From positions 1 through 38,146 of IMG/VR virus record IMGVR_UViG_3300030060_001692: a DNA stretch of 38,146 bases; one strand, 5' to 3'. Position numbers and translations under genes: made by a program. The notes under the pieces are model-generated. The model saw only the letters and a program-made list of their open reading frames with translations. It had not been told where the DNA came from and ran no database searches. This stretch comes from a virus. This document shows positions 1-38,146 of this stretch, piece after piece; within the stretch, counting starts at the first letter, position 1, and each line of letters starts with the position of its first letter.

Positions 1-1683
1 TGTCTGTCTCTTGACTGACTTACGGTCAAGTCCAAACTCACGCCAGCCTGCTGCATACTCATGATTACTGTTCTCAATAATCTTCAAGGTCTGGTCAGCT
101 ACCTGTCGGTATAGATCATTAGGTTGTTCGCAGGGTAGGCAGTTAGTTGCTGCTGCACTAGCAGGATCACGCAGTGCTAATGCATAGAGCTGTAGTCCTT
201 GGTTAGTCGCATCAATACCGATAGGTAAAGTAGTCCTAAACTTAGGATTGTCATGCATCTGAGCAAACTCACCACATGCTGCTAAAAAGAACCAAGGGTC
301 ATCCGCTTCAGTCCAGTCCATGTAGGTGAGGGGATCTCTACCTATAGATAGGAGTATCTCTTTGTTGCGATCTGCCCATGCAATACGTTGATCATAACTC
401 AACTTGTCATGGCCAAAGCTGTTGGCAAGGTGGATCATCAACCACTTAGCACCAGTCTCAGTCATCTCCATACTGTTGGAAAAACTTAACAGTGAGCGTG
501 CATACGATGGGCCTTGAGGTTGTAAGAAGTAGGGCTGTGGATAGGCTCTACCTCTGAAGTCTAAGGTCAGTGGGTAGTACACATCCTGATCTTTAAACTT
601 GTCAGCTAGGCTGAGTACACGCAGGGCATGCAGACGCTGTGATCTCTGACGCTCATTGTCAAAGTGTTGCTTGGCTGCACGTCTACGCCACTCCTTACGT
701 GACTCTTTATTCGTTTTAATATCAGTAGGTTTAGCTGGCAGTGGCTCATCTTCAGATGACACAAGTCCATCTACTGCTACACCCCTATCCCAGCAGTGCT
801 TCATCACATCAAGTACAAAGTGATTTACTTTATATGGTGTAGATTGCACAGCATTAACTGCACGGTACACCTTCGGCATATCAGCAAGTGCAACAGTGTC
901 TAGGTGTGTCTTATCTGTGGTTTTAATCAGTGGCCTACGTCGAGTAATATCAGTCGAGTAACCTCCGATGAACACATTAGTCCAAGCTAATGGACGCTCG
1001 ATCATAGGAAGGAAGACGGGATCTAATCCTTCCATATATGAGTGAGCACCCTTGAACCAAGTGATCAAATCTTCGGTTGGCTCAACCCACTGTTCAGCTT
1101 TTCCAAATTGATTTTTACGGGCAACAATATCAATCAACCCTGTTGCCTGCCTCATGAGTTCTAGGCACACGATACCTACACGTATCCTCTCCTCGGTATT
1201 CCAAGTCGGTAACACGATCTTGTGAAACCTGAGAGTCTTGTCAATGAACTTGGCCTTGTTCTGAGTGGACTTGAACCGATCCAATACTCTATTCATCTGT
1301 GCCCAGAGGGTTGAATACTCTTCTTTCAGTGTTCTATACTTGTACTCATCTTCAACTAAGTTACCTATGTGTGCTGCTGTACCCGTCATCTTCCTGCCAC
1401 CACTGATTGCATCGAGCGTGGCTCTTGCAGTCAAGGCAGCTAGTACCTTCACAGGTATCAATTCAATATAAGGTAAAGCACGATGCTTCTTACCTGCTGA
1501 ATGCTGGGCGTGGTGTATCCAGTCCTTGAAGTGATCAGCTAAAAGTACAATGCTGTTCTGTAATAATCGTTGTCCTGCCGGGTGAGTTGACTCAATGTTC
1601 AACTCGGTAGCACGAGATACCTTTGAATGATATCTCTCTCGCCCTCGATCCAACATCTCTTGCTCAAGATCTTGTTGTCGCAT
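1..1683 (-). CDS. Single-subunit T7-like RNA polymerase, N-terminal 561 codons
   Basis: DNA-directed RNA polymerase of the T7 family, the enzyme that transcribes the phage middle and late genes. This part starts at the ATG at 1683 and runs off the window start; the gene continues at 38146-37346, giving 794 aa in total (T7: 883 aa). Visible landmarks are DFRGRAYP near residues 375-382 (T7 DWRGRVYA) and GIDATNQGLQ, whose D491 matches catalytic D537 of T7. The serine/cysteine-containing stretch after that aspartate in T7 (DGSCSG) is replaced by DATNQG. The frame is open throughout. The integrase gene ends 17 bases upstream (1701), so the two genes are probably co-transcribed, as in other integrase-carrying marine T7-like phages. 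Confidence 0.96.
   Translation of the reverse strand, partial: MRQQDLEQEMLDRGRERYHSKVSRATELNIESTHPAGQRLLQNSIVLLADHFKDWIHHAQHSAGKKHRALPYIELIPVKVLAALTARATLDAISGGRKMTGTAAHIGNLVEDEYKYRTLKEEYSTLWAQMNRVLDRFKSTQNKAKFIDKTLRFHKIVLPTWNTEERIRVGIVCLELMRQATGLIDIVARKNQFGKAEQWVEPTEDLITWFKGAHSYMEGLDPVFLPMIERPLAWTNVFIGGYSTDITRRRPLIKTTDKTHLDTVALADMPKVYRAVNAVQSTPYKVNHFVLDVMKHCWDRGVAVDGLVSSEDEPLPAKPTDIKTNKESRKEWRRRAAKQHFDNERQRSQRLHALRVLSLADKFKDQDVYYPLTLDFRGRAYPQPYFLQPQGPSYARSLLSFSNSMEMTETGAKWLMIHLANSFGHDKLSYDQRIAWADRNKEILLSIGRDPLTYMDWTEADDPWFFLAACGEFAQMHDNPKFRTTLPIGIDATNQGLQLYALALRDPASAAATNCLPCEQPNDLYRQVADQTLKIIENSNHEYAAGWREFGLDRKSVKRQT
2..99. repeat. Terminal overlap of assembly, left copy
   Basis: These 98 bases are identical to the last 98 bases of the window; base 1 (t) differs from base 38048 (c). 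The repeat lies inside the RNA polymerase coding sequence, and joining the two copies restores an uninterrupted reading frame. It is therefore best read as the overlap of a circular contig and not as the biological terminal repeat of the virion DNA. Confidence 0.95.
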
Positions 1684-1700
1684 CCTTGCTCCAATGGTGC

Positions 1701-2726
1701 TTATATTAGCAGATCATCAATGTTTGTGCAGGACTCCAGCTTACTGATGTCATCTTGCAGCCTCTCAGTATTCAGGTGAGTGTACCTCTGAGTAGTAGAC
1801 AGATCTTTGTGACCGGCCAACTCCTGTATACGCCTGAGATCTGAACCATTCTGACTCAATCGAGAGCAGAATGTATGTCTCATTGCGTGAAGTATATCAC
1901 CTTTACCCATGCCAATAGAGTTGCGTACACCATGCCACTCCTTGCAGGCAGCATCATAGTTCATACTGAAGTACCAGTTATTAGTATCGGTTGATGCCAA
2001 CAACTTATGCACCCTGCTTGTCATAGGGATTGATCGAGCAGCATCATTCTTAGTCTCACCCTCATGAAGGACAATCATGTTCTTATCAAGTAACACATTG
2101 TCTCGGGTTAATCCAAGAGCTTCACTGATACGCATGCCAGTATCGAAGAGGATAACAATCAACCTAAAGAACTCAGGATTATTGTTAGCCTTGCATGCTT
2201 CAAGTATCTTACGCTGCTCATCCTCGGTGTACCAACGGAACCTAGTAGGTGGCTCACCTTGTCTAGGTATGTGAGGTACACTTGTTAGATCCTTACGTCT
2301 TGCAGAGTGATGCAGTACTACAGAAATAATACTCAGCTTTCTGTTGATCGTACCGGGACTGTTACCCATACGCTCAAGACTGATTACATACTGATCAAGT
2401 ACATCTGTTGTTATGTCAGTAAGTAAAGTCTCATCACCAATGTCAGCACGCACCTTGTTCAGTCTATTCTTAGTAGACCTAGCTGACTTCTGCTTAGACC
2501 ATTTGAGTTGCCACACTGTGTCAGCAACATGCCCAAACATTTTACCCTGAACAGTCTCAGGCTCAGGATCAGGATCTACGTCAGGACTAAGACCCTTCAT
2601 CACCCTAGCTTTAGCTTCAACCTCCCAAGCTAACGCTGCTTCTTTAGATGGTTTGTTACGTCGGTAACGCTTACCTTCATAAACAAAGTCCACCTGAAAC
2701 GATGAACCTCTTACTCGTATTGCCAT
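1701..2726 (-). CDS. int: Tyrosine recombinase / phage integrase
   Basis: Site-specific recombinase that would insert the phage DNA into the host chromosome. The 341-aa protein has a small N-terminal arm-binding-like segment (MAIRVRGSSF...), a SAM-like core-binding domain (about 65-150) and a catalytic domain. The full catalytic set is visible: R199 (GMRISEA), K226 (GETKND), H280 and R283 (HAMRH), H306 (LAGHKDL) and nucleophile Y315 (QRYTHL). The start at 2726 is chosen because GGAGGT sits four bases upstream; an upstream ATG at 2771 would add 15 residues and overlap the preceding gene. It lies directly before the RNA polymerase. No attP core or tRNA fragment was recognised nearby, so integration competence is inferred only from intact catalytic residues. 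Confidence 0.95.
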   Translation of the reverse strand: MAIRVRGSSFQVDFVYEGKRYRRNKPSKEAALAWEVEAKARVMKGLSPDVDPDPEPETVQGKMFGHVADTVWQLKWSKQKSARSTKNRLNKVRADIGDETLLTDITTDVLDQYVISLERMGNSPGTINRKLSIISVVLHHSARRKDLTSVPHIPRQGEPPTRFRWYTEDEQRKILEACKANNNPEFFRLIVILFDTGMRISEALGLTRDNVLLDKNMIVLHEGETKNDAARSIPMTSRVHKLLASTDTNNWYFSMNYDAACKEWHGVRNSIGMGKGDILHAMRHTFCSRLSQNGSDLRRIQELAGHKDLSTTQRYTHLNTERLQDDISKLESCTNIDDLLI

Positions 2727-2739
2727 ATCTACCTCCAGT

Positions 2740-2982
2740 TTAATGATCGTCCCCAACAAATACTTTGTCACTATGTTTATCCATCAGCTCCATGAATGTG
2801 TCAAGCTGACCACACTTGTTTAACTGATGGCACATCTCTTCAGCTAGATCTTCACACCCTTCATCGCACCAGTCTTGAACAAAGTGACGTGCGATTACTC
2901 GTAGCTTACCACGCTTCAACCATCGCAGACATTCATTGAGTGGTTTAGTTATAGATACTTTGTAGTCTTCAGGGTTCTTCAT
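2740..2982 (-). CDS. Small protein of unknown function (80 aa)
   Basis: Not recognised. The 80-aa protein has four cysteines in its central part (WCDEGCEDLAEEMCHQLNKCG), which could be a small metal site or simple chance. It has a basic N-terminal half and an acidic end (VGDDH). AGGAG lies just upstream of the ATG at 2982, which overlaps the stop of the preceding basic protein (ATGA). It is the last small early gene before the integrase. Confidence 0.7.
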   Translation of the reverse strand: MKNPEDYKVSITKPLNECLRWLKRGKLRVIARHFVQDWCDEGCEDLAEEMCHQLNKCGQLDTFMELMDKHSDKVFVGDDH

Positions 2983-3128
2983 TTGTTTCTCCTTTTCTTG
3001 AAGCCTTTAAGTGTGGGTGCTTTAGTACTTTTCTTACCTATTACTTTGTTCTGTCTTTGCTTAAAAGAACGCTGGAACCTTGTCCATGTCACATCACGGG
3101 TGTTGTGTTGGTGCACCTTACGTGTCAT
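2979..3128 (-). CDS. Very small basic protein (49 aa)
   Basis: Not recognised. The 49-aa frame runs from the ATG at 3128 (AAAGGT upstream) to a TGA that overlaps the next start as ATGA. It is strongly basic: about 16 Lys/Arg and no acidic residue except one Asp. Such peptides in early phage regions often bind nucleic acid or host proteins, but nothing specific can be claimed. Tight coupling and the lack of any other use for the DNA support it as a gene. Confidence 0.55.
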   Translation of the reverse strand: MTRKVHQHNTRDVTWTRFQRSFKQRQNKVIGKKSTKAPTLKGFKKRRNK

Positions 3129-3151
3129 CGCTTACCTTTCTGTTTGAATTT

Positions 3152-3457
3152 TTATTTGATTGGATATGATGTTCCATAAAGTTCGTCACAGGGTTCAAGT
3201 CTTTTGAACCTTTTCTTACCCATGAACTCAACCCATATTCGTCGGTCTAGATAGTGGTCAACTGCTATCCTCCATCTATACTCATCTACTCTGTCAAGAG
3301 GAGCATTCAGCATCAAGTATGGGCCATTCCTATTAGGCTTATCTTCACGGAATAGCTGACAATCAACAACCTTAATGCGTGAACTATTCCATAGTTTAAC
3401 AGCAGCCAACTGATCTTTAGCTATCACTCTTGAAAAGTGGTACGCAGTCATCATCAT
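3152..3457 (-). CDS. Hypothetical early protein (101 aa)
   Basis: Not recognised. It is a soluble-looking alpha/beta sequence rich in Arg, Trp and Tyr (for example DEYRWRIAVDHYLDRRIWVEF) with no membrane segment. Three tandem ATGs open the frame; AGGA lies five bases before the first, at 3457, so that start is given. It overlaps the end of the preceding gene by 41 bases. A 23-base gap separates it from the 49-aa basic protein downstream. Confidence 0.7.
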   Translation of the reverse strand: MMMTAYHFSRVIAKDQLAAVKLWNSSRIKVVDCQLFREDKPNRNGPYLMLNAPLDRVDEYRWRIAVDHYLDRRIWVEFMGKKRFKRLEPCDELYGTSYPIK

Positions 3458-3794
3458 TAGATCCTTTCAGAAAATCTAAATTAACATCAAACGTCTTGAT
3501 GTAATCTCCGCGAGGGTAGGTGAGTATGTAGTACGCACCATCCTCCTTCAACATCTTATCAAGTCTGCTGATGTCAGGTCGATCAGGCAGCAGCTCAAAG
3601 ATCTCATACTCTTTAACGTTACGCACTCGCAGCTTACCATCTCTAGTAGTCAGCTTGACCATGCAATCTGATGCCATTGCTAACTTACTCTTGAAGTTAC
3701 CATCACGTACATATTGGTAACCACTTTCATATCCATTAGAGATCTCATCCCATACATGGATAGGTGTCCCTTCAGGTAGTCGGTGTTCTTTCAT
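3417..3794 (-). CDS. Hypothetical early protein (125 aa)
   Basis: Not recognised. The central part (MVKLTTRDGKLRVRNVKEYEIFELL) reads like a small beta-rich domain, and the C-terminus is acidic with a DDD run. Two ATGs lie six bases apart; the second (3794) is preferred because AAGGAG is then correctly spaced and the ATGA overlap with the upstream stop is preserved. The first, at 3800, would put the Shine-Dalgarno sequence almost on the start codon. Confidence 0.7.
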   Translation of the reverse strand: MKEHRLPEGTPIHVWDEISNGYESGYQYVRDGNFKSKLAMASDCMVKLTTRDGKLRVRNVKEYEIFELLPDRPDISRLDKMLKEDGAYYILTYPRGDYIKTFDVNLDFLKGSNDDDCVPLFKSDS

Positions 3795-3970
3795 ACGCAT
3801 AGCTCCTTGATATCTAATGAAGTAACTTCAAACTTCTCACCAGTCTTTAAGTGTTTAACGATGTGAAAGAAGTCATCTACATATTCAACGTATACAAAGC
3901 CAGCTTTGTAATCAGTGTCGTTTGTAGAGACGGTTACAGATTGTCCTACTTTCAAGTGAGGTGCAGACAT
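3791..3970 (-). CDS. Small hypothetical protein (59 aa)
   Basis: Not recognised. The 59-aa frame begins at the ATG at 3970 (AAGGA upstream) and ends in a TGA overlapping the next start. The pattern (HLKVGQSVTVSTNDTDYKAGFVYVEY) suggests a small five-strand barrel such as an SH3- or OB-like fold, which is a guess from alternating hydrophobic residues. It is the first gene after the terminator at 3993-4033, so it may be expressed only by readthrough or from an unseen promoter. Confidence 0.6.
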   Translation of the reverse strand: MSAPHLKVGQSVTVSTNDTDYKAGFVYVEYVDDFFHIVKHLKTGEKFEVTSLDIKELCV

Positions 3971-3985
3971 AATTGTTCCTTATAT

Positions 3986-4033
3986 AAAAAGACCCCCGGC
4001 AAGTTGATGGAGGTGCGTATTACTTGCCGAGGG
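3986..4033 (-). terminator. Rho-independent terminator after the DUF932 gene
   Basis: Read on the minus strand, a 12-bp stem (arms 4022-4033 and 3993-4004, one G-T wobble) encloses a 17-base loop and is followed by TCTTTTTATA. It lies 25 bases past the stop of the DUF932 gene and before the 59-aa gene, so it would cut the early transcript in two, loosely like the T7 early terminator. Its loop contains TACGCACCTCC (see findings). Confidence 0.88.
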
Positions 4034-4058
4034 CCACTGAAAGGGAGATGGATTGTGT

Positions 4059-4931
4059 TCAGAAGTCAGCAGTTCCCATGCTGATATCTGCTGTCTCATC
4101 TGGTTGCGTACCAACAGCATCATACTCTAACATGCGGTTGGTGTGGGCGTTGTCGATATAATTATCAACAATATTTACCAGCTTTCTGTGGTTGCCATGA
4201 CGGCGGAAGATGTTACGACCACGATCCCGTTCAGTGAATGCATTGATAAGTGACCACGCATTACGATCCTTATACTCATCGTAGTTAGGTGTAGCCCAGT
4301 TGTCATACACTTCCTTGACACCAGCAGGATTGACCACACCCTGACGCATGCTCTCCATAATGATGTGATCAGCCATAAGGTTAGTCATCTCAGCATTCTG
4401 ATAGGTAACTACCTTATTGTCCTGCTCAATCATGCCACCAAGGATGCGATCAATACCCCCATAGATCATCCCATATAGGTGATCAGCCACACGACGAGTC
4501 TGCTTACGCTTGACTCGACCCTCTACTTGCCCGAATGTCAGACCATTAGAGCAGATGCATACATTGACTCCAGTAATAATACTGATAGGCAATGACTTGT
4601 CATAGCTGTTCTGGATGAACACCTGACGATGAGCTTCAAGTCCACCCAGTCTGTTAGATATCTTGTCATGCACCACGTTCATTACAGTCATGAACCGTGC
4701 TGGTTCTTTGGTCTTTGGGTTGTTAGCCACATAGTGCAGTGGCTCTGAGTGCTGGAACCCTGAGCGTTGTAAGCCATTGCTTACCATGTCAAATATATTG
4801 TGGTGATGTTGAGGCTTATGAGTCTCAGTCTCACGAGGAGGGCTGAGTCTACCTACTTGCTCTGTTGTGTACGCCTTGCCAAATTTCTCTTTCTCCATCA
4901 ATGCATTGGTTGGTACAGGTATTGCTACCAT
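4059..4931 (-). CDS. DUF932 family protein
   Basis: The 290-aa protein belongs by sequence to the DUF932 / phage-plasmid-like family. Supporting stretches are CICSNGLTFGQ in the middle and AWSLINAFTERDRGRN near the C-terminus, both typical of that family; the biochemical function is unknown. The start at 4931 has GGAGA eleven bases upstream. It follows the cysteine-rich protein gene by 21 bases and is followed by a strong terminator. DUF932 genes are often found on phages and plasmids near genes that act on DNA, but no activity is claimed here. Confidence 0.85.
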   Translation of the reverse strand: MVAIPVPTNALMEKEKFGKAYTTEQVGRLSPPRETETHKPQHHHNIFDMVSNGLQRSGFQHSEPLHYVANNPKTKEPARFMTVMNVVHDKISNRLGGLEAHRQVFIQNSYDKSLPISIITGVNVCICSNGLTFGQVEGRVKRKQTRRVADHLYGMIYGGIDRILGGMIEQDNKVVTYQNAEMTNLMADHIIMESMRQGVVNPAGVKEVYDNWATPNYDEYKDRNAWSLINAFTERDRGRNIFRRHGNHRKLVNIVDNYIDNAHTNRMLEYDAVGTQPDETADISMGTADF

Positions 4932-4952
4932 GTTGAGTCTCCATTCAATTTA

Positions 4953-5705
4953 TTAGGAAGCATACGCTGCTTCCATCTTGCGATTAAAGTTCGTGGCTCC
5001 AACGCCATGAACAGGGATAGCGATGTTCTTCTTGTGACTAGCACCATTGCATAGTCCACATCGCTCACATGTAATACGGGGATCTTCTGATGCGAGACAG
5101 ATTATCTCGTCATCTCTGTGTTGTTCACCTTCTTTCAGTACGCTAAAGGTGCGGTAACCTAAGTCGTTAGCATAGTCTTTCTCTGCGAGGGTTTCAACTG
5201 ATGCCATTAAATATTTTTTAAACCTAACATCACACCACTTCCATTGATGAGTGTACCCAGTCCACTTCATCCATTTACTGTGCATAACATCAGCAATGAC
5301 ATCAAAGGGTACAGCAGCAGGGTCACCATATGCACCAAGTCTAAGCACCCGGTAAGTTGAGTAATACTCAGAGAACTCAAGTGGATTTACCTTGGGGTAT
5401 TTACCTGCTTTCCATGAACGCCAGATAGCATTAGGTGCTTGGCCTACATTGACATAGCAGGATCGCTGCTTGCCATCCTTAGCCCTGTGTATACATCCTC
5501 CACAGATACTCTCATCAGCACCAGACTTGACTGCATCAACAGGAGATTGATCCTCTCTCAGTATCCAAGTCTGGATCATGTTGCCAGTCTTCCTATTAGA
5601 TGATTGGAGTGTAGCTAGTAAACCAATAGTTGACCCATCAATAACAGATGGCCCACGCCATAGCTCCACACCTCCCATCTGAGGCAGGGTAGTTAGTCTC
5701 ATCAT
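4953..5705 (-). CDS. Cysteine-rich early protein (250 aa), possible metal binding
   Basis: Function unknown. The sequence has two cysteine groups: C68, C71 and C83 (CGGC...C) and C203, C213, C216 and C219 (CERCGLC), enough for a zinc or iron-sulphur site. Other marked stretches are LRLGAYGDPAAVP (about 121-133) and WTGYTHQWKW (about 148-157). The start at 5705 has AAAGG upstream and overlaps the preceding stop (AAATGATG). I recall similar proteins in other phages but cannot name the family. It sits immediately upstream of the DUF932 gene and the two may act together. Its last codons form the arms of a hairpin with a TACGCT loop. Confidence 0.8.
   Translation of the reverse strand: MMRLTTLPQMGGVELWRGPSVIDGSTIGLLATLQSSNRKTGNMIQTWILREDQSPVDAVKSGADESICGGCIHRAKDGKQRSCYVNVGQAPNAIWRSWKAGKYPKVNPLEFSEYYSTYRVLRLGAYGDPAAVPFDVIADVMHSKWMKWTGYTHQWKWCDVRFKKYLMASVETLAEKDYANDLGYRTFSVLKEGEQHRDDEIICLASEDPRITCERCGLCNGASHKKNIAIPVHGVGATNFNRKMEAAYAS
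4956..4974 (-). repeat. TACGCT-loop hairpin 1
   Basis: Perfect 6-bp arms (ggaagc / gcttcc) around the 7-base loop atacgct on the plus strand; the minus-strand RNA loop reads AGCGUAU. It covers the last codons of the cysteine-rich protein gene. No T-tract follows, so it is not a terminator. Confidence 0.6.
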
Positions 5706-5941
5706 TTACCTTTCAGAGTTTGAGTATTCTCTCGGTGTTTACGCCAGATACGCAGACATACATGCCCATACTCAGGAGGTTTACGCTTCTTGGTGAAGTG
5801 GTCTATTGCTTCCTGAATAATAGGGTGACTGACTGAGCTGTCTACTTTCTTTACCCATTTCTGACACCAGTCCATTGCTTCTTGGGTGTCTAAGAAAGTT
5901 TTCATTTGTCGATGATTACATACTATGACTCTTGTTCTCAT
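5702..5941 (-). CDS. Hypothetical early protein (79 aa)
   Basis: Not recognised. A basic, soluble 79-aa sequence beginning MRTRVIVCNHR and ending in a charged tail. The start at 5941 is chosen because AAAGGAAG lies three to four bases upstream; an ATG at 5971 would extend it by 10 residues into the preceding gene. The stop overlaps the start of the cysteine-rich protein gene, implying translational coupling. Confidence 0.7.
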   Translation of the reverse strand: MRTRVIVCNHRQMKTFLDTQEAMDWCQKWVKKVDSSVSHPIIQEAIDHFTKKRKPPEYGHVCLRIWRKHRENTQTLKGK

Positions 5942-5951
5942 TATCTTCCTT

Positions 5952-6143
5952 TCAAGAGTGGCAGTGTCCATCCGGCTCTATGCCTAGCGTCATCCGCACA
6001 CCAGTCTCATTACTACTTACCTCAACCATTACACAGTCATCGAAGGATAATGACCAAGGTTTAGATACATTGTCCCAAGGGCCACCATTACTTTTCTTGA
6101 GTGACTCAACCTTTTTAGCTTGCTTATCAGTCATCGTTGTCAT
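5952..6143 (-). CDS. Small hypothetical protein (63 aa)
   Basis: Not recognised. The sequence is mixed and soluble-looking, ending in a HCHS motif that with an upstream cysteine could bind metal. The ATG at 6143 overlaps the stop of the transglycosylase gene (ATGA). No good Shine-Dalgarno sequence is visible, so translation probably depends on coupling. Confidence 0.6.
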   Translation of the reverse strand: MTTMTDKQAKKVESLKKSNGGPWDNVSKPWSLSFDDCVMVEVSSNETGVRMTLGIEPDGHCHS

Positions 6144-6523
6144 AGATTCTTACTCACTTTCTTCCAGTAGTTATCTGTAGCTTTCTTCTTGTGACCATTA
6201 GGGCCACCATTCCATATGCGAGCTGCTGCTTCATCATATGGCATGCTGCCTATACGCTTAGGCGTTGCATATCTGTCAAGGTAAGCCCTGAATATCTTGA
6301 TTGAATATTCAAGGCCATCACAGTCAGAGTACTCTCCACCTATGGAGTCATCGTGCTCTACTGCATCTGTCCAGCATGCTTTATGTATCTGCATAGGCCC
6401 AATGGCATCACCATTATCACCCACAATACCTGATGCAGTGCTCCCACTAGACTCCACCATATGTACAGCTTTCTCTAGTGGACTTAGATAGATTGCTGCT
6501 GCTGCTATTAATGTACCTACCAT
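6140..6523 (-). CDS. Small lytic transglycosylase-like protein, candidate endolysin
   Basis: The 127-aa protein matches the SLT (soluble lytic transglycosylase / lysozyme-like) pattern: E24 within MVESSGS as the likely acid, GDAIGPMQI (about 38-46) and the late ARIWNGGPNG motif. Such enzymes cut peptidoglycan glycan strands. Residues 4-13 (TLIAAAAIYL) form a short hydrophobic stretch that may act as a signal or signal-anchor for export. In T7 the transglycosylase domain sits inside gp16 and the lysis amidase is separate; here a small stand-alone enzyme lies among early genes and no other endolysin was found. It could be the endolysin or an early cell-wall modifier. Confidence 0.8.
   Translation of the reverse strand: MVGTLIAAAAIYLSPLEKAVHMVESSGSTASGIVGDNGDAIGPMQIHKACWTDAVEHDDSIGGEYSDCDGLEYSIKIFRAYLDRYATPKRIGSMPYDEAAARIWNGGPNGHKKKATDNYWKKVSKNL
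6248..6263 (-). repeat. TACGCT-loop hairpin 2
   Basis: Perfect 5-bp arms (gccta / taggc) around the loop tacgct, inside the transglycosylase gene. It is one of five hairpins with this loop between 4.9 and 8.2 kb. Confidence 0.5.
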
Positions 6524-6693
6524 GAGTTATCTCCTTTCAATCTATGCAGCACTTTCTCCATCAACCAAACGGCAACAGATGCATCAGTTTTTGCTTGCCT
6601 AATATCCTCCTCACTGAGTTCATTTTCTTCACTATCTAAAGAACGTATGGCTTGATTTAGTTTTCTTACGGCTTGCTCTAAATCGTCATTCAT
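6517..6693 (-). CDS. Small acidic helical protein (58 aa)
   Basis: Not recognised. The sequence is mostly helix-forming and acidic (RSLDSEENELSEEDIRQA) and ends KGDNSW. The start at 6693 follows GGGAGGTG with four bases of spacing; the stop TAG overlaps the transglycosylase start (ATGGTAG). Close packing makes it a likely gene. Its position just before a cell-wall enzyme does not by itself give a function. Confidence 0.6.
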   Translation of the reverse strand: MNDDLEQAVRKLNQAIRSLDSEENELSEEDIRQAKTDASVAVWLMEKVLHRLKGDNSW

Positions 6694-6696
6694 GAG

Positions 6697-6939
6697 TCAC
6701 CTCCCTAAATCTCTAGATTCTACATTTGCAAAGTCCTGTGTGAATGTTTGAAAGGAACCATCAGCAAATTTTATTTCGATAGCATCCCGATGGCCACTAT
6801 CTACCAGTCTGATCTCCTTGATACCAGACAAGAAACATTCACCATATCCCTCAAGCGTGCCATCAGCCCTGTGGATTGGTCGATGTAGGCTTAAGATAGC
6901 TTCCGCTAAAACCAATTCGTTATCTATGAGATTTATCAT
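6697..6939 (-). CDS. Small hypothetical protein (80 aa)
   Basis: Not recognised. The middle and end read as alternating strands (KEIRLVDSGHRDAIEIKFADGSFQTFTQ), compatible with a small beta-sandwich or hairpin fold. The start at 6939 follows GGAGGTGACTC and overlaps the preceding stop as ATGA. The same GGAGGTGACTC leader precedes the next gene at 6693. Confidence 0.65.
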   Translation of the reverse strand: MINLIDNELVLAEAILSLHRPIHRADGTLEGYGECFLSGIKEIRLVDSGHRDAIEIKFADGSFQTFTQDFANVESRDLGR

Positions 6940-7103
6940 GAGTCACCTCCTACATGTACTACATGTGCAGCATTCAACTGCTCACAGCTCTCATGTGCTG
7001 TTTCTTTGTTGAGATTGTCCATACCACCTACAGTGGTTCCAATAGTTCTATCGATCACACGGTACGCACCACGTGATTTCTGTACTTCATAGTTACTAAA
7101 CAT
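6936..7103 (-). CDS. Small hypothetical protein (55 aa)
   Basis: Not recognised. The start at 7103 is chosen because GGAGGTGCGTA runs directly up to the ATG; a longer frame to 7190 would read through the terminator hairpin at 7140-7164. The sequence begins MFSNYEVQKSRG and has no membrane segment or clear motif. The stop overlaps the next start as ATGA. Its ribosome binding site is complementary over 12 nt to the loop of the terminator at 3986-4033. Confidence 0.65.
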   Translation of the reverse strand: MFSNYEVQKSRGAYRVIDRTIGTTVGGMDNLNKETAHESCEQLNAAHVVHVGGDS

Positions 7104-7128
7104 TACGCACCTCCAAGTGCTATTGGTT

Positions 7129-7164
7129 AAAAGAAAAGACCCGACTCCCATAACAGGAGCCGGG
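7129..7164 (-). terminator. Rho-independent terminator in the early region
   Basis: On the minus strand a 9-bp stem (7156-7164 with 7140-7148, one G-T wobble) with a 7-base loop is followed by TCTTTTCTTTT. It lies about 40 bases before the 55-aa gene and after the long non-coding stretch, so it would end or attenuate the transcript of the first early gene. Like the terminator at 3986-4033, it is preceded on the minus strand by AGTGGCCC. Confidence 0.82.
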
Positions 7165-7176
7165 CCACTTGAGTAT

Positions 7177-7194
7177 CCCGATATATACATCGGG
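7177..7194 (-). repeat. Perfect hairpin beside terminator
   Basis: Arms cccgat / atcggg around the loop atatac, 12 bases upstream (minus-strand sense) of the terminator hairpin. The two hairpins in series could act together on the same transcript. Confidence 0.55.
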
Positions 7195-7591
7195 TCTAGG
7201 TTTATTGTTGCTATTTAAAGACGGACTCCCCTTTAGTACACACACACCGCATGGGCTTGTATGCTTTATTGGAGTCTACATTCGATATGCATCCGCATAC
7301 CGTCCACGTAACGTGGCCACAGTGAACCCTTGCTATCGGGTATACCTGCAATGACTACTCGTCTAGACTATACCCTACGCTCATGCATATATATTCATGG
7401 TATGCCCCAAGATAGGCTATGAGGTTTTGAATGCTCATGCGTATACTATAGGGTATATGCGGATCATATCGCGCTAGGTATTGACGGACTATATCAGGCA
7501 GTGAATATAGGTATCCTGCTATGGTCAATCGTCGTCTCTACTATCCAATATACAAGCCAGTTATCCTAAGGGTATTACGTCCATATAGGCG

Positions 7592-7604
7592 GCAATACGC
7601 TTGC
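7592..7604 (-). repeat. TACGC-loop hairpin 3
   Basis: Short hairpin gcaa-tacgc-ttgc in the non-coding early stretch. It is weak on its own and counted only because the same loop recurs in four other hairpins nearby. Confidence 0.4.
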
Positions 7605-7732
7605 GTTCTGATATCCTGCTATTGTTATCTAATAGGCCTATACTGCCTTAGATGATAGCCATATTCTTAACTTATCAAAGATTCGAGAATGCTACCCTAC
7701 CCAATAAAGGGAAGGGATAGCGTATAGGGTTA

Positions 7733-8056
7733 TCATCCGGGAATAGAGGCAGTGAAGGCCTTAACAGTGTCGCGGGATACCTTACGAACTCGCTTCTTCT
7801 CAGCAGCAGTCCCATAGGCTAGAAAAAGATATTCTGCCCATTGTTGGCCATTGGCCGATAGTCCATCCCAGCCGCACCTAATACCTTTATCTGCCTCCAT
7901 AAGCTCGCCTATTCGGACAGTTAAGGAGTCGTTTACTTCCATAAAATCGGCATGGCTGAACTCTACAAGGCAATCAACGGTGCTCAGGCTCTGCCTACGA
8001 ATTTTAAAAGAATCACGTACGCGGTGAACAAGGGTTTTAAGGTCGTTACTAGTCAT
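7733..8056 (-). CDS. First early protein, unknown function (107 aa)
   Basis: Not recognised. It is the first gene after the presumed genome end, a position that in T7-like phages is used for proteins against host defences or host transcription; that is context, not evidence of function. The protein is basic at both ends (KRVRKVSRDTVKAFT) and has a RCGWDGLSANGQQWAEYLF stretch in the middle. The start at 8056 is chosen over the ATG at 8062 because AAAGGA then has normal spacing. Non-coding DNA lies on both sides. Confidence 0.65.
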   Translation of the reverse strand: MTSNDLKTLVHRVRDSFKIRRQSLSTVDCLVEFSHADFMEVNDSLTVRIGELMEADKGIRCGWDGLSANGQQWAEYLFLAYGTAAEKKRVRKVSRDTVKAFTASIPG

Positions 8057-8086
8057 TTTCATGTCCTTTACAGTTTAGAATCTAAA

Positions 8087-8108
8087 TATCGCAATACGCT
8101 TTGCGATA
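8087..8108 (-). repeat. TACGCT-loop hairpin 4
   Basis: Perfect 8-bp arms (tatcgcaa / ttgcgata) with the 6-base loop tacgct, 31 bases upstream of the first early start codon. This is the strongest member of the set and would lie in the 5' leader of the first early transcript. Confidence 0.65.
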
Positions 8109-8122
8109 CACTTTACTTCGGA

Positions 8123-8136
8123 CGGATACGCTTCCG
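8123..8136 (-). repeat. TACGCT-loop hairpin 5
   Basis: Short hairpin cgga-tacgct-tccg, 14 bases from hairpin 4 and sharing its loop exactly. Confidence 0.45.
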
Positions 8137-8285
8137 CCTTGAATAAAATGATACTTTAAAAGATGAATCCTGTGTGAGTGAATGCAAATTGAATTGCTGA
8201 ATATTGACACAAATAAAATATTTTTTCATAAGTGTAGTACTGGCAAGGGTTTATAGAAAATATTCCTGGTTGTTTAGTCCACGAG

Positions 8286-8294
8286 TTATCCACA
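8286..8294 (+). promoter_or_regulatory. Consensus DnaA box
   Basis: TTATCCACA matches the bacterial DnaA box exactly, about 55 bases from an AT-rich patch. A single 9-mer can occur by chance in 38 kb, so this is only a candidate host-initiator site. Confidence 0.4.
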
Positions 8295-8407
8295 TTTTAA
8301 GCGTAGTCTATCTGCGTGAGTATTAGGTATTTCAGGTCATTGAGCGTATGAAATAGATTAGGGGCTATCTGAGTACGTCTGATAGTGAGCGAGTAAACAA
8401 CAACAAA

Positions 8408-8467
8408 ACACTCCACCAAACATTCAAACAAGCGTTTGAAACAACTGTTTGAATATGTGAGGAGTGT
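8408..8467 (-). repeat. Large imperfect inverted repeat, possible late terminator
   Basis: Outer arms acactcc / ggagtgt and inner arms attcaaaca / tgtttgaat are separated by a short internal loop. A further copy, gtttgaa, sits in the centre. On the minus strand the structure is followed by TTTTGTTGTTGTTT, so it may end late transcription; it could equally be a protein-binding site with three TTCAAAC half-sites. Confidence 0.5.
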
Positions 8468-8618
8468 ATACGCTGAGAATCAGTCTCAATACCTATAGGC
8501 GGATCTGGTATCCGCTGGGATGTCCTATTGACGTTGAAAATTCAGACATTTACGGCAATACGTGACAGGACGTGTGACACTTGCATTTTAAAAGTCTTGT
8601 ATTCTGCAAGTAAAATCT

Positions 8619-8634
8619 GGGGGGTCGCGGGGGG
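8619..8634 (+). other. Paired G6 tracts
   Basis: GGGGGG, four bases, GGGGGG on the plus strand within the presumed genome-end region. A matching pair on the opposite strand lies at 9236-9250. Confidence 0.6.
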
Positions 8635-8660
8635 TAACGCTTTGTGCAAATTTGCTTAAA

Positions 8661-8708
8661 CCCTGTCAGATTTTTTTACCTAAATTATTGCGAGATATTC
8701 TGACAGGG
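8661..8708. repeat. 10-bp perfect inverted repeat at the end of the last late gene
   Basis: ccctgtcaga at 8661-8670 and tctgacaggg at 8699-8708, separated by 28 bases that include a run of seven T. The right arm lies inside the final codons of the 90-aa gene. It may be a terminator-like or end-processing structure. Confidence 0.55.
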
Positions 8709-8957
8709 GTTGCGATCACAAATAGCAGTAACAGCAGTGACACAGCACCGAGGTATAGCATTAACATTTCCAAATGCATCATCATCAACATCCATGCTTC
8801 TTGTACCAGCAACAACAATGTAACTATCACTGTCATGGATGAGATATCCGATAGTAACCATAGGACAAGGCTTTACATCCATAACCTCATCTGAGGTCAT
8901 CCATGCACTATCTCCATGTCCAACAGTATCAGTCCAGTGAACCAGTACTAAGTCCAT
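8685..8957 (-). CDS. Small hypothetical protein downstream of terminase (90 aa)
   Basis: Not firmly recognised. The pattern (an acidic N-terminal half with HWTDTVGHGDSAWMTSDEV, then YLIHDSDSYIVVAG and a late IPRCCVTAVTAI) looks like a small conserved protein seen near packaging genes in many phages. The start at 8957 overlaps the stop of the lysine-rich gene (TGATG); a TTG three bases further up is less likely. It is the last late gene before the gene-free junction, comparable in place to T7 gp19.5 but not similar to it. Confidence 0.65.
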   Translation of the reverse strand: MDLVLVHWTDTVGHGDSAWMTSDEVMDVKPCPMVTIGYLIHDSDSYIVVAGTRSMDVDDDAFGNVNAIPRCCVTAVTAICDRNPCQNISQ

Positions 8958-9163
8958 CAATATTGCAGTCTTTCTTCAATCATGAGTTCTTTCATAGATC
9001 CACCCTTTTTAGCAACAGCCTTACGTCTTCTGTTGCGTAGCTTTCTCTTAGCACTCATATCTTCATTCTTCTTTTTTAACTTAGCAGCAGCAGAAGCAGC
9101 ATCTTTAGATTTACTACTGGCTTTCTTACTTGCTGTTTTCTTACTTGATGCACCTTTAGACAT
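8957..9163 (-). CDS. Lysine-rich histone-H1-tail-like small protein (68 aa)
   Basis: The N-terminal two thirds consist almost only of Lys, Ala and Ser (KKTASKKASSKSKDAASAAA), then KRKLRNRRRKAVAKK. Such a tail is likely unstructured and would bind DNA or RNA without sequence preference. AAAGGAG precedes the ATG at 9163. It lies between the large terminase and the presumed genome end, so a role in condensing DNA at packaging is possible, but this rests on composition alone. Confidence 0.7.
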   Translation of the reverse strand: MSKGASSKKTASKKASSKSKDAASAAAKLKKKNEDMSAKRKLRNRRRKAVAKKGGSMKELMIEERLQY

Positions 9164-9207
9164 ACGTAAACTCCTTTATATATATTAATATAAACCCAAT
9201 TAAGGGT

Positions 9208-9304
9208 TTGCTTTAGATCTTTATAGATCCTGAAGCCCCCCAAACCCCCCATTGGGAAGTTCGGGAGGCTCTCATGTTGGCTTGCTTTGAGTCTTCATGA
9301 GTCC
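9208..9304 (-). repeat. Two 23-base elements differing only by transitions
   Basis: 9208-9230 and 9282-9304 match at 16 of 23 positions, and all seven differences are transitions. Each element consists of two related decamers (TTTAGATCTT/TATAGATCCT and TTTGAGTCTT/CATGAGTCCT). The spacing between the elements is 74 bases. Confidence 0.6.
9236..9250 (-). other. Paired G6 tracts (minus strand)
   Basis: GGGGGGTTTGGGGGG on the minus strand, between the two 23-base elements. It mirrors the plus-strand pair at 8619-8634 across the last two late genes. Confidence 0.6.
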
Positions 9305-9342
9305 TTCAGCCCAGATGTTTCTACATCCACATAGTCACCCAT

Positions 9343-11007
9343 TCAGAACCATAGGTCTGGCTTAGGTTTACGACCGACCACTGAACCCATGAAATCCTCT
9401 AATTCTCTCTTAAAAGCCATATCTCTTCTTGTTGCCATCTGCCGGTCAGCATCCTGAGCCATTTGTTCAGTCCAGTAGTTGACTGCCATTGCCAATGCAT
9501 CTAACCTATCATCGTGAGCCAGTGAACCACGTTGCCGTGTAATCCTGCTCATCTGGTAGAAGAGTTGATACTTAAGTGCCTTCTCAGGTGGTAGATGGCG
9601 TGTACTGTCATAGTCCTGTTCAATCACCTTCTTATTGATAATCAGCTTATGCTGGTTCATAACCGGCTCTAAGGTATCAATAATCCGTCTTTCTTTCTGT
9701 GTACTGTGTCTGACTTCCTCAACACTGACCTTGTAAACCTTTGACAGTACAGGAGTTAGCAGTGCTGTGAACATGCCATCACCGAAGTTAGACTCAATAA
9801 GTACCTTGTTTACCTGTTCCTTCTTGGCTATTTCGGACAACCTTTGAAGAGCTTTGTCCTCATATCCCCCTTCAATCCCACCAGCATCAGTAATTACTAA
9901 AAATCCATTGAGCATCTTACAACAGCAGTATGCCGTTTCGTCGGAACCTCGTCCACTAGGGTCTATTGTGAGTACTGACCCAGTAAACTTCTGCCAACTA
10001 CCTGACACTTCAAACGGCTCATAATACCTATCACCAGCTAGACCTACACAGGGCACATCATTCAGTGCTCTATCCTTGTCAGCCATCCATACAACCTTCT
10101 CTGGCCCCATGTCACCGCTGATGTTCATCACAACAAGGTCAGAAAGCCTTAGTGGGTAACGACTTACGTCACTCAGGGTAGCATCCAACATGAACTGTAG
10201 GGCAAAGCCGGTACGTCCATAGGAAGCCTCACGCTCTAATAGGTCTTCATTGTTAAACCGTGCTGGATCAACAGCGTCCCCTCTAGAAGCCTCAGAGTCC
10301 TCTCTAAGGGATTTGATAAGGGGAGCAAGGGTAGCACCCATTCTATTCTCTTGTCCCTCAGAAGGGATTCTAGCGGGCCACACACGAGTTTGATATCCTC
10401 TCTCAGTTAGGGAGGAGTAGATACTCATCTCAGTCTGGGGGGTTCCTAAGTAGATGATGTGACCATCAGGCTTGAGAACAGCATCAAACTCTTTAATTGA
10501 CTCTAATAATTTATCTCTAGTAGTCTGAGTGGCCGAATTATTCAGAGACTCAATGTCATCAGCTACAATCAAGTCCGCCCGTGACCCTGTGATCGCGGAT
10601 GAAATTCCCTTCGATACAACTGATGGAGCATGAGATGCAGGAGCTGGGCCTACATCGAATGCAATCTTAGAGTTCCTCTGATCGTCATTGGGACGAAGAT
10701 GCTCTAAAATGGCCATATCGTTGATTAATCTGAGGGTAAATGTCGAGAAATCATCCGATCTTGCTTTTGATGCAGACACTACCAAGATGTTCTTAGTAGG
10801 GTCTAATAGCAGTTGGTGACAGACATATGCTGAGGTAATCCAAGACTTACCGACACCTCGGAAAGCCTGTACAACTCTACGCTTAGGCCCATTCTGTACA
10901 TAGTCAGCAATGTCATATTGAACCGGCGTAGGGTCAGGTAAATTCAGGTGCTTCCAGCACAAGTAGAGGAAGTTCCTGAAGTCCTTGAGTGTCTCCTGAG
11001 TGGTCAT
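9343..11007 (-). CDS. terL: Terminase large subunit (T7 gp19-like)
   Basis: ATP-driven DNA packaging motor and nuclease. The 554-aa protein has a Walker A QAFRGVGKS at 47-55, Walker B LIVADD with D150/D151, the coupling-like YLGTPQTE (about 186-193), and RNase-H-type nuclease residues at D349 (LTIDPSGRGSDE), E405 (LIESNFGDG) and near 510 (HDDRLDALAMAVNY). Length is close to T7 gp19 (586 aa). The start at 11007 overlaps the stop of the pilin-like gene (TGATG); a TTG at 11010 would add one residue. It is the last large late gene, as in T7. Confidence 0.97.
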   Translation of the reverse strand: MTTQETLKDFRNFLYLCWKHLNLPDPTPVQYDIADYVQNGPKRRVVQAFRGVGKSWITSAYVCHQLLLDPTKNILVVSASKARSDDFSTFTLRLINDMAILEHLRPNDDQRNSKIAFDVGPAPASHAPSVVSKGISSAITGSRADLIVADDIESLNNSATQTTRDKLLESIKEFDAVLKPDGHIIYLGTPQTEMSIYSSLTERGYQTRVWPARIPSEGQENRMGATLAPLIKSLREDSEASRGDAVDPARFNNEDLLEREASYGRTGFALQFMLDATLSDVSRYPLRLSDLVVMNISGDMGPEKVVWMADKDRALNDVPCVGLAGDRYYEPFEVSGSWQKFTGSVLTIDPSGRGSDETAYCCCKMLNGFLVITDAGGIEGGYEDKALQRLSEIAKKEQVNKVLIESNFGDGMFTALLTPVLSKVYKVSVEEVRHSTQKERRIIDTLEPVMNQHKLIINKKVIEQDYDSTRHLPPEKALKYQLFYQMSRITRQRGSLAHDDRLDALAMAVNYWTEQMAQDADRQMATRRDMAFKRELEDFMGSVVGRKPKPDLWF

Positions 11008-11195
11008 CAACCACCTTCACCATTGCTAGTGCCATCAGCAATGCCAGTCGTAATATTAGTTAGACCTGTGTCTAGACTTGATGTGACTGACTTGTAACTT
11101 GCAAGTGTTCCGATAGCTACTGTGGATACAACAAGAGCCATCTCAATTGACTCACCGCCATATTCGTCTTTTAGAAGATGCTTTAAAAATTTCAT
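11007..11195 (-). CDS. Flp-pilin-like single-TM peptide (62 aa)
   Basis: The first half (KDEYGGESIEMALVVSTVAIG) resembles Flp/Fap type IVb prepilins: a short basic leader, a glycine, a glutamate at +5 of the would-be mature peptide (G, then GESIE), and a hydrophobic helix (about 18-34). It ends in Gly/Asn-rich sequence. The start at 11195 has AAGGA seven bases upstream; the frame is open to 11333 but that part overlaps the preceding gene. The position just before the terminase large subunit is near where T7-like phages keep holin and spanin genes, so a holin is the main alternative. Confidence 0.65.
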   Translation of the reverse strand: MKFLKHLLKDEYGGESIEMALVVSTVAIGTLASYKSVTSSLDTGLTNITTGIADGTSNGEGG

Positions 11196-11205
11196 AATAG
11201 GTTCC

Positions 11206-11568
11206 TTATCCTCCACCACCTTGTAGATTACCCGCTTGATTACCACCGCCACCGAAAGTTTGGTTCTGAACACTAGGGCCGGGAACACTTTGCATTGTTT
11301 GGCGTGATCCTTGGGCCATGCCAGCAATACCACCTGATTGTAACTGCTGAATCTGGAGACGTTCCATCAGTGCTTTAAGTTGTTCTTGGGTAAACACCGG
11401 CATGCTCTCAGGAGAATGCATGATACCAGTACGTCTCAGCATGTTCTCATCTACATGAGTAGGCCCATGATAGGGCGTACCATCCTGAAGGAAGTACTTG
11501 GCATCCTCATGCTTACCTTGAGTACCCCCATCTATTTGGAGGTTCTCCATAAGTCGTTGTAGTATCAT
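11206..11568 (-). CDS. Hypothetical late protein with Gly/Gln-rich tail (120 aa)
   Basis: Not recognised. The N-terminal half has GKHEDAKYFLQDGTPYHGPTHVDENMLRRTG, and the C-terminal half is low in complexity, rich in Gln, Gly and Asn, ending GGGGNQAGNLQGGGG. The start at 11568 follows AAAGGA with eight bases of spacing. Small proteins of this kind (an Asp/His/Gly patch plus a disordered tail) recur in marine podovirus late regions, and could be minor virion proteins. Confidence 0.65.
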   Translation of the reverse strand: MILQRLMENLQIDGGTQGKHEDAKYFLQDGTPYHGPTHVDENMLRRTGIMHSPESMPVFTQEQLKALMERLQIQQLQSGGIAGMAQGSRQTMQSVPGPSVQNQTFGGGGNQAGNLQGGGG

Positions 11569-11580
11569 TAGTTATATCCT

Positions 11581-11844
11581 TTATCGTGGTAAATCTTTAG
11601 CGATTGACATCATGCGGCTTGTTGTCCATTCTCTGTTCTTAGACACATTTTCCATGATCATATCAATGTCTTTACGAAGCTCATCATAGTCTCGATTACG
11701 AGCTTCTCGTTGATGTTCTAACTGTCTCTCAAGTCCTGAGACTTTGTGACTGATCTTCCAAACAAATCCAATAAGTCCCAGTAATGCCGTTCCAACGAGC
11801 GACATCAGAAGCTCAATTACTCGTTCATCAGTTATTATTTCCAT
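11581..11844 (-). CDS. Single-TM protein with coiled coil; holin or i-spanin candidate
   Basis: The 87-aa protein has an acidic N-terminus, one membrane segment (about 10-29, LLMSLVGTALLGLIGFVWKI) and a charged helical C-terminal half (VSGLERQLEHQREARNRDYDELRKDI) likely to form a coiled coil. This fits either a T7 gp17.5-like class of small holin or an Rz-like inner-membrane spanin. GGAGAGAG precedes the ATG at 11844. It lies between the small and large terminase genes, the place of the T7 Rz gene 18.5. The exact lysis role cannot be decided from sequence. Confidence 0.65.
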   Translation of the reverse strand: MEIITDERVIELLMSLVGTALLGLIGFVWKISHKVSGLERQLEHQREARNRDYDELRKDIDMIMENVSKNREWTTSRMMSIAKDLPR

Positions 11845-11858
11845 CTCTCTCCAATGGG

Positions 11859-12095
11859 TTACTTTTTAATTTTTAGCCTTTTCTTTCCCGAGGCTGTAAT
11901 CGGGTATTCCACTCTTTCTTTGCTGGTTTTCTTTTTAGCTACGCTGCGTTTCTGAGAAATGCTCATTCGGTCAGCAACAGCTTTAGGTCTGCACGCTGGG
12001 TAAGGTCTTTTAGAGTTCTTAGCAGACTTCCTGCCACACTTCTCTCCGGTCTTGATATCTATCCAGTCCTCCTTAAACCACTTAGTAAGACTCAT
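11859..12095 (-). CDS. Small basic late protein (78 aa)
   Basis: The N-terminal motif TKWFKEDWIDIKTGEKCGRKS followed by YPACRP and a Lys/Arg-rich C-terminal half matches a recurring type of small protein in marine phages and some large DNA viruses; its function is unknown. Two cysteines with nearby basic residues could bind metal or nucleic acid. The ATG at 12095 shares a base with the upstream stop (TAATG). Confidence 0.7.
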   Translation of the reverse strand: MSLTKWFKEDWIDIKTGEKCGRKSAKNSKRPYPACRPKAVADRMSISQKRSVAKKKTSKERVEYPITASGKKRLKIKK

Positions 12096-12247
12096 TATTT
12101 GCCTACTTTCTTCTGTGCTTCTTTATGAGCTTGCCCAAAGGTTTTACCTTGGATCATAAGTCTACGCATAAGAGCCATGTGCTTCTTTGAGTGGTGCTTT
12201 GAGTGACGTTTCATTGTCTGCTGTTGGCGTTTATTTAGATTACTCAT
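12095..12247 (-). CDS. Very small basic protein (50 aa)
   Basis: Not recognised. The 50-aa frame is rich in Lys, His, Gln and Met (KRQQQTMKRHSKHHSKKHMALMRR) and ends GKTFGQAHKEAQKKVGK. Its stop overlaps the next start (TAATG) and its start overlaps the upstream stop (ATGA), which supports it as a real gene in the small basic-protein string. Confidence 0.6.
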   Translation of the reverse strand: MSNLNKRQQQTMKRHSKHHSKKHMALMRRLMIQGKTFGQAHKEAQKKVGK

Positions 12248-12414
12248 CTATACTTCCCGCCTCTCTTTTTGTACTCACGGACTAGCCAAGCATTTGCATA
12301 TGCTGATGGATAGACATCAAACTTTCTTTTTGCTGCTGCCTTTACACTCGCATATAGAGAAGGATTAGCTGGTTTGGGGCTGCCTTTTTTAATCTTGAGT
12401 TTACTCTTAGACAT
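12244..12414 (-). CDS. DUF5872-like small basic protein (56 aa)
   Basis: The C-terminal half (KFDVYPSAYANAWLVREYKKRGG) matches a pattern I associate with the DUF5872 type, common in phages and algal viruses; the function is unknown. It is preceded by a basic, Pro/Ser-containing N-terminus. The ATG at 12414 overlaps the stop of the small terminase gene (TAATG), and its own TGA overlaps the next start. Confidence 0.65.
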   Translation of the reverse strand: MSKSKLKIKKGSPKPANPSLYASVKAAAKRKFDVYPSAYANAWLVREYKKRGGKYR

Positions 12415-12626
12415 TATCCAGCCTCTCTTTCATCGCTGAATGGGAGAATCTTGGCTAGATTAGCTAAGGGATCACTTTGTTCAATAGTGCCATCAATGCC
12501 ATTGTCCTTAAGGAACTGGCGGGCAACACTTAGTTCAGCACTGGATGCTTCTCCTGACAGTATCTTGTCAGTCAATTCTTGAGCCAAGAGGTCATGGAGT
12601 TTGTTTAGTATGTCTTTATTTTTCAT
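12414..12626 (-). CDS. Probable terminase small subunit (T7 gp18-like)
   Basis: The 70-aa helical protein (LHDLLAQELTDKILSGEASSAELSVARQFLKDNGIDG) has the layout of the short small-terminase subunits of T7-like phages, which recognise concatemer DNA and recruit the large subunit. It is shorter than T7 gp18 (89 aa). The ATG at 12626 overlaps the upstream stop (ATGA). Its position between tail fibre and large terminase matches T7. The identification rests on this pattern and context. Confidence 0.7.
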   Translation of the reverse strand: MKNKDILNKLHDLLAQELTDKILSGEASSAELSVARQFLKDNGIDGTIEQSDPLANLAKILPFSDEREAG

Positions 12627-12892
12627 TTTCTACTCTTAGCTCCTACACATTTCCAGCGTTTACGGGATAGGTTATTGGGTGAGTTAGGGTCATTTTGCTT
12701 GCTTTTAGAAAGTCTTCTCTTAATACCTAGAGAGCGAGCACAATAAGAGTCACCCTTAGATGTACCGGGTTTGACTCTTGGGCCACCACCTTTAGCTTTA
12801 CCAGCTTGTCCATAAGATACTCGGCGTTTCCTGCCGGTCTTAGGATCTGTATATACCTTAAGTTTAGCTTTTCCTTTGCGTGGCCGGGCCAT
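12623..12892 (-). CDS. Basic late protein with conserved Cys pair (89 aa)
   Basis: A strongly basic 89-aa protein with KGDSYCARSLGIK in the middle and SRKRWKCVGAKSRK at the end, a combination repeatedly seen in small phage proteins of unknown role. The two cysteines could form a bond or bind metal. GGAGTTTGAC precedes the ATG at 12892. It belongs to the run of small Lys/Arg-rich genes at 11859-12892 and may bind nucleic acid. Confidence 0.7.
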   Translation of the reverse strand: MARPRKGKAKLKVYTDPKTGRKRRVSYGQAGKAKGGGPRVKPGTSKGDSYCARSLGIKRRLSKSKQNDPNSPNNLSRKRWKCVGAKSRK

Positions 12893-12893
12893 G

Positions 12894-13103
12894 TCAAACT
12901 CCTAACTTAGTTGCGATGAATGAAGCAATAGCTCCAACAACAGCAGCAGCACCTAGTAACCATGAACGGCCTTGCTCAAGCTGTCTAAGACGGGTATCAA
13001 GACGTTGAATGTCTTCGTCATGTAGAGCTTGGCGTGTAATGAGAGCATCAACTTTGCCCTCAAGACGGCCTAGTGCGACCAATATCTGATTGTCAGTTTC
13101 CAT
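12894..13103 (-). CDS. Coiled-coil plus C-terminal TM protein, XhlA/holin-like
   Basis: The 69-aa protein starts with a coiled-coil region (LGRLEGKVDALITRQALHDEDIQRLDTRLRQLE) followed by one membrane helix (about 48-66, LLGAAAVVGAIASFIA). This order is like haemolysin XhlA-type proteins and some holins. The start is uncertain: the ATG at 13103 is given; a GTG at 13115 would add four residues and overlap the upstream stop. The place after the tail genes is where T7 has holin 17.5. Confidence 0.65.
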   Translation of the reverse strand: METDNQILVALGRLEGKVDALITRQALHDEDIQRLDTRLRQLEQGRSWLLGAAAVVGAIASFIATKLGV

Positions 13104-13111
13104 TTTACCGC

Positions 13112-13636
13112 TCACGCTGCATCAGTTAAATATGTTAGTGAAATGTAGATAGTCGAGCTGGCTTGTAACAATTCAGCAGCAGCACTCGGTTGAGCACCTG
13201 AGTTTTCATATATTGTCAATGTAGTGCTGTCATTAAGTAGCCAGCCAGTGAAAGAAATATCACCAGAACTAGGGGCTTGTATGTTTACATTTGCTACCGA
13301 GTCAGCAGAAGATATAAACGGCAAGTTAGTAATGTTGATTGAACCCACAGGACTACTTAAAGAAGTAATTGTTAGGTTACCTGTGACGAATACAATGCCC
13401 CCTACTCTTTCATAAGAAAGTGTTTTTTCATTTAAGACCATTGTTCCAGATGTACCAGCAGTAACAGTAGCTTCAAAAGTTCCTGACCGGGTTATGTATG
13501 AATGGTGGACTCGACCATCACTTTCTACTTGGACTACTTTGTTTTCTTGTGATACAAATTGGTTGCCACCTGATGTGGCTTTATCAGTGTCCTTAACGAC
13601 ACCAGTTACCATTGCTGCGTTTACAAATGTTGGCAT
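13112..13636 (-). CDS. Tail accessory / fibre-associated protein (174 aa)
   Basis: A Ser/Thr/Gly-rich beta protein (GTFEATVTAGTSGTMVLNEKTLSYERVGGIVF and GNLTITSLSSPVG) typical of small phage fibre-tip or head-decoration proteins. It has no catalytic motif. AGGAG precedes the ATG at 13636. It follows the tail fibre gene by 12 bases, so a role in host recognition or as a fibre cap is more likely than a head role. Confidence 0.65.
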   Translation of the reverse strand: MPTFVNAAMVTGVVKDTDKATSGGNQFVSQENKVVQVESDGRVHHSYITRSGTFEATVTAGTSGTMVLNEKTLSYERVGGIVFVTGNLTITSLSSPVGSINITNLPFISSADSVANVNIQAPSSGDISFTGWLLNDSTTLTIYENSGAQPSAAAELLQASSTIYISLTYLTDAA

Positions 13637-13648
13637 GATTAACTCCTA

Positions 13649-15964
13649 TTAAGCTGTGCCGTTTCGTTGACCGTATAGTTTGATTACACCTGATGCGATG
13701 CCAATTTCTTTTCTCGAAGACTGAGTGTTCCAAGCCACATTTGATGTACCTACAAGGGCAATTCTGTCTAAATCTTTACCGGAACCCATGTCAAGATACG
13801 CATGCCTTTCTGAAATACTTACAATAGCTCCACTATCACGTATGAAAGTATCGCTAGTTTTCATCCAGATTTGTCTTAATCCTGCATCAGTTGTATTTGT
13901 CTGGGGAAAGTAAAACCTTACCCGAGTTGACACAGGCTTATCAGTAGCAATCGCCCATGATCTGTAACCTGAGTAACCATTTGTAGCATCATGTACAGTT
14001 GAGGAACTTTCAGATTGCTGCCTGAAAAACCATTGTTGTGCTCCGCCTCCCGATTGTTGATCAGAACCACTTAAAGGAAAGCTCATTTTTGTTGAAGCTG
14101 GGCCATCATATCTAGTATATACAGGAGGATTTGCACCATTAGAGCTATATAATTGAAAGCCGGGGCAATGTTCGTTGCTGTTAGGATTACCTAATGAACT
14201 TTGTTCAGAAATCACATCTTCCCAAACCATTTCAATCCATAAATATTTATCTCTCCAGTTCGTAAGTCCTGCTGGCTTGTCAATGTAATAGAAAGGACTA
14301 GCACTTGTAATTGTGTGGGTAGAGATAGGGATAATACTATTTTTTTCATGGGTGTAATTATCTGAAACAAACTTGACATTTACTGCATCCCCATCATTCT
14401 GAGCTAGTGGGTTACCTACATTTAATAACCTATTGTTACCCATGTTGTAGGTAGAGGTTGCCGTTGCTAACTTATTAACGCCAAGTTCTTCAGTAATAAT
14501 TTGTGACCAAGCTCTCCACTCGGTGCTTCCTGAATCAGGCTTGTGATGTCGTATGTACTTTCTACTATCAGAGCTAGTTTGATAATAGTGAAGCTCCTGA
14601 ACTCTCTGATGATTACTTGCATCTGAAGGCGAAGCACCTACAGGATACACAACAAGTGTGTATTTTTTACCATCATTAACGTCAGTGGGAAAACCATAAC
14701 TAGCAGGACTAGCGGGTGTAGTTCCATAGTAAACACCGGGTGTTATATAGGTATTAATATTGTCCTGAGCACCTACACCAGTACCTGTAAGACCTTGGGA
14801 GTCTACATATGACTTGGGTACTGCCATATTAGGGTTGAATCCTGAAGCCGCATCAGTTGTTGCGATGGTTACTTTATTAGCTGATATATCACCACTTGAT
14901 TGGGTAGCTACAAAGTTACCTACGGTGAGGTCACCACCTGAAGTAATAGCTCCTGTAGTTGTCAGAGTAGTTGGGCTGACAGTAAGTGTTCCACTATTTA
15001 GAGGCTGAAGTACTTTAGCTTGAATAGTACCTGCTGCTGAGATGTTGGCATTTTCAGCGTTAGAGCTATCCTTAACTGACAGCATAGCTTGAGTATCATC
15101 TTCAGCGAAACCTTTCAAAGTTACTGGAGTTTCGTCTACTGCTCCTGCTTCACCCGTCACAGGGAAATTAAATACTTGCCGAGCTAAACCAAAGTTTTGA
15201 ATGATGAGAGCAGTGCCATTAAAATCTAAAGTTGTTAGGTTTGTACTTAGAAGCGAAAGAACATTGCCATTGACAGTGAAGTCAGTACCGGGACGTTGAA
15301 TAACACCCGCAACCTCAACAATAAATGTGGCATCAAGAGTAGATGCAGGTGTTGGGGATAGTACAAATGTAGTGTTAGGAGCACTGTACACCCCAGAACC
15401 TGATGTACCAAGAGCAAACTCCCAGTTCTGGGCTACTGATGCAGAGTTACTGCTATTGCCGATCAGTGCTGAGAGCTGTCCATAGGTGGCAGCATGCGTG
15501 TTATCAGTACCATCAGATACATTGATAATCTGATTGTTGCCCGCATCATACTGACCTGTAGCGAGCAGGGGCAGTGAACCAGTACCAGCATCAATCTGCT
15601 CTTGTAGAACAAACAACAGTTGTTGAGAGTTCTCATTAAGATCTTCAGCACGGAGGAGTGAAGCATTCGCAAAGTTAGTCAGCAGGTTATCTGAAGGTGT
15701 CACACGTTGGACACGTAGTTTATTAGTGCCTGCTGGGAAGCTGTTTTTACATGCAGTAAAATCTACTGTTGTTGTCCCATTACTGGCGGTAACACTAATG
15801 ATTTGAGGTGCGCCAGTTGCTTGGAAAAAAGTGACTGAAGCACCTGAGCTAGTATTGGATGCAACTAATTTAATGTGAGCAGTTTCAAGGTATTCCATGT
15901 CATTGTTAGTGAATGACACCGTATCACCTGAGCTGTAGTTTATGTCAACATAACTGTTTGGCAT
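13649..15964 (-). CDS. Tail fibre protein (T7 gp17-like N-terminus)
   Basis: The 771-aa protein contains, near residues 50-125, the T7 tail-fibre anchor domain (RVQRVTPSDNLLTNFANASLLRAEDLNENSQQLLF), which attaches the fibre to the tail tube. The rest is Ser/Thr/Asn-rich beta sequence, with PKSYVDSQG-type repeats in the shaft and a pyocin/fibre-knob-like segment (HHKPDSGSTEWRAWSQI) around residue 490. The C-terminal 250 residues should form the receptor-binding tip and are not similar to anything I recognise. AAGGA precedes the ATG at 15964. Confidence 0.92.
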   Translation of the reverse strand: MPNSYVDINYSSGDTVSFTNNDMEYLETAHIKLVASNTSSGASVTFFQATGAPQIISVTASNGTTTVDFTACKNSFPAGTNKLRVQRVTPSDNLLTNFANASLLRAEDLNENSQQLLFVLQEQIDAGTGSLPLLATGQYDAGNNQIINVSDGTDNTHAATYGQLSALIGNSSNSASVAQNWEFALGTSGSGVYSAPNTTFVLSPTPASTLDATFIVEVAGVIQRPGTDFTVNGNVLSLLSTNLTTLDFNGTALIIQNFGLARQVFNFPVTGEAGAVDETPVTLKGFAEDDTQAMLSVKDSSNAENANISAAGTIQAKVLQPLNSGTLTVSPTTLTTTGAITSGGDLTVGNFVATQSSGDISANKVTIATTDAASGFNPNMAVPKSYVDSQGLTGTGVGAQDNINTYITPGVYYGTTPASPASYGFPTDVNDGKKYTLVVYPVGASPSDASNHQRVQELHYYQTSSDSRKYIRHHKPDSGSTEWRAWSQIITEELGVNKLATATSTYNMGNNRLLNVGNPLAQNDGDAVNVKFVSDNYTHEKNSIIPISTHTITSASPFYYIDKPAGLTNWRDKYLWIEMVWEDVISEQSSLGNPNSNEHCPGFQLYSSNGANPPVYTRYDGPASTKMSFPLSGSDQQSGGGAQQWFFRQQSESSSTVHDATNGYSGYRSWAIATDKPVSTRVRFYFPQTNTTDAGLRQIWMKTSDTFIRDSGAIVSISERHAYLDMGSGKDLDRIALVGTSNVAWNTQSSRKEIGIASGVIKLYGQRNGTA

Positions 15965-15987
15965 GATAATTCCTTAGTGGTTGTTTA

Positions 15988-18900
15988 TTAGTCTAATACT
16001 GCTTGAGTCGCAGCTTCTGTGAAGGGTATTGCGAATAGTCCGAAAAGTCTTGCTGTGTTTTTTGCGTCTTCAGCAGTGAAGGGATCGTTTCCAGCGAATG
16101 CTGATCCAGCTTCTTTAAGTGAGTTTAACCCCCTGTCAACCACAGCCGCAATTGTTGTTCCTTTCAACATTCCACTTGCATCTACAGTTGATCTTTGGTT
16201 AAAGAGTGGTTCAGATCCTGTAAAGTTTCTAGCTGTATCCCAAGTTGTTGGGATAATTCCTGCAAAAGTATTGCGGGTTACCATTGACCTTCTTAAATTT
16301 TCTTCAGATAGACGCTCTCTTAAGTAAGCACTTCTCTCCTTTTCAGGTTTGTTCAATGCTCTTATGTGGGTTTGTAACCTGTATGTGTACATGCCCATAA
16401 AGGCAGATCCAACTACTGCCATGCCTAACCGTCCCGCACCCATAGCTGTGTTCATGGAGCCAAGTCCATAACCTAATTGTTTAGCCTGCGATACAAGCAT
16501 GAATACTCTAAATTGAGCTAAAGATCTGAGGTATGGATTTTGAAGGAACACAGGTGTTTCGCCTATGGAGTGTCTTTGAACCATTCGATCTACTGTTTTT
16601 CTAATCGCAATAGCAAAGTCATCCATTGCTACTTGATCTATTATCGCACCAGAATCTATTGTCTTAACTTTATATCCGCCGAGTAATCCCCGTTCAACTT
16701 TAACTACTTCAGGTCTTGTCAGTTCTTTAATAATACGCTCAATCATCTCATCTTCTAGTCCACAGTCTCTGAATGCTTCCACTGCATCAGTACGCCAGAA
16801 ACCTTTGTCAGCTATCGCATTAGTGCCTTTAATTCTATAAGCTCTGTTGACAAAACTTTGGTATGTAGCATCAACTGCCCATCGACGCATCATGGTATCT
16901 ACAGGAATAAGCCCAGCAAAGGGATGCATTGTTGCCATCTGGCGTGTTGTATCGAAGAATCTACTGAATATACCCCTAGCCCCACCATCAATATCCATCT
17001 CATCTAGTCTTCGAGTGAGGTAATCTTTTCTGACTACATCTCCCCCTATGCCAAATACTACCTCATGCTGTGCGAGCAGGTCATCTTGAAGTTCACCACC
17101 AGATCTTCGTCCTTCACTGATAAAGTTCTCTCCGTAGACCATTTTATTTTTAAGTTTTTCTGGCCCCATTAAAAGTGCTCGTCCTTGGGTTCGCCAGAAA
17201 CTTAATCGGGATAAAGCTGAGAATGCTGCAAGACCTTGTTGAGCCATGATTACAGGAACTTCAGCTAATTGGGTTAATCCCATAAGGCTTCCATAGGAAG
17301 ACATTGCTATGGCGTTGCCGTTGCGGAACCAATTTAATCTATTCTGTCCTTTTTTATCTAAATCATATCCCCAACCAGAAGCCATCCTATAAAGATTTAG
17401 GAAGGTATCTTCAGCAACATCAGCCGCAGTATTATCTTTAGCTCCCTTCCGCATATGTTGAACTACTTGTTCAACAGTAGGTATTTCACCTTCTTTGAGT
17501 CCCATCTTAGCTATGTCGGCATACGCCAGCATACCCTTACGCATCTCCACTGCACCAACTACTTGTTGAGCATAGATGTTTATAGAGTGTTCTAAGTTAC
17601 GATCAAAGATCTCATCAATATGTACTGTCCGAGTTAATCCTTGTTTGTTCACCATTTCTGTGGTGAAGTTTTCATTCATAGGTATACGTCTAAACTTCAT
17701 ACCTAGATGGGGTTCATTGATTTGTTTAGGACGTACCATTTCCATGACAACTTTTAAGTCATCATTACTTAAGCCGGGCAGTTCTTTCCTGAGTTCGTCT
17801 TCAAGAACTTCATACTTCTTGCGGTTATTCATCCGCCATTTGCCATACTCATCAGGGTTGTTGTTGTAGGCAAGTATTCTTTTAGCAAGTTTCTGTGCTT
17901 GTTCAGTAGTGAACTTAATGCTGCTGTTATCTTTAATAGCTGCTGTAACCATTCTCTCAACAGCTCCATCTTCAAACTCTTCAACAAGAGCACGAGTATT
18001 TGCTGGTGCGTATGCTCTGCGGATGTAATTAGGGTCATATTCTTTTGGATCAAAGACCCCACCTCTAACACCATATTGATACGCTTTACTATAGAACTCT
18101 CTAATAGCATCTACAGCTTGCTTCATTTCACCCGTAACTTCTTCTTGGCTAGTCACTGCACGAGCAATATCTCTGTCAGTGAGCTTCTGACCTTTCTTTG
18201 CAGCCTCGACTTTAGCCATAGTAAGTTTACGCATAGCTACAGTTCTTAGTCGCTCTTCATTAATTGTGATAATTCGTTCTACGGGTCTTGAACTGCCATT
18301 CTGTCTTGGGCCACCAAAGAATATTGATCCAAGTTTTCTAACATTAGAATCTATTGATGCTGCTAATCTTGTAGCGGGGGCAGTAAATATAGACATTTTA
18401 GGACTAATCTTAGCTAAAGGATTTTCTGCGACCCTTGCGGCGTATTCAGCAGGATTTTCAGAGTTTCTAGCTACTCTCTGTTGTGTCCATCCAAGAGCTG
18501 CTTCTGCTAATTGTTCTGGAGTGTACTCAAGTAAGTCACTAGATCCTGTTGCTACTGGGATGCCATCAATATGTATAGTTGCTTCGCCACCACCTTCATC
18601 AATTACTTTGAATCTTTCTGCTCTAGTCTTTGGATCTGTCGATTTCCTCGCTCTAGATGCTGTCACTTCAAATGCATCATTGCGTCTTATTTTCGCAGAC
18701 AACTTCTTAAGCATTTCTCTAGTTTCAGGTATAAGTTCATCAGATTGCTTAGAAGCTGCTGTTGCAATGTTCCTGAAGATCTTTGCGACATCCATTTGAA
18801 CAGCAGTAATAGCCACACGTTCTAGTTCAGCAGCCATACCAACAAGCTCATTAGTCAGGGTAGTCTGTTCACCACGTTCAGTGCCCTTAATTATTTTAGC

Positions 18901-19998
18901 AACGGCTTCATTATCACTTAATGTTTCTCTAAGGCTCTTGACCACAGCTCTTAAGTTCTGCCTATTAACCGTCAATGCACCCTTAGATGGGAGCTGTGAG
19001 AAACCAGCCTGAACAAAGTCATCTAACTTCTTGGCAATTGATCCACTTCCTTCTCCACCTAGTTCAGTAATCTTTCGTGCAGTAGTTTTTACCGCAGTCT
19101 TGGCATTATTAATCAGGTCAGATTTAATGTAATTCCTGACAGACTTACGGCCTTCAAGCCTGCTAACTCCTGCACCACTTTCCGCTACTTCTTCAGTATT
19201 TAAAATGATGCGGGATTTACTGACTGTTCTTGCTTCAGTTTTAACAGCCTCATTGCCAAACCTGTTTCTAACCTTTAATGCTTCCTCTAACTTAACTTCA
19301 TCTCTAATAGCTTTAGCTACTTTAAATACTGAGTAGGGGGCAGCAGCTCCGACAAGTCCACCTAATGCTGTTGCAGTTGCAGCATTGATTAGGACATCAG
19401 TCTTAGTCATGCTTGGGTTTATCTGATACCTAAGAACTTCTGCTGTTCCTTCAACAGCACCAGCTATAGCTAAACCTTTGGCTAAACCGAGGGCACGCTT
19501 AACTCTCAGAGCTTTATCTGCGAATGCTGCACCTGCACCAATAGGGCCAGCAACCGCAGTTGCTCCTATAGTGAGTGGTATACCTTCAATTATGTTAGGG
19601 ATAAGAACACCCAATAATCCCCCAACACCCCCAGTAAATGTTCCGTCAAATAACTGCTGTGTGGCTATGTTTTCTTCACGGATGCGGTCAGCAATAAAAA
19701 CAAATTCACCAAAAGATTCTGAGTCTTTGACCAATCGGTCAAGTTGTCCTCCACCTATATCCCCTGCGTACTTATCAATTAGTTCTTGAGTAGGTACGAA
19801 ATCTGGGTCAGGACTGAATCGAGGGTCATCTATCCACTTAAAGAAGCTGCCAGTAAGGGTTGTGTTTGATGCACCAATCCCAATTTTACCCATAAGCCCC
19901 ATCTCTTCAGTGGACTCTCTATAAAGCTGGGTCAGTTCTCTTTTAGTTGCTTCTTGAAATGGAAGCACACTGTCGATGGATGTAGGTAATCCTGTCAT
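15988..19998 (-). CDS. Large internal virion protein (T7 gp16-like, internal virion protein D)
   Basis: The 1,336-aa protein is the largest of the genome and sits in the gp16 position after the gp15-like gene. Proteins of this class are ejected into the cell envelope and help pull in the DNA. Several hydrophobic stretches are visible (about 110-150, 200-225, near 905-935 and near 1220-1240), consistent with membrane passage. The lytic transglycosylase domain found at the N-terminus of T7 gp16 is not seen; the first 100 residues lack an E-S-x-G / GxMQ pattern. The start at 19998 has AAGGG upstream. Confidence 0.88.
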   Translation of the reverse strand: MTGLPTSIDSVLPFQEATKRELTQLYRESTEEMGLMGKIGIGASNTTLTGSFFKWIDDPRFSPDPDFVPTQELIDKYAGDIGGGQLDRLVKDSESFGEFVFIADRIREENIATQQLFDGTFTGGVGGLLGVLIPNIIEGIPLTIGATAVAGPIGAGAAFADKALRVKRALGLAKGLAIAGAVEGTAEVLRYQINPSMTKTDVLINAATATALGGLVGAAAPYSVFKVAKAIRDEVKLEEALKVRNRFGNEAVKTEARTVSKSRIILNTEEVAESGAGVSRLEGRKSVRNYIKSDLINNAKTAVKTTARKITELGGEGSGSIAKKLDDFVQAGFSQLPSKGALTVNRQNLRAVVKSLRETLSDNEAVAKIIKGTERGEQTTLTNELVGMAAELERVAITAVQMDVAKIFRNIATAASKQSDELIPETREMLKKLSAKIRRNDAFEVTASRARKSTDPKTRAERFKVIDEGGGEATIHIDGIPVATGSSDLLEYTPEQLAEAALGWTQQRVARNSENPAEYAARVAENPLAKISPKMSIFTAPATRLAASIDSNVRKLGSIFFGGPRQNGSSRPVERIITINEERLRTVAMRKLTMAKVEAAKKGQKLTDRDIARAVTSQEEVTGEMKQAVDAIREFYSKAYQYGVRGGVFDPKEYDPNYIRRAYAPANTRALVEEFEDGAVERMVTAAIKDNSSIKFTTEQAQKLAKRILAYNNNPDEYGKWRMNNRKKYEVLEDELRKELPGLSNDDLKVVMEMVRPKQINEPHLGMKFRRIPMNENFTTEMVNKQGLTRTVHIDEIFDRNLEHSINIYAQQVVGAVEMRKGMLAYADIAKMGLKEGEIPTVEQVVQHMRKGAKDNTAADVAEDTFLNLYRMASGWGYDLDKKGQNRLNWFRNGNAIAMSSYGSLMGLTQLAEVPVIMAQQGLAAFSALSRLSFWRTQGRALLMGPEKLKNKMVYGENFISEGRRSGGELQDDLLAQHEVVFGIGGDVVRKDYLTRRLDEMDIDGGARGIFSRFFDTTRQMATMHPFAGLIPVDTMMRRWAVDATYQSFVNRAYRIKGTNAIADKGFWRTDAVEAFRDCGLEDEMIERIIKELTRPEVVKVERGLLGGYKVKTIDSGAIIDQVAMDDFAIAIRKTVDRMVQRHSIGETPVFLQNPYLRSLAQFRVFMLVSQAKQLGYGLGSMNTAMGAGRLGMAVVGSAFMGMYTYRLQTHIRALNKPEKERSAYLRERLSEENLRRSMVTRNTFAGIIPTTWDTARNFTGSEPLFNQRSTVDASGMLKGTTIAAVVDRGLNSLKEAGSAFAGNDPFTAEDAKNTARLFGLFAIPFTEAATQAVLD

Positions 19999-20001
19999 TT
20001 A

Positions 20002-22383
20002 TTATTCCCTTGTCCCATCTAAGTTAATTGTTTCTTTAAGTGTTTTATTAAGATCTTTGCCTAATTGATTTCCTATATCACTCAAAGGTTGAGCCACAGG
20101 GACAAGAACATCTCTTAGTTGATCACCAGCGTTTTGTCCCATATTGATGACCTTAGTTTCTATAGGAGTATTATCTTCTGGTTTAATAACACCTCTCTCA
20201 ACCATCCATTCACCCATTTCTTCTACAGTCCATACTGCTGTTTGATCATCGAGAGGGAGTATCTGTAATGAACCTGTTGCTCCTCCTTCTTTAATCAGGA
20301 TATGAAACTGCTCACCATTAAGCATGGGCTTGATTTCAAACTCAATTTCAGGATCACCTACTCCCTCAAGAGAATCTGCAATTGATTCTGCAAATTCTGG
20401 TATGGTTCTGCCTTTTTCGTTCAAATGGTCTATAAAGGTATTTAATATCCTAATACCGTTATATGCATTACCTTGAATATTGATGTGCTTATTTCTGTTA
20501 CGTCCACCTCTAATATGATCAGCAAGTTCATCAGCCATCATCAATCGTCCACCTACAGTAATGGAACTATCCATGACGTGTCTCATCGCTTCTTTGACAG
20601 CCTGATTAGCAGGTTTATTTACAAATGTCATTTGGTGTGACGATATACTGCTTATTTTTCTTAGCAGGTTATCTGGTAGATCAGATAAGTATTTTCCACC
20701 ATACTCAAAGCCAAAATAAGGGCTATTTTTGTTTGTACTTGAAAGCTCTTTTACTGTTACTGATGAGCCTTGTCTGGCTAATTGTGGAGGTGTGCTCAAA
20801 GATGCTTGGAATACTGCTTCAAATCCTTCTCCAGATCCTGCACCAATAGCCAATAAAGCTAAACTTGAAATATAGTCTGCATTCTCCTTATCAACTAAAT
20901 CAGATAAAGTTGATCCATCAGGATCTAATGCAGCGAGTTGCATAGCCGCTAGAAGAGCTGCTCTTAATGCTGGTTCTGCAACCTCCTGCTGCTCAGGAGT
21001 CATTCGGGCATAATTACCAAGACCATCCAAGTAATCATCTAACCGACTTTGTAATATAGGGTCTTTATATCCAGTGCCACTGTATAAAGCCTGTACTTCT
21101 GCACGGGCCATAAGTTGAGGGTCAGGTGTTTGTCCTGAAAGTTCCTGAGTTCTTGAAAATATATGTCGCTGTGTAGCTTGTGCTCTAAGGTTGTTATAGA
21201 TGTCTTCTAAAGGTATGGTTTCAGAAACACTAGATCCATCTTCTAACTTAAATGACACAGTCAATTTATTATCTTCAGTGTCTCTAGTTATCTCCGCCAT
21301 GCTTCCGAGTTTATCTTGGAACTTTTCAAAGAAGTCAGGTGATGATAAGAAACCAGAGAATGTTTGTGGGATGTATGAAAGATCATTGAACTGATATTCA
21401 GCAGTCTCAGCATCCATTTCTTTAATTACTGCACCCATAGAATTAACTATGTGATCGCTGTAATCTTTCTTAGCTCTAGCCGCTAAAGCTCTTTGGATGT
21501 CAGGAAGTTTTTTGTTATAGGTAGCTAATTCTTCACCTTGTAGAAGTTTCTGACCACTTCCATATGTAAGACTGGTCAACGCATTTGCAGCTCTTGGATC
21601 ACCTTGAAGTGCTCCTTGTAGGTAAGCTGAAAATACTGCTTTAACAGAGCCAACATTACCTATTGCATTTCTATAATCTGGGTCATTAAGTGCTGCATTG
21701 CCCGCACCAACGTCATATCCACTTTTTACTATTTCATTAGAAATGTTGGCCGCAGTTAGGTTGTTGTTTCGGATAGTTATCTGATCGTCATATATCCTCT
21801 TTGCTCTTGATCGGTACAAAGCAGCTTGCTCTTCAAATGTGGTCAAGAAGAAAGCATCATCTTGAAGAGACTCAGGGATATCTAAAGCAGAAGTTGTATT
21901 CTGCCACCATTGAGCAAATGATTTGTCCCGTGAATTTATTGTTAATGGGTCACCATTTTCATCAGTACCAAGTTGGCCTCGGTTGATGAGATCAGACATC
22001 ATGGTTGGTGTGAACTCAAGTCTAGAAGAATGTTGTTTGCCTAAAGTTATTGCCGCTGCTCTTAGACTATAAATGTTATCAGTAATTACACCTTTATCAA
22101 CAAGGCCAGCTAATGTTGTGTCTGGGTTGTTTTCAAGGTATTCAAGGACTTCTCCTTGCTCAGATGCAGCTTTCTTTTTAGCTTTTTTCTGCTGGCTCTT
22201 ATAAATTTCAGTTGCAAAAGATGCTGCTGTGCTTGAGATAGATGCAAGACTTTGAAGAAATATAGCCTCCTCATTAACAGGTGGAGCAGGAAGTGCTTCC
22301 ATTGCCTTTGGTTTCTGAGGGGCTGCTTCTCCAAAAGTTTCAAATTGAGAAAGAGGTGATGCGGTTATTTCATATTCAGCCAT
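20002..22383 (-). CDS. Internal virion protein C (T7 gp15-like)
   Basis: A 793-aa, mostly helical, soluble protein (T7 gp15 is 747 aa) between the gp14-like and gp16-like genes. The Lys/Ala-rich part near residues 65-75 (SQQKKAKKKAASEQG) and repeated Ala/Gln/Glu helices fit an ejectosome component. It starts at 22383 with AAGGGTGAC upstream; the stop is three bases before the gp16-like gene leader. Assignment is by order and size more than by motif. Confidence 0.85.
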   Translation of the reverse strand: MAEYEITASPLSQFETFGEAAPQKPKAMEALPAPPVNEEAIFLQSLASISSTAASFATEIYKSQQKKAKKKAASEQGEVLEYLENNPDTTLAGLVDKGVITDNIYSLRAAAITLGKQHSSRLEFTPTMMSDLINRGQLGTDENGDPLTINSRDKSFAQWWQNTTSALDIPESLQDDAFFLTTFEEQAALYRSRAKRIYDDQITIRNNNLTAANISNEIVKSGYDVGAGNAALNDPDYRNAIGNVGSVKAVFSAYLQGALQGDPRAANALTSLTYGSGQKLLQGEELATYNKKLPDIQRALAARAKKDYSDHIVNSMGAVIKEMDAETAEYQFNDLSYIPQTFSGFLSSPDFFEKFQDKLGSMAEITRDTEDNKLTVSFKLEDGSSVSETIPLEDIYNNLRAQATQRHIFSRTQELSGQTPDPQLMARAEVQALYSGTGYKDPILQSRLDDYLDGLGNYARMTPEQQEVAEPALRAALLAAMQLAALDPDGSTLSDLVDKENADYISSLALLAIGAGSGEGFEAVFQASLSTPPQLARQGSSVTVKELSSTNKNSPYFGFEYGGKYLSDLPDNLLRKISSISSHQMTFVNKPANQAVKEAMRHVMDSSITVGGRLMMADELADHIRGGRNRNKHINIQGNAYNGIRILNTFIDHLNEKGRTIPEFAESIADSLEGVGDPEIEFEIKPMLNGEQFHILIKEGGATGSLQILPLDDQTAVWTVEEMGEWMVERGVIKPEDNTPIETKVINMGQNAGDQLRDVLVPVAQPLSDIGNQLGKDLNKTLKETINLDGTRE

Positions 22384-22386
22384 TGA

Positions 22387-23028
22387 TTAGTCACCCTTTT
22401 GATATCCTAGAGCTAGTGCGTTAGTTATTCCGGGCAATACAGCGGCTGCTAGGTCAGCTCCGCCGGGTTGATAGACTGGTCTTACAGCATCACCGGGATA
22501 AATTGGTTCTAATGGTGAAGGCATAGCAGCATTAATTCTGTTCTGAGCATTAGCTCTTATAGACAAGAACTGCCTGTTGCCTTGACGTATATACCCTTCT
22601 AAGTTGTCATGACTAATCTGCTTTTCTCTTGATGCTTTCTGCAAAGCAGCCATCTGTGCAAGAGCTACAGACTGTCCCGTTGTTTCTGATCTACCTTCAG
22701 ATGCCATATAACGGCTAACGTCTTGGTTAGCTTTCATCTCATACTGGGCAATAGAGTCAAATATCTTCTTACGTCTCTGCTGTAAACCATCTAATACGGC
22801 TGCGTAGCTACTGTCAGCATCACGCATTGCACTGTCAGCAGTGGCTTTATACCTCTTATGCTGCCATTCAGATAGATCTCTCTGATACTGTACTTGTCTT
22901 CTGTACTGTTCATTACGTCTTATCTGTAGCTCACGGGCATAACGGCCTTGGGCAGAAGCTGCACTAGACTGAGCAGCAAATTGTGCTCCGCCAGCAGCAA
23001 CTCCCAGAACAGCAATTAATGGCAGCAT
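22387..23028 (-). CDS. Internal virion protein B (T7 gp14-like)
   Basis: The 213-aa protein begins with a hydrophobic Ala/Gly stretch (LPLIAVLGVAAGGAQFAAQSSAA, about 2-24) then a long Gln/Arg-rich helix (RRNEQYRRQVQYQRDLSEWQ), the layout of gp14, which forms a pore in the outer membrane on ejection. T7 gp14 is 196 aa. AAGGAG precedes the ATG at 23028, which overlaps the preceding gene end by 13 bases. Confidence 0.9.
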   Translation of the reverse strand: MLPLIAVLGVAAGGAQFAAQSSAASAQGRYARELQIRRNEQYRRQVQYQRDLSEWQHKRYKATADSAMRDADSSYAAVLDGLQQRRKKIFDSIAQYEMKANQDVSRYMASEGRSETTGQSVALAQMAALQKASREKQISHDNLEGYIRQGNRQFLSIRANAQNRINAAMPSPLEPIYPGDAVRPVYQPGGADLAAAVLPGITNALALGYQKGD

Positions 23029-23456
23029 GTATAAAACTCCTTGAATGAGTGGCTATTGATTGTATGTGACTTGCCGAATTGGAATCCGAGCCAGTCAAGC
23101 CACTTGATTGTCATTGTATTTCGCTCATCAACTATATTAAATAGTATGCGATAATCTTGCTTAAACTTTCTTACTTCTCTAATACTCAGCCTACAAACTG
23201 CTCGTGCATGGCCTTCTATATTTCTTGATGACAGCATCCATACTCTGCCGCCATCACCTTCCTTCACTACTCCAAATATACACAATACTTCTTCATCAAC
23301 TAAGCCAGTGAAGCAGGGGCCATTGAGGTATCCAAACATAATTGCAGTCCTCGGGTTTGACCCAAGAGCTTCAACCTCTAGTCGATCAGGTTCTCTAAGT
23401 ACAGGGTGTAGCTTAGATATGTCAGGAAGGATAGTTGGTCTAGTCCAATACTTCAT
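23016..23456 (-). CDS. Gp13-like protein with GNAT-like fold
   Basis: The 146-aa protein resembles T7 gp13 (internal virion protein A), an acetyltransferase-like protein required for virion assembly. The late stretch YRILFNIVDERNTMTIKWLDWLGFQFG is the typical end of this family. Enzymatic activity is not established for it. The ATG at 23456 overlaps the stop of the tail tube B gene (ATGA). Confidence 0.88.
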   Translation of the reverse strand: MKYWTRPTILPDISKLHPVLREPDRLEVEALGSNPRTAIMFGYLNGPCFTGLVDEEVLCIFGVVKEGDGGRVWMLSSRNIEGHARAVCRLSIREVRKFKQDYRILFNIVDERNTMTIKWLDWLGFQFGKSHTINSHSFKEFYTCCH

Positions 23457-26005
23457 CGTTGACGGGTGCGGGTAGTTAGTTCAGCCTCAAATTGAATTGC
23501 TTGGAAGTTACTGGGTAGGGGGCTATCGTTAAGGAACTCTATCTTGACTCTATCAGATTGAGCAAAGATAGGTACTCTGAAGTCACCATCTACAGATGGG
23601 ATAGAGTCAACAGGACTTGATCCATCTCCCATAGTACGCCCACTGAAGAAGTAGTTACTCTCATTGTGGTATTCAGGTGTGACCCTGACGTTGAAGTAAG
23701 CTGTGTCTGAGAAGATAACTGTCATGTACCGGAGTTGATGTCGGTTCTGGGAGGTAGAAGGCATCAGTCTCTGGTTACCAAACTGATCAGTAGATTTAAT
23801 GATTGGTTTAGATACCTCATATTTCATCGTGTAAGGTTCACCGATGTATACAGGTACGCTGCTAAAATCACCTTTCGCTTTGACATCACCAGCACTTCTA
23901 TCAGTAACTTCTAAATCAAGACCTGTGGCTGTGACTACATGGGAGTTGGCTGAAGGTGTGTAATCAAAATCACCATTAGAATTAGACCAAGTAGTCTTAT
24001 TAGCCCCCGCATCATAAGTGCCTGTAGCCTTGTAGACTCTCTGATCTATTGTTGTTGTATATGTGGAGTTAAGGTCAGATAAACCTGTCTCCATTCTGAT
24101 CTTCTCTAGGTACAGGTCAGAACCTCGCTTTATAAGTATGAAAAGCGTGGTATCAATAAATGACATTGAGTAGATAGTCCCACCAAATGTGAACTTAGAC
24201 CATGAAGATACAAGCCTGCGTCCTTGAGATTCAAAATACTTGAAGCAGTAAAGACTACTGGCATCAGTATCCGTCAAGGCAAACAACATATCCTCATGTG
24301 TGGTTGCTGCTAGTTTTTTAATATTCCCTTGGATGTACTTAGGTACTTGGGCAGTCACCTCAACAGCATCAAACTGAATGTCTACTTCATTTACTTTGAA
24401 GAACTGCTTGATGCCGTTGAAGGAACCTCGGGGGAAACCAAAGAATAGATTAGATCCTGAGACAATAGGTTGAGTGGTTGCTGTGATCTCAAACTCAGTC
24501 TGTGAGGTAATAGATGCAGTAAGGGGAGATAGGAACTGCTCTCCTTGGAGACTGAACTGAGAGGTGTCTGAGAAGAGGATTAGTCGGTTGGAGAAAGGTA
24601 CAGCATGTTTGAGGTTAGATACGGCTGTACCACCTACAGCAATATCAATAACTGCTGAGTCAAGTAACTGGGCTGTAGTAGTTCTGAAGAAGTTGAAGTA
24701 CTCACCTACCTCTGACATGATGACATTCTCACCAGATAAGAAGGCCAGTCGGTTCTTGAAGAACGCTAGTCCACTGATCTTGTTGCCTACAAAAGTAGGC
24801 TTAGGGTTCGTAAGTTCATCGCCTACAAGGCGTTGTCCAAACTTGAAGGCAGATATGTCAGGGCCACCACCAGTTGCTGATCCATTGAATTGACCATCAG
24901 CAGCAGTAAATAAAAAGCTGCCATCAGGTTTTCTGACCAATATGTGGGGCATTGTGGTGAAATCAAAAGAGTTTTCAATGCCACCAGCAGTTGTCTCTAC
25001 CCAACGTCCTTGGCCTAGACCCGCTTGATCATTATCAGTTTTAAACTTAACGTAGTAATCATCTACTTCTGCTTCTGGGTCACCGATTACTTTAATAACC
25101 ATGTTATTCTGAGCAATAGAAGGTAGGTCTGCAAAGTTCTCTACTTCATCTTGGATTACCTGAAGGATAGTATTGCCTTGTCCGTCTGATGCAGTGAGGT
25201 TGAAAGGTCTGCTACCAGTTATGAATACGACATTTAAGTCTGTTGATGCCGCAGTAGACGTTGTTGTTATAGGGGTATCCACTCCTACTTCAATATTATT
25301 ATCACCAGTAGTATCTTTAGTTGTGAATGAACCACCATTGAATAACTGGCGAATACGTTCTGCTGTAAAGATTGCATCATGAGCCGTGGCTGCATCACCC
25401 CCATAACCAAAGTCAGTATTACTACCGTCTGTCAGTCCTAGATCAATATCATCCATCCTCAAAGTAAGTTCACACTTTGAGAAAGCACCCGGTGATCTCT
25501 TGACCACAATCAGTGCTTCATTAGGTTTAGATGCTAGGTTTCTAGAGTAAGTTGAGACAGCAGAGTCCATTGCTACTGTCTTCTCAGTGTTTACAAAGAA
25601 GGTTACATCAGCAATAGTCACAGCTTTAAGTGACGTACTAGGTGTAGAGGTAGTCATGTAGGCATAACCTGTTTCAGGTGCACCGCCTTCAGGGTCATGA
25701 TTGACCGTTTTAGCATTACCTTGCATGTCAAAGACTTTTATAGTGTCTGAGTCATTGCCGCCATCACAGACAACAAAGTATTGCTCACTGCTGTCTCTGT
25801 TTACATGATGCACAAATAAATCATTAGGCACTGAGCCATTGATTAGCTTCTTTACATATTCAGTTGGGGGACGTTTGAGTAATCCTTCAACAGGACTTGA
25901 GATGGCATTCTCTTGTGTTTCACACTGGTTTACCAACCTCATTGAGTCTGGCTGTTGGCTAACACCACCAGTCAGGTTAGGTATGTCAGTTGAAATAAGT
26001 GCCAT
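23453..26005 (-). CDS. Tail tubular protein B (T7 gp12-like)
   Basis: The 850-aa nozzle protein of the tail tube (T7 gp12: 794 aa). Its N-terminus (DIPNLTGGVSQQPDSMRLVNQCETQENAISSPVEGLLKRPP) is the family signature. Other visible pieces are the middle FKNRLAFLSGENVIMSEVGEYFNFFRTT and LHVD-type beta propeller repeats. It starts at 26005 and shares a base with the stop of the tail tube A gene (TAATG), the same order as in T7. Confidence 0.96.
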   Translation of the reverse strand: MALISTDIPNLTGGVSQQPDSMRLVNQCETQENAISSPVEGLLKRPPTEYVKKLINGSVPNDLFVHHVNRDSSEQYFVVCDGGNDSDTIKVFDMQGNAKTVNHDPEGGAPETGYAYMTTSTPSTSLKAVTIADVTFFVNTEKTVAMDSAVSTYSRNLASKPNEALIVVKRSPGAFSKCELTLRMDDIDLGLTDGSNTDFGYGGDAATAHDAIFTAERIRQLFNGGSFTTKDTTGDNNIEVGVDTPITTTSTAASTDLNVVFITGSRPFNLTASDGQGNTILQVIQDEVENFADLPSIAQNNMVIKVIGDPEAEVDDYYVKFKTDNDQAGLGQGRWVETTAGGIENSFDFTTMPHILVRKPDGSFLFTAADGQFNGSATGGGPDISAFKFGQRLVGDELTNPKPTFVGNKISGLAFFKNRLAFLSGENVIMSEVGEYFNFFRTTTAQLLDSAVIDIAVGGTAVSNLKHAVPFSNRLILFSDTSQFSLQGEQFLSPLTASITSQTEFEITATTQPIVSGSNLFFGFPRGSFNGIKQFFKVNEVDIQFDAVEVTAQVPKYIQGNIKKLAATTHEDMLFALTDTDASSLYCFKYFESQGRRLVSSWSKFTFGGTIYSMSFIDTTLFILIKRGSDLYLEKIRMETGLSDLNSTYTTTIDQRVYKATGTYDAGANKTTWSNSNGDFDYTPSANSHVVTATGLDLEVTDRSAGDVKAKGDFSSVPVYIGEPYTMKYEVSKPIIKSTDQFGNQRLMPSTSQNRHQLRYMTVIFSDTAYFNVRVTPEYHNESNYFFSGRTMGDGSSPVDSIPSVDGDFRVPIFAQSDRVKIEFLNDSPLPSNFQAIQFEAELTTRTRQR

Positions 26006-26643
26006 TAGTATCCTGCTCCTCGAATGCTTGATCGACGATTGATGGTGTTAAACACATCACTGTGATCAAAGATTGTACGGTCAGCAGTATCACCCTCAAA
26101 CTCTTTGAGTACTGCCATTGCTTGCATCTCATCCTGCATCGTATACATATGGCCCTTCTGAGAACCAACCATACGGTCTTGGAATACTCGGGCAGCACGG
26201 ATGTTTACATACCGTCGAGCTGGCTCTGGTAACTCTTCAAAGTTATAGAGGTATACCAGAGTCACTCGGACGGCAGAGGAAAAAGTGAAGGTGTTATTAG
26301 TCTTGTCATATAGCTTGTCGCCACGCTGTATGACTTCACGAGATTCAACCGAACTACCGAGGGTTGAGATTGATTGCGTTCCGTGGGCCGTTGGATCGTT
26401 ATCAACGCGAAGGACTTCATCAGCCAACACAATTTCATTGGATGAGTTAGGGGAAAGTGTTTGATTAAAGAAGGTATTGAAATTCCATCCTTGGTTCTGA
26501 ACTTCACGAGAGATCTCAGTCAAGATGTTTCTCGCAATAGTGGCATCAGCACCCTGTTGTCCAGTGAGGCTATTAATGGGTGGTTCACCTACGGTGGACA
26601 GGATGGTATTGACGGCCTCTAATTCAGTTGTCTTAGCTGGCAT
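26005..26643 (-). CDS. Tail tubular protein A (T7 gp11-like)
   Basis: The 212-aa gatekeeper/adaptor of the tail (T7 gp11: 196 aa), which sits between portal and nozzle. The family signature is visible at the start (ELEAVNTILSTVGEPPINSL) and the middle (REVQNQGWNFNT). AAGGAG precedes the ATG at 26643. It is the first gene after the strong terminator that follows the capsid gene, so its expression must rely on readthrough. Confidence 0.95.
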   Translation of the reverse strand: MPAKTTELEAVNTILSTVGEPPINSLTGQQGADATIARNILTEISREVQNQGWNFNTFFNQTLSPNSSNEIVLADEVLRVDNDPTAHGTQSISTLGSSVESREVIQRGDKLYDKTNNTFTFSSAVRVTLVYLYNFEELPEPARRYVNIRAARVFQDRMVGSQKGHMYTMQDEMQAMAVLKEFEGDTADRTIFDHSDVFNTINRRSSIRGAGY

Positions 26644-26654
26644 TTCTACTCCTT

Positions 26655-26690
26655 AAGTAAAAGAGGTGAGACACCCGAAGGTGTCCCACC
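26655..26690 (-). terminator. UUCG-loop terminator after the capsid gene
   Basis: On the minus strand an 11-bp stem (arms 26680-26690 and 26665-26675, one G-T wobble) is closed by a TTCG tetraloop and followed by TCTTTTACTT. It lies 29 bases past the capsid stop and 12 bases ahead of the gp11-like start codon's leader. T7 has its late terminator T-phi at the same place, after gene 10. Confidence 0.93.
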
Positions 26691-26718
26691 CCGAAGGGAG
26701 ACTCAAGATCTCTAATTA

Positions 26719-27813
26719 TCAAGCAGTGACAAGCTCGTAACAGCATTCTTCACGAAGAATACCATGTCCCATAGCATACTTAGCAAGCATCAGGGTTCCA
26801 AGCCGATCCATTTGGTATTCAGATTCAACACCGAGGTCGAGGAGCTTAACAGTTCCTACAGCTTCGGATTGGAATGCAACACCAGCAGTGTTGTATGCAG
26901 CAGTTGCAGAGTAACCTGCACCTACACTGCCAGTTCCATCATGAGTATCATAAACATCATTCTTGATGCCGCTATCTTTGAAGATAGAAGTGCCAGCATC
27001 AGTTCCCGAGGGAAGATGGTTAGACTTCAGGAGACGAATACCAGAAAGCTGTGCAACTTCACCAGTAGCGATTGAACCCATACCACCGAAGTCACTGTTG
27101 ATAGCAGCGTTACCACTTGAAACTATTGTGTAATAGTTTGCTGGAGTTAGGACGCAGTAACGACCTTCAGCAGGTACGTTCTTTTCATCCATTTTCTGAG
27201 CAATACTAGCAATAGTTGTAATAAGTTCCGCCACAGTGTATGCAGCACCAGAAGCACCATCAATCGACTCACCAAGGAACTGGTTATCAGTACCGCCAAA
27301 GCGGTCTTTATCACCACGAGCACCCGCGATAACAGTACGCATAAGTGCACGGTCAGTGTGATAAGCAAGCTCACGACCAATTTGACTTGTGTAAGCAGAA
27401 CGAACGTCCCAGTGATTCTTTGCTTCATCAATGTCTGCAATGAATGCAGTTGATACAAGCATGTCATCAATGCTGATAGTACGTTCAGCGTGCTTGACGG
27501 TTGAAAGGTACTTGTTAGCTGCTGACTGAGCCAGAGCTTCACTACCTTGATCACCAGAAATAGTGTTAGTAACATTCTGCTGCATCACTGACTCACCGGG
27601 AGTGTGATACTTAGCAGATGCAACACCTACAACTGGGAAAGTTGCGGTCTTACCACTGCTGATGTTACGAGTCTTGGTAAGAGGGAGCATAAGGTTAGCT
27701 TCCTCGAACACGCTAATAATTTCTCCACTGAAGACTTTCAGGAACAGAGCATCGGCATCACCGGCTCCATTCACTTGCCCAAGCCTTGAGGGCTGTACGC
27801 CAAATTGTGACAT
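26719..27813 (-). CDS. Major capsid protein (T7 gp10-like)
   Basis: The 364-aa HK97-fold shell protein (T7 gp10A: 345 aa). Family features include LFLKVFSGEIISVFEEANLMLP near residues 24-45, RNISSGKTATFPVVG (about 50-64) and RYCVLTPANYY in the second half. AGGAG precedes the ATG at 27813. A 69-base AT-rich gap upstream could hold a phage promoter, as phi10 does in T7, but no motif is shared clearly enough to mark it. Confidence 0.97.
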   Translation of the reverse strand: MSQFGVQPSRLGQVNGAGDADALFLKVFSGEIISVFEEANLMLPLTKTRNISSGKTATFPVVGVASAKYHTPGESVMQQNVTNTISGDQGSEALAQSAANKYLSTVKHAERTISIDDMLVSTAFIADIDEAKNHWDVRSAYTSQIGRELAYHTDRALMRTVIAGARGDKDRFGGTDNQFLGESIDGASGAAYTVAELITTIASIAQKMDEKNVPAEGRYCVLTPANYYTIVSSGNAAINSDFGGMGSIATGEVAQLSGIRLLKSNHLPSGTDAGTSIFKDSGIKNDVYDTHDGTGSVGAGYSATAAYNTAGVAFQSEAVGTVKLLDLGVESEYQMDRLGTLMLAKYAMGHGILREECCYELVTA

Positions 27814-27882
27814 AGTTTAACTCCTAGTTAAATAATTAAAATTAGATACGGTTTGATGGTCAGTATCGGTAACTAAGAGTGT

Positions 27883-28215
27883 TCAGTTATCCACCGCAGC
27901 GGGCCGGGTATCTTTCGATTCCTCAACATCGCCATCAATAGATCCTGCATACCAACCTTCAGGAAGGTATACAGAACTTGCGGAACGGTTCCAACTAGAA
28001 CCATCCCAGTAGTAGACATAACCCTTTACGTTAGGGCCAAGTCTAACTAAACCATCGGACTCAGGGACGAATACGACTCTTGAACTTCCGCACCCTAGCA
28101 GCCCACCGCTCACGGTTAGGACTAGGGACAGCATCAGTAGCCGTGACCTTGTATGCCCGAATAATTTCGATAATAGGTTGTAGGATCGCAATGACAATAG
28201 TTGCAAGTGCTGCAT
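27883..28215 (-). CDS. Lipoprotein, o-spanin (Rz1)-like candidate
   Basis: The protein carries a lipobox LLGC (C42 from the ATG at 28215, or C15 if the ATG at 28134 is used) after a hydrophobic stretch (LLMLSLVLTVSGG), then a short outer-membrane-type domain. The upstream ATG supplies a basic n-region (HTRSR), so the longer form is given, but its first 27 codons overlap a 52-aa gene in another frame. Overlap of a small membrane protein gene with a lipoprotein gene is the arrangement of Rz/Rz1 spanins. The distal part (GYVYYWDGSSWNRSASSVYLPEGWYAG) is not the usual proline-rich Rz1 tail, so an alternative outer-membrane role is open. Confidence 0.65.
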   Translation of the reverse strand: MQHLQLLSLRSYNLLSKLFGHTRSRLLMLSLVLTVSGGLLGCGSSRVVFVPESDGLVRLGPNVKGYVYYWDGSSWNRSASSVYLPEGWYAGSIDGDVEESKDTRPAAVDN

Positions 28216-28219
28216 ACAT
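28061..28219 (-). CDS. Small membrane protein (52 aa) overlapping the lipoprotein gene
   Basis: The frame starts at the ATG at 28219 (AGAGGA with good spacing) and runs in a different frame from the lipoprotein. Residues 3-20 (ALATIVIAILQPIIEIIR) form one membrane helix; the rest is basic (NRERWAARVRKFKSRIRP). It could be the inner-membrane partner of the lipoprotein or an accessory holin. The well-placed ribosome binding site argues that this is a true gene. Confidence 0.6.
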   Translation of the reverse strand: MYAALATIVIAILQPIIEIIRAYKVTATDAVPSPNRERWAARVRKFKSRIRP

Positions 28220-28234
28220 ATTGATCCTCTCTAT

Positions 28235-28465
28235 TTATTTAGTTTCTTCTTCGTCGTACTCGTATTCAGCAGCCTCAGCCTCAGTCTTCTTAAGATTGAG
28301 ACGAGCACCAGTGTATCCAAGTGCAACTAGGGCAGCAGAAACAAGACCAATTACTTGCATCCACGGGCCTTCTGTAGGGATTGCTCCTGATGCAACTAAG
28401 CCACCAACGACTGCTGCTCCAGTACTAATCCAAAATTCTGTTGTTTTAAATCCGGGCTTTTCCAT
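28235..28465 (-). CDS. Two-TM small membrane protein, holin candidate (76 aa)
   Basis: The 76-aa protein has two hydrophobic helices (about 12-30 FWISTGAAVVGGLVASG and 36-55 MQVIGLVSAALVALGYTGA) and a strongly acidic C-terminus (EAEAAEYEYDEEE). Size, topology and charged tail fit a class II holin, which would form the lysis pore in the inner membrane. AGGAG precedes the ATG at 28465 and overlaps the scaffold stop. It is followed by the 52-aa membrane protein and lipoprotein genes, making a probable lysis set. Confidence 0.7.
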   Translation of the reverse strand: MEKPGFKTTEFWISTGAAVVGGLVASGAIPTEGPWMQVIGLVSAALVALGYTGARLNLKKTEAEAAEYEYDEEETK

Positions 28466-28474
28466 TTGATTCTC

Positions 28475-29251
28475 CTAAATAGCGTTTGAGTTCTGAAGTC
28501 TACGGTAGACCTCTTCTCGATATGCGGGGTCTTTGGTATATCGTGGGTCATTCATAGCTTCAACAACCTGAGCACGGGACTGGAATGTAGACCCAGTAGG
28601 AATGTTGTTGCCAGTGTCACCTTGAACAAGAGGCTGAGTAGGTGCAGGTGCTTTAGCCTGACCTGACTGATTATATCGAGCGTGAAGTCCGTTGATTGCC
28701 ATCATCATTTCGTCTTTCGACCCAGCAACCATGTCATTGAATAGACTGATCTCAGACTCAGGAAGAGTATTCGATGCCCAAGTGAGCATTTGCTGGTAGG
28801 ACTCTTCACCACCAACAGTGTCGTAGACTTGTTTAATTGATGCTTCTGCAAGCTGCTTCTGCCCATCAACATACTCATCAATGAACTCACGAGGTATGCC
28901 GGTAGCCGCAAGACGTTCCCGAGACATCTCTGAAACATCCCCGGTTGAGTTGAACTCATCTGTAAGAGCATCAAATGTTTCTTCGGTAAGCCCTGTTGGG
29001 GTATCTGTAGTTTCTTCTGTTGATGTCTCTTCACTACCTCTGGTTTGTGAGAACTCTTTCTCAAGCTGAGTGTACGCATATGCGAGAGCCTCAGGTGATT
29101 GGAACTTCTCAGGTAACCAATTGGGTCGTTCAGAGGTAGGTTCTGTCGTTTGACTTTCTTGCGGGGCTTGTGGCTCACTAGCTGCAATCTGCTCCTCAGT
29201 AAAGGCAGGGGTTTCGTCCCCTTTAATTTCAACGCTTTGGTAATCAGCCAT
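28475..29251 (-). CDS. Scaffolding protein (T7 gp9-like)
   Basis: The 258-aa acidic, Gln/Glu/Thr-rich protein lies between portal and capsid, the T7 gene 9 place. It has a disordered N-terminus, LPEKFQSPEALAYAYTQLEKE (about 45-65) and a C-terminal SRAQVVEAMNDPRYTKDPAYREEVYRRL typical of this family, whose C-terminal helix binds the shell protein. The ATG at 29251 lies inside the end of the portal gene (8-base overlap). Confidence 0.93.
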   Translation of the reverse strand: MADYQSVEIKGDETPAFTEEQIAASEPQAPQESQTTEPTSERPNWLPEKFQSPEALAYAYTQLEKEFSQTRGSEETSTEETTDTPTGLTEETFDALTDEFNSTGDVSEMSRERLAATGIPREFIDEYVDGQKQLAEASIKQVYDTVGGEESYQQMLTWASNTLPESEISLFNDMVAGSKDEMMMAINGLHARYNQSGQAKAPAPTQPLVQGDTGNNIPTGSTFQSRAQVVEAMNDPRYTKDPAYREEVYRRLQNSNAI

Positions 29252-30761
29252 CTAATTGTTCTCCTTGAGTCATTTGCTCCATCATTTGTGGAGCCATTTG
29301 TTGGGCCATCATCTGTTGTTGCTGTGCCTGCTGCATCTGAGCAAGCTCTTCAGGTGATCTTACCAAGCCTTTAGTATCTATGCCTAAAGCAAGTGCCCTT
29401 CTTTTTAAATATTCACTTACGTCAATGTATGTTTGAAGCACCTCGGGGCCAAGGATCTGTCCGATTCCTGCGAGATATGTGTCCAGACGGTTGAGGTCAT
29501 TTCCTCGCCCGAGGGCTTCAATTCCTGTAATAATCACTGGTTTAATCTTGTCATCAGGGAGGTTCGGTAAGGAACCATCAGCCTTCATCTTGTTCATAAC
29601 CAAGGTGACCATTGGCAGACTTAGCTCTCTACTGAGAATGCTGTATATACCGCCTAGTTGTCGTTCAACAGCTTGAGTAACCAGTCTTACTTCTTCAGCC
29701 GTAACCCGATCTGCATTACGAATTGATCCCTCAACGAGTAGAAATGCATACGCAAGACGCTCTTGTATGGTGTTGATGGTACTTTGTGCAACAGAGAAAT
29801 CCGCCGCTTTCTGGCTTTGCAAAACACTGACATCATTTGCTGACCCTTCTCTAATAGCACCGTTAGGTGATTCACTGAGTGTACGGGCACGGGTTGTACC
29901 ATTGGGATTGACAAGGAATAGGATCTTAGCAGCGGCAGCACTGCCTTCAACAATAGCCTTAGTTAATCCTTCAAGACTCTGAAGGTCACCAATGTACTGT
30001 TCTACATAACCTCGTCCATAGTTCTCACCGTCAACACGGGACATTCTGAGGGGGATAAAGGGTGCATCTTCAGGGTCAAGAACCCGTCTTGAACCCTCAA
30101 TCTCTTTGCCATCTACCTCTTGGAAGACTTCTACCTGACCATCATTGCGGGTAAACATACCCGTATATAGATCAATACTGTCCTCGTAAGATGTTTCCTC
30201 ACCCACTTCAGGACGTATTTCTTCTGGGAGCATGGAGGGGGATACGCTCTCCAAGAGAACTACAGTCCTGACGTTGCCTAGTGGGCATCTCTTTACAACA
30301 TATCTGTTGAGGTGAACCACACGCATGTTGCCGCCATCAGGGAAATACAGTAATGCATTGCCTGTGACAACAAGGTGTCGGACAGCATCAAAGAGTCCAG
30401 TACGTACACCTGACCGTTCAATCTCATCCATAACTGAGCGTTCAACGCTGGCTAGAGAGTCTTCTACTTCAGTCTTGATCTTAGGATCCATCTGCTCTAG
30501 CTCACGTTCAGTCTCTTCATCTAACTGAAGACGAAAGAACGGAGCATTTGGGGGGAGCAGAGACAGTAATAATGCTGCTGATAGGTTGTTCACACCACGA
30601 GCACCCACAGATTGGTAAGGGGTACTAAACTTGGTTGATGATGTGATGCCTTCTTCAGGGAGCAGACTAGGAATAGTCAGTGAACTAGAGTCCCTACCTC
30701 TTTCGAGATATTGAGTACGCTCACCTGAGCATTTGAGATATAGGTTCTTTAGTGTTTCCAT
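29244..30761 (-). CDS. Portal protein / head-tail connector (T7 gp8-like)
   Basis: The 505-aa protein (T7 gp8: 536 aa) forms the dodecameric portal. Family features include ERGRDSSSLTIPSLLPEEG near the start, YQSVGARGVNNLSAALLLSLLPPNAPFFRL (about 48-77, quoted in part as YQSVGARGVNNL) and RVTAEEVRL (about 352). The C-terminus is a Gln/Met-rich stretch. The start at 30761 shares a base with the stop of the proline-rich gene (TAATG). Confidence 0.95.
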   Translation of the reverse strand: METLKNLYLKCSGERTQYLERGRDSSSLTIPSLLPEEGITSSTKFSTPYQSVGARGVNNLSAALLLSLLPPNAPFFRLQLDEETERELEQMDPKIKTEVEDSLASVERSVMDEIERSGVRTGLFDAVRHLVVTGNALLYFPDGGNMRVVHLNRYVVKRCPLGNVRTVVLLESVSPSMLPEEIRPEVGEETSYEDSIDLYTGMFTRNDGQVEVFQEVDGKEIEGSRRVLDPEDAPFIPLRMSRVDGENYGRGYVEQYIGDLQSLEGLTKAIVEGSAAAAKILFLVNPNGTTRARTLSESPNGAIREGSANDVSVLQSQKAADFSVAQSTINTIQERLAYAFLLVEGSIRNADRVTAEEVRLVTQAVERQLGGIYSILSRELSLPMVTLVMNKMKADGSLPNLPDDKIKPVIITGIEALGRGNDLNRLDTYLAGIGQILGPEVLQTYIDVSEYLKRRALALGIDTKGLVRSPEELAQMQQAQQQQMMAQQMAPQMMEQMTQGEQLDG

Positions 30762-30997
30762 TAGGCATTCACCGATCCGCCGGATGCGTTCATAGGTATC
30801 TTAAGCATTCCCTTACCCCTTGCTGTTTTCCTCGCACGCTTCTTACGGTAAGGATTATCAGGTCGAGCCTGTTCATTCTTGAGTTCAGGCATCTGAGCTA
30901 ATACAGGGGGAGCTTTTACTTCTATCTTTTGGGGAGGGGGAGGAGGAGCAACGGCTGCTCTTGGGGGTGGCATTGCTGCTGATTGTCCCATACACAT
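30761..30997 (-). CDS. Proline-rich protein upstream of portal (78 aa)
   Basis: The protein starts MCMGQ, has a Pro/Ala-rich first half (PPPRAAVAPPPPPQK), a basic KKRARKTARGKG and ends MLKIPMNASGG. A small protein with this plan commonly precedes the portal gene in marine podoviruses, and some T7-like phages have a host-range protein (gp7) here. The function is unknown. AAAGGAG precedes the ATG at 30997. Confidence 0.75.
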   Translation of the reverse strand: MCMGQSAAMPPPRAAVAPPPPPQKIEVKAPPVLAQMPELKNEQARPDNPYRKKRARKTARGKGMLKIPMNASGGSVNA

Positions 30998-31001
30998 AAC
31001 G

Positions 31002-31184
31002 TCACTCCTTTATAAGGTTATCTTCTTGCATTTTTAGTTCGGAAATAAGAAAGTTCACGAGTTCTCGCTTACCTACATACATCCAGATTTCACGTTCTGA
31101 CCAGCTAGGATCAGGGCATCGTTCAGGTACACGCTCATTCAATGCTTGAATAAGACTGGGATCGAGTGTAGGTATTATCCTCAT
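31002..31184 (-). CDS. Small conserved phage protein (60 aa)
   Basis: The sequence (LIQALNERVPERCPDPSWSEREIWMYVGKRELVNFL) matches a small protein type that is frequent in T7-like phages before the head genes; its role is unknown. The start at 31184 (second ATG) gives normal spacing to AAAAGG; the first ATG at 31190 is too close. It overlaps the end of the preceding gene by 50 bases. Confidence 0.75.
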   Translation of the reverse strand: MRIIPTLDPSLIQALNERVPERCPDPSWSEREIWMYVGKRELVNFLISELKMQEDNLIKE

Positions 31185-31515
31185 AGTCATCCTTTTCCTT
31201 TCTCTCTACCTCAATATATGCGTAGAGAAGTATGCTGTAATTAATCAAATCGAGGATGGTATCCTCTACCTTTTCGTCAGGAACCTTATATACACCAGTG
31301 TCAATGAAGGTGATCAGGCGGGAGATCTTGTCAGTCAGTCTGACCATGAACCCCCTTTTAGTGTCCGTTATCCCTAGTCTCTCTACTCTGGTGAAGTTCA
31401 AGAAGGGGTCTTCAGCACTCTTACCCCCACTATAATCGTGATTTTTCTGGTTCATCAAGTGCCTTGCTTGACCGCATAGGCGTTCATGGATGTTTAATAG
31501 CTCATCTCTGTTCAT
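31135..31515 (-). CDS. DUF1599 / MazG-like all-alpha protein (126 aa)
   Basis: The 126-aa helical protein has KNHDYSG, FLNFTRVERLGI and a late DKISRLITFIDTG...DTILDLINYSILLYAYI, the pattern of the DUF1599 (nucleotide-modification-associated) family, related in shape to MazG-type nucleotide pyrophosphatases. It may hydrolyse or sense nucleotides. The start at 31515 overlaps the exonuclease stop (ATGA); an ATG further upstream at 31530 would add five residues. Confidence 0.8.
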   Translation of the reverse strand: MNRDELLNIHERLCGQARHLMNQKNHDYSGGKSAEDPFLNFTRVERLGITDTKRGFMVRLTDKISRLITFIDTGVYKVPDEKVEDTILDLINYSILLYAYIEVERKEKDDYEDNTYTRSQSYSSIE

Positions 31516-32276
31516 TGCTCTGGCTCCCATAGCTTTACTTCATTAGTGTCAAAGTCATAATCTGACTGGTGCATTATGCGTGCAACTCGTGCTTGCTGAA
31601 TTGCGTCTTCTTCATTCAAGCCTGCGTCTTCATATGCTTGCTTGACTGTGGCCCAGCTTGGATCAACCTTGAGTAGCTTTGCAGCAGTCTTAGGCCCAAT
31701 GCGTGGGCATCCTGAGTACCCATCAACAGCATCACCTGTCAGGGTCTGATATAAGAAATTGTAATATCCGTCTTCTACGCTGACTTCAGATATACCCTCT
31801 TCAGGTCGGTTAGGGTTGTAGTGAAGACCGGGTATTTGGAGTAGGTCTTTGTCAGTAGTAACAATCACCTTCTTTGATTTAGGGTTCCACATCTTTGTAC
31901 CCATCAGCATTCCGCATACATCATCGGCTTCAAGGGCAGGATACTCAAATGTCTTGTAAGTCTCCCTCACGTACTCCTTCATAGCGAAGAAGACTACGGG
32001 CTTCCTAGACTTCTTTCTATTTGATTTGTAAGTAGGCAGTACTTCTTTACGCCAGTTGTTAGGGCCACTCAGTGCTATCGCTACTGATGTTGCATTGAGT
32101 TTCTCTTTCAACGTAGCAAAGGCAATGTCTAATCTAAGTCTTGCTTCCTTTGCATCTGCATGCAATGTCCACAAGTCATCACCCCAGTCCACAGACTGCT
32201 CGCAGGCTAGGCAACATTCCCAAAGGAATATGTCTCCGTCAATCGCTAGGGCCGTTTTCATCATCACTGATTCCAT
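31512..32276 (-). CDS. 5'-3' exonuclease (T7 gp6-like, FEN family)
   Basis: Structure-specific 5' nuclease that removes RNA primers and degrades host DNA in T7-like phages. The 254-aa protein shows metal-binding acids in ALAIDGDIFLWE, ALEADDVCGM and VTTDKDLLQIPG, and the DNA-binding helix-hairpin part GDAVDGYSGCPRIGPKTAAKLL. T7 gp6 is 300 aa. The start could be 32276 or one of two ATGs 12-15 bases inside; none has a strong Shine-Dalgarno sequence. The gene overlaps its upstream neighbour by 38 bases. Confidence 0.93.
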   Translation of the reverse strand: MESVMMKTALAIDGDIFLWECCLACEQSVDWGDDLWTLHADAKEARLRLDIAFATLKEKLNATSVAIALSGPNNWRKEVLPTYKSNRKKSRKPVVFFAMKEYVRETYKTFEYPALEADDVCGMLMGTKMWNPKSKKVIVTTDKDLLQIPGLHYNPNRPEEGISEVSVEDGYYNFLYQTLTGDAVDGYSGCPRIGPKTAAKLLKVDPSWATVKQAYEDAGLNEEDAIQQARVARIMHQSDYDFDTNEVKLWEPEQ

Positions 32277-32460
32277 TCATTACTGCATGTTTACCAAGTT
32301 CGACCAGTCCAAGTATTGAATGGAATGGCCCTTCAAACGCAACAGTCACATCCTCGACATCATGCGTCCGATTACTTGCAGCTAAGAAGACCATAGTATC
32401 ATGGCGTTTCCTTAGCTCTTTTAATAAGTTAGGTGTAGGTATGTACTCTAAAGGTTCCAT
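32239..32460 (-). CDS. Small hypothetical protein (73 aa)
   Basis: Not firmly recognised. It reads as a small alpha/beta protein (LLKELRKRHDTMVFLAASNRTHDVEDVTVAFEGP) with an acidic end. The ATG at 32460 overlaps the stop of the homing endonuclease gene (TGATG). It lies between polymerase and exonuclease genes, so a replication-linked role is possible but not shown. Confidence 0.65.
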   Translation of the reverse strand: MEPLEYIPTPNLLKELRKRHDTMVFLAASNRTHDVEDVTVAFEGPFHSILGLVELGKHAVMNGISDDENGPSD

Positions 32461-32864
32461 CAGTACCTCAACTTTCTTAGATGGGACAGCCGATCAACCT
32501 GTGATTGCCTCATGGCTGAGTTACTTGGATATTTACCAGCATGCACAACAATCTTAGCCTGTGCATCTTTGTACTTTAGATAAGGAATAATCAGGTTTAA
32601 TACTCTCACTGCACTCTGCCCATATAACGACCATCTGAACACTGAAGCACCTTTACGTTGATAGGTAGTCACTCGACCACCTACTAACTGAGCAGGTACA
32701 TAGGCCAGACTAGGGGTGACTGATTCAACCTGAACTATAGGCGTAGTTATGAAACTCACGTATCCCTCACCATCAACAATACCTGCAAGCCAAGCCAACT
32801 CAATGTGTGTCGGCCCAACTGTTTCCGATCTTAAACTCTCCGTCGAGGGGGCATCGGAAGTCAT
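32460..32864 (-). CDS. LAGLIDADG homing endonuclease
   Basis: The 134-aa protein contains AWLAGIVDGEGYVSF (about 24-38), a clear LAGLIDADG motif, with the expected later pattern (VFRWSLYGQSAVRVLNLIIPYLKYKDAQAKIV) of a single-motif enzyme that works as a dimer. Such enzymes cut a specific DNA site to spread their own gene. The frame is open up to 33005, but the ATG at 32864 is the first that leaves a normal-size domain; it lies inside the DNA polymerase gene (65-base overlap) and has no Shine-Dalgarno sequence, so translation is probably coupled. It is free-standing: the polymerase gene has no visible intron. Confidence 0.85.
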   Translation of the reverse strand: MTSDAPSTESLRSETVGPTHIELAWLAGIVDGEGYVSFITTPIVQVESVTPSLAYVPAQLVGGRVTTYQRKGASVFRWSLYGQSAVRVLNLIIPYLKYKDAQAKIVVHAGKYPSNSAMRQSQVDRLSHLRKLRY

Positions 32865-34626
32865 AGGGTTGACCGCATTCACGCATGGCTTGTACCGCAA
32901 TCCGTCCGACATTGTGAGCCTCACTTTCCATTGCCTCAAATTGTACTTCATCATGAACATGCATGACTTGCTGGGCGAATACTCCGTCAGCTTTGATCTT
33001 CTCATTCATGAGGATCGTTGCCTTCTTCATAAGTATACTACCAGCAGATTGCAGTAGCAGGTTGAGTGCGGAGTGTTCTGATCTAATAGGTAGCCTACGT
33101 CCGTCAATAGCAGGCAACCAATCTTGAGTTTTAAGTCTGTTACTTATGGCTGACTTAAGACGCTTGAGTGCTGGAATACCATTCTCCAACATCTCCTTCA
33201 TAGTACGCCCTTCTCGTCTGCCGCCACCTACTAACCGGCCAACAAGCACATCACCAGCCCCATAAAGAGTGGCGTACATAATACCTTTACCTGCTGATCT
33301 AGACACTTTCATCTTGTCAGCATTGAACTGGTGTATGTCACCTTCCATGATTACTGATGCATACTCACCGTCATCCCACCTTGCTAGATAGTGAGCAAGA
33401 CAACGTAGTTCTAGTCCTGACATATCACATCCAACCATGACCATACCGGGAGTAGGCTTGAATAGTGACCTACATTCTTCACCATAAGGTGAGCCAATCG
33501 CAGGTACTTGGGCTAGATTTGGACGAGCATGCGAACACCTACTTGACACTGTACCTATGGTGTTTACATGGCCATGTATTCTTCCATCTCTTGATGCCCT
33601 GATCCATGACTCCTTGCCATCACTGAGCTGACCAATCCTCTTACATATAGTTAAGTAACGTGATAGTACCTTCGCTTCTTTATAGGGTAGATCCCCCAAT
33701 ACTGTTTCATCTACCTTAGCCCTACCATCACCAGTCATCTCAGTAGGTTTCCATCCATACTTCTTTATGAGGGCATTGGCAATCTGCATACGACTGCCGG
33801 GGTTGAAGGGGACTACTCTCTTCTTAAGTGGCCCCGGTATTAATCGACGCTGGACACTGTAGGGTGCATCCTTCTTACGTAGATACTTGGCATTGTTCTC
33901 AGGGTCAGTGTAGAACTGAGGTGTCTTCATCGGCTCCTCTTGGGCAGGGAAGATCTGCTGGAGTTCTGCTTCAATCTTTGTCTTCTCACCGATGAGTGAC
34001 GCATGCAGTGTAAAAGCAGCCTCCTCATCAAATTCGACACCAGTGGCTTCTTGTTCAAGGATGATGTCTCGGAAGTCACGTTCCATTTCATACACTTCTT
34101 CATTGAATGTATCCTCAATCAAGTGCCATAACTTAGTGTTGACTCTCACATCCTGCTGACAGTAAGTAGCCATTTCCTCAGTGAATACTGACCAATCTGT
34201 TTGCTTACCAAAGTCACCCTTATGTGCTCCAAGTCTGTGGCCCCATGCTTCAAGTGAGTATCGTCCTCTCAAGTTGGTAGGCATGTTCTGGTTCTGGAAG
34301 TCTGTCCTCATAATATCTGGAGCCATTATTCTGCTGGCCAGTAGGGTGTCAACAGTGGCAGCATTATTCAGATTAAGTGATGGGTACAGCTTCTCCAATG
34401 CAGGGATGTCAAACTTATCTATGTTGTGACCAATCAATCTATCAGCAAGACTTAGCTGGGCAAGGGCAGTCTTAATGTCCTTACCCTTACCATAACTGTC
34501 TGAGTAAATCTCTTCATCACCTGTGTCAGGATTAAGGATAGCAATACAGTGAACTACTTCAAGATCACTGAGTTCATCCCAGTCCATGATTGCGTTAGTT
34601 TCAATATCAAATATCAGTTGGTACAT
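32800..34626 (-). CDS. Family A DNA polymerase (T7 gp5-like)
   Basis: Replicative polymerase with proofreading. The 608-aa protein has the exonuclease motifs FDIET (D7, E9), GHNIDKFD (about 65-72) and YCQQDVRVN, and the polymerase motifs A (VGCDMSGLELR), B (RSAGKGIMYATLYGAG) and C (HVHDEVQFE, H558-D559-E560). It is about 95 residues shorter than T7 gp5, so the thioredoxin-binding insertion may be reduced or absent. The start at 34626 is chosen over 34632 because GGAGA then has spacing. Its last 65 bases also encode the start of the homing endonuclease. Confidence 0.97.
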   Translation of the reverse strand: MYQLIFDIETNAIMDWDELSDLEVVHCIAILNPDTGDEEIYSDSYGKGKDIKTALAQLSLADRLIGHNIDKFDIPALEKLYPSLNLNNAATVDTLLASRIMAPDIMRTDFQNQNMPTNLRGRYSLEAWGHRLGAHKGDFGKQTDWSVFTEEMATYCQQDVRVNTKLWHLIEDTFNEEVYEMERDFRDIILEQEATGVEFDEEAAFTLHASLIGEKTKIEAELQQIFPAQEEPMKTPQFYTDPENNAKYLRKKDAPYSVQRRLIPGPLKKRVVPFNPGSRMQIANALIKKYGWKPTEMTGDGRAKVDETVLGDLPYKEAKVLSRYLTICKRIGQLSDGKESWIRASRDGRIHGHVNTIGTVSSRCSHARPNLAQVPAIGSPYGEECRSLFKPTPGMVMVGCDMSGLELRCLAHYLARWDDGEYASVIMEGDIHQFNADKMKVSRSAGKGIMYATLYGAGDVLVGRLVGGGRREGRTMKEMLENGIPALKRLKSAISNRLKTQDWLPAIDGRRLPIRSEHSALNLLLQSAGSILMKKATILMNEKIKADGVFAQQVMHVHDEVQFEAMESEAHNVGRIAVQAMRECGQPYDFRCPLDGEFKIGNSWADTH

Positions 34627-34804
34627 AACCATTCTCCATTAACCAGTCTCTAAGCACTGGGTCTGCAACCAATGCTTCTTTCAGTTTAGGGAGGATCAAA
34701 TACTCACCCTCGTACTTCACCCTTTTAGGGCACTCTTGTTTCCCAGTTATCTTTGACAACTCGTGGGCAACATCTATCCAGCTACTTTTACCGTTGCGTT
34801 TCAT
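34607..34804 (-). CDS. Small hypothetical protein between helicase and polymerase (65 aa)
   Basis: Not recognised. The 65-aa protein begins MKRNGKSSWIDVAHELSKITGKQECPKRVKYEG and ends DWLMENGYVP. The start at 34804 lies inside the end of the primase-helicase gene (17-base overlap); the frame is open to 34837, but the extra part lies entirely in that gene. The stop overlaps the DNA polymerase start. The place between gp4- and gp5-like genes suggests a replication accessory role, without proof. Confidence 0.65.
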   Translation of the reverse strand: MKRNGKSSWIDVAHELSKITGKQECPKRVKYEGEYLILPKLKEALVADPVLRDWLMENGYVPTDI

Positions 34805-36371
34805 CGAATGGGCTGCTGTATTCGTGTAGGCGACCAATGGTCGGGTTATATTCTAAGGTTGCACACACCCCAGTGATGCCTGCATATCTATTCTTGAGTA
34901 CACGCACAGTCGTATTCATTGCTTCCAACTGATCTTGTTGGTTGCGCTCACATCCAAGTACACTGTCACTGAGTTGGCCAATAGCTGAAGAGCCACGCAG
35001 TTGACTGAGTGATGTTGCTGCACCTTCCTCGTGACCACGCCCATCAGGACGCTTGAGGTGAGATACCAGCACACAATGTATATCGGTTTCTTCTACCAAA
35101 CTTCTTAACTTTGTCATGGTATTGTCGATCATCCTACGCTCATCACCCTCTGCTAGTGCAGACACAAGGATGGATAGGTGGTCGATGAATATGAACTTAC
35201 ATCCAAGTCCCTTACACATGTACCTGACTTGGCCAAGTAATCGTGATGGGTCTTGACTACCCCAGTGGTCGTATAACACCAAGTTGCCATCACCCATTAC
35301 CTCATCGAATGCTTGCTTCTTCTCCTCATCAGATACATCAGGCATGCTGGTATGTGGGATGTTCATGTGAATAGCCATCAGGCATTCAGCAGTCTTCTTC
35401 ACTGACTCTTCAAGTGCTATGTATCCAACCTTATGTCCGTCACGTACTAAGGTGTAGGCTAGTTCACGACATACGGATGACTTACCGATACCTGTACCAG
35501 CAGTAATAGTCACCAGCTCACCGCCACGCATACCCATTAGTGATTGGTTGAAACCTTCCCAAGGGTAGGGCACTGACCAACCACTCTCATCCTTGTTGAT
35601 GTGATCCCAAAGCTCATCACCTGACACAACACCATCAGGTCTGAATGTCTTAGCCTGCCAGATAGCTTGGGTTAGTTGCTCATGCTTGCCTTTAATTATA
35701 CATTCATTAGGATCATTCTCGGGTAGGCCATGAACAATCTTACACTTACCCGGTGTCAGTAAGTGAGCACATGAGTTTGCTGCTGCCTTGCCTGCTTCAT
35801 CCTGATCGAAGCACAATATAATTTCTTGGAATGTCTCAAGCCACTCAATACTTCGAGTGATAGCTTTGCTTGCAGATGCAGCACCATTAGGTATGGATAC
35901 TACTGGCCACTTGTTGCCGAACACTTGACTGACTGACAGTGCATCAATCTCACCTTCGCATACAACAACACGCTTACCATTGGTTTCCCAGAGGTGCTCA
36001 CCAAACAAGTTAATAGACTTAGGTTCACCTAGCCAAGTGAAATTCTTATTGGCATTGCGTAACTTCTGAGCACGAAGTACACCTTTCCTGTCATGGTAGT
36101 TCGCAACCTGAACACGCTGGCCATTGTAAACACCTTGGCCATACTTCCACTTCTTGCATGTTTCTAAATTAAGACCCCGCTTCGTCAGCGGTATGTAGTC
36201 CACTTCAATCAATCCCATATCAGTTGTCTCCATACTATATGTGTCTGCCTGCTTATCTCCTTGATAGCCGCAACCGGGAGTAAAACAGTACTTCGATCCA
36301 TCCGAATAGACAGCTAGATTATTTCTGCTGCCACATTTATTGCACGGCTCATGTCGTACAAACTCACCCAT
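34788..36371 (-). CDS. Primase-helicase (T7 gp4-like)
   Basis: Bifunctional replication enzyme. The 527-aa protein has an N-terminal zinc ribbon (C10, C13, C29, C34), a Toprim primase domain (VVCEGEIDALS with E139, and LCFDQDEAG with D189 and D191) and a RecA-like helicase domain with Walker A GTGIGKSS (292-299), Walker B FIFIDHLSIL and a later VLVSHLKRPDG. Length is close to T7 gp4 (566 aa). The ATG at 36371 overlaps the RusA-like gene stop (ATGGGTGA). Confidence 0.97.
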   Translation of the reverse strand: MGEFVRHEPCNKCGSRNNLAVYSDGSKYCFTPGCGYQGDKQADTYSMETTDMGLIEVDYIPLTKRGLNLETCKKWKYGQGVYNGQRVQVANYHDRKGVLRAQKLRNANKNFTWLGEPKSINLFGEHLWETNGKRVVVCEGEIDALSVSQVFGNKWPVVSIPNGAASASKAITRSIEWLETFQEIILCFDQDEAGKAAANSCAHLLTPGKCKIVHGLPENDPNECIIKGKHEQLTQAIWQAKTFRPDGVVSGDELWDHINKDESGWSVPYPWEGFNQSLMGMRGGELVTITAGTGIGKSSVCRELAYTLVRDGHKVGYIALEESVKKTAECLMAIHMNIPHTSMPDVSDEEKKQAFDEVMGDGNLVLYDHWGSQDPSRLLGQVRYMCKGLGCKFIFIDHLSILVSALAEGDERRMIDNTMTKLRSLVEETDIHCVLVSHLKRPDGRGHEEGAATSLSQLRGSSAIGQLSDSVLGCERNQQDQLEAMNTTVRVLKNRYAGITGVCATLEYNPTIGRLHEYSSPFDETQR

Positions 36372-36762
36372 ATTCAGTTACCTCCAGTTCAATACGAGGT
36401 TCATCTCCATATTCTTTCCGTGCAAGCACGCTAATTATCTGGTCATCATCGAACCATAGGATTCTGTTTAGAACATCCAATGTCTTTAGATAGTTATCAA
36501 TGTCCCCACGAGGAGCGACCTTCTTTGTCTTCTTCGGACGAGGACAGAAGAAGGTCACATCCAAGTGTAAGGGGCCACTGAATGGCAGAAGTTCAGAGAG
36601 TTCAATACCACTGAGAAACTCTTCTGACTCTGTTCTAAACCTAGTATAGTTCTTTCCGTAATACACATGGCCTCGCCTAGTCACCCGAGGGCGTGAAGCA
36701 GGGACAGGTTTAACGGGAAGAGTAAACTCAAAAGTCGCTGTCGTGGAGAGGTTCTTCGTCAT
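36364..36762 (-). CDS. RusA-like Holliday junction resolvase
   Basis: The 132-aa protein matches the RusA endodeoxyribonuclease family: LPVKPVPASRPRVTRRG near the start, then PRGDIDNYLKTLDVLNRILWFDDDQ with D87, D89 and D105-107, and ARKEYGDEP. It resolves branched DNA. T7 has the unrelated endonuclease I (gp3) at this place. The start at 36762 (MTKNL) gives the usual family length; the frame is open to 36870 but that part overlaps the SSB gene. Confidence 0.92.
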   Translation of the reverse strand: MTKNLSTTATFEFTLPVKPVPASRPRVTRRGHVYYGKNYTRFRTESEEFLSGIELSELLPFSGPLHLDVTFFCPRPKKTKKVAPRGDIDNYLKTLDVLNRILWFDDDQIISVLARKEYGDEPRIELEVTEYG

Positions 36763-37333
36763 CAGTTGATGTATCTTCCTTGTCTTCTGCGACAAATCCA
36801 TCAACCTTGTCAAAACCAAACGAGTCAAAGTCTTGACCACCAAACTCTTTGAGATCAATAACCTGAACACTCTTCAGTAGGAGTGTGATACCTGCACCAA
36901 GTGCCGGACTGAACCAAGGATTGATGTCATATCCAACCTTGATTGTGCTGCCGCTACCGATTGAAATATCATCAGGTTTAATCATTCCACCACGACTGTC
37001 AAAGATGACTGGACGTTGTGCCCACTTCGCACCGGGCTTACCTGCCTGTGCTTTCAATGTAAACTTGAACTCAATCTCACCAGTAGGTACACCATCTTCT
37101 TCGACATGAGTTACAGAAAGAGGATGCTTCTTAACAGTCTTGCCCTGCTTCTTCTGTTCAAGATCATGATGCTCATCGTGGATCTGTTCAATGTGTTGAA
37201 GGAACTTACCACCTTCGACAGCATCTAGTCTGAGCTTTGTCTCATATGTCCCTTCAGGGTTGAATTTGGTTTCAGGTTTCGAGATCTTTGGCCAGACCGC
37301 TTTACCTGCTGGTGATGCATATTTCTTTGCCAT
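36728..37333 (-). CDS. Single-stranded DNA-binding protein (T7 gp2.5-like)
   Basis: The 201-aa protein starts MAKKYASPAGKAVWPKISKPETKF and contains KVGYDINPWFSPALGAGITL, both typical of gp2.5-type SSB in marine T7-like phages. It ends in a long acidic tail closing with HDSDF, the feature by which gp2.5 contacts the polymerase and helicase. It follows the RNA polymerase stop by 12 bases and overlaps the RusA-like gene by 35 bases. Confidence 0.92.
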   Translation of the reverse strand: MAKKYASPAGKAVWPKISKPETKFNPEGTYETKLRLDAVEGGKFLQHIEQIHDEHHDLEQKKQGKTVKKHPLSVTHVEEDGVPTGEIEFKFTLKAQAGKPGAKWAQRPVIFDSRGGMIKPDDISIGSGSTIKVGYDINPWFSPALGAGITLLLKSVQVIDLKEFGGQDFDSFGFDKVDGFVAEDKEDTSTDDEEPLHDSDF

Positions 37334-37345
37334 TGTTTATTCCTT

Positions 37346-38146
37346 TCAGGAAAAGTAGTAGTGAGCCTGTTGAACCAGCGATATATCAAGATCGCCTTGG
37401 GGTGGTGGCTCGGGTAGTTCCACCCCAGATGGTACTAAATAGTTCAGTTCGTTGTAAGTATCTCTGAGGACATTCCCACAAAATAAATTAACTGTTGCTT
37501 GTCTTGCTGCTCCACCCATGACTGGGACATTAGGTGCATGCACTTCATAGTTATCGTGAACCATCAGATAGTCATTCACTCCACCGTTGAGTGCAATGTT
37601 GATTGACTCACCCAGTAGTCCACCCATACCGTCAAGACTATGTACCCAGTTAGGGGCCATTGAGTTGACTGACTTTCTCTTGGATGGTTCACCGTTGTCT
37701 TGACGAATACGTGTCTGTCTAATCACCCCAAACACAGCAGTCTTGATGTTGAGATGTGATTGCTTCTCATAATGCATACGTACTGGCAGACCAAGAGGTG
37801 TTGTCCATTGAGGAACAATGTCATTTTCGATACAGATGGCAGCAACATCTTGCAGCCACTCCATGCCTTGTCGTGCTGCATGTACTGACATACCTATTGC
37901 TTCCCAGATCTGTTCACCTAGCCAGTTACATGGCTTGTAAGTCTCATCACCGAAAGGGTTCTCTTTACCCTTCTTTAGTTCGGCATAGAACCACTCAGCC
38001 GTGTAGTTTTTACAGGAGAAAAGTTTAGATCCATATGGCTGGGTCATCGTCTGTCTCTTGACTGACTTACGGTCAAGTCCAAACTCACGCCAGCCTGCTG
38101 CATACTCATGATTACTGTTCTCAATAATCTTCAAGGTCTGGTCAGC
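37346..38146 (-). CDS. Single-subunit T7-like RNA polymerase, C-terminal part
   Basis: This is the downstream part of the polymerase whose start is at 1683. It carries KRQTMTQPYGS (K558 and Y566 in full-length numbering, with the same 8-residue spacing as T7 K631 and Y639), TPLGLPVRMHYEKQ, APNWVHSLDG, and LMVHDNYE with H725-D726, matching T7 H811-D812. The catalytic pair would be D491 and D726. The protein ends in YYFS, recalling the aromatic FAFA end of the T7 enzyme. A methionine at 38134 is internal and not the start. SSB follows 12 bases downstream, so replication genes directly follow the polymerase. Confidence 0.96.
   Translation of the reverse strand, partial: ADQTLKIIENSNHEYAAGWREFGLDRKSVKRQTMTQPYGSKLFSCKNYTAEWFYAELKKGKENPFGDETYKPCNWLGEQIWEAIGMSVHAARQGMEWLQDVAAICIENDIVPQWTTPLGLPVRMHYEKQSHLNIKTAVFGVIRQTRIRQDNGEPSKRKSVNSMAPNWVHSLDGMGGLLGESINIALNGGVNDYLMVHDNYEVHAPNVPVMGGAARQATVNLFCGNVLRDTYNELNYLVPSGVELPEPPPQGDLDISLVQQAHYYFS
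38049..38146. repeat. Terminal overlap of assembly, right copy
   Basis: Exact copy of bases 2-99. The unique genome is therefore about 38,047 bp. The only difference at the edge (t at base 1, c at 38048) falls on the third position of a threonine codon (ACA or ACG) and is silent. Confidence 0.95.

Follow-up and report, generated by a model that had tools for sequence, protein, structure and literature searches.

The free-standing LAGLIDADG endonuclease gene that overlaps the 3' end of the DNA polymerase gene in this T7-like phage sequence is, judged by comparison with related sequences, an old, intact and lineage-wide fixture and not a recent stowaway. The window refers here to the whole 38,146 bp stretch of DNA that was analysed, and the slot to the place between the polymerase gene and the next gene or the exonuclease gene. 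We presume, giving the reading an even chance, that the gene encodes a free-standing homing-type endonuclease of the I-CreI/I-MsoI kind which has long been fixed at this nuclease slot and which selection has kept active, perhaps because it cuts competitors in co-infection.

The 134-aa open reading frame (ORF) P0003 lies on the minus strand at 32460..32864, exactly where the preliminary description had placed it, and we confirmed that it is a free-standing, single-motif LAGLIDADG ORF with an intact active site. One motif, LAGIVDGEG (32763..32789, minus strand), occurs in the 134-150 aa of the chain, as in the I-CreI-type subgroup, and carries the catalytic acid E33 (32766-32768) at motif position 8. 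In the PDB, a profile of 16 relatives (A1) matched the characterised enzymes I-CvuI (2.3e-7), I-MsoI (1e-5) and I-CreI (about 3e-3); Pfam by itself was weak (sub-threshold Hom_end, 0.23). The AlphaFold2 model had a mean pLDDT of 90 and a pLDDT of about 98 in the folded core, which runs from P0003 residue 20 onward (32460..32807, minus strand) and starts with the first helix at the polymerase stop codon, residues 1-19 being of lower confidence. Its secondary structure (H20-33 E34-38 E42-48 H52-61 E64-70 E73-81 H82-95...) follows the alpha-beta-beta-alpha-beta-beta-alpha fold of solved LAGLIDADG members, and the best match in VIA-align was I-CvuI (Z 15.1, rmsd 2.5, 116 residues); the other matches included I-CreI (Z 14.8) and I-MsoI (Z 14.6, rmsd 2.0). 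K99 (32568..32570, minus strand), the counterpart of the I-MsoI/I-CreI active-site lysine, aligned in the profile alignment with K104 of I-MsoI, which we take to be that lysine. From the profile matches, the model and the VIA-align matches, the protein has a LAGLIDADG and not an HNH fold.

The introns of I-CvuI, I-MsoI and I-CreI lie in organellar rRNA genes. These enzymes share with the phage protein the single motif, the fold (rmsd 2.0-2.7 over 116 residues) and the active-site acid and lysine; they are intron-encoded (1bp7 title), whereas the phage gene is free-standing, overlaps the polymerase gene and is about 20% identical to them. The nearest family in phage libraries is PHROG 5046 (1.5e-10 for the window protein, 4.7e-21 for that of locus L153) with the actinophage genes named LAGLIDADG (or HNH) endonuclease (e.g. 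Gordonia phage Bibwit; 30-38% identity), but many of these lie in or beside methylase genes and none at a polymerase end. PHROG 5046 is labelled HNH endonuclease although fold and motif say LAGLIDADG, and in pairs of the MH976508/NC_055774 type RefSeq says HNH where GenBank says LAGLIDADG for identical genes; the family may therefore be hidden in annotations. Cyanophage PP, a podovirus, likewise has a free-standing LAGLIDADG gene, gp36, with 33% identity to that of L115, but gp36 lies between terminase and portal, and its nearest tree rows, without support, are copies unlinked to a polymerase. The ORF adjoining gene 5 in T7, gp5.3, is presumably of the HNH type, whose fold differs from LAGLIDADG.

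The T7-like DNA polymerase A gene (32800..34632, minus strand; PF00476 3.5e-43, PHROG 17) is intact and ends in TGA. As had been proposed, ORF 32460-32864 begins within the polymerase frame, and this frame is unbroken with no Rfam match in the window, so that the endonuclease gene stands outside any intron or intein and a group I intron was ruled out. The endonuclease was in the +1 frame relative to the polymerase in 108/113 carriers, the polymerase stop was TGA in 108/113 carriers vs 18/94 non-carriers, and the +1 frame was open for at least 100 nt into the polymerase gene in 86% of carriers vs 31% of non-carriers, all contrasts between related sequences and not between independent draws. The motif lay 14 or 26 nt past the polymerase stop in most carriers. 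A programmed +1 frameshift yielding a polymerase-endonuclease fusion at the TGA stop is possible and was considered on account of this stop-codon bias, but in the +1 frame the TGA contributes the GA of a GAN codon, which accounts for the bias by the coding of an acidic residue before helix 1, and the endonuclease has a separate start with a Shine-Dalgarno sequence.

Indeed, the gene probably starts upstream of P0003, at ATG 32912, and thus extends over 32460..32912 (minus strand; P0004, 150 aa) with a 113-nt overlap with the polymerase gene (32800..32912, minus strand, +1 frame). We prefer this start to 32864 because a GTGAGG Shine-Dalgarno sequence (32919-32924) precedes it, the ATG is conserved, and synonymous change in the polymerase gene is depressed there. 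Every listed member of the window clade has an ATG at offset -112, most of those listed share the peptide MS(D/E)xLRYxxCV, and a block comprising Shine-Dalgarno sequence, start and conserved sequence lies within the polymerase gene (32888..32924, minus strand; GGATTGCGGTACAAGC). When synonymous change was binned along the polymerase gene and then resolved per codon, carriers had a pS of 0.19 (95% 0.15-0.24) at polymerase codons 26-40 from the end, vs 0.43-0.46 in their neighbouring bins and 0.45 in the empty-slot lineages. Translation must begin at another place in deeper lineages, in some of which a stop codon lies at -46 and the start candidates are limited to GTG or TTG; this start is therefore not universal. 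A phage promoter was also considered as the cause of the conserved block; the block was found once in the window, which makes a repeated promoter unlikely.

At its other end the endonuclease ORF is coupled to the next gene, as previously noted, by a TGATG (32458..32462, minus strand) in which the endonuclease stop TGA and the start ATG of a 73-aa gene of unknown function (32239..32460, minus strand) overlap. This gene forms the right border of the slot, and its orthologue directly follows the polymerase gene in the clade with empty sites. Beyond it lies a T7 gp6-like 5'-3' exonuclease gene (31512..32276, minus strand; PF02739 1.8e-12, PHROG 107 2e-61). An open 561-aa frame runs to the record end at window 1-1683, and the C-terminal part of a phage RNA polymerase (266 aa, PHROG 414) occupies 37346-38146; the two are in frame with each other, and the record therefore has the appearance of a complete genome in circularly permuted form. 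An integrase gene is present at window 1701-2771 (PHROG 1, 1.2e-53), and given this integrase, lysogeny of the T7-like phage is possible.

Loss of both motif acids, which the preliminary description would have taken as grounds for giving up its reading, did not occur: D31 and E33, together with G63, K99 and Q102, were identical in 103/103 relatives, and no short copies were found among the 103. The dN/dS of the non-overlapping part was 0.03-0.16 in close pairs, mostly above that of the polymerase (0.03-0.06) and indicative of strongly purifying selection. In one account of the homing cycle (PMC1654191), a homing endonuclease is predicted to decay once fixed, and variable presence and decay are the reported signatures of homing endonuclease genes (HEGs) in phages (PMC10448857), in contrast to the copies found here, which are intact and uniformly present among close relatives.

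We gathered polymerase loci from metagenome contigs by profile scans with three polymerase and two endonuclease alignments and obtained 316 usable loci, 207 after removal of duplicates, with 113 carriers and 94 non-carriers; carrier polymerases seeded the scans, and 113/207 is thus no estimate of prevalence. Among the close polymerase relatives (62-92% identity), 19 have a complete junction, and in all 19 the gene occupies the same position. Over the C-terminal 330 aa of the polymerase, no carrier/non-carrier pair exceeded 64% identity, while 540 carrier/carrier pairs were above 65%. Identities of gene and polymerase were correlated (Mantel r 0.85 against a permutation maximum of 0.08), nearest neighbours by the two were concordant in 96/103 cases, and no pair had endonucleases more alike than their polymerases by more than 3.5 points. 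Discordance between the gene tree and that of the host gene, and sporadic presence in near relatives that have the corresponding empty sites, both expected of a free-standing HEG, were thus not observed. Moreover, sliding identity from primase to exonuclease revealed no sharp tract of co-conversion, only faster change in the endonuclease gene. In an 81-row tree the 41 polymerase-linked copies formed one clade vs 40 unlinked copies (100/99), and in a 108-row tree they required two changes; a single origin of all polymerase-linked copies is therefore nearly, but not strictly, supported by the trees.

Empty sites were found where the preliminary description had suggested looking, in relatives without the gene: in L066 and L068-L070 the polymerase gene is followed directly by the next gene with a TGATG or TAATGA junction, and such sites occur in distant lineages only. 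The clade L066-L070 is nested among carriers (99/98 and 100/98) in a polymerase tree whose deep branches are weakly supported, and because of this nesting its empty sites look like a clean loss, the simplest reading. Next to them, L067 has about 490 bp between polymerase and next gene (L067:5704-6195) that are absent from its near relative L068 and hold an unrelated ORF of 163 aa for which Pfam gave no match; this segment is a recent insertion at that junction. The endonuclease copy of L033/L036 is 37% identical to that of L034, its polymerase sister at 85% polymerase identity, as a result of either acceleration or allele replacement. The earlier proposal that the gene arrived by insertion at the polymerase stop is plausible in so far as the fold begins at that stop and empty junctions exist, but the recent arrival it implied did not stand, since all 19 close relatives carry the gene, no mixed pair exceeds 64% identity, and gene and polymerase diverge together; a model of recent insertion was accordingly dropped after empty sites were sought in close relatives and none was found. 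A gene universal in the phage group and inherited vertically, the outcome that was to tell against that proposal, is largely what we observed. We found no isolate with the gene at the polymerase end in the phage collection, no match in the plasmid search, only distant relatives in metagenome-assembled genomes (MAGs) in the genome-contig search, and no account of this site in the open-access library searched.

In other lineages the slot holds unrelated nucleases, often in the same +1 overlapping frame. A PD-(D/E)XK_5 nuclease lies past the polymerase in L372 (3.9e-8), L109 (3.5e-10), L410 (2.6e-10), L373, L375, L376, L389 and L114; HNH was found in L082 (2e-5), GIY-YIG/T5orf172 in L091 (1.3e-9), and endonuclease VII in L101 (1.6e-15) and L076. 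A census of 121 thinned loci, with classes assigned by custom profiles, the seeds of which had been verified only in part with Pfam or PHROGs, gave 61 LAGLIDADG, 11 PD-(D/E)XK_5, 7 HNH, 2 endonuclease VII, 1 GIY-YIG, 13 PHROG 13596, 1 other and 25 with none. PHROG 13596, of unknown function, occurs just after the polymerase gene in L075, L106, L052, L097 and others, has a motif like E-V-K-x-E-R-x-W-W and may be another nuclease. In other phages, one class of HEG is reported to have taken the place of another at a fixed locus (PMC10448857), and the HEG loci of ICP1-like phages described there resemble this slot in having nucleases beside essential genes and different classes at the same locus, but in those phages the genes differ in presence from isolate to isolate and undergo decay, neither of which was seen here. 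Further, we propose with a little less than even confidence that the LAGLIDADG endonuclease has dropped out of the homing cycle and is now a core gene, dual-coded with the polymerase, vertical across a broad T7-like group, and in a dedicated slot that PD-(D/E)XK, HNH, GIY-YIG or endonuclease VII genes occupy in other lineages; the slot itself would be under selection for a phage-benefiting nuclease function.

We suggest the following course of events, which would build on the observed fold, active-site conservation, selection, fixed position and frame, co-inheritance, nested absence and exchange of slot nucleases. An intron-less single-motif endonuclease would have inserted into the polymerase gene of an ancestral T7-like phage at its 3' end and would since have been passed on together with the polymerase, overlapping it in the +1 frame and remaining catalytically intact under purifying selection. 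The protein, as expected from its single motif, would act as a homodimer and could cut the junction of polymerase and next gene in co-infecting phages with an empty slot or another nuclease; the conserved polymerase terminus would offer a broad target, and the carrier's own site would be protected through interruption by the gene. The outcome would be marker exclusion or interference, and a cut genome with sufficient homology would be converted into a carrier. This competitive benefit is modelled on PhiPA3 gp210, a homing endonuclease that gives its phage an advantage in co-infection (PMC11620839), the same mechanism as proposed here, although gp210 is intron-encoded and experimentally tested. 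Against competition, close relatives showed no presence/absence polymorphism, by which active homing is usually recognised.

The main rival is a housekeeping role, in which the domesticated nuclease would serve the phage's own replication or recombination, acting on recombination or packaging intermediates or on host DNA, and competitors would be irrelevant. We consider this possible but on the unlikely side. Strict co-inheritance with the polymerase, lineage-wide fixation, purifying selection and translational coupling within the replication operon agree with it, and T7-type endonuclease I was present in 0/54 carriers vs 46/67 non-carriers with enough upstream sequence, a contrast that is confounded by phylogeny; 31 of these 54 carriers have RusA and 23 have neither RusA nor endonuclease I (window 36364-36870; upstream of the polymerase gene elsewhere). 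Exclusion between the two nucleases as a causal link was rejected, there being too few independent events, and the exchange of the LAGLIDADG gene for four unrelated nuclease families, together with its absence in sister lineages, suggests no fixed biochemical role. Nevertheless, such a role would leave the same signature as competition, and sequence alone cannot separate the two.

We find it rather improbable that the gene is a classic selfish free-standing homing gene, still homing within or between phage lineages at a conserved site that mimics fixation. It is free-standing, lies beside an essential gene and has a HEG-family fold, different nuclease classes occupy the one locus, and the L033/L036 copy is divergent as described; yet no endonuclease pair surpassed its polymerases by the 3.5 points given above, presence never differed above 64% polymerase identity, and short copies were absent. 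LAGLIDADG proteins can take other roles, and a maturase, bI3, was among the fold matches, which would fit a DNA-binding protein, e.g. a regulator, that has lost cleavage; with all four active-site residues (D, E, K and Q) unchanged in 103/103 relatives, we regard this as very improbable. A spurious ORF or metagenome artefact, conceivable for a short ORF that overlaps another gene on an environmental contig, is next to negligible, being contradicted by more than 100 loci, a confident fold and a dN/dS well below 1; the profile E-values (2e-7 to 1e-5), the core pLDDT, the Z score of 15.1 and the low dN/dS establish that this is not a chance ORF.

Under the reading we prefer, an endonuclease long fixed and kept active, the gene has remained intact at one site and shows no trace of horizontal spread, while polymerase identity has fallen to about 40-50%. 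Such persistence despite the predicted decay offers a natural way to test if a benefit to the phage is what maintains homing endonucleases, and the unrelated nucleases exchanged in the slot serve as replicate lineages for the same question. The polymerase-tail nuclease may therefore be a good system for studying why 'selfish' cutting enzymes persist.
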